Origin: Propionicicella superfundia DSM 22317
GTDB taxonomy: Bacteria > Actinomycetota > Actinomycetes > Propionibacteriales > Propionibacteriaceae
Length of the DNA: 64,000 nucleotides
Assembly (NCBI RefSeq): GCF_000423465.1
Contig: NZ_KE384020.1
Location: 613,671-677,670, forward strand
Direction: 5' to 3'
Shown one piece after another: positions 1 through 64,000 of the stretch. The notes beneath the pieces are model-generated. The model saw only the letters and a program-made list of their open reading frames with translations. It was not told the DNA's origin and ran no database searches. The position numbers and the translations under genes are program-made. Position 1 is the stretch's first letter; each line of letters opens with the position of its first letter.

Positions 1-816
1 GCGAAGACCATCGCCGAGCGCTACGGCAACCTCTTCGAGATGTACGAGGACGCGACGGGCGAGAACCCGTACGAGGTTCCGATGCGCATCGCGCCCGGAG
101 CGCATTTCGCGATGGGCGGACTGTGGTCCGACTACGACATGATGACCTCCATCCCGGGTCTGTTCGTCGGCGGCGAGGCCGGGTGGGGCTATCACGGGGC
201 GAACCGGCTCGGTGCCAACTCGCTGCTGTCGGCGTGCGTGGACGGCTGGTTCACGCTGCCCTACTCGGTGCCGGACTACTTGGCCGGGCTGCTGGGCAGT
301 CCCCGGCTCGCCGCTGACGATGCGGCGGCGCTCGCGGCCGTCGACGAGGTGCGCACGACGATCCAGGCGCTCGTCGACATCGGGGGGACTCAAGGCCCCG
401 ACCGCTTCCATCGGCGCCTGGGAGAACTCCTCTACGACGTGTGCGGTGTGAGCCGTTCGGGTCAGCAGCTCACCGCGGGGATCCGCGGCATCCAGGAACT
501 GCGGCGGGAGTTCACCGCCGACCTTCGTGTCCAGGGCGATGGCGAATCCCTCAATCAGGAACTCGAGCGCGCCGGGCGCGTGGCCGACTACCTCGACCTT
601 GCCGAGCTCATGTGCATCGATGCCCTGGATCGTGACGAGTCGTGTGGTGCGCACTTCCGTGTCGAGCATCAGACGCCCGACGGCGAGGCCAGCCGGGATG
701 ACGAGCACTGGATGTTCGCCTCCGCGTGGGAACGCACGCCGGCGGGCGGCTACGTGCGACACCAGGAGCCGCTCTCGTACGTCTCGGTTCCCCTCGCGAC
801 GAGGAGTTACAAGTGA
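1..816 (+). CDS. sdhA: Succinate dehydrogenase/fumarate reductase flavoprotein subunit, C-terminal part
   Basis: The reading frame is open from base 1, so the gene starts outside the window; 271 residues are visible. This is the FAD-carrying subunit that oxidises succinate to fumarate or runs the reverse reaction at the membrane. The piece carries the family end of the FAD domain, with HFAMGGLW near residue 38 and GGEAGWGYHGANRLGANSL near residue 57, followed by the helical C-terminal domain. Its stop TGA overlaps the GTG start of sdhB, so the two are translationally coupled. The assignment is secure; succinate dehydrogenase and fumarate reductase cannot be told apart from this fragment. Confidence 0.93.
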   Translation, partial: AKTIAERYGNLFEMYEDATGENPYEVPMRIAPGAHFAMGGLWSDYDMMTSIPGLFVGGEAGWGYHGANRLGANSLLSACVDGWFTLPYSVPDYLAGLLGSPRLAADDAAALAAVDEVRTTIQALVDIGGTQGPDRFHRRLGELLYDVCGVSRSGQQLTAGIRGIQELRREFTADLRVQGDGESLNQELERAGRVADYLDLAELMCIDALDRDESCGAHFRVEHQTPDGEASRDDEHWMFASAWERTPAGGYVRHQEPLSYVSVPLATRSYK

Positions 817-1568
817 AGCTCACCCTCAGGATCTGGCGGCAGGCGTCCACCGACAGCGAGGGCGCGTTCGCCGACTACGAACTCGACGAGGTCACTCCGG
901 AGTTCTCGCTGCTCGAAGCCCTCGACAAGCTCAACGACGATCTCGTGGCCCGGGGCCGGGATCCGATCGTGTTCGACTCCGACTGCCGCGAAGGGATCTG
1001 CGGATCCTGCGGGATCGCCGTGGACGGGGTGCCGCACGGGCCGAAGCCCAACACGCCGTCCTGCCGGCAGCATCTGCGGAGCTTCCAGGACGGGCAGACG
1101 GTCGTCCTCGAGCCTTTTCGCGCACGCTCCTACCCGGTCGTGCGCGATCTCGCGGTCGACCGCTCGGGGCTCGATCGCATCATCACGGCGGGCGGTTTCG
1201 TCTCCGTCGACGCGGGCACGGCGGCCGACGCCGACGCACATCAGTTCGCCCATCAGCGGGCGGAATGGGCGCTCGACATGGCGGCCTGCATCGGCTGCGG
1301 CGCCTGCGTCGCGGCGTGCCCCAACGCCTCGGTGAGCCTGTTCACGGGAGCCAAGCTCCTGCATCTGGCCACGGTGCCCACGACGGGGCAGGAGCGCGCC
1401 CGCCGTGCGGCGGACATGGTCGAAGCCTCCGAGAAGGAGTTCGGCCCGTGTTCGGTGTACGGGGAGTGCGTGGCGGTGTGCCCGGCAGGCATCCCCCTGA
1501 CGGCGATCGCCGGCGTCAATCGGGAGCGATTGCGCTCCGTGAGGCGGGGACGCAACCGCGACGATTAG
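813..1568 (+). CDS. sdhB: Succinate dehydrogenase/fumarate reductase iron-sulfur subunit
   Basis: A 251-residue electron-transfer subunit that carries electrons from the flavoprotein toward the quinone site. The N-terminal ferredoxin domain has the [2Fe-2S] ligands CREGICGSC plus a fourth Cys in NTPSC. The C-terminal domain has CIGCGACVAACP and CSVYGECVAVCP for the other two clusters. The GTG at 813 is chosen because GAGGAG lies about 7 bases upstream and the start overlaps the sdhA stop (GTGA). No membrane-anchor gene follows, so sdhC is probably upstream of sdhA, outside the window. Confidence 0.95.
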   Translation: MKLTLRIWRQASTDSEGAFADYELDEVTPEFSLLEALDKLNDDLVARGRDPIVFDSDCREGICGSCGIAVDGVPHGPKPNTPSCRQHLRSFQDGQTVVLEPFRARSYPVVRDLAVDRSGLDRIITAGGFVSVDAGTAADADAHQFAHQRAEWALDMAACIGCGACVAACPNASVSLFTGAKLLHLATVPTTGQERARRAADMVEASEKEFGPCSVYGECVAVCPAGIPLTAIAGVNRERLRSVRRGRNRDD

Positions 1569-1728
1569 CGGCGTCGGTGATTCGTGACCCACGCCGCATC
1601 CGACGCATCATGACGTGACGGTCCGGCGTCCACCGCAGGCAACGTCCCGCTCCGGCGTCACGATTCCTACGGGCCATCACCGCCAGGGCGCGATCTGCAC
1701 CGGTGTTCCCGCAGCGCGCGCCCCTCGG

Positions 1729-2292
1729 TCATGCCTGTCGGACAGCGTGGCGGATGTAGATCACGCCGTTGCCGAACCGTCGGTGGTCCAGCAACTCGAG
1801 GTCGAGTCGCATGCCCCGAGGCAGAGCGGGCTTACCGCCACCGACGACGACCGGGCACAGCAGCAGCACGCACTCGTCCACCAGGCCGTGCCGGAATGCC
1901 TCCGCCGCGATCCCCGCGCCGCCGATGCTCAGGTCCGAGCTGGAGGTCTCCTTGAGCCATCGCACCGCGGCGGGGTCGAACCGCCGCTGGATGGTGGTGC
2001 GCGCGGTCGAGACGTCGGCGAGCGACGAGGAGTAGACGACCTTGTCGGTGTCACGCCAGATCCCGGCGTACTCGCGGACCACCGCGGGCTCGTTCGTCAA
2101 CCAGTCATCGCTCTCCCACACCCGCATCGTCTCGTACATGCGCCGTCCGTAGAGCGAGGTGCCGATGCGGCGCTCGTGTTCGTTCCAGAACGCGTGCACG
2201 TCCTCGTCGGGCACGGACCAGTCGAACGAACCGGTCTCGTCCTCGAGGAAGCCGTCGAGTGAGATGTTGGCCGCGTAGATCAGCGTGCCCAT
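1729..2292 (-). CDS. Dihydrofolate reductase family protein (RibD C-terminal-like reductase)
   Basis: A 187-residue protein of the RibD_C/DHFR fold, an NADPH-dependent reductase family with many members of unknown substrate. The N-terminus MGTLIYAANISLDGFLED and the later GGAGIAAEAF segment are typical of the YwjB/YyaP-type stand-alone proteins rather than folate-pathway FolA. The ATG at 2292 follows GGAGGG with good spacing. It is monocistronic and faces away from sdhB. The fold is clear, the physiological substrate is not. Confidence 0.8.
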   Translation of the reverse strand: MGTLIYAANISLDGFLEDETGSFDWSVPDEDVHAFWNEHERRIGTSLYGRRMYETMRVWESDDWLTNEPAVVREYAGIWRDTDKVVYSSSLADVSTARTTIQRRFDPAAVRWLKETSSSDLSIGGAGIAAEAFRHGLVDECVLLLCPVVVGGGKPALPRGMRLDLELLDHRRFGNGVIYIRHAVRQA

Positions 2293-2843
2293 GGAACCCT
2301 CCGTCCGGTCGAGGCTTACAGCGTGCAGCGTTCCGCCGACACCGGCAACGCCCTCCGCCGAGGCCGGGTGCCACCCGCGCCGACGCCGGTCGTTCGCGCA
2401 ACCGGGTCGATCCGGTTCCGCCGGGGCTGTGCGCCGCGTTGCGCGGTCTTTTGTACCGAATGCCGCCGATCGGAGCGACCTGGCCGCCTGGCTGCGGAGT
2501 TATGCACCCATTGAGCCTGTTGAGCCCCCGCATCGGGTACAGAACTCCGCGGTCGAGCTCCGTTCCGGCCTGGATGGTGGCCAGAAGGTACACAATTCCG
2601 CGGATCCCGGCCCACCGACCTCCCCGAGGGGTGAGAAGCACGGGGGTCTTGGCGGCGACCGCCACCGGGCCGCGTCGCCGGCAGAGCGCCGGGCGCTCCA
2701 CCGGTGCGGCGGCCACGACTCCCGGTGTAGACCCACGCGAGATCGTGCCGGATGCGGCCGCTCCCGCCGCTGAACGAGTGGATCCTGGGGCCACCCGGGC
2801 CGGATCCGTCCGGGTGCCTGCCGTGCGAACGCGGGCGGACGAC
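2293..2843. other. Non-coding stretch holding the symmetric 51-bp repeat array
   Basis: About 550 bases between the DHFR-like gene and the TetR gene. Apart from the repeat array at 2443-2601 I see no convincing gene. Frames crossing it lack a start with a ribosome-binding site and do not resemble any family I recognise. Confidence 0.6.
2443..2601. repeat. Four-copy symmetric repeat, GCGGAGTTNTGTACC-like units at 51-bp spacing
   Basis: Two direct copies start at 2443 (GCGGTCTTTTGTACC) and 2494 (GCGGAGTTATGCACC), exactly 51 bp apart. Two inverted copies occupy 2536-2550 and 2587-2601, again 51 bp apart. Both pairs share one dyad centre at about 2522. The 27-bp middle holds TTGAGCC twice. The layout resembles the multiple terminal repeats at both ends of some insertion sequences (IS21 family is known for this), with the transposase genes missing. 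A regulatory array is the alternative. What is visible is the spacing and symmetry; the mobile origin is inference. Confidence 0.6.
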
Positions 2844-3455
2844 TCAGCGCCCTTGGGGCCGAGACGCCGAGGCGAGGGTGAGGAACTCGGTGACGTCGGC
2901 GATCGCGATCCCCGCGATCCCGATCTTCCGCTCGGCGGTGGAGGTGAACACGCTTCCGTCGATCACCGCGGCGACCAGCGTCGCCGAGATGTCGGCGTGC
3001 CCTCCCCCATCCAGCAGCTCGCGGACCTGCCGATCGACGCCGTGGCGCAACTGGACCAGCCGATCCGACAGCGCCGGGCTTTCGCGGCCGCAATCCGCGA
3101 CCCAGCCGATCGTGCCGCGAAGGGCGTCGTCGTCGAGCCGCGGGCCGTCGCAGGCCAGCAGCAGGAGCCTGGCGAGATCCTCCCGGCCGGGGCGACGCTC
3201 CCGAGCCTCCTGGATCGCCGCCTGTGCGGACGCAGACCGGTCCTGGTCGAGACGGTCCACGCACGCGAGCAACAGTGCTTCGCGGGTCTCGTAGTAATAG
3301 CGGATCGCACCGAGCGCGACCCCCGCCTCGGCGGCCACCGAGCGATGGCTCACCGCAGCCATTCCGGAGCGCACCAGGAGCCGGATCGCGGCGTCGAGGA
3401 TTGCTCCCCGTCGGCGAATCGCACGCTCCTGCTCGACCTTCGCCTGTTGTGCCAT
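2844..3455 (-). CDS. TetR/AcrR family transcriptional regulator
   Basis: A 203-residue one-component repressor. The N-terminal helix-turn-helix spans roughly residues 15-60, with ILDAAIRLLVRSGMAAVSHR and then AGVALGAIRYYYETREALL. The remaining helices would form the ligand pocket. The ATG at 3455 gives the conserved family N-terminus; a longer frame to 3539 adds unrelated residues. A palindrome 24 bases upstream (TACGAACGTA) is a likely operator. It lies downstream of, and in line with, the lipocalin-like gene, which it may control. Confidence 0.88.
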   Translation of the reverse strand: MAQQAKVEQERAIRRRGAILDAAIRLLVRSGMAAVSHRSVAAEAGVALGAIRYYYETREALLLACVDRLDQDRSASAQAAIQEARERRPGREDLARLLLLACDGPRLDDDALRGTIGWVADCGRESPALSDRLVQLRHGVDRQVRELLDGGGHADISATLVAAVIDGSVFTSTAERKIGIAGIAIADVTEFLTLASASRPQGR

Positions 3456-3478
3456 CGGACGATGGTAGCCGATGAAGC

Positions 3479-3492
3479 TGTACGAACGTATT
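3479..3492. promoter_or_regulatory. Putative TetR operator
   Basis: TACGAACGTA at 3481-3490 is an inverted repeat of TACG/CGTA around a 2-bp centre, placed just upstream of the TetR start codon. Such short palindromes are usual TetR autoregulatory sites. Only position and symmetry support it. Confidence 0.4.
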
Positions 3493-3599
3493 AGTCCCTG
3501 GACCGGTCCTCCGGGTGACGCCGTACTCACGCTCGCCAACGCGCACGACCCGGTGCTGCTGCCGTCGGCCGTCGCGGCGGGGCCGCTGGGCGCGTGGTC

Positions 3600-4700
3600 C
3601 TACAGCGTCGTCATGCGGCCGTCGGCCTCGACGGCGCCGTGGGCACCGAGCACCGCCCCGAGGACATCCGGGTACGGCTTGATCTGGCGGATGGAGACGC
3701 CGCCCATGCCATTGGTCAGCGTCCTCCTCCGGCCGTCGGTGTAGGTGAAGGCGCCCTGGACGTTGTCCCAGTTGAGGGTTGCGACCGGGGTGCTGGGTGC
3801 TTTGCCGGTGACTCCCCACACCGTGGCTCCGACGACGTCGGAGGAGAGTTCGAGGACGCCGGCCTCGGTCTCGAAGCGGACGCGGTAGCGGGTCGGGATG
3901 AACGCGCCGAGCTGCGGCAGCCAGGCCCACTCCTCGTGCTCGATGGCGAAGTCACCCGCAGGCAGGTACAGGCCGTCGCCGGGCAGGTTGATCGAGAAGT
4001 CCTTCTGGCCGAGTTTCATGTCGTACATCGACCCGTGGGCCTCGTCGAAGTGGAACCACGCCCAGTCCTCCCAGCCGCCGATCTCCGCCGCCGAGGAGTC
4101 CACCGCGACATAGCGTTCGCGAATGCCCGTGCCGACGATGTCCACCTCGCGGCCCGCGATCGTGAGCTTGCCCTCGACCCTGCCGGACCAGTTGTACCCG
4201 TAGGCGATGGAATGCGGGGTGAGGTAGGACGGCGTCTCCTTGCCGTACCACGTCGGGTAGCCCGTGCCCTGGTGCACGAACTCGGCCCTGATGCCCTTCT
4301 CGGCGTCCTCGATGGTGTAGTGCCAACTGTGGTCGTCCCGGCAGATCACCTGGAAGCCGGGCAGCCTCACCGTGACCTCGTGGTCGGAGCGTTCGACCTG
4401 CAGCGTCCCCGCAGGGTGGGTGTGGCGCGCGGCCACGCCGACCGACGGGAAGTCCGCGACCTTGAAGATCGAACCGGGAAGCTGCCGCACGGTGCCGGTC
4501 TCCCAGCTCGCCTCGATGTTCCACATGTCGACGCCTTCCAGCCCGAGGATGAGTGGGGACGTCCCGAACCAGTAGGTGTTGCCGTCGTCGCCGCGGGCGA
4601 CCACGGAGCACAGCCAGTCCAGGAACGGCGCGTCGCGCGCGTCGGCGGGAATGCCGTGGCCCTCCCAGTCCAAAGTGACCTTGGGATCATCGACGATCAT
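3600..4700 (-). CDS. Lipocalin-like AttH/CrtC-family protein
   Basis: A 366-residue, beta-rich soluble protein with no signal peptide. The pattern GYNWSGRVEGKLTIAGREVD, then ERY, then GGWEDWAWFHFDE near residues 165-215 resembles the double-lipocalin fold of AttH and carotenoid 1,2-hydratase CrtC. No carotenoid genes are nearby, so a carotenoid role is not supported; a hydrolase or hydratase acting on a lipid-like substrate is possible. AAGGAG lies 7 bases before the ATG. Recognition rests on motif style only. Confidence 0.5.
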   Translation of the reverse strand: MIVDDPKVTLDWEGHGIPADARDAPFLDWLCSVVARGDDGNTYWFGTSPLILGLEGVDMWNIEASWETGTVRQLPGSIFKVADFPSVGVAARHTHPAGTLQVERSDHEVTVRLPGFQVICRDDHSWHYTIEDAEKGIRAEFVHQGTGYPTWYGKETPSYLTPHSIAYGYNWSGRVEGKLTIAGREVDIVGTGIRERYVAVDSSAAEIGGWEDWAWFHFDEAHGSMYDMKLGQKDFSINLPGDGLYLPAGDFAIEHEEWAWLPQLGAFIPTRYRVRFETEAGVLELSSDVVGATVWGVTGKAPSTPVATLNWDNVQGAFTYTDGRRRTLTNGMGGVSIRQIKPYPDVLGAVLGAHGAVEADGRMTTL

Positions 4701-4765
4701 TGTGTTCTCCTTCTCTTCGTTGTGGATGGGGGAGGTTGTGGCGCCTCGCTCCGATGGCGTTCTTT

Positions 4766-4780
4766 CCCCGCCGGGCGGGG
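4766..4780 (-). terminator. GC-only hairpin after the membrane protein gene
   Basis: CCCCGCCGGGCGGGG forms a six-pair stem directly after the stop codon of the upstream minus-strand membrane protein. No T-run follows, so it may be a weak or non-classical terminator, or a simple palindrome. Confidence 0.3.
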
Positions 4781-4781
4781 G

Positions 4782-5390
4782 CTAGGCGTACAGCAGGTGG
4801 GCACCGCGCTCGCTGGCGGCGTACACGGTCGCGTAGGCGGCCTCGAGGGCGGGCGCGACCTTCCCGGTGCGAGTGCGCCTGACGGCGGCATTGGCCAGGA
4901 AGGCGCCGAGCCAGGTGAGCAGGCCGAGAGCGCCGAGGACGACCATCACGATGGTCAGGCCCGCGGTCAGCGAGAAGACCGAGCCCGCCAGCAGCGCGGC
5001 ACCGATCAGGCCCAGCCCCAGGCTCGCGGCGTTCGCACGGTTGTGCGCGGAGCGTTCGAGGCGGTCGATGTCGGCGAGAGCGGCCTCGGCCTGGTGCTGC
5101 AGCCCGACGACCTCGGCGCGGTTGGCGATGTGGCGGTCGCGCTTGAGCCGCAACGTGATGGTGTTGGCCTGTGGGGTCGAGTCCTCCACCGCGCGGTACA
5201 TCCGGCCCACGAGGGGGACGCTGCGAGCGAGGCTGTCGGGCAGCGGCCGGGGCGTATCGGCATCGAGCGGGTCCTCGCGCACCTCCACCGTCCAGCCGAA
5301 GGTGCGGTACGTGTCTGCGTAGAGTCCCTCCCGGTCGCGGTCGACACGGATGGTGGCGTATTCGTAGGTGGTGGCGGTCGAGATGTTCAT
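4782..5390 (-). CDS. Uncharacterised two-helix membrane protein
   Basis: A 202-residue protein. The first 115 residues look soluble, with a charged stretch (LKRDRHIANRAEVV) and a helix-rich part (HQAEAALADIDRLER). Two hydrophobic segments follow, around residues 122-145 and 148-170 (IGAALLAGSVFSLTAGL, then MVVLGALGLLTWLGAFLA). The C-terminus is short and basic, then helical. The ATG at 5390 is preferred over one at 5429, which adds a hydrophilic tail with no better ribosome-binding site. I do not recognise the family. Confidence 0.65.
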   Translation of the reverse strand: MNISTATTYEYATIRVDRDREGLYADTYRTFGWTVEVREDPLDADTPRPLPDSLARSVPLVGRMYRAVEDSTPQANTITLRLKRDRHIANRAEVVGLQHQAEAALADIDRLERSAHNRANAASLGLGLIGAALLAGSVFSLTAGLTIVMVVLGALGLLTWLGAFLANAAVRRTRTGKVAPALEAAYATVYAASERGAHLLYA

Positions 5391-5529
5391 GATCCGTCTG
5401 TCCTTGTCGTTGTGCGATGTGGTGCCCATCGGTCCTGTGAGGACGACGTCGGGCGCGGGCCTCCGAGCCGAGTCGAGCCGGCCTTCTGCGGGTGATGCAG
5501 CCGGGATTCGACGGTCGGCGAGGCAGGTG

Positions 5530-5601
5530 TCAGAGTCGTCGGTTCCTGGTGGCCGCGACGACGGCCACGACCGCGACGATGATCCCGGCGATCGCGAGCA
5601 T
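5530..5601 (-). CDS. Tiny single-helix membrane peptide (23 residues)
   Basis: ATG at 5601 opens a 23-residue frame that is almost entirely a hydrophobic helix (MLAIAGIIVAVVAVVAA) followed by a basic tail TRNRRL. It begins three bases after the stop of the preceding 29-residue peptide gene, which suggests translational coupling. The positive-inside rule predicts a cytoplasmic C-terminus. Function is unknown. Support comes from composition, the tandem arrangement and coupling, not from homology. Confidence 0.4.
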   Translation of the reverse strand: MLAIAGIIVAVVAVVAATRNRRL

Positions 5602-5604
5602 CGG

Positions 5605-5694
5605 TCACTTCCCGCGCTTCACGACCGCCGTGACGAGCGCGGCGACGATGACGACGGCGACGATGGCGATTCCCCAGATGAGCCAGGTGGCCAT
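5605..5694 (-). CDS. Tiny single-helix membrane peptide (29 residues)
   Basis: ATG at 5694 is preceded by GGAGGG with 8-base spacing, a strong ribosome-binding site for this genome. The 29-residue product starts MATWLIWGIAIVAVVIVAAL and ends with the basic tail KRGK, so it is one transmembrane helix with little else. A second similar micro-gene follows after 3 bases. Small membrane peptides of this kind include type I toxins, regulators of membrane enzymes and transporter partners. Which applies here is not known. Confidence 0.5.
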   Translation of the reverse strand: MATWLIWGIAIVAVVIVAALVTAVVKRGK

Positions 5695-6034
5695 GATGGA
5701 TCCCTCCGTGAGGTGTGTGGTGAATGTGAATGGTCGTGTTTCCAGGAGCCGAAAGCGCTGACGTCACATCTCCGAGAGGTCGTTGCGAGGTCTGCTTTCT
5801 GTGCCTGTTTCGAGCCTTCCAAGTCCCAAGCGGTGTGGCGTCGTCTGCAGGGAGCGACCTTGTACCGCGTCGGCAGTAGCCCCGCCTACCGCCGATGCCG
5901 GTGCTCGTGGGCAGCGGGCGGCGACCGGCCGGTTGTCGTCGTCCGCACGGATGAGATCGGCCACGCCGAATGCAGTAGATGCGGGGTCCGGCTGGAGGTT
6001 TCGTCTCCCCCGTCGCGTCCCGAGGATGGGACGC
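5695..6034. other. Intergenic region upstream of the ABC exporter
   Basis: This stretch separates the divergent micro-genes (minus) and the exporter operon (plus) and should hold both promoters. I could not pick convincing -35/-10 pairs. Frames running through it have no recognisable protein features. Confidence 0.4.
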
Positions 6035-6949
6035 ATGCAGATCACAGCGAGGAACCTCACAAAGCGATACGGCAGCAAAGTCGCCGTCGACGACGTGTCC
6101 TTCACCGTGCGTGAGGGGCAGGTCACCGGCTTCCTGGGTCCCAACGGCGCGGGCAAGTCCACGACCCTGCGCCTGTTGCTGGGACTTCACCGTCCTGACG
6201 CCGGCCGGGTCCTGGTCGACGACCGGCCGCTGGCGGCCTACCCCAACCCCCTCCAGGTCGTGGGCAGTGTGCTGGACGCGAAGGCGTTCAATCCCCGCAA
6301 CACCCCGCTGCAGCACCTGCTCGCCCAGGCCGCGACGCACGGTCTCGGGCTGCCCCGGGTCGAGGAGCTCCTCGCCGTCACGGGTTTGGCGGGCGTGGCG
6401 GGCAAGCCGATCGGCACCTTCTCCCTCGGCATGAGCCAGCGGCTCGGGATCGCGAACGCGCTTGTCGGCGACCCGCAGATCCTTCTGCTGGACGAGCCGA
6501 TCAACGGTCTCGATCCCGAAGGCGTGCGGTGGGTGCGTGACACCGTCCGCGGACTCGCCGCTGAGGGGCGCACGGTGCTGCTCTCCAGTCACCTGATGGG
6601 TGAGATGGCCCAGACCGCCGACCACATCATCGTCATCGGGCGTGGCCGCATTCTCGCCGACGCCCCCGTCGCCGAGATCGTCGCGAACGCGGGCGGCGGT
6701 GCGACCCGGGTGCGGAGCCCGCAGGTGGATGACCTGATGGGTCGTCTGGCGGAGCGCGACGTCCAGGTCGAGACCGTCGATCCCCTCACCCGGATCGTCA
6801 GCGGTGTGGGCGCCGAGGAGATCGGCCGGGTCGCTGCACGGCACAGGCTCGTCCTGTTCGAGCTGTCGCCCCTTCGCTCCTCGTTGGAGGATGCCTATCT
6901 CGATCTCACCGCAGATGCGGTGGAGTACCGGACGGGGATCGCCGCATGA
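6035..6949 (+). CDS. ABC transporter ATP-binding protein
   Basis: A 304-residue ATPase of a two-gene ABC exporter. Visible motifs: Walker A GPNGAGKST near residue 38, signature region FSLGMSQRLGIA near 130, Walker B ILLLDEPINGLD near 150, and the H-loop LLSSHLMGEM near 185. The C-terminal 80 residues form the accessory domain typical of the drug or bacitracin exporter class. ATG 6035 is preceded by GAGG; an ATG at 6026 is in frame but has no room for a ribosome-binding site. The stop overlaps the permease start as ATGA. Confidence 0.92.
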   Translation: MQITARNLTKRYGSKVAVDDVSFTVREGQVTGFLGPNGAGKSTTLRLLLGLHRPDAGRVLVDDRPLAAYPNPLQVVGSVLDAKAFNPRNTPLQHLLAQAATHGLGLPRVEELLAVTGLAGVAGKPIGTFSLGMSQRLGIANALVGDPQILLLDEPINGLDPEGVRWVRDTVRGLAAEGRTVLLSSHLMGEMAQTADHIIVIGRGRILADAPVAEIVANAGGGATRVRSPQVDDLMGRLAERDVQVETVDPLTRIVSGVGAEEIGRVAARHRLVLFELSPLRSSLEDAYLDLTADAVEYRTGIAA

Positions 6950-7788
6950 GCGCCGCGCTCACCCTGCCCCGGGTCGGCGCCACCCGGCTCAGCCTCGGCG
7001 GACTGGTCCGGGGTGAACTCATCAAGCTGGGCGCCGCCCGCTCCTCGTGGTGGGCGGCCGGCACCACCGTCGCCATGATGGTCGCGATGGCGGTCACGAT
7101 GGCGCTGAGCGCCGCACCGGGAAGTCCGCTCGACGCGACTGCCGTCGCCGGCGTGGCCACCGGTGGGGTCACCGGAGCCCAGTTCGCCGCGATCGCTCTC
7201 GGCGTCCTCACCATCACGACCGAGTTCCGCACGGGCCGCATCCAGAGCACGTTCGCCGCCGACCCCGGACGCACGCGGGTCCTGGCCGCCAAGGCGATCG
7301 TCGTCGCCGGGGCGAGCTTCCTCACCACCCTGGCGGCCTCGCTGGCGTGTTTCGTCCTGGCGCACGTTCTCCTGGCGATCATCGGACACGGTGCGACCAC
7401 CCTGTTCGCCCCGGGGGTCGTGCGCATCTTGTTCGGAGCCGCGGCCTACATGGCCTTCGTCGCGCTCACAGCCCTGGCCGCGGGCACCGTCCTCCGCCGG
7501 ACGGCGGGTGCCGTCACCGTCGTGCTCCTGGTGCTGTGGGCGGTGCCCGGTACCGCCGTCCTGCTGCCCGGGACCTGGGCGGCCGATGTGGTCGCGTTCC
7601 TGCCCGCATCGGCCGGCGCTTCGCTCTACTCCTCCGGCTTCGACGCCGGTGAGTTCGACATCCTCGCCGCCATGACACCGGCCGGCGGCCTGCACCTGGC
7701 GCCCTGGCAGGGGCTGCTCGTCGTCCTGGTCTACCTGGCGGGATTCGCCGCAGCCGCGGTGGCCCGCGTCCGGCGGATCGACGTGTAG
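6946..7788 (+). CDS. ABC transporter permease
   Basis: A 280-residue membrane protein with about six hydrophobic segments (for example TTVAMMVAMAVTMALS near residue 38 and VTVVLLVLWAVPGTAVLLPG near 190). It starts within the stop codon of the ATPase gene (ATGA), so the two form one exporter unit. This size and pairing are usual for ABC-2 type exporters of antibiotics, lantibiotics or lipids. The substrate cannot be read from the sequence. Confidence 0.88.
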   Translation: MSAALTLPRVGATRLSLGGLVRGELIKLGAARSSWWAAGTTVAMMVAMAVTMALSAAPGSPLDATAVAGVATGGVTGAQFAAIALGVLTITTEFRTGRIQSTFAADPGRTRVLAAKAIVVAGASFLTTLAASLACFVLAHVLLAIIGHGATTLFAPGVVRILFGAAAYMAFVALTALAAGTVLRRTAGAVTVVLLVLWAVPGTAVLLPGTWAADVVAFLPASAGASLYSSGFDAGEFDILAAMTPAGGLHLAPWQGLLVVLVYLAGFAAAAVARVRRIDV

Positions 7789-8027
7789 TCGACCGTCGCC
7801 GTCCGGAGAGCCGCTGACGCGGCCCACACCGGGCAGCACCCCGACTCGCGGGCCAGACCGGGAACGCGGCGATCTGTCCGTCCACGGCCGGCCGCCGACC
7901 CCCAGGCCCGCCACAGCGCGTCGTTCCGTCGAGCGCCCCTGTCGTTCGTCGGCCACGGCAGGCCGCCGCGTGCGAGGCTTCGGTGAGGAGTCTCTACCGA
8001 GACGGACGCGAGCGGTCGGGGGAACAC

Positions 8028-8960
8028 GTGGACATCGAACGAGTGGACCCGCAACTCGTGGACATGGCTCTCCACTCGCCGCGTGTCGATGTCCGCAGGC
8101 CTGTCCTGCGACGCATCGCTCGTCTCGGCAGTCGTCACCTGCTGCCGCGAGCGAAGGTGGACGGCGTCGCCGTCCGCAACGTGCGCTCCGGGCCGGCACG
8201 ACTCCGGCTCTACGCCCCGACGCGCCCGAACGGATCGGCGCTGTTGTGGATCCACGGCGGTGGGATGGTGATCGGCGCGCCCCGGCAGGACGACCGCTTC
8301 TGCGCCGAGACCGCCCGGGAACTGGGGATCACGATCGCCTCGGCCGATTACCGTCTGGCTCCGGAGTACCCCTACCCGATCCCGCACCAGGACTGCATGG
8401 CCGTGTGGGGATGGCTGCACGACAACGCCGCCGGCCTGCGGATCCGGCCGGATCGGATCGCGATCGGCGGCGGCAGTGCCGGAGCGGGGCTGGCCGCGTC
8501 GCTCGTCCACACCCTCCGCGATCAGGACGGGCCGCGACCGGTCGCGCAATGGCTGCTGTACCCGATGCTCGATGACCGCACCGCCGCTGACACAAGCCTC
8601 GACGACCTGGATCATTTTGTCTGGAACAACACCGCCAACCGCGTCGGCTGGTCGGCTCTCCTGCGCGGCACGGCGGTTCCCGGTGCTGCGGATGTTCCGG
8701 CCGAGGCGGCTCCAGCGCGCCGCGAGGACCTCACCGGTCTCCCCCCGACGTGGATCGGGGTCGGCGACATCGACCTCTTCCACGACGAGGACGCGGCCTA
8801 CGCTCGACGGCTCCGCGACGCCGGTGTCCGCGTGCGCCTCGACGTGCTCCGGGGCGCCCCCCACGGCTTCGAGAACCTCGCGCCGCGGACAGCCCTCGTC
8901 CGTGATTTCATCCGCTCCGCCCGCGACTGGCTCGCGGCGGCGACCGATCCCCCGGCCTGA
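8028..8960 (+). CDS. Alpha/beta hydrolase, hormone-sensitive lipase-like esterase
   Basis: A 310-residue esterase of the HSL family. It has the oxyanion-hole motif WIHGGGMVIG near residue 68, the nucleophile elbow GGGSAGAG near 150, the acid in GVGDIDLFHDE near 245, and the catalytic His in GAPHGFEN near 280. The start is uncertain: GTG 8028 has GGGGGA just upstream, and an earlier GTG at 7983 is in frame. No signal peptide is seen. Short-chain acyl esters are the usual substrates of the family. Confidence 0.87.
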   Translation: MDIERVDPQLVDMALHSPRVDVRRPVLRRIARLGSRHLLPRAKVDGVAVRNVRSGPARLRLYAPTRPNGSALLWIHGGGMVIGAPRQDDRFCAETARELGITIASADYRLAPEYPYPIPHQDCMAVWGWLHDNAAGLRIRPDRIAIGGGSAGAGLAASLVHTLRDQDGPRPVAQWLLYPMLDDRTAADTSLDDLDHFVWNNTANRVGWSALLRGTAVPGAADVPAEAAPARREDLTGLPPTWIGVGDIDLFHDEDAAYARRLRDAGVRVRLDVLRGAPHGFENLAPRTALVRDFIRSARDWLAAATDPPA

Positions 8961-9307
8961 CAGCGCTCCGTCGCCGAGCCCGGTCGGCACCGGGAGCGGC
9001 GCTCGGCGGAGCGGTAGGGCCGGGACCGGGTCAGACCCAGCGGCGCCGTATGCTCGGGAGCCGGCGTCCCGACAGCTCCGGCCAGGAAAGATCGCCCTGC
9101 ACAGTTGGCGGGGACGAGTACTCATGGCGACCGCAGGCAGCCAGCTCAGACTCTTTGTCCCCGCGGGAAGCGTCGAGGCCGCGCCGGCCGCCTGATCTGA
9201 GTGCTGCGGAGCGTCTCGGGCGCTCCACCTGTTCGCGGCCGGTCGTTCCCCGACCGTCGGCTGCGAGCGGGCAGCCCCGGCGAGGTGCCCGGGACTAGTG
9301 TTCAGGT
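8961..9307. other. Intergenic region without a supported gene
   Basis: A 347-base gap. A 23-codon ATG frame at 9124-9195 exists, but it has no clear ribosome-binding site and no recognisable feature, so I do not call it. The promoter of the NYN-domain gene probably lies near its end. Confidence 0.4.
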
Positions 9308-10006
9308 GTGACAGAGATCCCGCCGACGATCGCTCTCCTCGTCGATGCCGACAACGCTGCGCTGGGCAGCCTCGACCAGGTGCTCGCCGCCCTGGCGAAA
9401 CAGGGTGACGCTCGGATTCGCCGCGCGTACGGCAACTGGTTCAAGACGGGGCTGCGAAGCTGGGACGCCGAGCTGAGCCGGCGCGGATTCCGCGCCGTCC
9501 AGCAGTCCGACCCGGTGAAGGGCAAGAACGCCACCGACCTCGCGCTGGTGATCGATGCCGTCGATCTCCACCACACCATCGGGCCGGACGTGTTCGCGCT
9601 GGTGTCCAGCGACAGCGACTTCACCCCGCTGGCCCACTTCCTTCGCGAGCGCGGCGCCAAGGTTCTCGGGTTCGGCCGCCCCACGACACCGGCGTCCTTC
9701 CAGGCCGCGTGCACGACGTTCACCGCGATCCAGGGCAACGACGCTGCCGCATCCAAGCCGAAAGCCGAGCCCAAACGCCAGCCCACCCTGGCGGAGATGC
9801 TCGCCGACGCGATCACAAAGAACGCCGACAAACACGGCTGGGCCCGGGTCAACGCCGTCGCGAACTACATGCGCCAGCACTACGGGCAATCGTCGAAGGA
9901 CCATGGAAAGGCGTCCTGGACCAAGGTGCTCAAGGCCCTGCCGGGCTACGAGTTCCGCAACGAGGGAACCACGGGCGTCGCCGTGCGCGTGGACCCGGGC
10001 GCGTGA
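9308..10006 (+). CDS. NYN-domain (LabA/DUF88-like) protein with C-terminal LOTUS/OST-HTH domain
   Basis: A 232-residue protein. The N-terminal NYN domain, a PIN-like nuclease fold, shows LLVDADNAALG, then KNATDLALVIDAVDL, then SSDSDFTPL, giving the acidic residues of the predicted metal site. After a Lys/Pro-rich linker, residues about 160-230 match an OST-HTH/LOTUS RNA-binding module (LAEMLADAITKNADKHGWAR through KALPGYEFR). The pairing implies RNA binding and possible RNA cleavage. GTG 9308 is the only start that keeps the full NYN strand. Confidence 0.85.
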   Translation: MTEIPPTIALLVDADNAALGSLDQVLAALAKQGDARIRRAYGNWFKTGLRSWDAELSRRGFRAVQQSDPVKGKNATDLALVIDAVDLHHTIGPDVFALVSSDSDFTPLAHFLRERGAKVLGFGRPTTPASFQAACTTFTAIQGNDAAASKPKAEPKRQPTLAEMLADAITKNADKHGWARVNAVANYMRQHYGQSSKDHGKASWTKVLKALPGYEFRNEGTTGVAVRVDPGA

Positions 10007-10007
10007 G

Positions 10008-10337
10008 CTACCCGATCGCGTCGAGGTAGAACCAGCGGCCGCCCTCGCGGACGAACCGTGACCGTTCCTGCTGCACATCCACTCCCCCGCGCGGCGCCAG
10101 GTAGGTGGCGCGGAACTCGACGATCCCGGTGTCGTCGTCAGGCCCGCCGGCGACGGTGTCGACGATCTGGAGTCCACGCCATCTCGGGTTGCCGCTCAGG
10201 TCGAGCGACCGGGGACGGGTCGACGGGTGCCAGGACGCGAGGAGCCAGTCGGCGTCGCCGTCTCGGAAGGCGTCGAACCGTGATCGCATCAGGCCTTCCG
10301 CGGTCGCCGGCCAGGTTCGGCCATCAAGGTTCGTCAC
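10008..10337 (-). CDS. YchJ-like (UPF0225) domain protein
   Basis: A 109-residue protein matching the core of the YchJ family (PATAEGLMRSRFDAFRDGDA, ASWHPSTRP, then the beta-rich half ending GGRWFYLDA). Full-length YchJ proteins often begin with a Cys-rich SEC-C zinc motif, which is missing here. GTG 10337 is chosen; a TTG at 10355 is the alternative. It is convergent with the NYN gene, with only one base between the stops. The function of the family is unknown. Confidence 0.75.
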   Translation of the reverse strand: MTNLDGRTWPATAEGLMRSRFDAFRDGDADWLLASWHPSTRPRSLDLSGNPRWRGLQIVDTVAGGPDDDTGIVEFRATYLAPRGGVDVQQERSRFVREGGRWFYLDAIG

Positions 10338-10497
10338 GGTGCCAGTTTGCCGCAACCGATTGGATCAGGCGGCTGGGCGACTCCGGCCAGAGCGTCCACG
10401 TCGGCGAGGAGTCCGGGCCCGTCGCGGCGAGCAGGCGCGAGCGTCCGCACGCCGGGCCCAGGGGGTGGATCGCGCCCCCGGCACGCCGGTCAAGACG

Positions 10498-10747
10498 ATG
10501 ACGACCACCGACGACCGATCCGGACTGGAGGTGACCGTGGAACGACCGATCGAGGGAACGGCCGATCGAGGTGGACGGCGCCACCTACCACCGAAACAGG
10601 ACCGACACGATCCTGCTGATGCGGACCGACGACGGACACGCCGTGAAGTGGCGGGCGTGGGACGCCACCTTCGACCTGGATCCCGGCGATCGGCTGCTGC
10701 TGACGGGAGGATCCGCGCGCTACGATTGTTTCGATTGTTTCGATTAG
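10498..10747 (+). pseudogene. Small gene apparently broken by a 16-bp duplication
   Basis: ATG 10498 opens MTTTDDRSGLEVTVERPIE, and a second frame continues from about 10568 as VDGATYHRNRTDTILLMRTD through to TAG at 10745-10747. The join contains CCGATCGAGG twice, 16 bases apart. Removing one 16-base unit fuses both halves into one sensible frame of about 78 residues. The final codons hold a 9-bp tandem repeat that encodes DCFDCFD. The last TAG overlaps the ribosome-binding site of the downstream antitoxin gene. I do not recognise the family. A separate 58-residue gene starting at GTG 10571 is the alternative reading. Confidence 0.45.
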
Positions 10748-10759
10748 GAGGATGGGCTG

Positions 10760-11200
10760 ATGAGCGACATCGCGACGCTGGTTCCCGAGCCAGCAGACAC
10801 TGAGTTGGCGGCCTCCGCTCTGCGCGGGATCGACGCCGCACTCGACGCCGAGGGTCCGGTGCGACTACGCCTGGCTGGGCAGGTCGGCGAGGTGGAGGTT
10901 CCGCGGTCTGCGCTCGCCGCGCTGGCGCAGGTGCTCGACAGCTTCGCGCACGGCGAGGGCGTGACCGTTCTTCCCTCGCAGGCGGAGCTGACGACCCAGC
11001 AGGCCGCCGATGCGCTGCATGTATCGCGCCCGTTCCTGATCGGCCTGCTCGACGCAGGACAGATCGAGTACCGCACGGTCGGCACCCACCGGCGCATCAA
11101 GGCCGCGTCGCTGATCCGATACCTGCGTGAAGACGACGAGCGCCGCCAGTCTGCTGTCGATGCGCTGACCGCGGAGACTCGCGAGCTCGGATTCGCCTGA
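10760..11200 (+). CDS. Antitoxin with excisionase-type helix-turn-helix
   Basis: A 146-residue protein. Residues about 76-120 form an excisionase/MerR-like HTH (LTTQQAADALHVSRPFLIGL, then YRTVGTHRRI), which would bind the operon promoter. The N-terminal part likely aids dimerisation. AGGAGG lies just upstream of ATG 10760. Its TGA overlaps the ATG of the PIN-domain gene (TGATG), the usual antitoxin-first arrangement. The role is inferred from this pairing. Confidence 0.8.
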   Translation: MSDIATLVPEPADTELAASALRGIDAALDAEGPVRLRLAGQVGEVEVPRSALAALAQVLDSFAHGEGVTVLPSQAELTTQQAADALHVSRPFLIGLLDAGQIEYRTVGTHRRIKAASLIRYLREDDERRQSAVDALTAETRELGFA

Positions 11201-11754
11201 TGCAGGTCGTCGTCTACGACGCCAACGTGCTCTACCCCTCCACCCTGCGGGATGTACTGATCCGCGTCGGGCTCGCCCATTTGGTGCAGCCGAAGTGGAC
11301 GGATCAGATCCTCGATGAGATGTTCCGCAACCTTCGCGCCAACCGCCCCGACCCCGTGCGGCTGGATCGCACTCGCCGGCTGATGAACGACGCGATCCGT
11401 GACGTGACCGTGACCGGCCACGAGCACCTGATCGATCAGCTCGACCTCCCCGACCCGGACGATCGGCACGTCCTGGCCGCCGCGATCCACGCCGAAGCCC
11501 AGGTGATCGTCACCCGGAACCTCCGCGACTTCCCCGCCGACCGCCTGAGTACGTGGGGCGTGCACGCACAGCATCCGGACGACTTCCTCACCGGGCTGCA
11601 TCAGGACCACCCGGATGCTCTCGGCAGGATCGTCGCGGCGATCGCCCGCGCTTGGAGCGACGGCGCGACGTCCGACGATGTCCTCGACAGCCTTGCCGTC
11701 GACGCGCCCGACACCACCGCTCTCTTTCGCCAGGCACTTGGCGATCGCGGATAG
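11200..11754 (+). CDS. PIN-domain toxin (predicted ribonuclease)
   Basis: A 184-residue protein whose first 120 residues are a PIN domain. It has VVYDANVLYP with the first acidic residue (Asp7), DEMFRNL, then LPDPDDRHVLAAAI and VTRNLRDFP, which carry the other conserved residues. The last 60 residues are an extra helical tail seen in longer PIN toxins. PIN toxins cleave tRNA or other RNA with Mg2+ and are held inactive by their partner. It is co-translated with the antitoxin through a one-base overlap. Confidence 0.85.
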   Translation: MQVVVYDANVLYPSTLRDVLIRVGLAHLVQPKWTDQILDEMFRNLRANRPDPVRLDRTRRLMNDAIRDVTVTGHEHLIDQLDLPDPDDRHVLAAAIHAEAQVIVTRNLRDFPADRLSTWGVHAQHPDDFLTGLHQDHPDALGRIVAAIARAWSDGATSDDVLDSLAVDAPDTTALFRQALGDRG

Positions 11755-11905
11755 TTCCCACTCCTCCCGCCTCAAGCGGCCAGGGATGGACTTCGGCGTA
11801 CTCATGCGGCCGCTCGTACTCGGCCCGGCGAGCGCGATCCCGGGCGACGGCTTCTCGGGTGCGGGCACGGATGAGCAGGAATGACGGTGATCGGCCCGTT
11901 GAGGG

Positions 11906-12343
11906 TCAGCTTGATCGAGTTCCACGCATCCATGCAGCAAGCAACGGCTGAGACCCCGAGGTCGCGATGATGAGGGCCAGGAATCGGTCGAACCCCAGGT
12001 CGGGGTCAGCGATGTGTTTCGCGTAGGTGTGGAGATCGAGTTCACTTGGCGACGCAGGCACGTCGATCTGGGTGTGCCATTCGCCGATCCAGTGGGAGCG
12101 GTCGGCTTGGTAGAGACGCACGGCTTCGTACTGAGTGAAGGCGAGATCCCGCCGGAAGGAGCGAGGACCGCGCTCTGCGTTCGGAGCCGGCCCGACTGCG
12201 TGTAGAACCCTACTGCCATCGGGTGGGCCGAACAGCGCTCCGCCTGTCTCCAATCGTGAATCGCTGGAGCGGATCGTTGAGACGATGGAATCGAGTGCCG
12301 CGGCGTGGATCGGGAGTCTCACGTCGCGTTGCATGCCGGGCAA
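11906..12343 (-). CDS. CBASS-associated JAB/JAMM protein (Cap3-like), altered zinc site
   Basis: A 145-residue JAB/MPN-fold protein. Cap3 proteins of type II CBASS are metal isopeptidases that remove the CD-NTase from conjugates. It has the catalytic Glu32 in LETGGALFG, His90, Ser100 and Asp103, with the exact H-x-H-x7-S-x2-D spacing. However, the second His is Gln92 (EWHTQID). One zinc ligand is therefore replaced and activity may be lost or changed. The start overlaps the end of the E1 gene by 25 bases (or 16 if ATG 12334 is used). Confidence 0.85.
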   Translation of the reverse strand: MPGMQRDVRLPIHAAALDSIVSTIRSSDSRLETGGALFGPPDGSRVLHAVGPAPNAERGPRSFRRDLAFTQYEAVRLYQADRSHWIGEWHTQIDVPASPSELDLHTYAKHIADPDLGFDRFLALIIATSGSQPLLAAWMRGTRSS

Positions 12344-13605
12344 TCATCGTAGGGGCGGCCCGCTCGGTACCACTTCTGATCGAGCATCCTGGTGGCATCG
12401 AACGGGTCGGTGTAACCGGGAGTTGGGCGCAGGGCAATCACCAGGTTGTCGTCAACGAGGGTCTGATCGAGTTCCCCTTGGGCGCGCAGGAGGGTGGCGA
12501 CGGTGATCTTGGCCGTGAGCTGTCCGATCAGGTGAAGGTCGCCGCCGACGGCGGTCATGGGGTTGTGGCGAGTGCCGGTGCCGTATCCGCGGTCGAGCGT
12601 GGTTTCGAGATCGATGCGTCCCTCCTCGCGCAGACGTCGGCGTTGGCACTCGAGGCATCCGACCTCGGGCAGAGCTCTGATCCGCAGGATCTCCCCGTAC
12701 CGGCCGTCGCCGAGGACGCAGGCGAACACGATCGGTTTGCCGGCGCGCCGGGCGAGGTAGTTCGCCACACGCCTTGGCTCTACGCCGTCGACGGTGCAGA
12801 CGATGATGTCGGATTCGTCGAGCAACGGTCGGACGAGGTCGGCATTGGCGACGAGGTCAATGGGCCACGGCGTGACGTGACACTCTGGCCAAGCGCTGCC
12901 GAGCGTCTGGGTGAGCGCGTTGACCTTGGTCCTGCCGACGTGTTTGGTGGTCAGGACGTGGCGGGGAATGTTGTGGAATAGCAGCCGGTCGGGGTCGACG
13001 ATGTCGATCTGGCCCGCGCCGTAACTCGCAAGTGACTCGGCCGTCGCACCGCCAATGCTGCCGGCCCCGAACAGGAGGACACGCTTGCTGGCGAGCGCTC
13101 TGGTGGGCCAGAGCCCTTCCAGAGCATCCATGAGTTCATTGCCATCGCGGATATCAAGGAGCATGGGCTGGACGCTGGAGTCGGTGACGATCCAGGCGGA
13201 CCATGCAGGGAGCGTCTCGTCCTCCGAGATCGCTGGTGGCTGGGCGCAGTACGTGACTGCGATCGCCCACTTCCCCGAGACCGGGCACTCCGCTTTCGGG
13301 ACGAGCCTATGAAACTCGTCGAAGGACAAGGTTGCCGACTGGCGGACGAGGAAGTACTCCGTGAGCACGAGTTCCTCCGGTACGGCATACCAGTGGCCCA
13401 CAGGCTGGAAGCCGGCGGTCATGAGGAAGTGCCCTGGATCGGTGGCGACGGGGACCCTGTCGGAGTCCTCGTTGGAGAGGGCGACGACGAGCGCTGCGCG
13501 ATCGGGGCCGGAGATCCGGCAGGTCAGGCGTCCCCACCCGTCGCTTTTCTCGATCACTTCCTTCGCCTCCTGTGGTAGGAGGACCAGCCAGTCTGAGTCG
13601 CTCAT
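12319..13605 (-). CDS. CBASS E1-like ThiF-family adenylating protein (stand-alone half of Cap2)
   Basis: A 428-residue protein. The ThiF/E1 Rossmann domain starts near residue 174 with VLLFGAGSIGG, followed by DIVDPDRLLFHNIPRH and IVCTVDGVEPRRVANY. Cys296 in VFACVLGDG is a candidate catalytic Cys. Two pairs, CLEC (317/320) and CPAC (422/425), form a zinc knuckle. The first 170 residues are a separate domain I do not recognise. In most type II CBASS the E2 and E1 are one polypeptide (Cap2); here they are two genes joined by an ATGA overlap. ATG 13605 is set by that overlap. Confidence 0.88.
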   Translation of the reverse strand: MSDSDWLVLLPQEAKEVIEKSDGWGRLTCRISGPDRAALVVALSNEDSDRVPVATDPGHFLMTAGFQPVGHWYAVPEELVLTEYFLVRQSATLSFDEFHRLVPKAECPVSGKWAIAVTYCAQPPAISEDETLPAWSAWIVTDSSVQPMLLDIRDGNELMDALEGLWPTRALASKRVLLFGAGSIGGATAESLASYGAGQIDIVDPDRLLFHNIPRHVLTTKHVGRTKVNALTQTLGSAWPECHVTPWPIDLVANADLVRPLLDESDIIVCTVDGVEPRRVANYLARRAGKPIVFACVLGDGRYGEILRIRALPEVGCLECQRRRLREEGRIDLETTLDRGYGTGTRHNPMTAVGGDLHLIGQLTAKITVATLLRAQGELDQTLVDDNLVIALRPTPGYTDPFDATRMLDQKWYRAGRPYDDCPACNAT

Positions 13606-14114
13606 GAGTCCAGAACCTGGATCGTCGCGGCGATGAGCTCGTCGTGAATGGCATCGTTGACGATGCCATTCACGGACATCTGTGTGATCGCACGGGCTTC
13701 GAGGAGTGCGAGTTCGATCGCCCAACCGGACGCCTTCAGCAGCAGCTCACTGGTCTTGGACCACGGATACCACTGGTCAGCGTCGCGCAGCAGGCACAGG
13801 CGTCCGCTGGGTAGGACGTGAAACTGCGTGAAGCCGCGGAGTGTAGGAACCGGCTGCGGCGCCAACGGCAGAACCTGTGGTGGCGCAGCGGGGAAGGCGT
13901 GGCTGTACTCGACGCGGACGACGAGCGGGTCTAGTAGGTCGCTGATGTTCTTGGGGGCGGGGCGTGAGAATGGCCACAGCGGGAGCGGTCCTTCGAACCG
14001 GCCGGCACTCTCCGCGGTCCAGTTGAGCAGGGGCGCGACCGCCTGAACGTCGGAGATCTCCTGCTGGAGTCGTGCCGGATCGTCCTCCCACCAGGTGCGC
14101 GCGGCGACAGTCAT
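13602..14114 (-). CDS. CBASS E2-like ubiquitin-conjugating-fold protein (stand-alone)
   Basis: A 170-residue protein with the E2 core: VVRVEYSHAFPAAPPQVLPL near residues 65-84, His99, then PSGRLCLL with the presumed catalytic Cys107, and WYPWSKTSELLLKASGWAI. In type II CBASS the E2 part passes the activated CD-NTase C-terminus to a target amine. The start ATG overlaps the CD-NTase stop (ATGA) and its own stop overlaps the E1 start. Recognition is by motif order; E2-like proteins diverge strongly, but the neighbours make the call firm. Confidence 0.85.
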   Translation of the reverse strand: MTVAARTWWEDDPARLQQEISDVQAVAPLLNWTAESAGRFEGPLPLWPFSRPAPKNISDLLDPLVVRVEYSHAFPAAPPQVLPLAPQPVPTLRGFTQFHVLPSGRLCLLRDADQWYPWSKTSELLLKASGWAIELALLEARAITQMSVNGIVNDAIHDELIAATIQVLDS

Positions 14115-15064
14115 CCCTGGGGCGAGTTCCGAATCGGGCGCGGCCCCGGATCGGGCTCCCCGGCCGGAGGAAGTACAAGCGGGAACGCATCCCCGAAGAC
14201 GTCCTGCCAATGCCCAGTCGCACCGGCCTGGTTGTTGTTGGCCACGGCCCGCACCGCTGCGGTCGCGGCAAGGGCCGAGTCCTCCAGTGCGCGGCGGAGC
14301 CCGGCAATGTCGAGGTCCGGCTGTATCGCCCCGGATAGCCGGGCCGGATCCTCGACCTGAAGGCTGTGTGTGGACGCCTCGACGAAGAAGTTCTTGATGG
14401 CCTCAGGCCGGTTCCCCTCATGGAGGCAGTCCAGGGCGAGCACCTCCATGACGAGCGACTTCACTCGCCCGGTCTCGGTCGTGTGCTGCCGCGCCCAGTA
14501 CTTCAGCATGCGCACCAGCGGACGAAACTGTGCCCACTCCCGCTGGCGGTCCGCGACCTGATCGATCAGGTACTCCGGGTCAGCGAGCATCCAGCGGCGC
14601 TCGCTCTTGAAGGCGATGAGGATCCCATCCGTGCGTCGCAGGGCAGGCATTACGTCTACCGTGAATGCGTTGTCCGCATCGGGCGGGTCGATGAAGCACT
14701 TCGCAGCCCGGTTCCGTCCCGCAGTGTTTACCTGGCGCACCAGATGCGCGTACGTCCCGCTCTCGACCGAGAGCAGCTCGTGCACGAGGTCGCGGCACCG
14801 CTCGATCGCTTCCTCGGCCGAGTCGCCGTCCTGTCCCCACTCGGGATGCTGGTCGGGATCGAACTCGATAACGAGGTCGACATCGTGCACCGGCTGTAGC
14901 TGGGTGCTCCGCGCCAGCGATCCCGACCCCCACACGACCTTGACATCCGGCGCGGTGGCAAGGGCGGCCTTGAACGTGTCGCGCCTCTGCCGCGCGACCC
15001 GCACGACTTCGACGGCGGCGTCGAGCTCCCGTTGGAGCGAGTCGAACGAGTCCAGAACTGTCAT
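14111..15064 (-). CDS. CBASS CD-NTase (cyclic oligonucleotide synthase)
   Basis: A 317-residue cGAS/DncV-like nucleotidyltransferase. Catalytic motifs are visible: GSGSLARST at residue 46, DVD at 61-63, and the third acid Asp137 in FTVDVMPALRR. The helical lobe includes RPLVRMLKYW. It ends in a proline-rich tail with a terminal Gly (IRNSPQG), as expected for a CD-NTase conjugated by E1/E2. ATG 15064 has GGGAGG upstream; a longer frame to 15148 adds unlikely residues. It is the first gene of a four-gene overlapping operon. The nucleotide product cannot be read from sequence; SAVED effectors commonly sense cyclic tri- or tetranucleotides. Confidence 0.92.
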   Translation of the reverse strand: MTVLDSFDSLQRELDAAVEVVRVARQRRDTFKAALATAPDVKVVWGSGSLARSTQLQPVHDVDLVIEFDPDQHPEWGQDGDSAEEAIERCRDLVHELLSVESGTYAHLVRQVNTAGRNRAAKCFIDPPDADNAFTVDVMPALRRTDGILIAFKSERRWMLADPEYLIDQVADRQREWAQFRPLVRMLKYWARQHTTETGRVKSLVMEVLALDCLHEGNRPEAIKNFFVEASTHSLQVEDPARLSGAIQPDLDIAGLRRALEDSALAATAAVRAVANNNQAGATGHWQDVFGDAFPLVLPPAGEPDPGPRPIRNSPQG

Positions 15065-15235
15065 GAAGGCCTCCCAGCCGCACTCGGGCAGATGCGACGG
15101 ACCGCGTCCGGCCTGCCTGCAACCAAGGGTAGACACGACCACCGACATCCATCCGCGCCGGCGCGTGACACCGCGTGTCGGAGGCTCGCGGCATACTCAC
15201 TCCAGGCGACCATCGCCAACGATAAGGAGTCCCGA
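15065..15235. promoter_or_regulatory. Divergent CBASS promoter region
   Basis: A 171-base gap between the start codons of the CD-NTase operon (minus) and the TIR-SAVED gene (plus). Both transcripts must begin here or just inside. AAGGAG at 15224-15229 is the effector ribosome-binding site. No HTH regulator gene is linked. I could not single out promoter boxes with confidence. Confidence 0.4.
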
Positions 15236-16531
15236 ATGAGCACCGCTGTCGACGTCTTCGGTCCGCTGTTTCTCTCGTACCGACAGAACGACGGGTCGGA
15301 GATCGTCGCGGAGTTGGCCTGGCTGCTGCGCGCCGCGGGCATCCCGGTCTGGCGCGACAAGGACGACCTCCCTCCCGGAGATACTGCGAACCGGCTCAGC
15401 GAGGCGATCGATGGTGGGCTGTCCGGGGCGACCTTCGTGATCACCGAGGACATCGTCAACAGCGCTATCGTTCGCAGCATCGAGGCCCCGAAGCTGATCG
15501 ACCTGCACCGCGACGACCCGCGATTCCAGCTCCTGATTGCCAACGACATCGCAAAGGACACCGGTTCTCCTGACTACACGGCCCCTGACAGGCTGCTCGG
15601 ACGTGTCAAGGATGACCTGAAGGGCGTGGACCAGTCGGCAACGAGTGCGGAAGAGTTGCTTGCGTTGACGCAGAAGGCGTTGACGCACCGGATGGTGCAG
15701 CACCGTGCAGCGGTCGAGGCAAACGGGGTCTTCGAGCTCACGATCCAGACACGCAACGTCGGTCAGGTCTACGACCGCACCGGCGCCCAGCTCGACATTC
15801 GCGTTCGCCGCTCCAACCACGAAAAGCTGCCCGACTCGGCCGGGCTCGAGGACCTGCGTCGCACGCTGGGACTGCTGCCGGATGCGATCACGAGCACCGG
15901 AGCGCGCAAGGTCCGAGTCGGAGGCGGCGCACACCTGTCTGTCGCCTTCGCGCTCGGCATCGCGCTGCCGTCATCGCGGATCGGGCAACTCGAGGTCATC
16001 GACCAACGATCCGACGTCTGGGCAAGCGGACCCGAAGCCGCCGTCCCGACGCCACCCACACTCCACTTCGATGTGACCGAACACCCGACAGTGCCGGGTG
16101 ACCGGCCCCGCGTCGCGGTCTACGTCGACCTTCTGTCTACGCAGAGCGACGCCGCCTTCGAACGGTACCTCGACGAGCGCGGCGAAACTCTGAACGCGCA
16201 CGGGGTCATCCGATCTCCGCAGCGCGGATTGCTCGATCCCGCAAACGCCGGTGCCGTCGCTTCAGAGGTCGCAGGTCTGATCCGCCAACTCTCCGGCGCT
16301 CACTCGAACGCTAGCGTCGATCTGCTGCTCGCCGTACCCTTCGGTCTTGCCGTCCTCATCGGACGCCTCAGCAACACGCTGCGGGTACGCCTCTTCGAAT
16401 GGGACGACACCGACAACCCCGCCGACAACAGTGTCGATGTTCGGCCCCGATACGTGGCCTGCCTCGAAGCCCGAGCAGGGAGCCCAGCGGGCCCGATCAC
16501 GTCAGTTTCGCTTCAAAGCTGCACCGGCTGA
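15236..16531 (+). CDS. CBASS effector with TIR and SAVED domains
   Basis: A 431-residue effector. Residues about 8-100 are a TIR domain: PLFLSYRQNDG, PVWRDKDDLPPGDT and a helix with Glu83 (SIEAPKLI) in the place of the catalytic Glu. TIR domains of this type degrade NAD+. Residues about 200-431 are a SAVED domain (GGGAHLSVAFALGIALPSS near 229, then VWASG), which binds cyclic oligonucleotides. TIR-SAVED proteins are established CBASS effectors that assemble into filaments on ligand binding. It is transcribed away from its synthase operon. AAGGAG precedes the ATG. Confidence 0.92.
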   Translation: MSTAVDVFGPLFLSYRQNDGSEIVAELAWLLRAAGIPVWRDKDDLPPGDTANRLSEAIDGGLSGATFVITEDIVNSAIVRSIEAPKLIDLHRDDPRFQLLIANDIAKDTGSPDYTAPDRLLGRVKDDLKGVDQSATSAEELLALTQKALTHRMVQHRAAVEANGVFELTIQTRNVGQVYDRTGAQLDIRVRRSNHEKLPDSAGLEDLRRTLGLLPDAITSTGARKVRVGGGAHLSVAFALGIALPSSRIGQLEVIDQRSDVWASGPEAAVPTPPTLHFDVTEHPTVPGDRPRVAVYVDLLSTQSDAAFERYLDERGETLNAHGVIRSPQRGLLDPANAGAVASEVAGLIRQLSGAHSNASVDLLLAVPFGLAVLIGRLSNTLRVRLFEWDDTDNPADNSVDVRPRYVACLEARAGSPAGPITSVSLQSCTG

Positions 16532-16640
16532 GAGGCCTTGAGAGTACCGATGGCGGCACGCAGTTCCATCTGTCGCATACTGCCTTCAATGGGTGTAAGG
16601 ACACAGATGCGCGACCGTACGGCGAACTACTCTGATCACT

Positions 16641-17096
16641 GTGGACGATCCCGGACTCAAGCCGGCCACGGAGCCAACCCCGCTTCGTGTCGTCGCCGCA
16701 GTCATGTTCGACGGGGATGAAATCCTCGCTTGCCGCCGGAAGGCGGACAAGGCCGCAGGCGGGTTCTGGGAGTTTCCCGGAGGGAAGATTGAGCCGGGTG
16801 AAACTCCCGAATCTGCGCTCATCCGGGAGATCCGGGAAGAGTTCGACGTGTCGATTGTCGTCGATGATGAGCTGACGACGGACGTGACGCCAGTCGTCGG
16901 CGGATCGATCGAACTCGTTTGTCTGCGTGCACACCTCGAAGGTGCCCGGCCGATCGATAGCTCCGATCATGATCGGCTGCTATGGCTGCGCGCCACAGAC
17001 CTCGATCAACTCGAGTGGACCGCACCTGATCAGCCTGCCGTGCTCTTGGTCTTGCCTTCGGTGATCCGGCGAGCGAGGTACTCCTTGGTCGGCTGA
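16641..17096 (+). CDS. MutT-like Nudix hydrolase, 3' end run into an IS110 remnant
   Basis: A 151-residue pyrophosphohydrolase with the full Nudix box at residues about 40-62 (GGKIEPGETPESALIREIRE then EEF). The family cleaves 8-oxo-dGTP, CTP or related nucleotides. The family core ends around LEWTAPDQPAV; the last 18 residues read through the antisense strand of a decayed IS110 transposase. The native C-terminus was therefore probably replaced by the insertion. GTG 16641 is the start used. Its place beside CBASS may be chance or a nucleotide-sanitising accessory role. Confidence 0.8.
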   Translation: MDDPGLKPATEPTPLRVVAAVMFDGDEILACRRKADKAAGGFWEFPGGKIEPGETPESALIREIREEFDVSIVVDDELTTDVTPVVGGSIELVCLRAHLEGARPIDSSDHDRLLWLRATDLDQLEWTAPDQPAVLLVLPSVIRRARYSLVG

Positions 17097-17700
17097 TGGT
17101 GCTTCGCGCGCGCCAGGATCACGGTGTGCAACGCCCGGTTGAGCTGGCGGTCACCGCCGCGTGAGAGTCGGTGGCGGGTTTGGGTTTGTCCTGAGGTCGC
17201 TTCCAGCGGCGCGACCGCCACCGAGCCTGGCGAAGGCGGCTTCGTCGCGGCAGCGGCCGGGGTGTGGCCACGAGACCAGGATCTGAGCGGCCATGAGCAT
17301 ACCGATGCCGGGTTCGTCGAGCAGCGCTGGCGCTATCGCGCGCACCAGGGGAATCATCGCCAGCTCGAGCTCGCGGCACTCATCGGTGAGGTGCCGGATC
17401 CGGTTCGCGGTACTGCGCAGCGACAGCTTCGTCGCTGCGTACTCGGGATCGGTAGCGGTGTCCGGACGCAGACGTTGGCAACACAACGCCGACCAACTCC
17501 ATCAGCGGACGGCCGCGCAGCTCCTCGCGCAAGTCGGCGGGTGCGGTGACGACGAGGGCTTTGAGGACGTTGATCGCAGCGACCTGCGCGAGTTTCGCGC
17601 TGTAACGGGCCGTGATGAGCGTTCGTAGTCCTTCGCGGGCACCGCGCGAACGGGGCGTCGCCCAGGTCTTGCGACCCAAGATCTCGCGCGCGGCGCGGAC
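17030..17700 (-). mobile_element. IS110-family transposase remnant
   Basis: Read on the minus strand, three frames in succession give IS110 transposase pieces. These are TPRSRGAREGLRTLITARYS with KALVVTAPADLREELRG (17676-17490), RPDTATDPEYAATKLSLRS through AAQILVSWPHPGRCRDEAAF (about 17480-17215), and VAPLEATSGQTQTRHRLSRG with GDRQLNRALHTVILARAK (17221-17030). At least two frameshifts separate them. The N-terminal DEDD catalytic domain and the last 20 or so residues are missing. It is a dead copy between the Nudix gene and the AbiE-like promoter. Confidence 0.85.
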
Positions 17701-17732
17701 GGCCCCCAGGGAGTGGTGAGGGCCGCACGCTC

Positions 17733-17785
17733 TGTTCAAAAAGAGGCTTTGTTCAGCTATATTGAACACGTGAGCCTTTTGAACA
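17733..17785 (+). promoter_or_regulatory. Promoter and symmetric operator of the AbiE-like operon
   Basis: Half-sites TGTTCA at 17733 and 17750 mirror TGAACA at 17763 and 17780, each pair 17 bp apart and all centred at 17759. They cover a promoter: -35 TTCAAA (17735-17740), 17-base spacer, -10 TATATT (17758-17763). The predicted transcript start falls on GTG 17770, so the mRNA would be leaderless. AbiEi antitoxins repress their own promoters by binding inverted repeats, which fits this layout. Confidence 0.65.
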
Positions 17786-18795
17786 CGCGAGGCGAAGCGT
17801 TGGCGCGTCTCGTCCAACGGGGTCTGGTGCGCGCAGGGATGAAGGACGTCACCGTCCTGTCGATGCAGCCCTCCAGCGGCCGCCGGCTCGTCCTACGTTA
17901 TGGGTCGGCGCTGCATCGGGTTCAGGTCCTGCCCGTCGGCCGCCACCCGCGAACGCCCGTCGAAGAGCCCGGATGGTTGCCCCTGCTGGTGAGCAGCGGC
18001 TTCGACAACGCCACCATCCATCGCCTCGCTGACGCGGGCGCCAGCTTCCTGGATGAGCGGGGCAACGCTCACCTGTCACTGGGCGGGCGCACCCTGCTGT
18101 TCGCACGAGCTAACGAACCCGCCCGCAAGGGGATCCACACCAGGTTGGCGGGCCCGCGAGCACAGGCGAAGCGGGCTCCAGGCGCCTTGGCGCTCAACCG
18201 CACCAGCCACCGGGTGGCGTTCGCGCTGCTGTGCAAGCCTGAGCTGGCGGACGACACGGTGCGCGCACTGGCCGCGGCCGCAGGGGCTTCGGTCGGCACC
18301 GTCCACAACACCCTCGCCCAGCTCACCGATGCCGGGCTTCTGCTGGACGGCCGACTCCACGACCCCGGCCGGCTGCTCGACACGTGGGCGGAATCCTATC
18401 GAAGGCTAGCCGTGCGTCCGCTCGCCCCCCGAGCGCTGTACGCCGCCGACGATCACTGGTCACACAAGGTGCGAGCAGAAGTCCAGGCCGTCGTCCTCCT
18501 CGGCGGAATCTCCGCAGCTGCAGTTCTCGACGATCAGGTTCGGGCCACGGATGGCATCGTCTACGCCGCAACTCTCGGCCCTGCCGTGACTCTGCTGCGC
18601 CTGACGACCGACCCGACTCCGTTCCGCGTTGAGGTGCGTGAGCGCTTCTGGGGAGACGGCCTGCCGACGCCGCAGCCCAGATTGGTGCCGTCAGTCCTGA
18701 TCTACGGGGACCTGCTTCGCGAGGGCGACGCCCGCTCACTTGATATCGCCGCCAATCTCAGGAGGAGCGATGCGCACCTTCGCGCCCTTGGCTGA
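17770..18795 (+). CDS. AbiEi-like type IV antitoxin / autorepressor
   Basis: A 341-residue protein. A mid-protein winged-helix-like part (RVAFALLCKPELADDTVRAL, then ASVGTVHNTLAQLTDAGLLL, about residues 152-200) is the likely DNA-binding module. The C-terminal half (YAADDHWSHKVRAEVQAVVL, then PSVLIYGDLL) matches a family of antitoxins encoded before AbiEii-type nucleotidyltransferases. GTG 17770 is preferred over an earlier GTG at 17713, because the promoter -10 box lies inside the longer reading. It overlaps the toxin gene by 26 bases. Confidence 0.75.
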   Translation: MSLLNTRGEALARLVQRGLVRAGMKDVTVLSMQPSSGRRLVLRYGSALHRVQVLPVGRHPRTPVEEPGWLPLLVSSGFDNATIHRLADAGASFLDERGNAHLSLGGRTLLFARANEPARKGIHTRLAGPRAQAKRAPGALALNRTSHRVAFALLCKPELADDTVRALAAAAGASVGTVHNTLAQLTDAGLLLDGRLHDPGRLLDTWAESYRRLAVRPLAPRALYAADDHWSHKVRAEVQAVVLLGGISAAAVLDDQVRATDGIVYAATLGPAVTLLRLTTDPTPFRVEVRERFWGDGLPTPQPRLVPSVLIYGDLLREGDARSLDIAANLRRSDAHLRALG

Positions 18796-19573
18796 CCGCG
18801 ACCTGCCCGTTCCCGGCGAGCTGCTGGATGCCCTCGTCGATACTCTCGGGCCTCCCGGGCCGTGGGTACTCATCGGCGCCACCGCCCGCGACCTTGCACT
18901 CATCCTCGGAGGAGTCACGCTCCCCCGACGAGCAACCAACGACGTCGACATCGCAGTGGCCGCCCACGACGCCGGCGACTTCGACGCGCTGCTGGCGACC
19001 ATTGGCGAGCCGACACGAGCCTGGCAGCGCAGGAGGCTGCTCGGGCAGCACGTCGACGTGGTGCCATTCGGCGACCTGGAACGCGACGGGGACGTCGTTA
19101 TCCACGAGTCCAGCGTCAGCGTTCTCGGCTGCGCCGAAGCAGCCGCCAACGCTGATCTCGTCACTCTGCCGTCCGGAAGACTGCTGCCCGTCGCTCCCCT
19201 CGAACTCATCGCCGTGCTGAAGCTCATCGCGTTCGCCGGACGTCAGCCCGCCGAGACCAAGGATGCCGACGATCTCCTTACTGTGCTTCGCGCTGCCTCG
19301 GAGGGCATCTACGGGGACGAGACGTGGGACGACGAAGTCGCTATGGCGGCGACCGACTTCGATCATGAGCTGGCCGGCGCGTACCGGCTCGGACGTCGAG
19401 GCATCGCTTGCGTCACCAATGACCGCGTCCCGCGGGTCCTCCAGGTAGCGACCCAGAGTCAGCGCACCGTGCGGTTGGTCTGGAGGGGAACCCGCGCCGG
19501 ACTTCTGGAGGCATGGTTGGAAGGTCTGTGGGCGGGCGGACAGCCGGGCGATGCCGAGGCGTCGTCAGTCTGA
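18770..19573 (+). CDS. AbiEii-like nucleotidyltransferase toxin
   Basis: A 267-residue protein with a nucleotidyltransferase core: VLIGATARDLAL (residue 34 on), then RATNDVDIAVA with Asp58 and Asp60 as catalytic acids, and later LIAVLKLIAFAGR. Related AbiEii/MenT toxins transfer nucleotides to targets such as tRNA and block growth. AGGAGG precedes ATG 18770, which lies inside the end of the antitoxin gene. The pair forms a type IV system often linked with phage defence. Confidence 0.78.
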   Translation: MRTFAPLADRDLPVPGELLDALVDTLGPPGPWVLIGATARDLALILGGVTLPRRATNDVDIAVAAHDAGDFDALLATIGEPTRAWQRRRLLGQHVDVVPFGDLERDGDVVIHESSVSVLGCAEAAANADLVTLPSGRLLPVAPLELIAVLKLIAFAGRQPAETKDADDLLTVLRAASEGIYGDETWDDEVAMAATDFDHELAGAYRLGRRGIACVTNDRVPRVLQVATQSQRTVRLVWRGTRAGLLEAWLEGLWAGGQPGDAEASSV

Positions 19574-19763
19574 TTTGGGCCCGAGCCACTGATCGGCAGC
19601 TAGCTCGGTCGGGGCCTATCGCGTCTGTGCGCCAAGCCTCTGAGGAGACCGCCCAAACGAAGGCACCCACGATCGGCGGCCCCAGTAGCGTCACTCAACC
19701 AAGACGCAACGCGTTTCGAGATACTGTGACGCATGGTGCCAGTGAGCACTCCCAGAAACGACG

Positions 19764-19797
19764 AAGCCCTGGCGAAAGTTGTCTCTCACCAGGGCTT
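19764..19797. terminator. Hairpin terminator next to tRNA-Pro
   Basis: AAGCCCTGG (19764-19772) pairs perfectly with CCAGGGCTT (19789-19797) around a 16-base loop, followed on the plus strand by TTTT. On the minus strand it starts 6 bases beyond the tRNA 3' end and is flanked by TTCGTCGTTT. It can stop the plus-strand AbiE transcript and probably also the tRNA transcript. Confidence 0.7.
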
Positions 19798-19802
19798 TTC
19801 TG

Positions 19803-19876
<74 letters not shown>

Positions 19877-19899
19877 ATGGTGCCCAGCACCGAGGGTTC

Positions 19900-19929
19900 A
19901 CTGTACTAGATCGAGGCCTTGCCGGTCAT
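19900..19929 (-). promoter_or_regulatory. Possible tRNA-Pro promoter
   Basis: On the minus strand ATGACC (19924-19929) and TACAGT (19900-19905) are separated by 18 bases and lie 24 bases upstream of the tRNA. Both boxes are partial matches to sigma-70-type consensus. Confidence 0.35.
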
Positions 19930-19998
19930 ATCGTGTGCCGCGTGGCGCCCGCGCGCCCAAGTTGGGTACATATCGACATATCCACTGGCAGGACCTGC

Positions 19999-21333
19999 TC
20001 AGCGGTCCTTGCGTTTCGCGCGGGGGCGCACCTGTACGTGGACGGGCGTCCCGGCGAACCCGAAGTCCTCCCGTAGCCGCCGGGTGACGAACCGCACGTA
20101 CCCGTCGTCCAGGTTCCCCGTGGTGAACAGCGCGAAGGTGGGCGGGCACGAGGCAGCCTGGGTGCCGAACAGGATGCGCGGCTGCTTCCCCCCGCGCACC
20201 GGGTGCGGATGCGCCGCGACGATACGCCCGAGGAACGCGTTGAGCCGACCGGTGGAGATCCGCGTCTCCCACCCTTCCAGGGCCTCGTTGATCGCGGCCT
20301 GAACTTTGTCGACATGCCGACCTGTCAATGCGGACAGGTTCACGCGCGGCGCCCACCGGTACGCGACGAGGCTCTGCTCGATCTCCCGCTCCAGGTACCG
20401 CCGTCGCTCCTCGTCGGTGAGATCCCACTTGTTGAAGACGACGACCAGCGCCCGGCCGGCCTCCTCCACCATGTTGAGGATCCGCAGGTCTTGGTCGGTG
20501 ATCGGCTCGGACGCGTCGACGACGACGAGGCACACCTCGGCGCGGTCGATGGCGGTCTGGGTACGCAGCGACGCGTAGTACTCGTGCCCGGACGCCTCGC
20601 GCACCCGCCGCCGGATGCCGGCCGTGTCGATGAGCTGGTACACCTCGCCGCCGATCTCCACGAGCTCGTCCACCGGGTCGACGGTCGTTCCCGCGACGTT
20701 GTCCACGACCGACCGCTGCCGGCCCGACAGCTTGTTCAGCAGGGACGATTTCCCGACGTTCGGCTTGCCCACGATGGCCACGCGACGAGGACCGCCCTCG
20801 ACGGCCTCCCCCGCGACCGGCGCCTCCGGCAGCACGGCCAGGACGGCGTCCAAGAGGTCACCGCTCCCCCGCCCGTGCAGCGCCGACACCGGCCACGGCT
20901 CTCCCAGCCCGAGATTCCACATCAGCGCCGCGTCGGCCTCGTGCCGGGCGTCGTCCACCTTGTTGGCGGCCAGCACGACCGGCTTGCGGCTCCGTCGCAG
21001 CACCTGGACGACCGCCTCGTCGACATCCTGAATGCCGACGGTCGCGTCGACGACGAAGATGACCGCGTCGGCGGCCTCGATCGCGAGCTCGGCCTGCGCG
21101 GCGATCTGCGCGGCCATGCCCTGCGCATCGGGAGCCCAGCCGCCGGTGTCCACGACGAGGAACTCCCGCCCGCTCCACTCCGCGTCGTAGGAGACCCGGT
21201 CGCGGGTGACACCCGGCAGATCCTGTACGACGGCCTCGCGGCGGCCGAGGATGCGGTTGACCAGCAGCGACTTGCCGACATTGGGACGACCGACCACGGC
21301 GACCACCGGCTTCACCTTCACCGGATCCTCCAT
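19999..21333 (-). CDS. der: Ribosome-associated GTPase Der (EngA)
   Basis: A 444-residue protein with two tandem GTPase domains and a C-terminal KH-like domain, used in 50S ribosome assembly. The first G1 motif is GRPNVGKS near residue 15 with DTGG and NKVD. The second G1 is GKPNVGKS near 185 with DTAG and NKWD. The C-terminus ends [12 protein letters not shown] 21333 has GGAAGGGGG just upstream. Cmk precedes it in the same direction by 32 bases, the usual actinobacterial cmk-der pair. Confidence 0.96.
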
Positions 21334-21365
21334 CGCGCCCCCTTCCGTGCCCGACCCAAAGGACG

Positions 21366-22028
21366 TCAGACTACCGCACGCACCCGGGCGACGATGTCGG
21401 CGACGACCTCGTCGAGCGACAGGTACGTCGAATCCAGCAGGTCGACCCCGGGCGCGGGCTTCTGGAACTCGACCAGCCGCGAGTCGTCCCGGTCGCGCCG
21501 GATCACCTGATCGGTGACGTCGTCGGCGCTCACCCCGTCGCCGAGCTCGGCCGCCCGGCGCGCGACCCGCGCCTGCGGATCGGCGACCAGCAGCAGCCGC
21601 ACCGCGGCGTCCGGCGCGACCACCGTCGTGATGTCGCGCCCCTCCGCGACGATCCCCGGCGCGGCCGTCGCGATGATCCCCTGCTGCCGACGGACCAGCT
21701 CGGCCCGGCAGGCCGGGTTCGTGGCGACGGCGCTCACCACCGCCGACACCTCGGGCTCGCGGATGCGGGTCGTCACATCCCGTCCGTTGATCCGCACCCA
21801 CTGGTCCGCAGGATCGGTCGAGATCCGCAGGTCCGCATCGCGCGTGATCCGCGCGATCGCGTCCGCGTCGCCGGGCGCCACGCCCTGCACGAGGAACTCC
21901 GTCGCGACAGCCCGGTACATCGCACCCGTGTCGAGATAGGCGTACCCCAGCGCCAGCGCCACCCCCCGCGCGGTGGACGACTTGCCCGACCCACTCGGCC
22001 CGTCGATGGCGACGACCACGTTTCCCAC
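21366..22028 (-). CDS. cmk: Cytidylate kinase
   Basis: A 220-residue CMP/dCMP kinase that uses ATP to make CDP. The P-loop [12 protein letters not shown] is at residue 7, followed by [10 protein letters not shown] and the nucleotide-specific [13 protein letters not shown]. Length is normal. Der follows at 32 bases and tyrA precedes by 15 bases, so they are probably one transcript. Confidence 0.95.
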
Positions 22029-22043
22029 AACCCCTCCTGCCCG

Positions 22044-23117
22044 TCAGCCCCCGCGGACCGTCCAGCCGGCCTCGCGGATCCGCCGCGTCAACTCCTCCAC
22101 CTGATCCCACACGACCGAGATCGCCAGGTACCCCACCTGCCGCACAGGGTCGTGATCGATGTCCAGATCCTCCACGTTCACGCCCAGCGCGTCCACGTCG
22201 CGGAACAGCCGCGACAGCGAGCCAGGCGTGTCCGGCAGCTCCACGACGACCTGCCCGAAGTCGGCGGGCGCAAGCCCGTGCTTGCCCGGCAGGACCCGCG
22301 TCCCGTCCCGCCCCTCGGCGAGGATCCGCTCGACCGCCTCCTCGTCGTCCAGATCCGCCAGAAGCTCGCCCAGCCGCGCCGAGATCTGCTCCAGCTCGAC
22401 CCGGACCGCCCCGGCATTCGCCGCGATGATCTGCCGCCACAGCCCCGGATCGGACGCCGCCACGCGCGTCACATCCCGCACGCCAGGGCCCGCGAGCCGC
22501 AGATCCTCGGCCGTGTGATCGAGCAACTGCCCCGCGGTGAGCACCGACATGATGTACGGCACATGCGACACGGTCGCCACCGCGCGGTCGTGATCGGCGA
22601 CGTCGAACGTGACGATCGTCGCGCCGCACACCTCGGCGAGACGGCGGACATCGGCCGTCGCATCGGGCGAGGACGCCCGGTGCGGAGCGATCACCCACGT
22701 GCGGTCGGTGAACAGCGTCGGGGACGCCGTCAACGGGCCGGTGTGCTGCGTGCCGGCCATCGGATGCGAGCCGACGTACCGGCCCAGGTCGAGACCGTCG
22801 ATCTCCCACAACTCGTCGAGGACCTTGCTCTTCACCGACCCGACGTCGGTGACGGTCGCGTTCGGGTAGGTCCGCAAGGTCTTCGCGACCACCCTCACCA
22901 AAGCGGCCGGCGGGACCGCGACAACGACGAGCCGCACATCGGCCGGGTCGACAGGATCGGTCGTCCCCGCCCCGATCGTCGCCGCGACGACGGCATGGCT
23001 GGGCACCCGATCGGTGAGGTGCACCTCCACCCCCGCGACGGTCAGCGCCCGGCCGATGGACGCGCCGATCAGCCCCGCGCCCACGACGACGGCGGGCGAC
23101 AGCTCAGGTTCACTCAC
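22044..23117 (-). CDS. tyrA: Prephenate dehydrogenase with ACT domain
   Basis: A 357-residue enzyme of tyrosine synthesis that oxidatively decarboxylates prephenate with NAD(P)+. The Rossmann motif [16 protein letters not shown] begins near residue 9, and [11 protein letters not shown] near residue 110 is the substrate-binding loop. Residues about 275-350 form an ACT regulatory domain ([20 protein letters not shown]), which suggests feedback by tyrosine. GTG 23117 overlaps the end of prcA by 8 bases. Confidence 0.93.
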
Positions 23118-23799
23118 CGAGCAGCCCCGCCAGCTCGCCGCCGACGATCCGGCGGAAGGTGCGAAGCTGTGGACGCAGCCGATCCAGCACCGCGACCTCC
23201 CACGCATCGCCGCTCGCCTCGGAGCCGCGCGTCACGCGCAGCGCAGCCACGACCTCGCGGAAGGACTCCTCCAGCGGCGCGTCGTGGCGGAAGCCGGGCA
23301 CGAGAGCGGCCACGACCGCCTCGGCGGCCCCGCCGATCACCGCCACGTCGTGCTCGTCGACGACGCTGCCGTCGTACATCAGCCGATAGAGCTGATCCTG
23401 CTCCGGCATCCGCCCCAGCTCGGCGACGACGAGCTCGACCTCGAACGGCTTCTCGGCCGCGTTCGCGAAGGTCTGCCCGAGCACCTGCGCGTAGGTGTTG
23501 GCCAGACTCCGCCCCGTGACGTCGGACCGGTCGTAGGTGTAGCCCCGCAGATCCGCGTGCTGGATCCCCGCGATCCGCAGGCTCTCGAACTCGTTGTACC
23601 GGCCGACCCCGGCGAAGCCCAGCCGGTCGTGGATCTCGGAGAGCTTGTGCAGGCTCTGCGACGGGTTCTCGGCCACCATGCAGATGCCGGTGTCGTACCG
23701 GAACACCGCCACCGAGCGTCCGCGTGCGATGCCCTTGCGGGCATACTCCGCCCGGTCGGCCATCTGCTGTTCGGGCGAGACGTAGAACGGCATGCTCAT
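23110..23799 (-). CDS. prcA: 20S proteasome alpha subunit
   Basis: A 229-residue alpha-ring subunit, which forms the gate of the core particle and docks activators. The N-terminal [20 protein letters not shown] is the gating segment and activator-contact helix seen in actinobacterial PrcA. The rest is the proteasome fold without a catalytic Thr. Its start overlaps the prcB stop by 4 bases (ATGA), fixing the pair stoichiometrically. pafA, the usual next gene, is replaced by tyrA. Confidence 0.95.
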
Positions 23800-24635
23800 A
23801 GCAGCGGGGCCTCCGGACCATCGGGACGATCGCGGCGACCCGCGAGGACGGCGTCGACGCGCGGAGCGAGCTCGTCGTCGTCCCAGACCCGGATGCCGGC
23901 AGCCGACGCGGACGAGACGCTGGGATAGATCCGCCGGTACGGGTCGGGGCCTGCGGTGGCCGTGTCGTCGTCGGCGGAATCGACCAGGGCCTGGATCAAC
24001 GCGACGACCGCGTCGTCCTCGGACATGGCCGGGCGGTAGAGCTTCTTGAGGGCACCGCGGGCGAACGGAGCTCCGGAACCGACGCTGAAGAACCCCGTCT
24101 CCTCGTAGCGCCCTCCGGCCGCGTCGTAGGAGAAGATCCGGCCCCCACCCGTGGCGAGGTCGTACCCGGCCATCACGGGCAGGGCGATGAGCCCCTGCAT
24201 CGCGAGATCGAGATTGCCGCGGATCATGCCGCCGAGCCGGTTGGCCTTGCCGTCGAGGGACAGCGGCGACCCTTCGACCTTCTCGTAGTGGACCAGCTCG
24301 ACCTGGAGCAGACGGGCGACCTCGGCGGCCACGCCCGCAGCGCCCGCGATCCCGACGAGGCAGTGGTCATCGGCCGCGAACACCTTGCGGATGTCCCGCT
24401 GCGCCACGAGGTTCCCGACCGTCGCGCGCCGGTCGGCGGCCATCACGACGCCGTCGGCGTGGACGGCCGCGACGATCGTGGTGCCGTGCGGCATCGCGAG
24501 ATCGGCGCCGCCGGGATGCGGCAGCGCCTCGGGGGCGACCGCTCGAAGGTAGTCGACGAAGGACGCCCGCGCCGCCGTCGCGCCCGCGTCGGGCTCGCGC
24601 CCGGGCCGGCCCCAACCGGTCGAACTCCACGCCAT
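23796..24635 (-). CDS. prcB: 20S proteasome beta subunit
   Basis: A 279-residue precursor. A 51-residue propeptide ends at Gly51, and autocleavage in PHG/TTIVA exposes the catalytic Thr52. Asp68 and Lys84 fall at mature positions 17 and 33, the canonical catalytic spacing. The product therefore looks active. ATG 24635 is supported by AGGAGG upstream; a longer frame to 24755 adds a basic non-family leader. The usual pup, dop and mpa genes are not upstream here. Confidence 0.95.
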
Positions 24636-24803
24636 CGCGACCTCCTGTCGACCGAAGCCTAGCCAGTCGCTGCGACGGTTTCCGCCACTTTCGCCCCCGT
24701 GGAAGGCTCTCCGGCGCGGCCGCCGCCCGCCGCCGTGCCGCCCGGATGCGGGCAATCAGGTGGCACCGCCGCCTGCGATGGTCGCGGTCGGTAGGGTGGG
24801 CGC

Positions 24804-25205
24804 GTGAACCGCACGTTTCCACCGGTGGGCGCCATTCTTCTCGATCAGGTGCTCATCTTGGTGTTCATCCTGGTCGGTCTCGTCTTCCACGAGAGCATGC
24901 CGCTCGTGTCCATCCTCACGTGGCAGGGCGTCTTCCAGCTCTTCGGAACGGCCTTCCCGTTCATGCTCGCCGGGTTCCTGGCCTGGGCCGGCCTGATCCT
25001 GAAGCAGTACTACAAGCTGCTCAGCTCGGGCGCGATCGTGTGGGCGTCCGTGGTGGTCCTGGGCCTGGTCTTCCGCGTCATGAACGGCGGCGGCGTGCAG
25101 CCCACCTTCATCCTCACGACCGCGCTGTTCACCGGCATCCTGCTCATCGGATGGCGTCTCGTCGCCGGACTCATCCTGCGCGCCCGCCCGGCCGAGGCGG
25201 TCTGA
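24804..25205 (+). CDS. DUF3054-like four-helix membrane protein
   Basis: A 133-residue integral membrane protein with four hydrophobic segments (for example ILVFILVGLVF near residue 18 and IVWASVVVLGLVF near 78). It resembles the actinobacterial DUF3054 family of unknown function. GTG 24804 is the start. It stands alone on the plus strand, interrupting the minus-strand trmI-prcB neighbourhood. Confidence 0.75.
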   Translation: MNRTFPPVGAILLDQVLILVFILVGLVFHESMPLVSILTWQGVFQLFGTAFPFMLAGFLAWAGLILKQYYKLLSSGAIVWASVVVLGLVFRVMNGGGVQPTFILTTALFTGILLIGWRLVAGLILRARPAEAV

Positions 25206-25218
25206 GCCCCGACCGCGA

Positions 25219-26157
<939 letters not shown>

Positions 26158-27663
26158 CTACTGTTCCAATCCCCACAAGGCCAGTTGCCCACCGGGCCCG
26201 AAGCCACCGTCTGCGATGCTCACCCCGGGCCCGACGAACAGCGCACCGTCGGTCTGCGACACGGGGATGACCACATTGTCAGCAGCCGCCTGCTGCTGCA
26301 ACTCCGACAGGGCGACCGTCCGCGCGTTGCCGTCGTCGGTCGTCCGGGCCCGCTGGTCGAGTTGCTCGACCTTCGCGGCGCTGCCCGGCAGCGGATTGGT
26401 GAGATACGGCAGCATCCACCCCGTCGCCGTGGCCAGCGCCGGCAGGGCGTCCGAGAGCTGGAGATCGGCCTGGTCGGCATCGGCCCGCACGACGACGTCG
26501 AGCCCCGCGGACGACTGCAGCCGGTTCTCGATGACCTGCGCGAGCTGCGCGGCGCCCGGCGCCCCCGAGTCGTACCCGAGGACCAGTGTGATCCCGCTGG
26601 TGTCCGTGGTCGGCACGGTGGCGATGCCGCCCTGCGAGAACGCCGCCGCATACCCGTCGACCCCACGCGGCACGATCGAGTCGAGCGTCCGCTCCGACTG
26701 CAGCGCGAGGCTGATCCGGCCGCGCAGCGCCGCATCGAGCCGATGGCTGCTGGACGGGCTCCAGATCAGCCGCCGGACCAGCATCCCGCTCCGCGCCACG
26801 CGCGACCACCCCGAGTCGGTCGTGTGGGAACTGCTCGCATCGATCTGCTGCTGCAGCCGGGTGACGGCGGGCTCGTCGAGCCCCTGCCACGCGACCTCGG
26901 CCGTCCCGGCGATCACCGCCTGCTCGACCGCGGACGTGTCGTCGAGCGTCTGTACGCGGATCGTCGAGATGCTCCCCGGCGTCGCCCCCTCGTAGCTCGC
27001 GGAGCGGCTGAAGACGGCCTCGCCGTTCGACCGGCGCACCAGCTCGTACGGACCGGACCCGATCGGCAACTGGTCGTCGGAGCGCACCGACGTCGCGGCG
27101 TAGCTCGGCTCGTCGACGATCGACGCGGCGGGGCTGGCAAGGGCCTGGGCGAACTGGTTGTCCTCCCACGTGAGCACGAACTGGACCGTCTTGGCGTCCG
27201 GGGTCCGGATCTCGCTCAGGGATGAGAACAGCACGGCCGTCCCGGCCTGCACCCCCAGCGTCAGGGCGCGTTCGATGCTGTGCTTGACGTCGCGGGAGGT
27301 GAGCGCATTGCCGTTGTGGAAGACGAGGTTCGAGCGCAGAGTGCACTCGTACACCAGCGCCTGCCGGAAGAGGCAGTCGCTGGCCGCGTCCGGCTTCAGC
27401 TCGTGGGTGTCGGCGTTGTACGTGAGCAGCCGCTGGTAGACGGCCGTCGCGACCATCGCGCCCATGTCCGTGGTGACATAGGCAGGGTCGAGCTGGCGCA
27501 CCCGTTGCGTCGTCGCGACGGTGAACGGGCGAACGGTGGTGGCCGTCGATGGTGCGGGCGCGGGCGTGTCCTCGGTGCAGCCGACCACGATGCCGAGGAG
27601 GACGAGGAGCGCGAGCACCCAGCTAGCGCGACGCCACCCAGCGCTCGTACTCACCAAGGACAC
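26158..27663 (-). CDS. ABC-transporter solute-binding lipoprotein (family 5 type)
   Basis: A 501-residue lipoprotein. The N-terminal signal has a hydrophobic core VLALLVLLGIVV and lipobox IVVGC with Cys29. The mature part follows the SBP_bac_5 plan (LDPAYVTTDMGAMVATAVYQ, then SRDVKHSIERAL near 130, and IGSGPYELV near 200), used for peptides, nickel or other solutes. No permease or ATPase genes are near, so it is an orphan or serves a remote transporter. Its start overlaps the HAD gene by 41 bases, and its stop touches trmI. Confidence 0.87.
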   Translation of the reverse strand: MSLVSTSAGWRRASWVLALLVLLGIVVGCTEDTPAPAPSTATTVRPFTVATTQRVRQLDPAYVTTDMGAMVATAVYQRLLTYNADTHELKPDAASDCLFRQALVYECTLRSNLVFHNGNALTSRDVKHSIERALTLGVQAGTAVLFSSLSEIRTPDAKTVQFVLTWEDNQFAQALASPAASIVDEPSYAATSVRSDDQLPIGSGPYELVRRSNGEAVFSRSASYEGATPGSISTIRVQTLDDTSAVEQAVIAGTAEVAWQGLDEPAVTRLQQQIDASSSHTTDSGWSRVARSGMLVRRLIWSPSSSHRLDAALRGRISLALQSERTLDSIVPRGVDGYAAAFSQGGIATVPTTDTSGITLVLGYDSGAPGAAQLAQVIENRLQSSAGLDVVVRADADQADLQLSDALPALATATGWMLPYLTNPLPGSAAKVEQLDQRARTTDDGNARTVALSELQQQAAADNVVIPVSQTDGALFVGPGVSIADGGFGPGGQLALWGLEQ

Positions 27664-28312
27664 CTTCCCAGGGTAGAGCCTCCAGAGTGCTCACCGGCAT
27701 CCGACCGTGGGCCGAATCGTGAGGGTAGTGAAAGTGGATCGCGACCACGAAACAGCCCGCCGCTTCGGCGGATGCACGCCCCTCCCGCGAATCCTCGAAC
27801 GCGACGCAGCACGTGGGATCGACTCGCAGGCGCGCGGCCGCGGTGAGGTAGGGCTCGGGATGCGGCTTGCCGTTGGCGACCTGATCGCCGCCGACGATCT
27901 CGGCGAACGGAATCCGGTCGAGCCCGCTCATGGCCGCCCGCAGGATCGCCTCGGTCGACATCGACACGAGCGCCTGCGGGATGCCGCGCCGCTCGAGGTC
28001 GGAGACCAGCGCCAGCGCCCCCGGCCGCCACTCGACCTCGGTCCGCGGCAGGACGTCCAGCACATGCCGCTCCATGAACTCGACTCCCCAGTCGGGGTCG
28101 ACCTCCCCCGTCCGGCCCGCGTACTCGATGATCGCCGACGCGCCGTCCCGCATGGAGAACCCATGGATCCTGGCCGACTGCTCCGGCGTCCACCCGGCCC
28201 CGCCGAGCGCAGCCAGAAGAGCTCCCTCGGCCCCCCGCCACACGGACGCGGTGTCGACGAGCGTCCCGTCGAAGTCCCACAGCACGGCCTGCGGAGAGCG
28301 TTCAGGAGTCAT
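27623..28312 (-). CDS. HAD-superfamily phosphatase (beta-phosphoglucomutase-like)
   Basis: A 229-residue soluble hydrolase. Motif I is WDFDGTLVDT at residue 12 with the nucleophile Asp. Motif II is in VSMSTEAI, the Lys of motif III in NGKPHPEPYL, and motif IV in VAFEDSREG. The helical cap between motifs I and II is of the phosphoglycolate/sugar phosphatase type. The substrate is not predictable. The coding end overlaps the lipoprotein gene by 41 bases, so the two share a transcript. Confidence 0.88.
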   Translation of the reverse strand: MTPERSPQAVLWDFDGTLVDTASVWRGAEGALLAALGGAGWTPEQSARIHGFSMRDGASAIIEYAGRTGEVDPDWGVEFMERHVLDVLPRTEVEWRPGALALVSDLERRGIPQALVSMSTEAILRAAMSGLDRIPFAEIVGGDQVANGKPHPEPYLTAAARLRVDPTCCVAFEDSREGRASAEAAGCFVVAIHFHYPHDSAHGRMPVSTLEALPWEGVLGEYERWVASR

Positions 28313-28396
28313 GGCGCCATTCTGGCAACGCCCGGCGAACGCTGACCAATCGCCCTCGGAAGTCGCACAGACGAGCCGTCCGCACGTTCGCGGGTC

Positions 28397-31300
28397 TCAC
28401 GCCGAGAAATACCGCGCCTGCGGGTGATGGACGACGAGGGCATCGGTCGCCTGCTCCGGGTGGAGCTGGAACTCCGGCGACAGCTCGACGCCGATCCGCG
28501 CGGCGTCGACCAGCGCGACGAGCTTCGCCCGATCAGTCAGGTCGGGGCAGGCCGGGTACCCGAAGGAGTACCGCGAGCCCTGGTAGGCCTGATTGGTCAG
28601 CATGTCGAGCATCGGCCCGTCCGGCTCCAGTCCGAGCTCCCGGCGGATCCGGGCGTGCCACAGCTCGGCGAGCGCCTCGGTGAGCTGGACGGACAGGCCG
28701 TGGAGCTCCAGATAGTCGCGGTAGCGGTCGGCGGCGAAGAGCTCGGCCGTCGCCTGCCCGATCCGCGACCCCATCGTGACGAGTTGCAGCCCGATGACGT
28801 CGGGGTGGCCCAGTTCGCGTGTCTCGGCCTCGTCGGCGAAGAAGTCCGCCAGGCAGAGCCGCCGGTCCCGTGCCTGCCGCGGGAACGTGAACCGCTGCAC
28901 CTCGCGGCGATGGGTCTCGGGGTCCAGGACGACGAGATCGTCCCCGTCGGAGTAGCACGGCCAGTACCCGTAGACGACGCCGAACTCGGCCAGCCCCCGG
29001 GTCTGCACGTCGTGCAGCAGCGCGCGCAGCCGCGGCATCCCCTCGGTCTCGACGAGCTCCTCGTAGGAGCGGCCCCCGCGTTCGGGCCGCAACCCCCATC
29101 GGCCCATGAACGTCGCCTTGTGGTCCAGCCACTGGGCCACGTCGGCCAGCGGCACGCCGCGCACCATCCGCGATCCCCAGAACGGCGGGACGGGCCGGGT
29201 GACGTCCCGGCGGACGTGGCTCGATCGTTCACCGGCCCGTGCCGGCTCCACCTTCGCCGGCGCCGTCCGCTTCGACCGTCGCCCGCGCAACGGCGGCAGC
29301 TCGGCCCCGGGGACTCCCCGCTTGACCGCCATCAGCGTGTCCATCAGGAAGAGCCCTTCGAACGCGTCCTGCGCGTACCGGACCTCCCCGTCGTACAGCT
29401 CGTGCAGGTCGTCCTCCACGTACGACCGCGTGAGGGCCGCCCCGCCGAGAAGCACCGGATAGCGCGCCAGGCCGCGCTTGTTGAGCTCGGCCAGGTTGTC
29501 CCGCATCACGACGGTCGACTTCACGAGCAGACCGCTCATGCCGATCGCGTCCGCCGCATGCTCCTCGGCCGCCTCCACGATGTTGCTGAGGGGCTGCTTG
29601 ATGCCGATGTTGACGACGTTGTACCCGTTGTTCGCCAGGATGATGTCCACGAGATTCTTGCCGATGTCGTGGACGTCGCCGGTCACGGTCGCGAGGACGA
29701 TCGTCCCCTTGCCGAGTTCGTCGGTGCGGTCCAGGTGCGGCTCCAGATGCCGCACCGCCTGCTTCATGACCTCGGCGGACGCGAGGACGAACGGCAACTG
29801 CATCTGTCCCGACCCGAACAGCTCGCCGACGGTCTTCATGCCGGTGAGCAGGTCCTCGTTGATGACGTCGAGCGCCGACTTGTGCTGCAGCGCCTCGTCC
29901 AGGTCGCCGGGAAGGCCCTTCGCCTCGCCGTCGACGATGCGCCGGGCGAGACGCTCCCCGATCGGCAGCGCGGCGAGCTCCTCGGCACGGGCCTGTCTGG
30001 ACGCCGCCGTCGTCACGCCCTCGAACAACTCCAGGAACCGGGCCAGCGGATCGTAGTCGGCCGTGCGCCTGTCGTAGACCAGGTCGAGTGCGACCTCCCG
30101 CTGCTCGGCGGGGATCCGGGCCATCGGCAGGATCTTCGCCGCATTGGCGATCGCGGAGTCCAGCCCGGCTTCCACGCACTCGTGCAGGAACACCGAGTTC
30201 AGCACGATTCGCGCTGCAGGGTTGAGGCCGAAGGAGACGTTCGACAGGCCCAGCGTCGTGAGGACCCCCGGGTGGCGCCGCTTGAGCTCCCGAATGGCCT
30301 CGATCGTCTCCATCCCGTCGCGGCGGGTCTCCTCCTGGCCGGTGGCGATCGGGAAGGTGAGACAGTCGACGATGATGTCGCCGGGACGCAGGCCGTAGGT
30401 GCCGGTCAGGTCGGCGATGAGCCGCTCGGCCACCCGCAGCTTCCACTCGGCGGTCCGCGCCTGCCCCTCCTCGTCGATCGTCAGCGCGACCACGGCGGCG
30501 CCGTGCTCGCGCACCAGCTCCATGACACGGGCGAAGCGCGAGCCGGGCCCGTCGCCGTCCTCGTAGTTCACCGAGTTGATGATCGAGCGGCCCGCGAGCG
30601 CCTCCAGGCCGGCCCGCAGCACGGCGGGCTCCGTCGAGTCCAGCATGACCGGCAGCGGGACCGCGGTCGCCAGGCGGGACGCCAGCTCGTCCATGTCGGC
30701 GGCGCCGGCGCGCCCGACGTAGTCGACGCACACGTCGAGGACGTGCGCGCCCTCGCGGCTCTGCGCCTTCGCGATGTCCACGCACTCGTCCCAGTCGCCG
30801 GCCAGCATCGCCTCGCGGAACGCCTTCGAGCCGTTGGCGTTCGTGCGTTCGCCGACCGACAGATAGCTGGTGTCCTGCCGCAGCGGGACCTCCGCGTACA
30901 GGGACGCCACCGAGGCACCGTCCGGGACGTCGCGCGACGGGACGTCCCGCCCCCTCGCCACCGCCGCGAGCGCGGCGATGTGGGCAGGGGTCGTCCCGCA
31001 GCACCCGCCGACCAGCGACAGCCCGAATTCCGCGATGTAGCGGTCCAGGGCGGTGGCGAGCCCGTCGGGCGACAAGGGGTAGCGCGCGCCCTCGGAGGTG
31101 AGCTCCGGGAGGCCCGCGTTGGGCATGCAGGACAGCCCCACGCGGGCATAGCGGGACAGGTGCCGCAGGTGCTCGCCCATCTCGTCGGGGCCCGTGGCGC
31201 AGTTGAGCCCGATGATGTCGACCCCGAGAGGCTCGATGGACGTCAGCGCCGCGCCGATCTCGGTCCCGAGCAGCATCGTCCCGGTCGTCTCGATCGTCAC

Positions 31301-31867
31301 GCTCACGATCACAGGCAGGTCGGCGCCCAGCGCGGTGAGCCCGCGCCGCGCGCCGAGCACGGCGCCCTTGACCTGCAGCAGGTCCTGGGACGTCTCGATG
31401 AGAATGGCGTCCGCGCCGCCTTCGATGAGGCCCTCGGCGCACTCCTGGTATCCGTCGCGGAGAGTTCCGAACGAGATCTGCCGCAAGGTCGGGAGCTTCG
31501 TGCCGGGGCCCATGGACCCGAGCACCCAGCGGGGACGGTCCGGTGTGGAGACCTCGTCGGCCACGCCCCGGGCGATGCGCGCACCGGCGAGCGCGAGCTC
31601 CCGCACGCGGGCCGGGATGTCGTATTCGGCGAGCGCGGCGACGTTGGCGCCGAACGTGTTCGTCCCGACGCAGTCGGAACCGGCCGCCAGGTACGCCCGG
31701 TGGATGTCGGCCACGATGTCGGGGCGCGTCACGTTGAGGATCTCGTTGCAGCCGTCGAGCCCGGCGAAGTCCTCCATCGTCACCCGCGAGGCCTGCAGCA
31801 TCGTCCCCATCGCTCCGTCGGCGACGACGACGCGACGGGACAAGGCGGTGCGCAGGCTGCTGGTCAT
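28397..31867 (-). CDS. metH: Cobalamin-dependent methionine synthase
   Basis: A 1156-residue enzyme that moves the methyl group of methyltetrahydrofolate to homocysteine through B12. Domains in order: the homocysteine domain (about 1-310) with zinc Cys in GLNCATGP and GGCCGTT; the pterin domain (about 330-600); and the B12 cap and Rossmann domain (about 620-860) with GDVHDIGKN, whose His ligates cobalt. Last is the SAM-dependent reactivation domain, ending QARYFSA. ATG 31867 gives the normal N-terminus. No B12 riboswitch is seen in the 76-base gap to glmS. Confidence 0.96.
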   Translation of the reverse strand: MTSSLRTALSRRVVVADGAMGTMLQASRVTMEDFAGLDGCNEILNVTRPDIVADIHRAYLAAGSDCVGTNTFGANVAALAEYDIPARVRELALAGARIARGVADEVSTPDRPRWVLGSMGPGTKLPTLRQISFGTLRDGYQECAEGLIEGGADAILIETSQDLLQVKGAVLGARRGLTALGADLPVIVSVTIETTGTMLLGTEIGAALTSIEPLGVDIIGLNCATGPDEMGEHLRHLSRYARVGLSCMPNAGLPELTSEGARYPLSPDGLATALDRYIAEFGLSLVGGCCGTTPAHIAALAAVARGRDVPSRDVPDGASVASLYAEVPLRQDTSYLSVGERTNANGSKAFREAMLAGDWDECVDIAKAQSREGAHVLDVCVDYVGRAGAADMDELASRLATAVPLPVMLDSTEPAVLRAGLEALAGRSIINSVNYEDGDGPGSRFARVMELVREHGAAVVALTIDEEGQARTAEWKLRVAERLIADLTGTYGLRPGDIIVDCLTFPIATGQEETRRDGMETIEAIRELKRRHPGVLTTLGLSNVSFGLNPAARIVLNSVFLHECVEAGLDSAIANAAKILPMARIPAEQREVALDLVYDRRTADYDPLARFLELFEGVTTAASRQARAEELAALPIGERLARRIVDGEAKGLPGDLDEALQHKSALDVINEDLLTGMKTVGELFGSGQMQLPFVLASAEVMKQAVRHLEPHLDRTDELGKGTIVLATVTGDVHDIGKNLVDIILANNGYNVVNIGIKQPLSNIVEAAEEHAADAIGMSGLLVKSTVVMRDNLAELNKRGLARYPVLLGGAALTRSYVEDDLHELYDGEVRYAQDAFEGLFLMDTLMAVKRGVPGAELPPLRGRRSKRTAPAKVEPARAGERSSHVRRDVTRPVPPFWGSRMVRGVPLADVAQWLDHKATFMGRWGLRPERGGRSYEELVETEGMPRLRALLHDVQTRGLAEFGVVYGYWPCYSDGDDLVVLDPETHRREVQRFTFPRQARDRRLCLADFFADEAETRELGHPDVIGLQLVTMGSRIGQATAELFAADRYRDYLELHGLSVQLTEALAELWHARIRRELGLEPDGPMLDMLTNQAYQGSRYSFGYPACPDLTDRAKLVALVDAARIGVELSPEFQLHPEQATDALVVHHPQARYFSA

Positions 31868-31930
31868 GCGGACAAGAGTAGGGGCCGCGCCGCCGCCGCT
31901 CCGCACGGCCCGCGCCCGGAATCCACGCTC

Positions 31931-31936
31931 TATAGT
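31931..31936 (+). promoter_or_regulatory. -10 box of glmS
   Basis: TATAGT at 31931-31936 ends 7 bases before the glmS ATG, so transcription would start at or next to the A of the start codon and give a leaderless mRNA. No good -35 box is visible. Leaderless starts are common in actinobacteria. Confidence 0.45.
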
Positions 31937-31943
31937 GACGGGC

Positions 31944-33788
31944 ATGTGTGGAATCATCGGCTATCTGGGGCCGCGGCCCGCCCGTGACGTGGTGGTGGCG
32001 GGGTTGCGCCGGATGGAGTACCGGGGGTACGACTCGGCCGGGCTGGCGGTGATCGATCACGGCCGGATCCTTGTCCGGAAGCGGGCAGGCAAGATCGCGA
32101 ACCTGGAGAGCGCGCTCGCGGCAGAGCCTCTGCCGGACACCGAGATCGGGATCGGGCACACCCGCTGGGCGACGCACGGCGTCCCATCGGACGTGAATGC
32201 GCACCCTCACGTGTCGGGCAACGGCCGGATCGCGCTCATCCACAACGGCATCATCGAGAACTTCGCGGCGCTGCGCACCGAGCTGGAGGCGCAGGACGTC
32301 GTGTTCTCGTCCCAGACCGACACCGAGACCGCCGCGCAGTACCTCGGGCTCGAGGTCGCCCGCGGCACCGACCTGGCCGACGCGATGCGCGCGGTCTGCC
32401 GCCGTCTCGAAGGGGCCTTCACCCTCGTCGCCATCGATCCCACCCAGCCCGACCGGCTCGTCGCGGCACGCCGCAACTCGCCCCTGGTCGTCGGCGTCGG
32501 AGAGGGCGAGTTCTTCGTGGCGTCCGACGTGTCGGCGTTCATCGAGTTCACCCGGTCGGCGATCGAGCTCGGCCAGGATCAGGTCGTCGACGTCACCCGC
32601 GACGGCGTCACCGTGACCGACTTCCAGGGACAGCCGGCCGAGACCCATCCCTTCGAGGTGACCTGGGATCTGTCGGCCGCCGAGAAGGCCGGCTACGACT
32701 GGTTCATGCGCAAGGAGATCTTCGAACAGCCCAAGGCCGTGGCGGACACCCTGCTGGGACGGTTCACCCCCGACGGCGCCCTCAAGCTGGACGAGCTCCA
32801 CATCCCCGAGGACGAGTTGCGCCGGATCGACAAGATCATCATCGTCGCCTGCGGCAGCGCCTACTACGCCGGTCTGGTCGCGAAGTACGCGATCGAGCAT
32901 TGGACCCGCGTCGCCTGCGAGGTCGAGATCGCGAGCGAGTTCCGTTACCGGGACCCCATCATCACCCGCACGACCCTGGTCGTGACCATCAGCCAGTCCG
33001 GGGAGACCGCCGACACGCTCATGGCCATCCGCCATGCGCGCGAACAGCACGCGAAGGTGATCGCGATCTGCAACACCAACGGCGCGACCATCCCCCGCGA
33101 GTCCGACGCCGTCATCTACACCTACGCCGGTCCCGAGATCGGCGTCGCATCCACCAAGGGCTTCCTCACCCAGGTGGCCGCCTGTTACCTCCTGGGGCTG
33201 TATCTCGCCCAGGTCCTCGGCACCAAGTTCGGCGACGAGATCGCCGCCGTGATGCACGAGCTCGCCGCGACGCCCCCGCTCATCCAGAAGGTGCTGGACC
33301 GGCTGGAGCCGATGCGCGAGCTCGCCCGGCGTCTCGTCGACCAGCGCTCTGTCCTGTTCCTCGGTCGGCACGTCGGCTATCCCGTCGCCCTCGAGGGGGC
33401 GCTGAAGCTCAAGGAGATCGCCTACCTCCACGCCGAGGGGTTCCCGGCCGGTGAGTTGAAGCACGGTCCCATCGCGCTCGTCGAGGAGGGCATTCCCATC
33501 TTCGTCATCGTCCCGCCGCAAGGACGGGATCAGCTCCACGACAAGGTCGTCTCCAACATCCAAGAGGTCCGGGCCCGAGGTGCGTACACCATCGTGCTCG
33601 CCGAGGAGGACGATACCGAGGTCGATCCGTACGCCGACATCCTCTTCCGGCTCCCCCGCGTCTCGACGCTGCTGCAGCCGCTCCTGGCGATCGTCCCGCT
33701 GCAGTTCTTCGCGTGCGAGCTCGCGACCCTCAAGGGCTACGACGTCGACCAGCCCCGCAACCTCGCCAAGTCCGTCACCGTGGAGTGA
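31944..33788 (+). CDS. glmS: Glutamine--fructose-6-phosphate aminotransferase (isomerising)
   Basis: A 614-residue enzyme making glucosamine-6-phosphate for cell-wall precursors. The N-terminal glutaminase begins MCGIIGYLG, with Cys as nucleophile after Met removal, and has GHTRWATHG. Two SIS domains follow (ACGSAYYAG near 304, SQSGETADTL near 351, RHVGYPVALEGALKLKEIAY near 475). The C-terminus ends with the conserved YDVDQPRNLAKSVTVE. No glmS ribozyme is expected or seen upstream. Confidence 0.97.
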   Translation: MCGIIGYLGPRPARDVVVAGLRRMEYRGYDSAGLAVIDHGRILVRKRAGKIANLESALAAEPLPDTEIGIGHTRWATHGVPSDVNAHPHVSGNGRIALIHNGIIENFAALRTELEAQDVVFSSQTDTETAAQYLGLEVARGTDLADAMRAVCRRLEGAFTLVAIDPTQPDRLVAARRNSPLVVGVGEGEFFVASDVSAFIEFTRSAIELGQDQVVDVTRDGVTVTDFQGQPAETHPFEVTWDLSAAEKAGYDWFMRKEIFEQPKAVADTLLGRFTPDGALKLDELHIPEDELRRIDKIIIVACGSAYYAGLVAKYAIEHWTRVACEVEIASEFRYRDPIITRTTLVVTISQSGETADTLMAIRHAREQHAKVIAICNTNGATIPRESDAVIYTYAGPEIGVASTKGFLTQVAACYLLGLYLAQVLGTKFGDEIAAVMHELAATPPLIQKVLDRLEPMRELARRLVDQRSVLFLGRHVGYPVALEGALKLKEIAYLHAEGFPAGELKHGPIALVEEGIPIFVIVPPQGRDQLHDKVVSNIQEVRARGAYTIVLAEEDDTEVDPYADILFRLPRVSTLLQPLLAIVPLQFFACELATLKGYDVDQPRNLAKSVTVE

Positions 33789-33837
33789 CCGCGGCCTCCG
33801 ACGGCACCGGGCCTCTGTGGCGGGTGCGGCGAGCGGG

Positions 33838-34452
33838 CTAGAGGACGAGCGACGCGGCCACGGCGAACATGACGACGGCGATGAGCCCGTCGAGGACGCG
33901 CCAGGCCAGCGGTGACCGGAACAGGGGTCGAAGGAAGCGCGCCCCGAACCCGAGCGCCGAGAACCAGGCGAGGCTGCCGGTCACGGCGCCCGCCCCGAAC
34001 CACCAGCGTGCCTCGCCGTGCGTGGTGGCGACCGACCCGAGCAGGACGACGGTGTCGAGATACACGTGGGGGTTCAGCCAGGTGAACGCCAGGCATGCCG
34101 CGACCGCCGAGCCGAGGGTCGACGGAGAGCCCGCCGGATCGGCCTGCAGCGCACCGGGCCGCAGCGCGCGCCGTGCGGCCAGGACCCCGTAGGCGGCCAC
34201 GAACAGGGCGCCTCCCCAGCGGATCCCGGTCAGGACGGCCGGAGCCGCCGCGACGACCGCTCCGACCCCGGCGATGCCCGCTGCGATGAGAACGGCGTCC
34301 GAGACCGCGCAGATCGCCACGACGGGGAGGACGTTCTCGCGCCGCAGCCCCTGCCGCAGGACGAAGGCGTTCTGGGCGCCGATGGCGACGATGAGCGACA
34401 GGCCGAAGCCAAGACCCGCGATGGCGGCGGCGAGAACGGACGACGTGGGCAT
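33838..34452 (-). CDS. LysE/ArgO-family amino-acid exporter
   Basis: A 204-residue membrane protein with about six helices. The family motif [20 protein letters not shown] is at residue 16, and [16 protein letters not shown] is near 124. The family exports lysine and arginine when they accumulate. It is divergent from a LysG/ArgP-type regulator, the same arrangement as Corynebacterium lysE-lysG, so induction by basic amino acids is likely. It converges with glmS. Confidence 0.9.
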
Positions 34453-34535
34453 ACGTCGAACGTACGGAGAGATCGTTGTTGAGACAAGCTAATGTTTCTG
34501 TGGTAGCAACAGCATGGCTAATGAACGGGCTGGCA
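34453..34535. promoter_or_regulatory. Divergent exporter/regulator control region
   Basis: An 83-base, relatively AT-rich gap between the exporter and the LysR-type gene. GCTAATG occurs twice (34489-34495 and 34517-34523, 28 bp apart), and TTGTTG...CAACA flank one copy. These are candidate LysG/ArgP contacts and would suit one regulator binding for both promoters. Confidence 0.4.
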
Positions 34536-35396
34536 ATGGACTTCGACCTCGCACATCTGCAGGCGCTTTCGGCGGTGATCGAGCATGGGAGCTTCGATGC
34601 GGCCGCCCGGGCGCTGCATGTGACGCCATCGGCCGTCAGCCAGCGCATCCGCGCGCTCGAAGTGGCCACACGACGCGTTCTCGTCGTCCGCACGCGGCCG
34701 GTGACGGCCACCCGCGCGGGCGCTCCGCTGCTGCGCCTCGCCCGGCAGGTGGCCGCTCTGTCGGCCGACACCGCGCGCGAGATGAGCCTCGCCGGCGGGG
34801 TTCGTCTTCCGCTCGCCGTGAACGCCGACTCGCTGTCGACCTGGGTGCTGCCGGCGCTGGCTCCCCTGGCGGGCGAGATCGCCTTCGAGTTCCACCGCGA
34901 GGATCAGGAGCGCACCATCGGCCTGCTGCGCGACGGAACGGTGCTGGCAGCCATCACCTCCGACGGGCAGGCCGTCCAGGGGTGCACGGTCACACCTCTG
35001 GGCGTGATGCGCTACCGGCCGTACGTGTCGCGCGCGGCCGCGGTCCGCTGGTTCGGTGACGGGATGACAGCCGCGGCACTGGCGGCCGCGCCGATGATCG
35101 AGTTCGACCAGGCCGACGAGCTGCAGCGTCGCTACCTGACCGCACACGCCCCGGGGGCGGAGCCGCCCCGGCACCAGGTGCCGGGCGCCGGGGACTTCGC
35201 CGAGGCGGTCCGGCTCGGGTACGGGTGGGGAATGCTGCCCGCTCTCCAGGCCGAGCCGCTCGGCGACGAGGTCGTGCTGCTGGACGACGACGGCGGGGTG
35301 GACGTCGCCCTGTACTGGCAGCAGTGGGGTGTCCGGACGCCGTCCTTGGATGCCGCCGCCGCGGCGATCGCGACCGCCGCCCGCGCCCTGCGGTAG
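34536..35396 (+). CDS. LysR-family regulator of basic amino-acid export (LysG/ArgP type)
   Basis: A 286-residue regulator. The N-terminal winged helix spans residues 5-62 (HLQALSAVIEHGSFDAAARA, then VTPSAVSQRIRALE), and the effector domain follows from about 90. The ATG at 34536 gives the family N-terminus MDFDLAHLQAL; upstream in-frame codons add unrelated residues. It probably activates the divergent exporter with lysine or arginine as co-effector. Confidence 0.9.
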   Translation: MDFDLAHLQALSAVIEHGSFDAAARALHVTPSAVSQRIRALEVATRRVLVVRTRPVTATRAGAPLLRLARQVAALSADTAREMSLAGGVRLPLAVNADSLSTWVLPALAPLAGEIAFEFHREDQERTIGLLRDGTVLAAITSDGQAVQGCTVTPLGVMRYRPYVSRAAAVRWFGDGMTAAALAAAPMIEFDQADELQRRYLTAHAPGAEPPRHQVPGAGDFAEAVRLGYGWGMLPALQAEPLGDEVVLLDDDGGVDVALYWQQWGVRTPSLDAAAAAIATAARALR

Positions 35397-35413
35397 CGAG
35401 GGGAACCAGACGC

Positions 35414-35800
35414 TCAGCGGGTACGGAAGAACCCGACGACGGCCGCGACGATGCCGACGACGAGGAGGATCTGCACCACGAACGTCGAGGTCTGGAGGGT
35501 GGTGTCGCCGAAACCTGTGACCAGCAGGACGGCGAACTCGGCCACCACGACCCAGAATCCCCGCCGCCGGCGACGCCACAGGAGCACGATCGCGAGGATC
35601 GCGAGGACCGTCGGCACGGCCAGCAGCAGGGCCGCGTTCGACCACAGGATTCCCCGGGAGTCGCCGCGGCCGAGCAGCAGGATCCAGTAGTACAGGTTGG
35701 TCGCGATCACGATCAGCCCCAGCGCGGCCATGCCGACACCGGTCTGGAACCATCCGGTCGATGCCCCGGACGAGGGCGTCGGGCCGCCGGAACCGGTCAT
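35414..35800 (-). CDS. Small membrane protein, four predicted helices
   Basis: A 128-residue protein with a Ser/Gly-rich start and hydrophobic segments near 22-44, 53-74, 83-98 and 105-122. The basic stretch WRRRRRGFW separates the middle pair. I do not recognise the family. Its ATG overlaps the rpe stop (ATGA), so it is coupled to rpe. Confidence 0.7.
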
Positions 35801-36462
35801 CGCGCCGTCGCTGCCTCGGCCTGCGCGCGGAGCGCACGCACCATCTCGTCGGGGTTGTCGGCCGAGTACACCGCGGAGCCGGCGACGAACACGTCCGCCC
35901 CCGCCTCGACGCAACGCTCGATCGTCTCCCCCGAGACGCCTCCGTCGACCTGCACCCAGATGTCCTTGCCGAGACGGGACACGAGCTCGCGCGTGCGGCG
36001 GATCTTCGGCAGCGTGAGGTCGAGGAACCTCTGCCCCCCGAACCCGGGCTCGACGGTCATGATCAGCACCATGTCGAGCTCGCCGAGCATGTCGGCGTAG
36101 GGCTCGATCGGCGTCGCGGGCCGCAGCGCCATGGAGGCACGCGCACCCGCGGCGCGCAGCTCCCGGGCGAGGCGGACGGGCGCCGAGCATGCCTCGACGT
36201 GGAACGTGACCGACTCGGCGCCCGCCTCCGCGTACGACGTCGCCCATCGGTCGGGGTCGTCGATCATCAGGTGGATGTCCAAGAAGGCGTCGGTCGCGCT
36301 CCGGATGGCCTTCACCATCGGCAGGCCGAAGGTCATGTTCGGGACGAAGTGGTAGTCCATGACGTCGATGTGCACACCGTCGGCGCTGCTGATGCGCGAG
36401 ATCTCGGTCGCGATGTTCGTGAAGTCGGCGTTCAGGATGCTCGGTGTGATTTTCATGCCCAC
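35797..36462 (-). CDS. rpe: Ribulose-phosphate 3-epimerase
   Basis: A 221-residue TIM-barrel enzyme of the pentose phosphate pathway that interconverts ribulose-5-P and xylulose-5-P. Motifs: SILNADF near residue 8, [16 protein letters not shown] near 31, [17 protein letters not shown] near 138, [11 protein letters not shown] near 170. Length is normal. It lies downstream of rsmB in the usual actinobacterial fmt-rsmB-rpe order. Confidence 0.96.
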
Positions 36463-36521
36463 GGGCAGACTCTATCGACAATTCCCGCCCGCCGAGCGGC
36501 CCCGCCCACCCGCCGCGGCGC

Positions 36522-37853
36522 CTACGCCACCGCCACGAGCGCGAGGAACATCGCGTCCGTGCCGTGGCGATGGGGCCACAGTTGCGCGGTGTCGCCACGC
36601 AGGCCCGGCACACCCGGCAGATACTGCGGGGCGCTGAGCAGCCGCGTGTGCGGGTGATCGGCGAGCACGGCGTCCACGACCTCGGTCGTCTCGGCCGCGT
36701 GCGGCGAGCACGTCACGTAGGCCACGACGCCGCCCGGGCGCGCGGCGGCGAGAGCGCTGCGCAGCAGCGCCCGTTGGAGCGGCACCAGGTCGCCGAGCGA
36801 GGCGGGATCGCGGCGCCAGCGGCTCTCGGGCCGGCGGCGCAGCGCCCCGAGCCCCGTGCAGGGGACGTCGGCGAGGACGGCCGCGAACGAGCCCGGCGCC
36901 CAGGCCGGCCGCGTCCCGTCGGCACAGATCACGGTGTGCGGCCCGGGATAGGCGGCCATCGCCCTGTCGATCAGGCGCGCCCGGTGCGGGGCCACCTCGG
37001 CGGCGACGAGGGGCACTCCGCGCTCCCGGGCCAGACCGTGGAGCAGCGCCGCCTTGCCGCCGGGGCCGGCGCACAGGTCGAGCCAGGGGCCTGCGACCTC
37101 GACGGCCCGCGACAACGCGAGCGCGACGAGCTGACTGCCCTCGTCCTGGACGCCGACGCGGGCGCTGCGCACGTCCTCCAGCTCGCCCGGCACACCGTCG
37201 TAGCGCGCGCCGACCGGCGACCAGCGGCACGGCTCGGCGCCGAGGGCGAGGAGATCCCGCCGGTCGGTGATTCCGGGGCGGCACACCAGCGTCGGGGCGG
37301 CGGGCTCGTTGTTGGCCGCGAGCGCCGCCTCCACCTCGTCCGCGGGCAGGACGTCCGCATAGGCCCGCACGATCCACTCGGGGTGATGAAGGCGGGTGGC
37401 GAGCACGACGAGCGGGTCGGTCTCGCCGGCGACCAGCACCTCCATCCAGTCGGACAGCTCCTTCGCGGCGACCTTTCGCAGGATGGCGTTGACCAGCCCC
37501 GTGACGCGCTCCCCGACCCGCTCCCGGGCCAGGTCGACGGTCGCGGCGACCGCCGCGTGCACCGGAATCCGCATGGCGAGGAGCTGGTGCGTGCCGAGCC
37601 GGAGCAGGTCGACGACGGCCGGCTGGAGCGTGGTGAGGGGTCTCCGCCCCGCCACCGCGAGGATCCGGTCGTAGGTGCCCTGGAACCGACAGGTACCGTT
37701 CACGAGCTCGGTCGCGAACGCGGCGTCGCGACCCGTCAGCCCGGCCGACCGGAGCGCGTGGGACAGCTCGATGTTCGGGTACGCCCCGTCCCCGGTGACC
37801 GCGCGCAGGACCGCGAACGCCGTGACCCGCGGGAGGTCCGCGCGGCGTCTCAC
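36522..37853 (-). CDS. rsmB: 16S rRNA (cytosine-967-C5)-methyltransferase RsmB
   Basis: A 443-residue enzyme with an N-terminal NusB-like RNA-binding domain (about 8-135) and a C-terminal Rossmann methyltransferase. It has LDLCAGPGGKAALLH near 260, ADVPCTGLGALRRRPE near 325 and catalytic YVTCSPHAAET near 385. GTG 37853 overlaps the fmt stop as GTGA; longer in-frame readings run through the fmt gene and are not supported. Confidence 0.94.
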   Translation of the reverse strand: MRRRADLPRVTAFAVLRAVTGDGAYPNIELSHALRSAGLTGRDAAFATELVNGTCRFQGTYDRILAVAGRRPLTTLQPAVVDLLRLGTHQLLAMRIPVHAAVAATVDLARERVGERVTGLVNAILRKVAAKELSDWMEVLVAGETDPLVVLATRLHHPEWIVRAYADVLPADEVEAALAANNEPAAPTLVCRPGITDRRDLLALGAEPCRWSPVGARYDGVPGELEDVRSARVGVQDEGSQLVALALSRAVEVAGPWLDLCAGPGGKAALLHGLARERGVPLVAAEVAPHRARLIDRAMAAYPGPHTVICADGTRPAWAPGSFAAVLADVPCTGLGALRRRPESRWRRDPASLGDLVPLQRALLRSALAAARPGGVVAYVTCSPHAAETTEVVDAVLADHPHTRLLSAPQYLPGVPGLRGDTAQLWPHRHGTDAMFLALVAVA

Positions 37854-38767
37854 CGCAGCCACGGGTCGTCGTCTCGCAGCCCGCGTCCCCAGGCCGCCGC
37901 GTCCATGGGCCGCTTTCCGATCGGCTGCACCGTGACGAGCTCGAGCGTGCCGGCACCGGTTCCCGCCCACACCCCGAGCCTCCCCACCCGTAGCCGTCCC
38001 GGTGCGAGGTCCGCCGGGTCGGCGATCCGGCTCCGCAGGATCTTGAACCGATCGCCCCCATAGGTCGTCCAGGCTCCCGGATGCGGGCTGCACCCGCGGA
38101 CCAGATCGTGCAGCCGTGCGGCGGAGGCCGTCCAGTCCAGCCTGGCGTCGGCGACGGTCACCTTCGGGGCGAGAGAGATCCCGGTGTCGGGCTGCGGCTC
38201 GGGCTCGGCTCCGGCGGCGACGGCATCGAGGGTGTCGACGAGCAGCCCGGCCCCGTCGACGGCCAGTCGCGCGAGCACCTCACCGGCCGTTTCGGCGGGG
38301 TCGATCCGTGTCGTGAGCGTGCGATACACCGGCCCGGAGTCGAGGCCCGCGTCGATGAGGAAGGTCGTGGCCCCGGTGGTCTTCGCGCCGGCCATGAGCG
38401 CACGCTGCACCGGTGCCGCGCCCCGCCAGGCGGGCAGCAGCGAGAAATGGAGGTTCACCCATCCGCGAGCCGGGATCTCCAGCGCGCCGGGCGGCAGCAG
38501 CGCGCCGTAGGCCACGACGGGAACGCAATCCGGCGCCAGCTCCCGCAACTGTGCCTGGAATACGGGATCGCGCGGGTGGCCGGGTCGCAGCAGCGGCAGT
38601 CCGAGGTCCAGCGCGCGGCGCCCGACCGGGGACGGGACGAGCCGCTTGCTGCGTCCCTTCGCGGCATCGGGCCTGGTGAGGACGGCCACCACCTCGTGGG
38701 ACGACGAGAGCAGGGCGTCCAGGGACGGCAACGCCACGTCGGGCGTCCCGGCGAAGACCACACGCAT
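37850..38767 (-). CDS. fmt: Methionyl-tRNA formyltransferase
   Basis: A 305-residue enzyme that formylates initiator Met-tRNA with 10-formyl-THF. The N-terminal domain starts MRVVFAGTPDVALPSL, and the catalytic loop is NLHFSLLPAWRGAAPVQ, near residue 104. The C-terminal OB-like domain begins near residue 208. It is first in the fmt-rsmB-rpe operon and divergent from priA with a 53-base gap. Confidence 0.96.
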   Translation of the reverse strand: MRVVFAGTPDVALPSLDALLSSSHEVVAVLTRPDAAKGRSKRLVPSPVGRRALDLGLPLLRPGHPRDPVFQAQLRELAPDCVPVVAYGALLPPGALEIPARGWVNLHFSLLPAWRGAAPVQRALMAGAKTTGATTFLIDAGLDSGPVYRTLTTRIDPAETAGEVLARLAVDGAGLLVDTLDAVAAGAEPEPQPDTGISLAPKVTVADARLDWTASAARLHDLVRGCSPHPGAWTTYGGDRFKILRSRIADPADLAPGRLRVGRLGVWAGTGAGTLELVTVQPIGKRPMDAAAWGRGLRDDDPWLR

Positions 38768-38820
38768 CCTCTCAGCTTAGGGCGTCGCCGCACGGCGGAT
38801 CGTCGGGGCCGGCGGCTAGA

Positions 38821-40806
38821 GTGCGGCGCATGGAAGGGCAGGGCGTGGTCGATCCCGTGGCGAGCGTGGTGCTCGACCTGAACCTCCCCCACCTCGACCG
38901 GGAGTTCGAGTACGCGGTTCCGGCCGACCTGGCCGATGCGGCCGTCGCCGGCGCGCGGGTGCGGGTGCGCTTCGCCGGCCGTCTCGTGGACGGCTTCATC
39001 GCGGACCGCCGCGCCACACCCCGTCACGAGGGCCATCTCGCCCCGCTTCACAAGGTCGTCTCGCCCGAGCCCGTCCTGCTGCCAGAGACACTCCGGCTGC
39101 TGCGCGCGGTGGCGGACCACTACGCGGGCACCGTGGCCGATCTGCTGCGCTTCGCCGTCCCGCCGCGGCATGCCGCCACGGAGCGGGCCGACCGTGCCGC
39201 CCCGCCGGCGCCCGTGCTCGACATCTCCGAGAACGCACTCGCGGCGTACCCGGCGGGCGCGTCCTTCCTCACCGCTCTCCGGGACGGCCGCAGCCCCCGC
39301 GCCGCGTGGCAGGTCGCCGCCGTGCACGCTCCGCTCGGCGAGCCGTTCGGCGCCATGGTGACCGCGGCGCAGGAGACGCTGCGCAGCGGCCGGGGCGCAA
39401 TCCTGCTCGTGGGTCACCGACGCGATCTCGACCGGCTCGCCGCCGAGGTCACGGCCAGGTGCGGGCCCAACTCCTTCGCGGTGCTCGCTGCCGACCTCGG
39501 GCCGTCGGTCCGCTACCGGCATTTCCTTTCGGTTGTGCGGGGGCAGCAGCGTCTGGTGATCGGGACGCGCAACGCCGTGTTCGCGCCCGTGCGTGAGCTC
39601 GGCCTCGTGGGCATCTGGGACGACGGCTCCGACGACTACGCCGAGCCGCACGCCCCGTACCCGAACGCGCGGGAGGTCGCCGCGATCCGCGTCGCCCAGC
39701 AGGGAGCGGGCATCCTGCTCGCGTCCCACTCCCGCAGTCTGGAGGCGCAGGCGTGGGTCGAGGCGGGCTGGCTCCACGACATCGCCGTCCGGCCGGCCGC
39801 CCTGCGCGAGCGCACGCCCGTGGTGCACATCGCCGCGTCCACCGACTTCGCGCTCACCCGGGACCCGCACGCCCGCTCCGCACGGCTGCCGCGGGAGGTC
39901 TTCGACACGGTTCGCGCGGGTCTTGCGGCCGGGCCGGTGCTCGTGCAGGTTCCGCTGGCCGGCTACGTGCGGGGCGTCGTCTGCTCCGCGTGCGGGACCC
40001 CGGCCGCCTGTCCGCGGTGCGGCGGGCGCCTGCAGGGCGAGCCCTGGGCGGCCGGAATCCGGCTCACCTGCGCATGGTGCGGGCCCCCGCAGACCCGGTG
40101 GGCGTGCCGCGAATGCGGCGGGCGCGACCTGCGGACGTCCGGTGTGGGATCGGCGCGCACCGCCGAGGAGCTGGGACGCGCCTTCCCCGGCACCAGGGTG
40201 ATCACGTCCTCCGGGGATCGGATCGTCGACGAGACCTCCGACGAGGTGGCGCTCGTCGTGGCCACGCCGGGAGCCGAACCGCGTGCCGCGCACGGCTATG
40301 CGGCCGCCGTTCTGCTCGACACGCTCGCGGCCCTCAACCGCCCCGACCTGCGCGCCGCCGAGGAGTCGCTCCGGCGCTGGCTCAATGCTGTGGCGCTGGT
40401 CCGCCCCGCGGCCGACGGCGGCACGGTGCTGGCGGTCGGCCCGAGCACGTCCGGAGCGCTGCGGGCCCTCGTGCGGACCGACCCCGTCGGGTTCGCCACC
40501 CGCGAGCTCGCCGACCGGCGTGCGGCGGGGTTCCCGCCGGCGGCGAAGCTCATCACGGTCGAGGGGCCGCCGAACGCCGTCGCCGAGTTCGCCGCCGAAC
40601 TCCGCCTTCCCGACGGCGCGGCGATCCTCGCCCGCACCCCGGTGCCGGCCTCGTCGTCCGACGACCTCGAACGGCTGACGCTGCGCTCCGCACGGCACGC
40701 CGGTCGGGCGCTGACGGCCGAGGTCAGGTCCGCCGCCGCGGTCCGCACCGCGCGAAAGGACACGGGCGCGCTCCGGATCCGCGTCGACCCGCAGGTGCTG
40801 GGCTGA
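38821..40806 (+). CDS. priA: PriA-like primosomal protein without helicase motifs
   Basis: A 661-residue protein (GTG 38821; ATG 38830 is possible). The N-terminal 3' DNA-binding domain is present, and the zinc region keeps its Cys pairs (CSACGTPAACPRCGG, then CAWCG and CRECGG near residues 388-440). Walker A is absent (GRGAILLVGHRRD in its place) and DEAH is replaced by DDGSDD. Actinobacterial PriA is known to lack ATPase motifs, so it likely acts in restart without unwinding DNA. Confidence 0.92.
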   Translation: MRRMEGQGVVDPVASVVLDLNLPHLDREFEYAVPADLADAAVAGARVRVRFAGRLVDGFIADRRATPRHEGHLAPLHKVVSPEPVLLPETLRLLRAVADHYAGTVADLLRFAVPPRHAATERADRAAPPAPVLDISENALAAYPAGASFLTALRDGRSPRAAWQVAAVHAPLGEPFGAMVTAAQETLRSGRGAILLVGHRRDLDRLAAEVTARCGPNSFAVLAADLGPSVRYRHFLSVVRGQQRLVIGTRNAVFAPVRELGLVGIWDDGSDDYAEPHAPYPNAREVAAIRVAQQGAGILLASHSRSLEAQAWVEAGWLHDIAVRPAALRERTPVVHIAASTDFALTRDPHARSARLPREVFDTVRAGLAAGPVLVQVPLAGYVRGVVCSACGTPAACPRCGGRLQGEPWAAGIRLTCAWCGPPQTRWACRECGGRDLRTSGVGSARTAEELGRAFPGTRVITSSGDRIVDETSDEVALVVATPGAEPRAAHGYAAAVLLDTLAALNRPDLRAAEESLRRWLNAVALVRPAADGGTVLAVGPSTSGALRALVRTDPVGFATRELADRRAAGFPPAAKLITVEGPPNAVAEFAAELRLPDGAAILARTPVPASSSDDLERLTLRSARHAGRALTAEVRSAAAVRTARKDTGALRIRVDPQVLG

Positions 40807-40809
40807 GCG

Positions 40810-41541
40810 CTACTTCAGGAGGTGCGCGATCTCCCCGGAGAGCTCGTCGCAGATCCACGGCGCGTTGCGGGTGCCGATGCGCGCGACGCCCAGCAGCAGG
40901 CATCCCAGCGCGACCATCGGCGTCCAGAAGCTCCCGGTGCCGGCGACCTTGACCTTCACCGGCTCGGGTGCGGTCTCGCACATGATCTTGACCTGGCTGA
41001 ACTGCGGGCCGCCGTGGCGTCCGGTGGACGACTTGACCCAGTCGGCGCCCGCCTCGCTGGCCAGTTCCACCGCCGTCTTGATCTGGTCGTCGGTCAGCAA
41101 CTGCACCTCGAGGATCGCCTTGCACTCCGCCCCGCCGTCGTGAGCGACCTTCACGACCTCGGCGATGTCCTTCTTGTAGAGGTCGTAGTCGCCGCTCTTG
41201 AGCGCGCCGTGGTTGGCGACCATGTCCACCACCCACGGCTTCCCGCTCAGCGCCGTGACACCCTCCTTCGCTTCCGCGACCTTCATGGCCGTGGAGACCG
41301 CACCGAACGGGAAGGCCAGCACCCACCCGGTCTCGATGCCCGTCCCTGCGAGCTGCTCCGAGACGTAGGGGGCCCAGAAGGTATTGGTGTGGAATCCCTT
41401 GAATCCGTACTGCTTGGCGATCTCGATACCGTGGTCGATGTCGTCCTGGCTCGCGTCGGAGTTCAGGACCGAGAAGTCCATCGCCTGGGCAAGCCCCTCC
41501 TTCGAGAGATCAAGGTCCTTCACGTGGATCGGCGCGGGCAT
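40810..41541 (-). CDS. DeoC/LacD-type class I aldolase
   Basis: A 243-residue TIM-barrel protein resembling deoxyribose-phosphate aldolase. It has FPFGAVSTAMKVAE near 78, KAILEVQLLTDDQI near 140, Lys in DWVKSSTGRHG near 167 as the Schiff-base candidate, and a second Lys in VKVKVAGTG. It is more divergent than canonical DeoC, so another aldehyde substrate is possible. ATG 41541 has GGAGAG upstream. An AT-rich spot with TGTACATGTA (41642-41651) is the likely promoter area. Its stop is 3 bases from the priA stop, convergent. Confidence 0.78.
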   Translation of the reverse strand: MPAPIHVKDLDLSKEGLAQAMDFSVLNSDASQDDIDHGIEIAKQYGFKGFHTNTFWAPYVSEQLAGTGIETGWVLAFPFGAVSTAMKVAEAKEGVTALSGKPWVVDMVANHGALKSGDYDLYKKDIAEVVKVAHDGGAECKAILEVQLLTDDQIKTAVELASEAGADWVKSSTGRHGGPQFSQVKIMCETAPEPVKVKVAGTGSFWTPMVALGCLLLGVARIGTRNAPWICDELSGEIAHLLK

Positions 41542-41728
41542 GGGTACCACTCTCCTCTGATGTCGGTGTCTCTCCCGAGACGGACGCGCGGCCTGCGATG
41601 GCCGGCGGAGACGCCACTCTGCGTGTCCGTCGCTCGTTGCCTGTACATGTATAGCCCAGTTTAGTCATGCCGATCCCGCGACCCACAGCCCTGCGCGCTG
41701 ACTGTGGACGTCGTCCGGCGCGCGGCTC

Positions 41729-42802
41729 CTACCCGGTCTCGTCGAGACGACGGCCCTCCCGGATCAGCCGATCGGCCGGCAGGCGCACACTGCGCCGCGC
41801 CGTGGCCTCCGAGGCCCAGCCGATCCGCAAGACGATGGCAGGATGCTCACCGACCGCCGCCGGGAAGACGGCGTCGAAGTCGTCCTGCTGCGCGCGGATC
41901 ACCTCTGCGTAGCGGCCGAAGGTCTCCGGCTCGACGGCCGCCTTCGTGAGGTACTGCGGCATGACTCCGTGCGGCTGGACAGCCAGCCCCCGAGCGGTCG
42001 CGGCGAGCCAGATCCGCTCCATCGCCCGCCCGGCCTCGACGTAGCCGGCGGCATCCGCGCGTCGTGCGGTGACCAGACACAGGGCGCCCGCATGCCGCAG
42101 CCGGTCGGCCAGACGGCGCGCGACCAGCCGCCCGATTCCCAGCCTGCTCACGAGCCCGACGACAGGGGCGTGCCTCATCAATCGGCCCATCCAGACGAGA
42201 ACGCCGGGCACCCCGAGCGCTTCGAACTCCAGCCCGAACCCGGTGGTCTCGATGTCGTGCCGGGTGAACCGCAGGATCTCGAAGAGCTCGTCGTGCAGCG
42301 GTCTGTGCTCCAGCCGGATGTAGGTCGAAGCGGCGTCCATCGTGGCCATCCGGTCGAGTGCGCCGCGCCCGGCGGCCCAGTGGACGCCCGCAGCAAGCCC
42401 GGCGGCTGCACCGGTGAGTGCCGCCACAATCCCGGTATCGAGCGGTCGGTCCTCGAAGGCGCCCCGGTCGGTCCGGCGCTCGTGGAGCACCGACGCCAGC
42501 GCGTCGCCCTCGCCGGCCCGCCCCAGCCGGACGATCACGGGCGTGTCGCGGCCGAGCGCTCCGGGCTCGACCTCCGGGTCGCGGCCCGCGTGGCGGGCGG
42601 CGATCACGAGGTTCTCGACCGCAGCGCCGAGGCCGACCCAGGCGAACATCGCGTTCACATCCGTCGGGAGCACACGGCTCGGCTCCAGCCGTGCCTCGAT
42701 CGCGTCCCCCGCCCGGGCGAACACCCATGCCTGCATGTTGTCCGGAGACGGAGCGCGTCGCGCGGCCGCGATCAGGTCGGCGAACAGCCCGTCGGGGATC
42801 AT
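41729..42802 (-). CDS. Nitroreductase-superfamily protein coupled to the acyltransferase-synthase fusion
   Basis: A 357-residue protein with nitroreductase-like sequence. The start has LIAAARRAPSPDNMQAWVFA near residue 8, and later parts include AFAWVGLGAAVENLVIAARH-like text near 47 and GHPAIVLRIGWAS-like text near the end. These features suggest an FMN-binding NADPH oxidoreductase. It is longer than simple nitroreductases. ATG 42802 overlaps the stop of the upstream fusion gene (ATGA), so the products are made together. The substrate is unknown and may be the product of the fusion enzyme. Confidence 0.72.
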   Translation of the reverse strand: MIPDGLFADLIAAARRAPSPDNMQAWVFARAGDAIEARLEPSRVLPTDVNAMFAWVGLGAAVENLVIAARHAGRDPEVEPGALGRDTPVIVRLGRAGEGDALASVLHERRTDRGAFEDRPLDTGIVAALTGAAAGLAAGVHWAAGRGALDRMATMDAASTYIRLEHRPLHDELFEILRFTRHDIETTGFGLEFEALGVPGVLVWMGRLMRHAPVVGLVSRLGIGRLVARRLADRLRHAGALCLVTARRADAAGYVEAGRAMERIWLAATARGLAVQPHGVMPQYLTKAAVEPETFGRYAEVIRAQQDDFDAVFPAAVGEHPAIVLRIGWASEATARRSVRLPADRLIREGRRLDETG

Positions 42803-45243
42803 GGCCGGGCCTCCCCCGCCGGCCAGGTCGGGGTGCGTGCCGCGGCGAAAACGTCGAGGGCGTGGCGCAGCATCTCCTCGGTGTGCGTCGCCATCAGCGA
42901 GACCCGCAACAGTTCCTGGTTCCTCGGGACCGCCGGGTGGGTGACCGGGTTGACGAAGACACCGCCGTCGAGCAGCCGGTGATACGCCGCGAGGGTGAGC
43001 AGCTCGTCGCCGCAGAAGACCGGCAGGATGGCATTGCCGTGGTCGTCCACCCGGTACCCCAGGTCTCGCAGGCCGGCCGCCAGGAACCGGGCGTTCGCGA
43101 GCAGGCGCCGGCGCCGCTCGGGCTCGGCCTCGACGACTCCCAGCGCCGCGAGCGCCGCCGCAACCGACGCCGGGGGCAGGCTCGCCGAGAACAGATGGGC
43201 ACGCGCGGTGTGCCGCAGCGTGTCGATCACCTTGCGGTCGCCCGCCACGAAGCCGCCGATCGACGCCAAGGACTTGCTCATCGTGCCCATCACGAGATCG
43301 ACCTGATCGAGCATCCCGAAATGCTCGGCCACGCCGCGTCCTCCCGGCCCCATCACGCCGATCGCGTGGGACTCGTCCAGCAGCAGTCGCGCATGGCGGG
43401 CCCGGACGAGCCGCACGATCTCGGGAAGGTCGACCACCGTGCCCTCCATGCTGAACAGCGAATCGGTGACGACCAGCGTCCGCCGGCCCGGCCGCCGCTC
43501 GAGCGCCTCCGCGAGCGCCGCGGTGTCGGCATGGCGGTAGCGCACCACCGTGGCACCCGCCAGGCGTGCCCCGTCGATCAGGCTGGCGTGGCTGCGCTCG
43601 TCCATCACGACGACGCCGTCCCTCCCGGCGAGCGCCGAGACGACCCCCACATTCGTCTGATACCCGGTCGAGCAGACCAGCGCGTCGTCCTTGCCGAGGA
43701 ACCGGGCCAGTCGATCCGCGAGGTCGACGTGCAGGTCCAGCGTGCCGTTCAGCATCGGAGACCCCGAGCACCCGCTGCCGTACCGGGCGAGCGCCGCGCT
43801 CGCCGCCGCCGTGATCCGCGGGTGGGTCGCGAGGCCGAGGTAGCAGTTGGTTCCGAGCATCACCACCGGGCGTCCGTCGTGGACCACGACCGGCTCCTGC
43901 GCGCTTTCGAACACCGGGCGGAACGGATACAGGCCGGCGACGCGTGCGACGTCCGCGCGGGTGTAGCCGCACGGCCTCACGAACGGGTCGGCAGGATCCG
44001 CCGGGTCGGCGAACAGCCGGGCCGCGTCGGCAGGCTGCGGGCGGGCGGCCACGGTCGCCGGGTCGGAGCTCGCGAAGGCGCGGTGGCGGTTCTCCGGCTG
44101 GGGGATGCCGGTGCGGAAGAGCTCCGCGTAGGCCGCGCTGTGATCCGGGTCGCGGACGGCCTTGACCAGGAACACGACCGGGTGCAGCTCGGCGCCCAGC
44201 GACGTCTTGGCATCGTAGGTGGTGATGCCGAGGTTCAGCGACGTCTTGCCGAGGTCACAGGCCACCCGGATCACCTCCAGGAACAGGTTCGGGTACAGCG
44301 CGTAGTCGTCTCGGACGCTGCCGTCGATTCCCTCCGCCACGCCGAAGTAGTCCCCGTCGCCGACCAGGCCCAGGCCGAACGCGACGATCTCGCCGTCCAG
44401 CTTGATCGCGACGACGTGACTGCGTCCGGGCAGGTGCCGCGCCATCGCCTCGAAGTAGGCCGGGGTGAGGACCTCGTGCTCGTACTCGCCGTGCCGCTCG
44501 GCGACCTGCCGCCACAGCGCCGCCAGCCGGTCGGCATGAGGTGCGTAGTCGTCGATCACCTCGACGCTGATGCCCGGCGCGTGCAGGGCGTCCTGCACCC
44601 GACGGATGCGCTGTCGCTTCTTGTGCTTCAGCGCGGCGAGGTACCCGTCGAAATCCGGCCACCGCAGGGCGAGACGGGCGATCGGGAAACCGAGCACCGG
44701 CTGGTAGCCCGCCGCCCGGACGGCGTGGAAGTCCGGATACCGCTCGACCGGAATGTCCCGCACGACGATCAGGTCGGCGCCCTCGATCCGGGCGAGCTCG
44801 TCGAGCGTCGGCCCGAGAGCGCCCAGGAACGCCTCGCGATGCTCGCCGGGCGCCTCGATCGTCGCACCGAGCGACGCCAGGTGCCCCACCTCCAGCAGCC
44901 GGAACCTCATGAAGTCCGGTCGCCATTCCTTCACGGCGGCCAGCACCTCGGGCGACGTCGCGGTCGTGAGCTTCGTGAGGTCCATGTCGAACGCGAAGCA
45001 CGAGGCGATGCCCACCGCCTCGCCGGCGCAGGAACCGATCAGATAGTGAGGGTGCAGGTCGTTGATGCCGGACGCCTCGACAGCACGGAGGTGCCCCGAC
45101 TCGAGACCGACCGCGGTCGTCGAGGCAAGCCCGTCCCACACGGCGACGGGGACGTCCACGATGGACGTGTAGCGGGCGATCGTGATGTCGCCGGCACGCG
45201 CGGGCCGGCCGATGACCACCGGGTCGGCAGCAAGGATGCTCAC
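42799..45243 (-). CDS. Fusion of BioF2-type N-acyltransferase and alpha-oxoamine synthase
   Basis: An 814-residue, two-domain protein. Residues about 20-390 are a GNAT-like acyltransferase of the BioF2/FemX style (FDGYLAALKHKKRQRIRRVQ near 205, AIKLDGEIVAFGLGLVGDGD near 285). Residues about 410-810 are a PLP-dependent alpha-oxoamine synthase, with GTNCYLGLATHP, GCSGSPMLNGTLDLH, DESHAIGVMGPGGRG with His626, and the Schiff-base Lys657 in TMSKSLASIGG. Such synthases condense an acyl-CoA with an amino acid. Joined to an N-acyltransferase, the product could be an N-acylated aminoketone. GTG 45243 is the start. No biotin genes adjoin. Confidence 0.85.
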   Translation of the reverse strand: MSILAADPVVIGRPARAGDITIARYTSIVDVPVAVWDGLASTTAVGLESGHLRAVEASGINDLHPHYLIGSCAGEAVGIASCFAFDMDLTKLTTATSPEVLAAVKEWRPDFMRFRLLEVGHLASLGATIEAPGEHREAFLGALGPTLDELARIEGADLIVVRDIPVERYPDFHAVRAAGYQPVLGFPIARLALRWPDFDGYLAALKHKKRQRIRRVQDALHAPGISVEVIDDYAPHADRLAALWRQVAERHGEYEHEVLTPAYFEAMARHLPGRSHVVAIKLDGEIVAFGLGLVGDGDYFGVAEGIDGSVRDDYALYPNLFLEVIRVACDLGKTSLNLGITTYDAKTSLGAELHPVVFLVKAVRDPDHSAAYAELFRTGIPQPENRHRAFASSDPATVAARPQPADAARLFADPADPADPFVRPCGYTRADVARVAGLYPFRPVFESAQEPVVVHDGRPVVMLGTNCYLGLATHPRITAAASAALARYGSGCSGSPMLNGTLDLHVDLADRLARFLGKDDALVCSTGYQTNVGVVSALAGRDGVVVMDERSHASLIDGARLAGATVVRYRHADTAALAEALERRPGRRTLVVTDSLFSMEGTVVDLPEIVRLVRARHARLLLDESHAIGVMGPGGRGVAEHFGMLDQVDLVMGTMSKSLASIGGFVAGDRKVIDTLRHTARAHLFSASLPPASVAAALAALGVVEAEPERRRRLLANARFLAAGLRDLGYRVDDHGNAILPVFCGDELLTLAAYHRLLDGGVFVNPVTHPAVPRNQELLRVSLMATHTEEMLRHALDVFAAARTPTWPAGEARP

Positions 45244-45363
45244 GCGTCGAAGCTACGACGCCGCGCGCCGGCCCGCTCCCCGTTCGGGGTCCTCCTCGGG
45301 TTAAGTCAGCGCTCCCCCGGACACGACCCCAGCCCGTGCCCCGATCGGTCTACGACGTCGTCC

Positions 45364-46569
45364 TCACAGCACCGAGCGGACCGGGCGCGACACGGCCTCG
45401 CGCAGCGCCTCGGCGCGGTCGGTGCGCTCCCAGGTCATGACCGGCAGCTCCCGGCCGAAGTGCCCGTAGCACGTCACCTGGGAGTAGATCGGCCGCAGCA
45501 GGTCGAGGTCGTCGATGATCGCCGCAGGACGCAGGTCGAAGACCTCGTCCACGGCCGCGACGATCCGCTCCAGCGGCACCTTCTCGGTGCCGAAGCACTC
45601 CGCATAGAAGCCCACGGGATGTGCGCGGCCGATGGCGTAGGCGGCCTGTACCTCGCAGCGGTCGGCCAGCCCGGCGGCCACGACGTTCTTGGCGACCCAG
45701 CGCAGCGCATACGCGGCGGACCGGTCGACCTTCGACGGATCCTTCCCCGAGAACGCCCCACCGCCGTGCCGGGCCATGCCGCCGTAGGTGTCGACGATGA
45801 TCTTGCGTCCCGTCACGCCGGCGTCGCCCATCGGGCCGCCGACGACGAAGGTGCCCGTGGGGTTCACGAAGGTGCGCAGGCCCTCGGTCGACACCGCATA
45901 GCGACCGAGCACGGGGGCGATCACCCGGTCCCGGATCGCCGCGGCCAAGTCTCCGTGCTCGATCTCCGCCGCGTGCTGCGTCGACACGACGACCGTATCG
46001 ACGCGGACCGGACGGTCACCCTCGTACTCGACGGTCACCTGGGTCTTGCCGTCGGGACGCACCCACTCCAGTTCGCCGGACTTGCGCACCTCGGTGAGGC
46101 GCTCGGCCAGTCGATGGGCGATGTCGATCGGCATCGGCATGAGCGTCGACGTCTCGTTGGCCGCATAGCCGAACATGAGCCCCTGGTCGCCGGCCCCCTG
46201 CCGGTCGTAGGCGTCCGACGAGCCCTCGTTGCGCGCCTCCTCGGCCGTGTCGACCCCCTGCGCGATGTCAGGCGACTGGGCACCGAGCGAGACGAGAACA
46301 CCGCAGGAGCGACCGTCGAAGCTCTTCTCGTCGTCGTCGTAGCCGACCGCGAGAATCCGGTCCCGCGCGATCCGGGAGATGTCGGCGTAGGCGGTTGTCG
46401 TCACCTCCCCGGCGACGATCACCGTCCCTGTCGTCACGAGGGTCTCGACGGCGACCCGCGCGTCGTGGTCCTCGGTGAGCAGAGCGTCGAGGACCGCGTC
46501 GGAGATCGCGTCGGCGAGCTTGTCGGGGTGTCCTTCGGTGACGGATTCGGACGTGAACAAACGCTTCAA
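45364..46569 (-). CDS. metK: S-adenosylmethionine synthase
   Basis: A 401-residue enzyme making SAM from methionine and ATP. It has [19 protein letters not shown] at the N-terminus, [12 protein letters not shown] near 125 and [19 protein letters not shown] near 264. It starts at TTG 46569, overlapping the coaBC stop (TTGA), with a GGGGGAG ribosome-binding site. coaBC-metK is a conserved actinobacterial pair. Confidence 0.97.
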
Positions 46570-47783
46570 TGCTCCCCCTCGATCTCGGCTCGCGCCGCGG
46601 ACAGGATGTGGTGGGCGACCGTGTCCTTGGGGCCGGCGGCGCGCGCGACGATCCCCTGACGGTCGATGATCACGACGCTGTTGTCACGCGAGCCGAAGAC
46701 CCGGCCGGCGGTGACGTCGTTGAGGACGAGCAGGTCGCAGCCCTTGCGGCGGAGCTTCTCGGTGCCCAGCCGCAGAAGCTCGTCGCCCTCGGCGGTCTCG
46801 GCGGCGAAGCCGACGATCACCCGCGCCCGCGGGGACGCCGCCGCGAGGCCCGCGAGGACGTCGGGGGTCTGGACGAGCGCGAGCGTCATCCCGCCCGTCC
46901 CGTCCTTCTTGATCTTCGCGTCGCTGCGGGTCGCCGGCGTGAAGTCGGCGGGAGCGGCGGCCATGACGACGATGTCGGCGTCCGGGGCGAGAGCCGTCAT
47001 CGCGTCCGCCAGGTCGGCGGTCGACACGACATCGACCACCTCGATCCCGCTCGGGACGGGTGCTCCGATCGTGGCCCGCACCAGAGTCACGGCCGCCCCC
47101 CGCAGGGCGGCGGCGCGCGCGATGCCGATCCCCATGCGCCCCGACGATGCGTTGGACAGGTAGCGCACAGGGTCGAGGACCTCCCGCGTTCCCCCGGCGC
47201 TGACGACGACGCGCAACCCTTCGAGATCTCGGCTCACGATCGCCGCCGTCGCCGCGTCGTCCCGCAGGCCGGTCGCCACGGCGTGGATGTCTTCGGGCTC
47301 GGGCAGCCGGCCCGGCCCGGAATCGGCACCGGTGAGGCGACCACTCGCGGGCTCCATGACCACCGCTCCGCGGTCGCGGAGCGTGCGGACGTTCGCGCCG
47401 GTCGCAGGATGCAGCCACATCTCGGTGTGCATCGCGGGGACGAACAGCACCGGGCAGCGGGCCGTCAGCAGTGTCGCGGTGAGCAGGTCGTCGGCACGAC
47501 CGGCCGCGGCCCGCGCCAGGAGGTCGGCCGTCGCGGGAGCGACCACGACGAGGTCGGCGCTCTTGCCCAGCCGCACGTGCCGGACCTCTGCCACGTCATC
47601 CCAGACCTCACTGGTCACGGGGTGTCCGGACAGCGCCTCCCATGTGGGCGCGCCAACGAACCGCAGTGCGGCCGCGGTCGGAACGACCGTCACGTCATCG
47701 CCGGCCTCGGTGAACCGGCGGACGAGCTCACACGCCTTGTAGGCAGCGATCCCGCCACCCACGCCGAGGACGACGCGACTCAC
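46566..47783 (-). CDS. coaBC: Bifunctional phosphopantothenoylcysteine decarboxylase/synthetase
   Basis: A 405-residue fusion that carries out two steps of coenzyme A synthesis. The N-terminal flavin decarboxylase CoaC (about 1-175) has [31 protein letters not shown] and [10 protein letters not shown]. The C-terminal synthetase CoaB (about 188-400) has [19 protein letters not shown] and KIKKDG. GTG 47783 lies 6 bases after the rpoZ stop. Domain order and length are normal. Confidence 0.96.
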
Positions 47784-47789
47784 GGCGGG

Positions 47790-48131
47790 TCAGGCGAGAC
47801 CGGGGTCGCCGAACGGGTCGAGTGAGAAGTCGGGCTCGGCGGCCTCGGCCTCAGCAGCCGCGGCGGCCTCGGCCTCGGGGTCGAACTCGTTGCACTCCAG
47901 GACGCCTGCCTCGATCTCGCGCAACGCGATCGACAGCGGCTTCTCCTGCACCGACGTCTCGACCAGCGGTCCGACGCTCTCCAGCAGGCCTTCGCCGAGC
48001 TGGGAGTAGTAGGCGTTGATCTGACGTGCTCGCTTTGCAGCGAACAGAACCAGCCGGTACTTGGAGTCGACCTTGTCGAGCAACTCGTCGATCGAGGGAT
48101 GGGTGATGCCTTCGGCAATGTGATTGGTCAA
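47790..48131 (-). CDS. rpoZ: RNA polymerase omega subunit
   Basis: A 113-residue omega subunit with the core [20 protein letters not shown] and [18 protein letters not shown], then PLSIALREI. The C-terminal 40 residues are an Ala/Glu-rich acidic tail. TTG 48131 is chosen because GAAGG lies 6 bases upstream; ATG 48167 would add 12 residues and is the alternative. It sits between gmk and coaBC, as in other actinobacteria. Confidence 0.92.
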
Positions 48132-48170
48132 TGCAAACCTTCGCTCGGGCAGCGCAAGACGCGCCATTCT

Positions 48171-48722
48171 TCACAGGCCCAGTAAGCCTACCAAACGCTC
48201 CACGGTCTGCGGTATCTCGTCGTTCACCACCACGGCATCGAACGCCTCGGCGGCGGCGAGCTCGCCCTTGGCGGTCTCCAACCGGCGCTGCTGCATCTCG
48301 TGGCTCTCGGTCCCCCGGCCCACAAGCCGCTCCACCAGCGCGTCCCAGCTCGGCGGGGCGAGGAACACCAGCCGGCATCCGGGAAGATGCTCGCGCACCT
48401 GGAGCGCACCCTGCAGGTCGATCTCCAAGATCACGGTGCGTCCGGCCGCCACGGCCCGCTCCACCGGCGCGGCCGGTGTGCCGTACCGGTGGGCACCGTG
48501 GACCTCGGCCCACTCGAGCAGCCCGTCGGTGGCGATCAGCTCGTCGAACTGCTCGTCGGTCACGAAGTGGTAGTCGACGCCGTCGACCTCGAGCGGCCGC
48601 GGCGGTCTGGTCGTCACCGACACCGAGACCCACACGTCGGGATGCTCGGCCTTCAGCCGCTTCACGACCGTCCCTTTGCCCACGGCCGTAGGACCGGAGA
48701 TGACGGTGACGGAGCCTGTCAC
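48171..48722 (-). CDS. gmk: Guanylate kinase
   Basis: A 183-residue GMP kinase. The P-loop is ISGPTAVGKGT at residue 8, followed by SVTTRPPRPLEVDGVDYHFV near 34 and VILEIDLQGALQVRE near 92. GTG 48722 overlaps the mihF stop as GTGA, a very conserved actinobacterial coupling. Confidence 0.95.
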   Translation of the reverse strand: MTGSVTVISGPTAVGKGTVVKRLKAEHPDVWVSVSVTTRPPRPLEVDGVDYHFVTDEQFDELIATDGLLEWAEVHGAHRYGTPAAPVERAVAAGRTVILEIDLQGALQVREHLPGCRLVFLAPPSWDALVERLVGRGTESHEMQQRRLETAKGELAAAEAFDAVVVNDEIPQTVERLVGLLGL

Positions 48723-49030
48723 GAGAACTCGGCGCGCAACGCGGCCGTCTGGTGCCTGCCGAGCCCGCGGATCCGCCTGTTCGGCGCGATCTCCAGCTTC
48801 TCCATGATCCGGGCGGCCCGCTTCTCGCCGACGCGCGGGAGCGCCTTCAGCAGGTCGATGACCTTCACATGCGCGAGGACCTCGTCCTCGGTCGCCTTGT
48901 CGAGCGCCTCGCCGAGCGTCAGTTCGCCGGAGCGCAGCTGCTCCTTGAGGGCGGCTCGCTGACGACGGGCGGCGGTTGCGGCCGCCCGGGCTCCCTCCAA
49001 CTGCTCCGGGGTGAGAGATGGGATGCTCAC
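48719..49030 (-). CDS. mihF: Mycobacterial-type integration host factor mIHF
   Basis: A 103-residue nucleoid protein specific to actinobacteria. It has a helical N-terminus (LEGARAAATAARRQRAALKE), then the helix-two-turn-helix DNA-binding part VIDLLKALPRVGEKRAARIM and GRHQTAALRAEF. GTG 49030 has GGAGG upstream, 7 bases away. It binds and bends DNA and precedes gmk. Confidence 0.93.
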   Translation of the reverse strand: MSIPSLTPEQLEGARAAATAARRQRAALKEQLRSGELTLGEALDKATEDEVLAHVKVIDLLKALPRVGEKRAARIMEKLEIAPNRRIRGLGRHQTAALRAEFS

Positions 49031-49185
49031 TGGTTCGCCTCCACGGTTGATGTCTGCGCCCCAAGATAGCGGCATTCGGGGGGCAAGACACCCCTGGTAC
49101 GGGAGGAGAATGGCTTTTGGTCCCCCCTGCGAGGAACTCGGCCCCCGGCTCGCCGCTTCTCCTTGTCCTGCTGACGTTCCGGCGA

Positions 49186-49995
49186 TCAGACGCCGAGGAA
49201 CTGCTCCACCTTCGCCGTGAGCGCGAACACGCTCGGACCGGCCGCCAGGACCCCGCGGCTCACGACCGGCAGAACGCGGTCGAGCGCGTCGCCGAACAGC
49301 CGCGGGAGGTCGTCGATGCGACCGCCCTGGAACCCGATCCCCGGGACGAGGATCGACCCGTTGAACCCCGACAGATCGCACCCGATCGAGTCGTGGGTGC
49401 CCCCCACGACGAGACCGATCGCCCCCTGGCCGCTGCGGCGGTTGAGGCGGGCGCTCTCGTCGATGATCCGCTGCGCGACCGAGGAGTCCTCCCCCATCGC
49501 GAGCTGGATCTCGGCACCCTCGGGGTTGGACGTCCGGGCCAGGACATAGACGCCGCGCCCGGTGTCGTGCGCCTGGTCGAACGCCGGCATCAGCGAGCCG
49601 AAGCCCAGATAGGGCGACACCGTGATCGCGTCGGCCCGCAGAGGCGCGTCGTCGGCGAGGTAGGCCGCCGCATACCCGGCCATCGTCGAACCGATGTCAC
49701 CGCGCTTCACGTCGAGGATGCTCAGCGCACCCGCTGCGCGGATGTCGGCCAGCACCCGTTCCAGGACGGCGATGCCGGCCGCTCCGAACCGCTCGAAGAA
49801 GGCCGACTGCGGCTTGAACACCGCGACCTTGTCGCCGACGGCCTCGACGACCGCGCGGGCGCACTTCTCAAGGCCCACCGCGTTCGCGGGCAGCCGCCAG
49901 GCCTCCAGGACACTGGCGTGCGGGTCGATGCCGACGCACAGGGATCCACGGGCCTCGGTCACGGCGGCGAGTCGCCCCTGATATGTCGCGGTCAT
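49186..49995 (-). CDS. pyrF: Orotidine-5'-phosphate decarboxylase
   Basis: A 269-residue type 2 PyrF that converts OMP to UMP, the last step of the pathway. Motifs: LCVGIDPHASVLEAW near 19, VFKPQSAFFERFG near 59, SILDVKRGDIGST near 91 with the catalytic Lys-Asp set, and PGIGFQGG near 217. ATG 49995 overlaps the pyrD stop as ATGA. A 155-base gap without a gene separates it from mihF. Confidence 0.95.
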   Translation of the reverse strand: MTATYQGRLAAVTEARGSLCVGIDPHASVLEAWRLPANAVGLEKCARAVVEAVGDKVAVFKPQSAFFERFGAAGIAVLERVLADIRAAGALSILDVKRGDIGSTMAGYAAAYLADDAPLRADAITVSPYLGFGSLMPAFDQAHDTGRGVYVLARTSNPEGAEIQLAMGEDSSVAQRIIDESARLNRRSGQGAIGLVVGGTHDSIGCDLSGFNGSILVPGIGFQGGRIDDLPRLFGDALDRVLPVVSRGVLAAGPSVFALTAKVEQFLGV

Positions 49996-51088
49996 GCCGT
50001 CCTCCTCGTCGGCGGCAGGGCGTTGATCGCTGCGATCAGGCCCGACCCTTCGTAGATGAAGCCAGTGTAGAGCTCCACGAGCCGAGCGCCGGCGTCGAAC
50101 ATGGCTTCCGCATCGGTGGCGCTCATGATTCCGCCCGACGCGATCACCGGCAACGGGCTGTGCGCGGTGATGTAGGTCACGACCTCCCGCGCCCGCGCCG
50201 TCAGGGGCACGCCGGACAGCCCGCCCGCCTCCGCCGCGCGGGCCTCGTCGGCCGGTGCCAGCCCGTGCCGGGTGAGCGTGGTGTTGGTCGCGATCACGCC
50301 CCGGACGTTCTGCTCGCAGGCGGTCTCCAGGACCGCGTCGACCTCATTCCAGGACAGGTCGGGGGCGATCTTGAGGAAGATCGGCACCGCGCCCAGCGGC
50401 TCGGCCGCCGCCAGGTGCTCGGCCTCGCGCGTCAGCGCGCCCAGCAGGGCGCCCAGATGGTCCGCCCCCTGCAGGCTCCGCAATCCGGGCGTGTTCGGAC
50501 TCGACACGTTGACCGCGATGTAGTCGGCGAACGGCGCGAGCGCCCGCAGCGACGTCAGGTAGTCCTCGGCGGCGGCGTCGAGCGGGACGGCCTTCGTCTT
50601 CCCGAGCGAGATCCCCAGCGGGACGCCGACCTGCAGGTTGCCCCGCCGGACGCCGAGGCCGTCCAGTCGCTCGGCCATGGCCCGCGCACCGAGGTTGTTG
50701 AAGCCCATCCGGTTGATGATCGCGGAGCTCTCGCGGAGCCGGAAGACGCGCGGCCGGTCGTTCCCGGGCTGCGCGAGCCCCGTGACCGTGCCCAGCTCGG
50801 CGAAGCCGAACCCGAACGCCTGCCACGCGAGAGCCGCGCGGCCGTCCTTGTCGAGACCCGCCGCCACGCCGACGCGGCCCGGGAACGCGACGCCTGCCAC
50901 GCTCACCGGATTCGCCGCACCGCCGTGCAGCAGCCGGAGCAGCCCGCGCACGGCAGGGCTGGCGCCGAGCCGCTCGAGCCAGGTGATCATGTCCTCGTGG
51001 ATCGCCTCGGGATCACCGTGATGGGCCCGGAAGAGCAGAGGACGCAGGAACGTCCGGTAGCCCGTGCGCAGCAGCACCGCCCGCGCGG

Positions 51089-51092
<4 letters not shown>
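49992..51092 (-). CDS. pyrD: Dihydroorotate dehydrogenase, quinone type (class 2)
   Basis: A 366-residue membrane-associated flavoenzyme that oxidises dihydroorotate with quinone. An N-terminal amphipathic extension (about 1-45) marks class 2. Motifs: [13 protein letters not shown] near 74, [11 protein letters not shown] near 124, [14 protein letters not shown] near 191 with the catalytic Ser, and [13 protein letters not shown] near 316. GTG 51092 overlaps the carB stop (GTGA). Confidence 0.95.
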
Positions 51093-54420
<3,328 letters not shown>

Positions 54421-54421
<1 letters not shown>

Positions 54422-55575
54422 CAGGCGTCCTTCCCCGCCCGGTGGGCGAGCATGTCGGTGAACCGGTCGAACAGATAGGCGGAATCGTGCGGGCCGGCGG
54501 CCGCCTCGGGGTGGTACTGGACGCTGAACGCGACGAGCTCGCCGTCGGCGTCGTGCAGTTCGAGTCCCTCCACGACGTCGTCGTTGAGACACACATGGCT
54601 GACGGTCGCGGCACCCCACGGGGTGTCGATCACCTCGTCGCGCGGCGCGTCGACCGCGAAGCCGTGATTGTGGGCCGTGATCTCGACCTTGCGCGTGGTG
54701 CGGTCCATCACCGGCTGGTTGATCCCGCGGTGGCCGTACTTGAGCTTGTAGGTCGGGAATCCGAGCGCCCGGCCGAACAACTGGTTGCCGAAGCAGATCC
54801 CGAAGAACGGCATGCCGTCGTCGAGGACCTGCCGCAGCAGGTCCACCGAGGCCGTCGCGGCGGCCGGATCGCCGGGCCCGTTGGAGAAGAACACCCCGTC
54901 GGGCCGCAGGCTCCTCAGATCCTCGAAGGACACCGAGGCCGGCAGGACGTGCACCTCGATACCGCGCTCGGCCATGCGGTGGGGCGTCATGTCCTTGATC
55001 CCGAGGTCGACGGCGGCGACGGTGAAGCGCCTCTCCCCGGCGGGCGGGACGATCACCTCGTGGCTCGTCGTCACGTCCCCGACGAGATCGGCGCCGGCCA
55101 TCGACGGCTGCTGCAGCACCTTGGCGCGCAGCGACGCCGGGTCGAGATCGACCGTCGAGATGCCGACCCGCATCACGCCGCGTTCGCGCAGATGCCGCGT
55201 GAGCGCGCGTGTGTCGATGCCCGTGATCCCGACGACGCCCTGTCGCGCGAGTTCCGAGGGCAGGTCGCGGTCGCTCCGCCAGTTCGAGCGGACGCGGGAC
55301 ACGTCCCGTACGACATAGCCCGCCACCCAGATCCGCGACGACTCGTCGTCCTCGTCGTTCCACCCGGTGTTGCCGATGTGGGGGGCCGTCGCGACGACGA
55401 CCTGGCGATGGTAGCTGGGGTCGGTCAGGGTCTCCTGGTAGCCGGACATCCCCGTCGCGAACACGGCCTCGCCGAACGTCTCGCCCTGGGCGCCCATGGA
55501 CTCGCCGCGGAACGATCGCCCGTCCTCGAGAACCAGCAATGCAGGAGCGCCGGGTGTCAGTCCGCCAATCGTCAT
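54421..55575 (-). CDS. carA: Carbamoyl-phosphate synthase small subunit
   Basis: A 384-residue glutaminase subunit that feeds ammonia to CarB. It has the N-terminal domain with [17 protein letters not shown], and a class I amidotransferase domain with the nucleophile Cys in [16 protein letters not shown] and [17 protein letters not shown] precedes ATG 55575. In the leader, GACACCGGCC and GGCCGTGTC (55608-55644) can pair with one bulge; it may be a terminator after nusB or an attenuator. pyrR, pyrB and pyrC are not adjacent. Confidence 0.96.
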
Positions 55576-55645
55576 CGGATTCTCCTTGAGTTCGCCCCGA
55601 CACTAGCAAAGGACACGGCCCGCCCCGGGTGTCGCCCGGCCGGTG

Positions 55646-56065
55646 TCAGGTGCCCGTGATTCGTGTCAGCACGCCGTTGAGGAAGGCCGGCGACTCGTCG
55701 GTCGACAGCTCGCCGGCAAGGCCCACCGCCTCGGACACGGCGACCTGGGCCGGGAGTCCGCCGTAGACCGACTCGTACACGGCGATGCGTGCGAGGTTGC
55801 GATCCACCCGGGGCATGCGGGTCAGGGTCCACCCCTCCCGCAGGCTGTCGACGATGCGACGGTCGATCTCGTCGGCGTGCGCCACCACGCCCTGCACGAG
55901 CTCGGTGGTGTACACGCGCACCGGCGGGTCGGCGTCCGCGGTCCGTTCGCTCAGCGTCGAGAGCGGGTCGTTGCCGCGCAGCTCCGCCTCGAACAGGATG
56001 TCGAGAGCGCGTTTGCGCGCCTTGCCGCGCGCCGACGTGCGGGGAGCGCCCGGGTCGTGCGCCAC
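55646..56065 (-). CDS. nusB: Transcription antitermination factor NusB
   Basis: A 139-residue all-helical protein that binds boxA RNA with NusE (S10). It has ARKRALDILFEAELRG near 16, the middle helices, and the end AVGLAGELSTDESPAFLNGV. GTG 56065 follows the efp stop without any gap, the conserved efp-nusB order. Confidence 0.95.
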   Translation of the reverse strand: MAHDPGAPRTSARGKARKRALDILFEAELRGNDPLSTLSERTADADPPVRVYTTELVQGVVAHADEIDRRIVDSLREGWTLTRMPRVDRNLARIAVYESVYGGLPAQVAVSEAVGLAGELSTDESPAFLNGVLTRITGT

Positions 56066-56632
56066 CTAACTGACCCGGCCCAGGTACTCACCGGTGCGGG
56101 TGTCGACCTTCACACGCTCACCGGTGACGATGAACAGCGGCACCTGGATCTGCAGGCCGGTCTCGACCGTCGCGGGCTTCGTGCCGCCGGTGGAACGATC
56201 GCCCTGCAGGCCCGGCTCGGTGTAGGTCACCTCCAGCTCGACGCTGGCCGGCAGGTCGATGTAGAGCGGGTTCTCCTCGTGCAGCGCGACGGTCGCGAGC
56301 GCGTTCTCCAGCAGGTAGTCCTTCGCATCGCCCACCACATCGTCGGGGATGTTGAGCTGGTCGTACGTCGCGGTGTCCATGAAGACGAAGGACGCGCCGT
56401 CGTGGTAGAGGTACTGCATCTCGCGGCGGTCGACGTTCGCGGTCTCGACCTTCGTGTCGGAGTTGAACGTCTTGTCGACCACCTTGCCGCTCAGCACATG
56501 CTTGAGCTTCGACCGGACGACGGTGTTGCCCTTGCCTGGCTTGTGGTGCTGGAACCAGATGACGGTCCAGAGCTGACCGTCGAGGTTCAGGACCATGCCG
56601 TTCTTGAGGTCGTTGGTCGAGGAGGTGCCCAT
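56066..56632 (-). CDS. efp: Elongation factor P
   Basis: A 188-residue, three-domain OB-fold factor that relieves ribosome stalling at polyproline. The modification-loop region is [17 protein letters not shown] near residue 27, with Lys at the tip. No epmA or earP is expected in actinobacteria and none is near. ATG 56632 has AAGG upstream. nusB follows directly. Confidence 0.96.
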
Positions 56633-56691
56633 TAGCTGCCTTTCGCGCGAGAAACCGCAGGCCAGTGTAGCGGTCTCCGCGACCCTGGGCG

Positions 56692-57375
56692 TCAGGTTCG
56701 GGCAGGCCGGTCGCGGTTCGCGGCCGCCTGGGTCACGACCTCGTCGCGCCGGGCGGCGTACGGGCAGGCGATCTGCTCGGTCTCGGTCGCGAGCTCGTCG
56801 AGCCCGGCGTCGCGCAGCCCGGCGACGATCTCCGCCAGGTCGGACAGCGACCGGTTCTGGCTGAGCTTCGCCTTCGCCACGACCCGGGTCACCTGGAGCT
56901 CGATCCCGACGATGGCGCGCAACTGACCGCTGCGGTACGGCTCGGGCAGGGCGTCCACGTCGTACCCCGGTTCCAGCAGCTCCGCCAGTTCGGCGGCGGC
57001 ACGGCACGCCCACTGCTCGTCGTCGTGGATCACGAGGCGGCCGTATGCGTGGACCGACAGGTAATTCCAGGTCGGGATCGCCGTGCCCGCGGCCAAGACG
57101 TCCGGCATCCACCGGGTCGTCATGAAGGCATGCGGACCGGTGAGGATCAGGAGCGCCTCGCCGATGATCTCGGCGCGCCACTGCGGGTTGACCCGCGACA
57201 TGTGTGCGATGAACGATCCGTGCGGACCGTCGTCGGGGTGGTACACGACCGGCAGCAGGGTCGCCTCGGGACCGTGCGGGGTCACCGTCACGAGATCGCC
57301 GGCCCGCGGCTGCGCCAGGAATCGTCGCAGATGCTCGTCATCCATCTCGTACTGCCGGGGCACGTACACGATCAC
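56692..57375 (-). CDS. FMN-binding negative transcriptional regulator (PaiB-like)
   Basis: A 227-residue protein with the split-barrel flavin-binding fold ([20 protein letters not shown] at the start, [14 protein letters not shown] near 53, [13 protein letters not shown]-like near 99). It is related to PaiB, a repressor of sporulation and protease genes in Bacillus, though the true role in actinobacteria is unclear. GTG 57375 is the start. It interrupts the usually direct aroB-efp neighbourhood. Confidence 0.85.
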
Positions 57376-57406
57376 TCCACCTCTGTCCTGAAGAAGACGT
57401 CCGTGC

Positions 57407-58495
57407 TCACTCTGCCAGAGCCGCGAAGGCTACGCTGAGGACGGCCTCCGGCGGATCCTCCAGCACGCGCGCATGACCGATCCCGGTGAGGGAGATGAGC
57501 CGCAGTGACCGTCCTCGCGCCTTCTTGTCGACCGCCATCACCTCGCGAAGCGTCTCCCACCGGTCGCTGCGGTAGGACGTCGGCAGGTGGAGCGAGCGGA
57601 GCACGTCGCCGTGCCGCGCGGATGTCTGCGGGTCGAGCAGCCCGAGCATCAGGGCGACCTCGGCCATCCAGGCCATGCCGACGCTGATCGCCTCGCCGTG
57701 GCGCCAGGTGTACCCCTCGACCCGTTCGATGGCGTGCCCCAGGGTGTGCCCGTAGTTCAGGATCTCCCGCCCGACCATGTCCCCGTGCGACGTGTACTCG
57801 CGGAAGTCCTGCGACACGACCTGCGCCTTCACCGTGACCGCCCGGCGGACCAGGTCGGCCAGCACGGGCGATCGGCAGTCGAGGCACGCCTCCGGCTGGG
57901 ACTCGATCGTGTCGAGGATCACCGGGTCGGAGATGAACCCGCACTTCACGACCTCGGCCATGCCGGCGCGCAGGTCGGCGTCGGGCAGGCTGGAGAGAAA
58001 GTCCAGGTCGCAGCTCACCGCGATCGGGTGGTAGAAGGACCCGACGAGGTTCTTGCCCGCCGGAAGATTGATGCCCGTCTTCCCGCCCACCGCCGCATCC
58101 ACCATGCCGAGCAGCGTGGTCGGCACCGCCATGTAGTCGATGCCGCGCAGCCAGGTCGCCGCGACGAATCCCGCGACATCGGTCGTGGCTCCACCCCCGA
58201 GCCCGATCAGCAGGTCCGAACGGGTGAAGCCGTGCCCCGCGAGGCGCTCCCAGCACGCGGCGACGACTCCGGCGGTCTTCGCGGCCTCCCCGTCGGGGAG
58301 TTCGACCAGGATCGTCTCCTCGGCGAGCGACACCGCGGCGAACTCGGCCGCCTGCGCGGTCAGCGTGGGCGGATGGAGGACGGCGACGCGAGCCCTGTGA
58401 TCGGTGAACGTGACGACCTCGTCGATCAGCCCGCGTCCGATCCGGACCTGATAGGGGCGTTCCCCGTGGACATCGATCACATCGCGGTGCGTCAT
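57407..58495 (-). CDS. aroB: 3-dehydroquinate synthase
   Basis: A 362-residue NAD+ and metal-dependent enzyme, second step of the shikimate pathway. Motifs: LPDGEAAKT near 83, GGGATTDVAGFVAATWLRGI near 103, TLLGMVDAAVGGKTGIN near 127, and the His ligands in NYGHTLGHAIE and WRHGEAISVGM. ATG 58495 overlaps the aroK stop (ATGA). Confidence 0.96.
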   Translation of the reverse strand: MTHRDVIDVHGERPYQVRIGRGLIDEVVTFTDHRARVAVLHPPTLTAQAAEFAAVSLAEETILVELPDGEAAKTAGVVAACWERLAGHGFTRSDLLIGLGGGATTDVAGFVAATWLRGIDYMAVPTTLLGMVDAAVGGKTGINLPAGKNLVGSFYHPIAVSCDLDFLSSLPDADLRAGMAEVVKCGFISDPVILDTIESQPEACLDCRSPVLADLVRRAVTVKAQVVSQDFREYTSHGDMVGREILNYGHTLGHAIERVEGYTWRHGEAISVGMAWMAEVALMLGLLDPQTSARHGDVLRSLHLPTSYRSDRWETLREVMAVDKKARGRSLRLISLTGIGHARVLEDPPEAVLSVAFAALAE

Positions 58496-58995
58496 GGCTC
58501 CTCCTTCACGGCGGACAGGATCGAGGCGACCACGTCGGCCGGATCGGTGTGATCGGTGTCGACGGCGATGGTCGCCACCTCCTCGTACAGCGGGGTGCGT
58601 TCGGCCAGCAGCGTCTGCAACCGGCTCCGCAGGTTGCCCCACAGCAGCGGGCGGCTCGCGTTGAGCCCGGCGCGCCGTGCCGCCTGGGCGGCGGAGACCC
58701 TGAGCCACACGACGGTGTGTCCGGCCAGCGCCCGGCGGATCTCGGCGCTGACGACGGCGCCACCGCCCAGCGAGACGACTCCGGGCCCGGTGAGCGCGGC
58801 GAGCGTCTGTTCGACCTCGAGCGCGCGGAAGTGCGGCTCGCCGTCGGTCACGAAGATCTCGGCGATCGGCTTTCCGGCGACCTCCTCGACGCGGGCGTCC
58901 ACGTCCACGAACGACAGGCCGAGCGCCGTGGCCAACGCGCGACCGATGGTCGTCTTCCCGGCGCCCGGCGCCCCCACCACCGCGATGGTCGTCAC
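58492..58995 (-). CDS. aroK: Shikimate kinase
   Basis: A 167-residue kinase with P-loop [11 protein letters not shown] at residue 6, the shikimate-binding DVDARVEE near 31, SLGGGAVVS near 75, and the lid with Arg-Pro-Leu (ASRPLLWG). GTG 58995 overlaps the aroC stop and its own stop overlaps aroB, giving a continuous coupled block. Confidence 0.95.
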
Positions 58996-60179
58996 AGGAG
59001 GTCTCGCGATCGCAGCGAATCCAGGTACGCCCGGTGATTGCGCGCGGTCTCGGCCACGGAGTCCCCGCCGAACTTCTCCAGTGCCGCGTCCGCCAGGACA
59101 TAGGCGACCATGGCCTCGGCCACCACGCCGGCCGCCGGGACGGCGCACACGTCGGATCGCTGATGGTGCGCCGTCGTCGCCTCGCCGGTCACCGTGTCGA
59201 ACGTGGCCAGCGCCCGCGGCACGGTGGCGATCGGCTTCATGGCGGCCCGGACCCGCAGCGAGGCGCCGGTGCTCATCCCCCCCTCGGTGCCTCCGGACCT
59301 GTTCGAATGACGCACGATGCCCTCGGCGTCCTTGAAGATCTCGTCGTGGGCGAGGGAACCACGGGTGCGGGCGAGGTCGAACCCGTCCCCGACCTCGACG
59401 CCCTTGATCGCCTGGATGGACATCAGCGCGCCCGCGAGCCGGGCGTCGAGCCGGCGATCCCAGTGGACGTGCGAGCCCAGTCCCGGCGGGAGGCCCTCGG
59501 CGATCACCTCGACCACGCCCCCGAGGGTGTCGCCCTCCTTGTGCGCCCGGGCGATCTCGTCCTGCATCGCCTCGCTCCCGGCCGGATCGGCGCAGCGCAC
59601 GGGGTCGGCGTCGATCCGCGCCAGGTCCGCGTAGACCGGGCGCGTGGCGGCCGGGACGCGGGCGGCGCCGAGTTCGACGACATGGCTCAGGACGGTGATG
59701 CCGCAGGCCTGGAGCAGGAAACGTCTCGCCACCTCTCCCATCGCGACGCGGGCGGCGGTCTCGCGCGCCGACGCGCGCTCCAGCAGCGGGCGCGCCTCGG
59801 CGAAGTCGTACTTCTGCATGCCCGCCAGATCCGCGTGGCCCGGGCGCGGCCGCGTCAGGGGCGCGTTCCGGGACAGCCGAGCGAGATCGGCCTCCGGGAC
59901 GGGATCGGCCGCCATCACCTGCTGCCATTTCGGCCACTCGGTGTTGCCGATCATGATCCCCACCGGAGAGCCCAGCGTGCGACCGTGCCGCACGCCCCCG
60001 ACGATCGTGACCTCGTCGGCCTCGAACGCCATCCGTGCCCCCCGGCCCGCTCCGAGACGACGCCGGGCCAGCGCGGCCGCGATGTCGGCGGTGCCCACCT
60101 CAACGTGGGCCGGGATCCCTTCGAGCGTCACGAACAACGCGGGCCCGTGGGACTCGCCGGCGGTGAGGAAACGGAGCAT
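58992..60179 (-). CDS. aroC: Chorismate synthase
   Basis: A 395-residue FMN-dependent enzyme making chorismate from EPSP. It has [18 protein letters not shown] at the N-terminus, [17 protein letters not shown] near 108, [19 protein letters not shown] near 131, and [10 protein letters not shown] near 300. ATG 60179 gives the family start. aroE lies 13 bases upstream. No aroA is in the window. Confidence 0.96.
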
Positions 60180-60192
60180 AGGGGGCAGTCTG

Positions 60193-61071
60193 TCACGTCG
60201 CCGTCCGCCGTGCTGCCTCCGCCCGCACGGCAAGAAGTAGCGGCGCGGCGGGGACGCTGCGCCCGGTGAACAGGCGGAACTGCGCGGTCGCCTGGTGGAC
60301 GAGGAGATCCAGCCCCGACAGCACCGCGGCGCCCGCCTGCGCGGCCGCCGTGGCCAGCGGCGTCGGCCAGGGGTCGTAGATCACGTCGAACACGAGCCGC
60401 GGGCCCGCGTCCAGAACGGCCCGGACATGCGGCCCGACCCCGGCCGACGGAACCGTCGAGACGACCGTGTCGCAGGACGGGAAGGTCCCCCAGACGGTCG
60501 TGTCGGTCGCGACGCCGAGATCGTCGCCGCGGGCCGCGAGCAGGGCCGCCTTCCGTTCGTCGCGCGCCGCCACCACAACGCGCGCCCCGAGCGAGCCGAG
60601 CGCGACCACCGCCGACAGGGCCGTCGCGCCGGAGCCGATCACGACGGCCGAGCGGGGAGCCGGCAGACCCGTCCCGGTCACCGCGTCCACCAGACCGCCG
60701 ACGTCGGTGTTGTACACGCGCCGCACCGGGCCGCCGGGGTGCGGCTCGATCACGAGCGTGTTCGCGACGTGCATGCGCTCCACGAGAGGGTCGGGCACGC
60801 CCAGCGCGGCGACGGTCTCCTTCAAGGGCATGGTGACGCTGAACCCCCGCCACGACGCGTCCCTCGACCGGAGGAAGCCCTCGACCTCGGCGGGACGCAG
60901 CTCGACCACGTCGTACCGCCAGTCCTCCAGCCCACAGAGCTCGTAGCCACGGCGGTGGATCACCGGCGACAGGGAGTGCGCGGCCGGGTATCCGAGGACG
61001 GCGACGCGGTGCTGGCCCGGAGCCGGACCGGTGGAGCGGTCGGCTCCGTCAGCAACGTCCGGAATGGGCAT
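60193..61071 (-). CDS. aroE: Shikimate dehydrogenase
   Basis: A 292-residue NADPH enzyme. The substrate site is [20 protein letters not shown] near 25, with the catalytic Lys in [10 protein letters not shown] near 79 and NTLVIE and [12 protein letters not shown] nearby. The NADPH Rossmann part is [20 protein letters not shown] near 143. It overlaps the mltG end by 23 bases. The mltG-aroE-aroC order is conserved. Confidence 0.93.
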
Positions 61072-62155
61072 TGCACCAGTCCTGGAACTTCTTGACGTTC
61101 GCCTCGTGCTCCTCGTAGGAGCTCGTGAAGAGGGTCTCGCCCGTGTCGAGATCGACGGTCACGAAGTACAGCCAGTCGCCGCTGTCGGGCGCGATCGCGG
61201 CCTCCAGCGCCGACTGGCCCGGCGAACCGATCGGGCCGGGCGGGAGACCCTTGTGGACGTAGGTGTTGTACGGGGACGAGTTCTTGCGGTCCTCGTCGGT
61301 CGTCGTGACCGTCCCGCTCTTGCCGACCGCGTAGTGGACGGTCGAGTCGAGCTGGAGGTTCATGCCTTTGGCGAGCCTGTTGTAGATGACGCGGGCCACC
61401 TTCGTCTGGTACTCCGACGTGTGGACCTCGCCCTCGATCAGGGAGGCGATGATGAGCGCCTGGTAGGCCGAGACCTTGTTCTCGCCGGCCCGGCCGGAGA
61501 AGTTGATCGAGTTCGTGACCTTCGTGAACTGCTTGGTCGTGAGCGACACGATCTGCACCGCGGTCGGGTCCTGCGGGAGCTCGTAGGTCTCGGGGAAGAG
61601 GAACCCCTCGGGGTTCTTGTTCGCCCAGGACGGAAGCCCGATCTTGCTCGCGTCCTTGAGCGCCGTGGTGATCTCGGACTGCTCGAGCCCCCCGGCCTTG
61701 GCCATGATCGCGACGCTCTGGGTCACGGTCAGACCCTCCTGCAGCGTCATCTTGGTGCGGACGAGGTTGTTGGAGTCCAGCAGCATCGACAAGGCGGTCT
61801 TGGCGGGCAACTGCGTCTTCAGCCGGTACTTGCCGGCCTGGATCTTGCTGGCGTCGGGTTCGTCGTTGACGGCCTGGCTGAAGGCCCGGGTCGTCTTCAC
61901 GACGTCGGCCTTCACCAGCAGCGTCCCGATCCCGCCCAGGGACATGCCTTTGGGGACGGTGACCTCGATGTCGTCCTTGCCGTCGCCGATGTAGTCCTCC
62001 ACGGTGCGGATCGCGTAGTAGGCCTCGTTCACCTTGACCGCGGCGAAGACGCCACCGCCGATCAGGATCCCCAGGGACAGCACGATCGCGAACGCGCTCT
62101 TCAGCCGGCGGCCGAGCGCTCCCTTCTCGACCTCCGTCGGCTCCTTCGGGCTCAC
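61049..62155 (-). CDS. mltG: Endolytic murein transglycosylase MltG
   Basis: A 368-residue enzyme anchored by one N-terminal helix (AFAIVLSLGILIGGGVFAAV, about 21-40), with a LysM-like part and a YceG domain. The catalytic Glu lies in ALIIASLIEGEVH, and ARVIYNRLAKGMNLQLDSTV follows. It cleaves nascent glycan strands outside the membrane. GTG 62155 overlaps the ruvX stop by 4 bases. Confidence 0.94.
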   Translation of the reverse strand: MSPKEPTEVEKGALGRRLKSAFAIVLSLGILIGGGVFAAVKVNEAYYAIRTVEDYIGDGKDDIEVTVPKGMSLGGIGTLLVKADVVKTTRAFSQAVNDEPDASKIQAGKYRLKTQLPAKTALSMLLDSNNLVRTKMTLQEGLTVTQSVAIMAKAGGLEQSEITTALKDASKIGLPSWANKNPEGFLFPETYELPQDPTAVQIVSLTTKQFTKVTNSINFSGRAGENKVSAYQALIIASLIEGEVHTSEYQTKVARVIYNRLAKGMNLQLDSTVHYAVGKSGTVTTTDEDRKNSSPYNTYVHKGLPPGPIGSPGQSALEAAIAPDSGDWLYFVTVDLDTGETLFTSSYEEHEANVKKFQDWCNAHSGRC

Positions 62156-62613
62156 AACGCCTTCCCTTCCACGAGCTCACCGGGCAACGACCCCGACCGG
62201 CGCTCCAACTCGACGGCCTGCTCCAGTATCGCAACCGCCGCGGCCTGATCGATCACGCGACGCCGACGGCGAGCCGATCTTCCGGCCTCCGCCAGCGCCT
62301 TGTGCGCGACGGCGGTGGTGAGCCGCTCGTCCACCAGACGCAGCGGCACGGGAGCCAGCCGCGACGCCACCGTGTCGGCGGCCTCCCGGATGGCGATCGC
62401 CGCCGGGCCCTCGTCTCCGCGTAGCGTGCGCGGCAGTCCCATGTACACCACGACCGGCTCCCGCTCGGCGATCGCCGCGAAGAGCCGGTCCAGCCCGGCC
62501 GGCGACGGGTCGAACGTGTCCACCGGGACGCACAGCGTCGCGGTCGGGTCGGTGGCCGCCACGCCGATGCGGACTTTCCCCCAGTCGACGGCGATCCGGA
62601 CGCCCGGCTCCAT
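62152..62613 (-). CDS. ruvX: Putative pre-16S rRNA nuclease / Holliday-junction resolvase-like RuvX (YqgF)
   Basis: A 153-residue RNase H-fold protein. It has the acidic core RIAVDWGKVRIGVAATD at residue 6, VVYMGLPRTL near 53, LVDERLTTAVAHKAL near 93 and the last acid in IDQAAAVAILE. It is thought to mature 16S rRNA and is named for its resolvase-like fold. ATG 62613 follows the alaS stop with no gap. Confidence 0.93.
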   Translation of the reverse strand: MEPGVRIAVDWGKVRIGVAATDPTATLCVPVDTFDPSPAGLDRLFAAIAEREPVVVYMGLPRTLRGDEGPAAIAIREAADTVASRLAPVPLRLVDERLTTAVAHKALAEAGRSARRRRRVIDQAAAVAILEQAVELERRSGSLPGELVEGKAL

Positions 62614-64000
62614 CTACGGGGCGGACAGGGCTCGCTCGACCGCCGCGACGGCCGCGGGGATGCCGGCCGCATCGGTGCCGCCTCCCTGCGCGATGTCGTC
62701 GCGCCCGCCGCCACGCCCGCCGAGTTCGGCGACGGCCGCTCCGACCAGCGTCCCTGCCTTGCGGCCCTGCGCCCGCGCAGCCGCCGTGGTGGCCACGACG
62801 ACGGACGGCTTGCCGCTCGCGCCGCCGAAGAGCGCGACCACTCCGGCCTGCGCGCCGAGCCGGTCGCGGACGTCCAGCGCGAGGTCGCGCAACTGCGCCG
62901 CGTCGGCATCCGCCACCTCTGCGGTGACGAGCCGGACGTCCGCGATCACACGGCCGTCGGCGAGCAGTTGCGGGATCCGCGCGGCGAGTTCGCGCCGTTT
63001 CAGGTCGGCGATGGTCCGGTGCGCATCCTTCAGCTCGGCGACCAGCGCGCCCACCCGGTCGGTGAGCTGGCCGGGCTGCACCTTCAGCAGCTCCGCGAGA
63101 TTTGTCACGAGCGCGCGTTCGGCGGCCAGGTGCGAGAACGCATCGGTGCTGACGAGGGCCTCCACCCGGCGCACGCCCGAACCGACGGACGACTCGCCGA
63201 GCAAGGTGAGCAGCCCGATCTGGGACGAACGCTCGACATGGGTGCCGCCGCACAACTCGCGCGACCACGGCCCGCCCATCTCGACCATCCGGACGATCTC
63301 GGGATACTTCTCGCCGAACATCGCCATCGCGCCGAGCGCCTTCGCGTCGGCCAGCGGCAGTTGGGTCGCGCTGACCTCCAGGTCCGCCTTGATCGCCTCG
63401 TTGGCGCGGCCTTCGAGCTCCTGTCGCAGCGTCTCGTCGAGAGCCACCGTGGAGCTGAAGTCGAACCGCAGATAGCCGGGCTTGTTGTACGAGCCCGCCT
63501 GCACGGCTGTCGGACCGAGGATCTCGCGCAGGATCGCGTGGACGACATGCGTCGCGGAGTGCGCCTGGCACGCGCCGAGTCGGTCCACCCCGCTGACCTC
63601 GCCGGTCACGGCGCCCCCGGTGACGAGCTCCCCGTCGGACACGCGCACCTTGTGGACGATCAGTCCCTGCACCGGCCGCTGCACGTCCAGGACGTCGAGC
63701 ACCAGCCCGTTCCCGGTGATCCGGCCCGCGTCGGCGTCCTGTCCACCCGACTCGGCGTAGAACGGCGTCTGGTCGAGGACGACCTCGACGACATCACCGG
63801 GCCCCGCCTTCGTGACGAGCTCACCGTCGGACACGATCCCGAGGATCTTCGCGTCGGACGCCAGATCGGTGTACCCCAGGAAGCGCGTCTCCCCCACCGA
63901 GCGCAACTCGCGGTACGCCTCGATCGCGAGCTGCCCGCCCTTCTTCGCCTTCGCGTCGGCCTTGGCCCGGGCACGTTGCTCGGCCATCAGGCGTGTGAAC
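62614..64000 (-). CDS. alaS: Alanyl-tRNA synthetase, C-terminal part
   Basis: The gene runs off the window end; about 461 residues are visible. They include the editing domain with zinc-binding HSATHVVHAIL and CGGTHVE, then a coiled-coil linker (LKDAHRTIADLKRRELAARI) and the C-Ala domain with GGRGGGRDDIAQGGG. The aminoacylation domain lies beyond 64000. AlaS charges tRNA-Ala and edits Ser and Gly. alaS-ruvX-mltG is a conserved order. Confidence 0.96.
   Translation of the reverse strand, partial: FTRLMAEQRARAKADAKAKKGGQLAIEAYRELRSVGETRFLGYTDLASDAKILGIVSDGELVTKAGPGDVVEVVLDQTPFYAESGGQDADAGRITGNGLVLDVLDVQRPVQGLIVHKVRVSDGELVTGGAVTGEVSGVDRLGACQAHSATHVVHAILREILGPTAVQAGSYNKPGYLRFDFSSTVALDETLRQELEGRANEAIKADLEVSATQLPLADAKALGAMAMFGEKYPEIVRMVEMGGPWSRELCGGTHVERSSQIGLLTLLGESSVGSGVRRVEALVSTDAFSHLAAERALVTNLAELLKVQPGQLTDRVGALVAELKDAHRTIADLKRRELAARIPQLLADGRVIADVRLVTAEVADADAAQLRDLALDVRDRLGAQAGVVALFGGASGKPSVVVATTAAARAQGRKAGTLVGAAVAELGGRGGGRDDIAQGGGTDAAGIPAAVAAVERALSAP

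Follow-up and report, generated by a model that had tools for sequence, protein, structure and literature searches.

Gene organisation at the locus

The window is a 64,000-nt stretch of the Propionicicella superfundia DSM 22317 genome, and two overlapping genes on its minus strand are considered here. The first, at positions 42799 to 45243, begins with a GTG codon and encodes an 814-residue protein in which a FemX-like tandem-GNAT domain precedes an alpha-oxoamine synthase (AOS). The original prediction had these coordinates right and left the strand unstated. The second gene, at 41729 to 42802, encodes a nitroreductase-like FMN protein of 357 aa. The stop codon of the first and the start codon of the second share an ATGA sequence of 4 nt (42799 to 42802, minus strand); an overlap of the two genes had been noted in the original prediction. 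A deoxyribose-phosphate aldolase gene (40810 to 41550, minus strand; above the TIGR00126 cut-off) lies downstream of the pair, with no tie to it.

What are the parts of the fusion protein? The N-terminal acyltransferase-like part (residues 1-424; 43972 to 45243, minus strand) is recognised by a Pfam match, a structure model and a fold match to FemX (1ne9). Its core, residues 208-346 (44206-44622, minus strand), matches Acetyltransf_6 (PF13480, 1e-12), and FemAB_like matches residues 195-301 (2e-9). The C-terminal part (residues 425-814; 42802 to 43971, minus strand) is assigned to the AOS family by profile and structure matches and by phylogeny. AOS models and solved AOS structures place the AOS region at residues ~427-803, with the structure matches spanning residues 433-798 and headed by the Sphingobacterium serine palmitoyltransferase (SPT) 3a2b (356 bits). 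The protein thus has an Acetyltransf_6-type domain and then an AOS in a single polypeptide, which is the BioF2-type architecture; GNAT-AOS fusions of this kind are already in databases under the name BioF2, without an assigned function. An AlphaFold model of the full-length fusion is poor (pLDDT 46), and we therefore make no statement on domain arrangement.

Distribution and selection

Relatives of the fusion occur in two other actinobacterial metagenome-assembled genomes (MAGs), one Bacteroidetes MAG and two putative Mycobacterium genomes. A groundwater MAG from another genus of the same family (G867) has the same fusion, split over two overlapping contig ends; the halves were joined via an exact 46-residue overlap. 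A scan of 84,980 species recovered G867 again, together with a sediment actinobacterial MAG (L045; 66% in the N-terminal half and 82% in the C-terminal half) and a Bacteroidetes MAG of 36% GC (L046; 50% and 65%, respectively). In L046, the fusion lies at 1601-3834 of a low-coverage contig that stops within the gene. With no further match in 295 genomes of its class, the L046 copy may reflect transfer or mis-binning. The two remaining relatives, from a genus that we designate g40, are full length and 40-41% identical. One g40 genome (G990) has the neighbourhood korAB-MFS-clpX-mmuM, which we take to be the gene order of H37Rv, and we infer that g40 is Mycobacterium. No fusions beyond these were found in 395 genomes of the class and 397 of the phylum, no phage or viral relatives were found, and no plasmid carries a full-length fusion at 80% query coverage. 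Defence-system models do not match the locus.

Every part of the locus is under purifying selection: dN/dS is ~0.27 for the fusion as a whole, 0.32 and 0.20 when the two halves are taken separately, and 0.35 for the nitroreductase gene. The whole architecture in five other genomes, together with dN/dS values of about 0.2-0.35, shows at the level of sequence that the 814-residue acyltransferase-AOS fusion described in the original prediction is real and old rather than a chance joining, with its domains kept together across two phyla.

The oxoamine synthase half

Alignment with SPT indicates that the residues binding PLP and substrate are retained. The PLP Schiff-base lysine, SPT Lys244, corresponds to Lys657 (codon at 43273 to 43275), and SPT His213 corresponds to His626 (43366 to 43368), which forms part of a D623-x-x-H626 motif; the intact Lys657/His626 site of the original prediction is therefore upheld. 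The PLP-stacking His138 of SPT is His552 (43588 to 43590; all codons on the minus strand), and SPT Ser81 is Ser495. Asp623 and Arg780 are also intact, the latter being invariant. As judged from the alignment, this half is a complete AOS with the catalytic Lys, His, Asp and Arg present.

Is the enzyme a biotin-pathway BioF? The shared name BioF2 and a 361-bit match to the bioF model favour this reading, but several observations make it highly improbable. First, 361 bits is below the bioF cut-off of 426. Second, bioB exceeds its cut-off in 0 of 4 fusion genomes, as compared with 7 of 14 control genomes. Third, the genome of the window encodes no AOS besides the fusion and no separate BioF. Fourth, Rv0032, the BioF2 of Mycobacterium tuberculosis, fails to complement a bioF mutant (PMC12910592). 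Biotin synthesis was rejected as a function on the absence of bioB and of a second AOS in the genome.

The six fusion AOS domains form a single clade (support 99/99) on a branch with SPTs and AOS proteins from sphingolipid clusters, with BioF and Kbl outside. This agrees with the proposal that the fusion is nearer to SPT than to BioF, although the deep split has support of only 79/82. The highest-scoring model is likewise an SPT model, at 443 bits. Nonetheless, the fusion AOS misses all of the curated SPT equivalog cut-offs (443/640, 362/500 and 304/670 bits), and for that reason we do not name it an SPT. The Parabacteroides and E. coli SPTs exceed their own equivalog cut-offs. A further peculiarity is Pro496 (codon at 43756 to 43758, minus strand), found in 6/6 fusion AOS domains. 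Nearly all others compared have Arg at this position, and E. coli BioF has Gly. Pro496 directly follows Ser495, and the corresponding SPT residue is Arg82; SPT Ser81 presumably contacts the substrate carboxylate. Since the Arg beside the serine-binding residue of SPT is replaced by Pro in the whole clade, the amino-acid substrate may be other than serine. Both the missed cut-offs and the clade-specific Pro496 would also fit an AOS whose substrates are not SPT-like at all, such as a short acyl-CoA with glycine, alanine or another amino acid, with a small signal as the product, or a heterocycle that the flavoenzyme completes. We regard this as unlikely, given that SPTs are the closest characterised relatives by both score and phylogeny.

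The N-terminal domain

An AlphaFold model of the N-terminal domain built from four sequences is of medium confidence (pLDDT 69, pTM 0.68). Its best fold matches in Foldseek are FemX (1ne9; E 5.7e-12, TM 0.52), MprF and tRNA-dependent peptide synthases, with N-myristoyltransferases also represented. On this model, the domain is FemX-like, with two GNAT folds in tandem. No canonical GNAT CoA loop is found at a consistent position, and the same inconsistency of position is seen in true ceramide synthases.

The donor of FemX-type domains is often aminoacyl-tRNA and not acyl-CoA. The domain could transfer an amino acid onto the aminoketone or onto another amine, such that the product would be a short peptide-lipid and not an N-acyl compound. 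The top fold matches point this way, but enzymes that use acyl-CoA, the N-myristoyltransferases among them, also match this tandem-GNAT fold, and the model is only of medium confidence; we consider such a transfer unlikely.

Is the domain related to the known bacterial ceramide N-acyltransferase? That family was sampled through E. coli YghO, given as the counterpart of Caulobacter CC_1154 in PMC9386255, and through the GNATs of AOS-GNAT-SDR clusters in Rubrobacter and Streptomyces; these proteins are mutually 33-38% identical. None has a BLAST match to the N-terminal domain, and the profile match is at the level of GNATs only (hhalign probability 15.6%). Homology to bacterial ceramide synthase was therefore rejected, and the parallel with the known ceramide acyltransferase drawn in the original prediction does not hold beyond general GNAT similarity. 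No GNAT of the ceramide-synthase type is present in the genome of the window, in G867, in L045 or in either putative mycobacterial fusion genome; L046 has its own copy. In the five genomes lacking this protein, any N-acylation step would fall to the fused domain or to an unrelated enzyme.

A plasmid of Rubrobacter radiotolerans (NZ_CP007515.1, 7995-11362) carries genes for an SPT-like protein, a bCerS-type GNAT and a CerR-like SDR, followed by a gene of the LTA-synthase family, and is thus a complete, plasmid-borne ceramide-type cluster in an actinobacterium. A plasmid of Streptomyces sp. NBC_01001 (3938-8464) has an operon-like arrangement of AOS, bCerS-type GNAT, SDR and condensation-domain genes, which suggests that a ceramide-like moiety is coupled to a peptide or polyketide. 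Another kind of fusion, in which one 1345-aa protein combines an SDR domain and an AOS, is encoded beside a ketosynthase-domain gene on a plasmid of Streptomyces sp. NBC_00158 (3085-7122). Lastly, a Roseomonas mucosa plasmid has an ACP-AOS pair (L070, 1696-4768) within a polysaccharide-biosynthesis region.

Partner genes

The 357-aa protein encoded by the coupled gene is, from its profile matches, a predicted nitroreductase-like flavin (FMN) protein. It has a Nitroreductase Pfam domain (51 bits; cut-off 23.5), scores under the cut-offs of both NF005901 (170 bits) and NF047509 (141 bits), and weakly matches the Acg structure 2ymv; its closest relatives are Acg and the C-terminal part of the Rv1355c family. 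The gene is immediately downstream of the fusion in 3/3 actinobacterial cases, in otherwise unrelated genomic surroundings, and among 199 genomes of the family it is confined to the two with the fusion. The pairing therefore holds in three actinobacterial genomes and does not extend to the mycobacterial fusions, which have no such gene beside them, or to the fragmentary MAG L046, in which none was found. Genes for a ceramide reductase or for lipid transport are absent from the vicinity of the fusion, which counts against a ceramide-type function.

In the putative mycobacterial genomes, the genes downstream of the fusion instead encode an acyl carrier protein (ACP), a SnoaL-like protein and a fatty-acyl-AMP ligase. 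This ACP and this ligase have homologues, AcpR and AasR, in the SPT cluster of E. coli BL21, and acyl-AcpR is the substrate of the Caulobacter SPT (PMC9386255). The cassette is at L063 9097-13842, where it sits between korAB and the MFS-clpX block, and at L064 6520-11262; because the chromosomal sites differ, the cassette appears to be mobile.

The ACP and ligase genes downstream of the mycobacterial fusions are consistent with a loading or hand-over role for the N-terminal domain, which would pass the acyl group on to the AOS, as the GNAT of SxtA reportedly does, in which case the product would keep a free amine. This is improbable, however, since no ACP or ligase gene adjoins the fusion in the family of the window, and Rhodobacterial SPTs accept acyl-AcpR directly without any such domain (PMC9386255).

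A proposed function

What might the locus make? The interpretation that we favour, with the odds of its being right or wrong evenly balanced, is that of a bifunctional enzyme of the BioF2 type: an acyl thioester and an amino acid would be condensed and the product N-acylated by the one protein, after which the flavoprotein would modify it. Specifically, the AOS half would join an ACP- or CoA-bound fatty-acyl thioester to an amino acid, serine being the most likely, and form a 2-amino-3-ketone. The N-terminal half of the same polypeptide would acylate the free amine to give an N-acyl aminoketone of the 3-oxo-ceramide type, sparing the release of a reactive aminoketone. In the family of the window organism, the translationally coupled FMN protein could then reduce, oxidise or desaturate the product, while the mycobacterial relatives would instead load the substrate via an ACP and a fatty-acyl-AMP ligase of their own. 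What results is probably an uncommon lipid or a signal and not biotin. We propose this order of steps, and consider a fusion of the two activities chemically sensible, because SPT and the N-acyltransferase of Caulobacter are both cytoplasmic and act ahead of ketone reduction (PMC11087976).

A bolder version, which we put forward tentatively and as less likely true than false, is that both initial committed steps of a ceramide-like pathway are carried out by one polypeptide, whose N-acyltransferase has no kinship with the known bacterial enzyme, and that a nitroreductase-type flavoprotein takes the place of the usual ketone reductase. This would be an independent sphingolipid-like route whose core is shared with the BioF2 operon of M. 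tuberculosis.

No SPT-acyltransferase fusion is described in the literature searched, which was mostly open access, and the nitroreductase pairing, the spread to Bacteroidetes and the shared Pro496 are likewise undescribed there. The relatives connect the BioF2 architecture to SPT, to an ACP and acyl-AMP ligase pair like that of E. coli BL21, and to a new flavoprotein partner. What had been misannotated as a biotin gene thereby becomes the basis of a concrete lipid-pathway proposal that can be tested on an actinobacterial enzyme.

Comparison with known systems

The bacterial SPTs (Sphingobacterium 3a2b, Parabacteroides and E. coli BL21) share with the fusion the PLP-site residues and a GTFSKS-type lysine motif, and the Parabacteroides enzyme is 47% identical to the fusion AOS over 366 aa. 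The fusion differs from them in its acyltransferase domain, in having Pro for Arg82 and in scoring below all SPT equivalog cut-offs. The ceramide synthases bCerS/CerS (Caulobacter CC_1154, E. coli YghO) have a GNAT-type fold like that of the N-terminal domain, and both they and the fused domain would N-acylate an SPT product; however, they belong to another family and are encoded by a separate gene in known clusters. The tandem-GNAT transferases FemX and MprF resemble the N-terminal model in overall fold, at an identity of about 16%. For the partner protein, the nearest parallels are the nitroreductase-like FMN proteins of the Acg and Rv1355c type, which have the Nitroreductase Pfam domain in common with it; Rv1355c has a ThiF half that the 357-aa protein does not, and the latter scores under both family cut-offs.

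Another close system is BioF2 of M. tuberculosis (Rv0032), described as an AOS that resembles SPT most, with an extra N-terminal domain and no BioF activity, and singled out as deserving characterisation (PMC12910592). Rv0032 and its neighbour Rv0033 (BioF/AcpA) appear in a list of horizontally acquired gene pairs (PMC3087520). Mycobacteria have no reported sphingolipids, which counts against the favoured function, and Rv0032 is said to be confined to the M. tuberculosis complex (PMC12910592), a restriction at odds with the two 5.6-Mb fusion genomes if these are indeed Mycobacterium. The likeness to Rv0032 is drawn from its published description and from these two genomes, whose fusions match the two-domain architecture of the window protein. 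The partners differ: the gene in the window is paired with a nitroreductase gene, whereas the mycobacterial fusions are accompanied by an ACP, a SnoaL-like protein and an acyl-AMP ligase.
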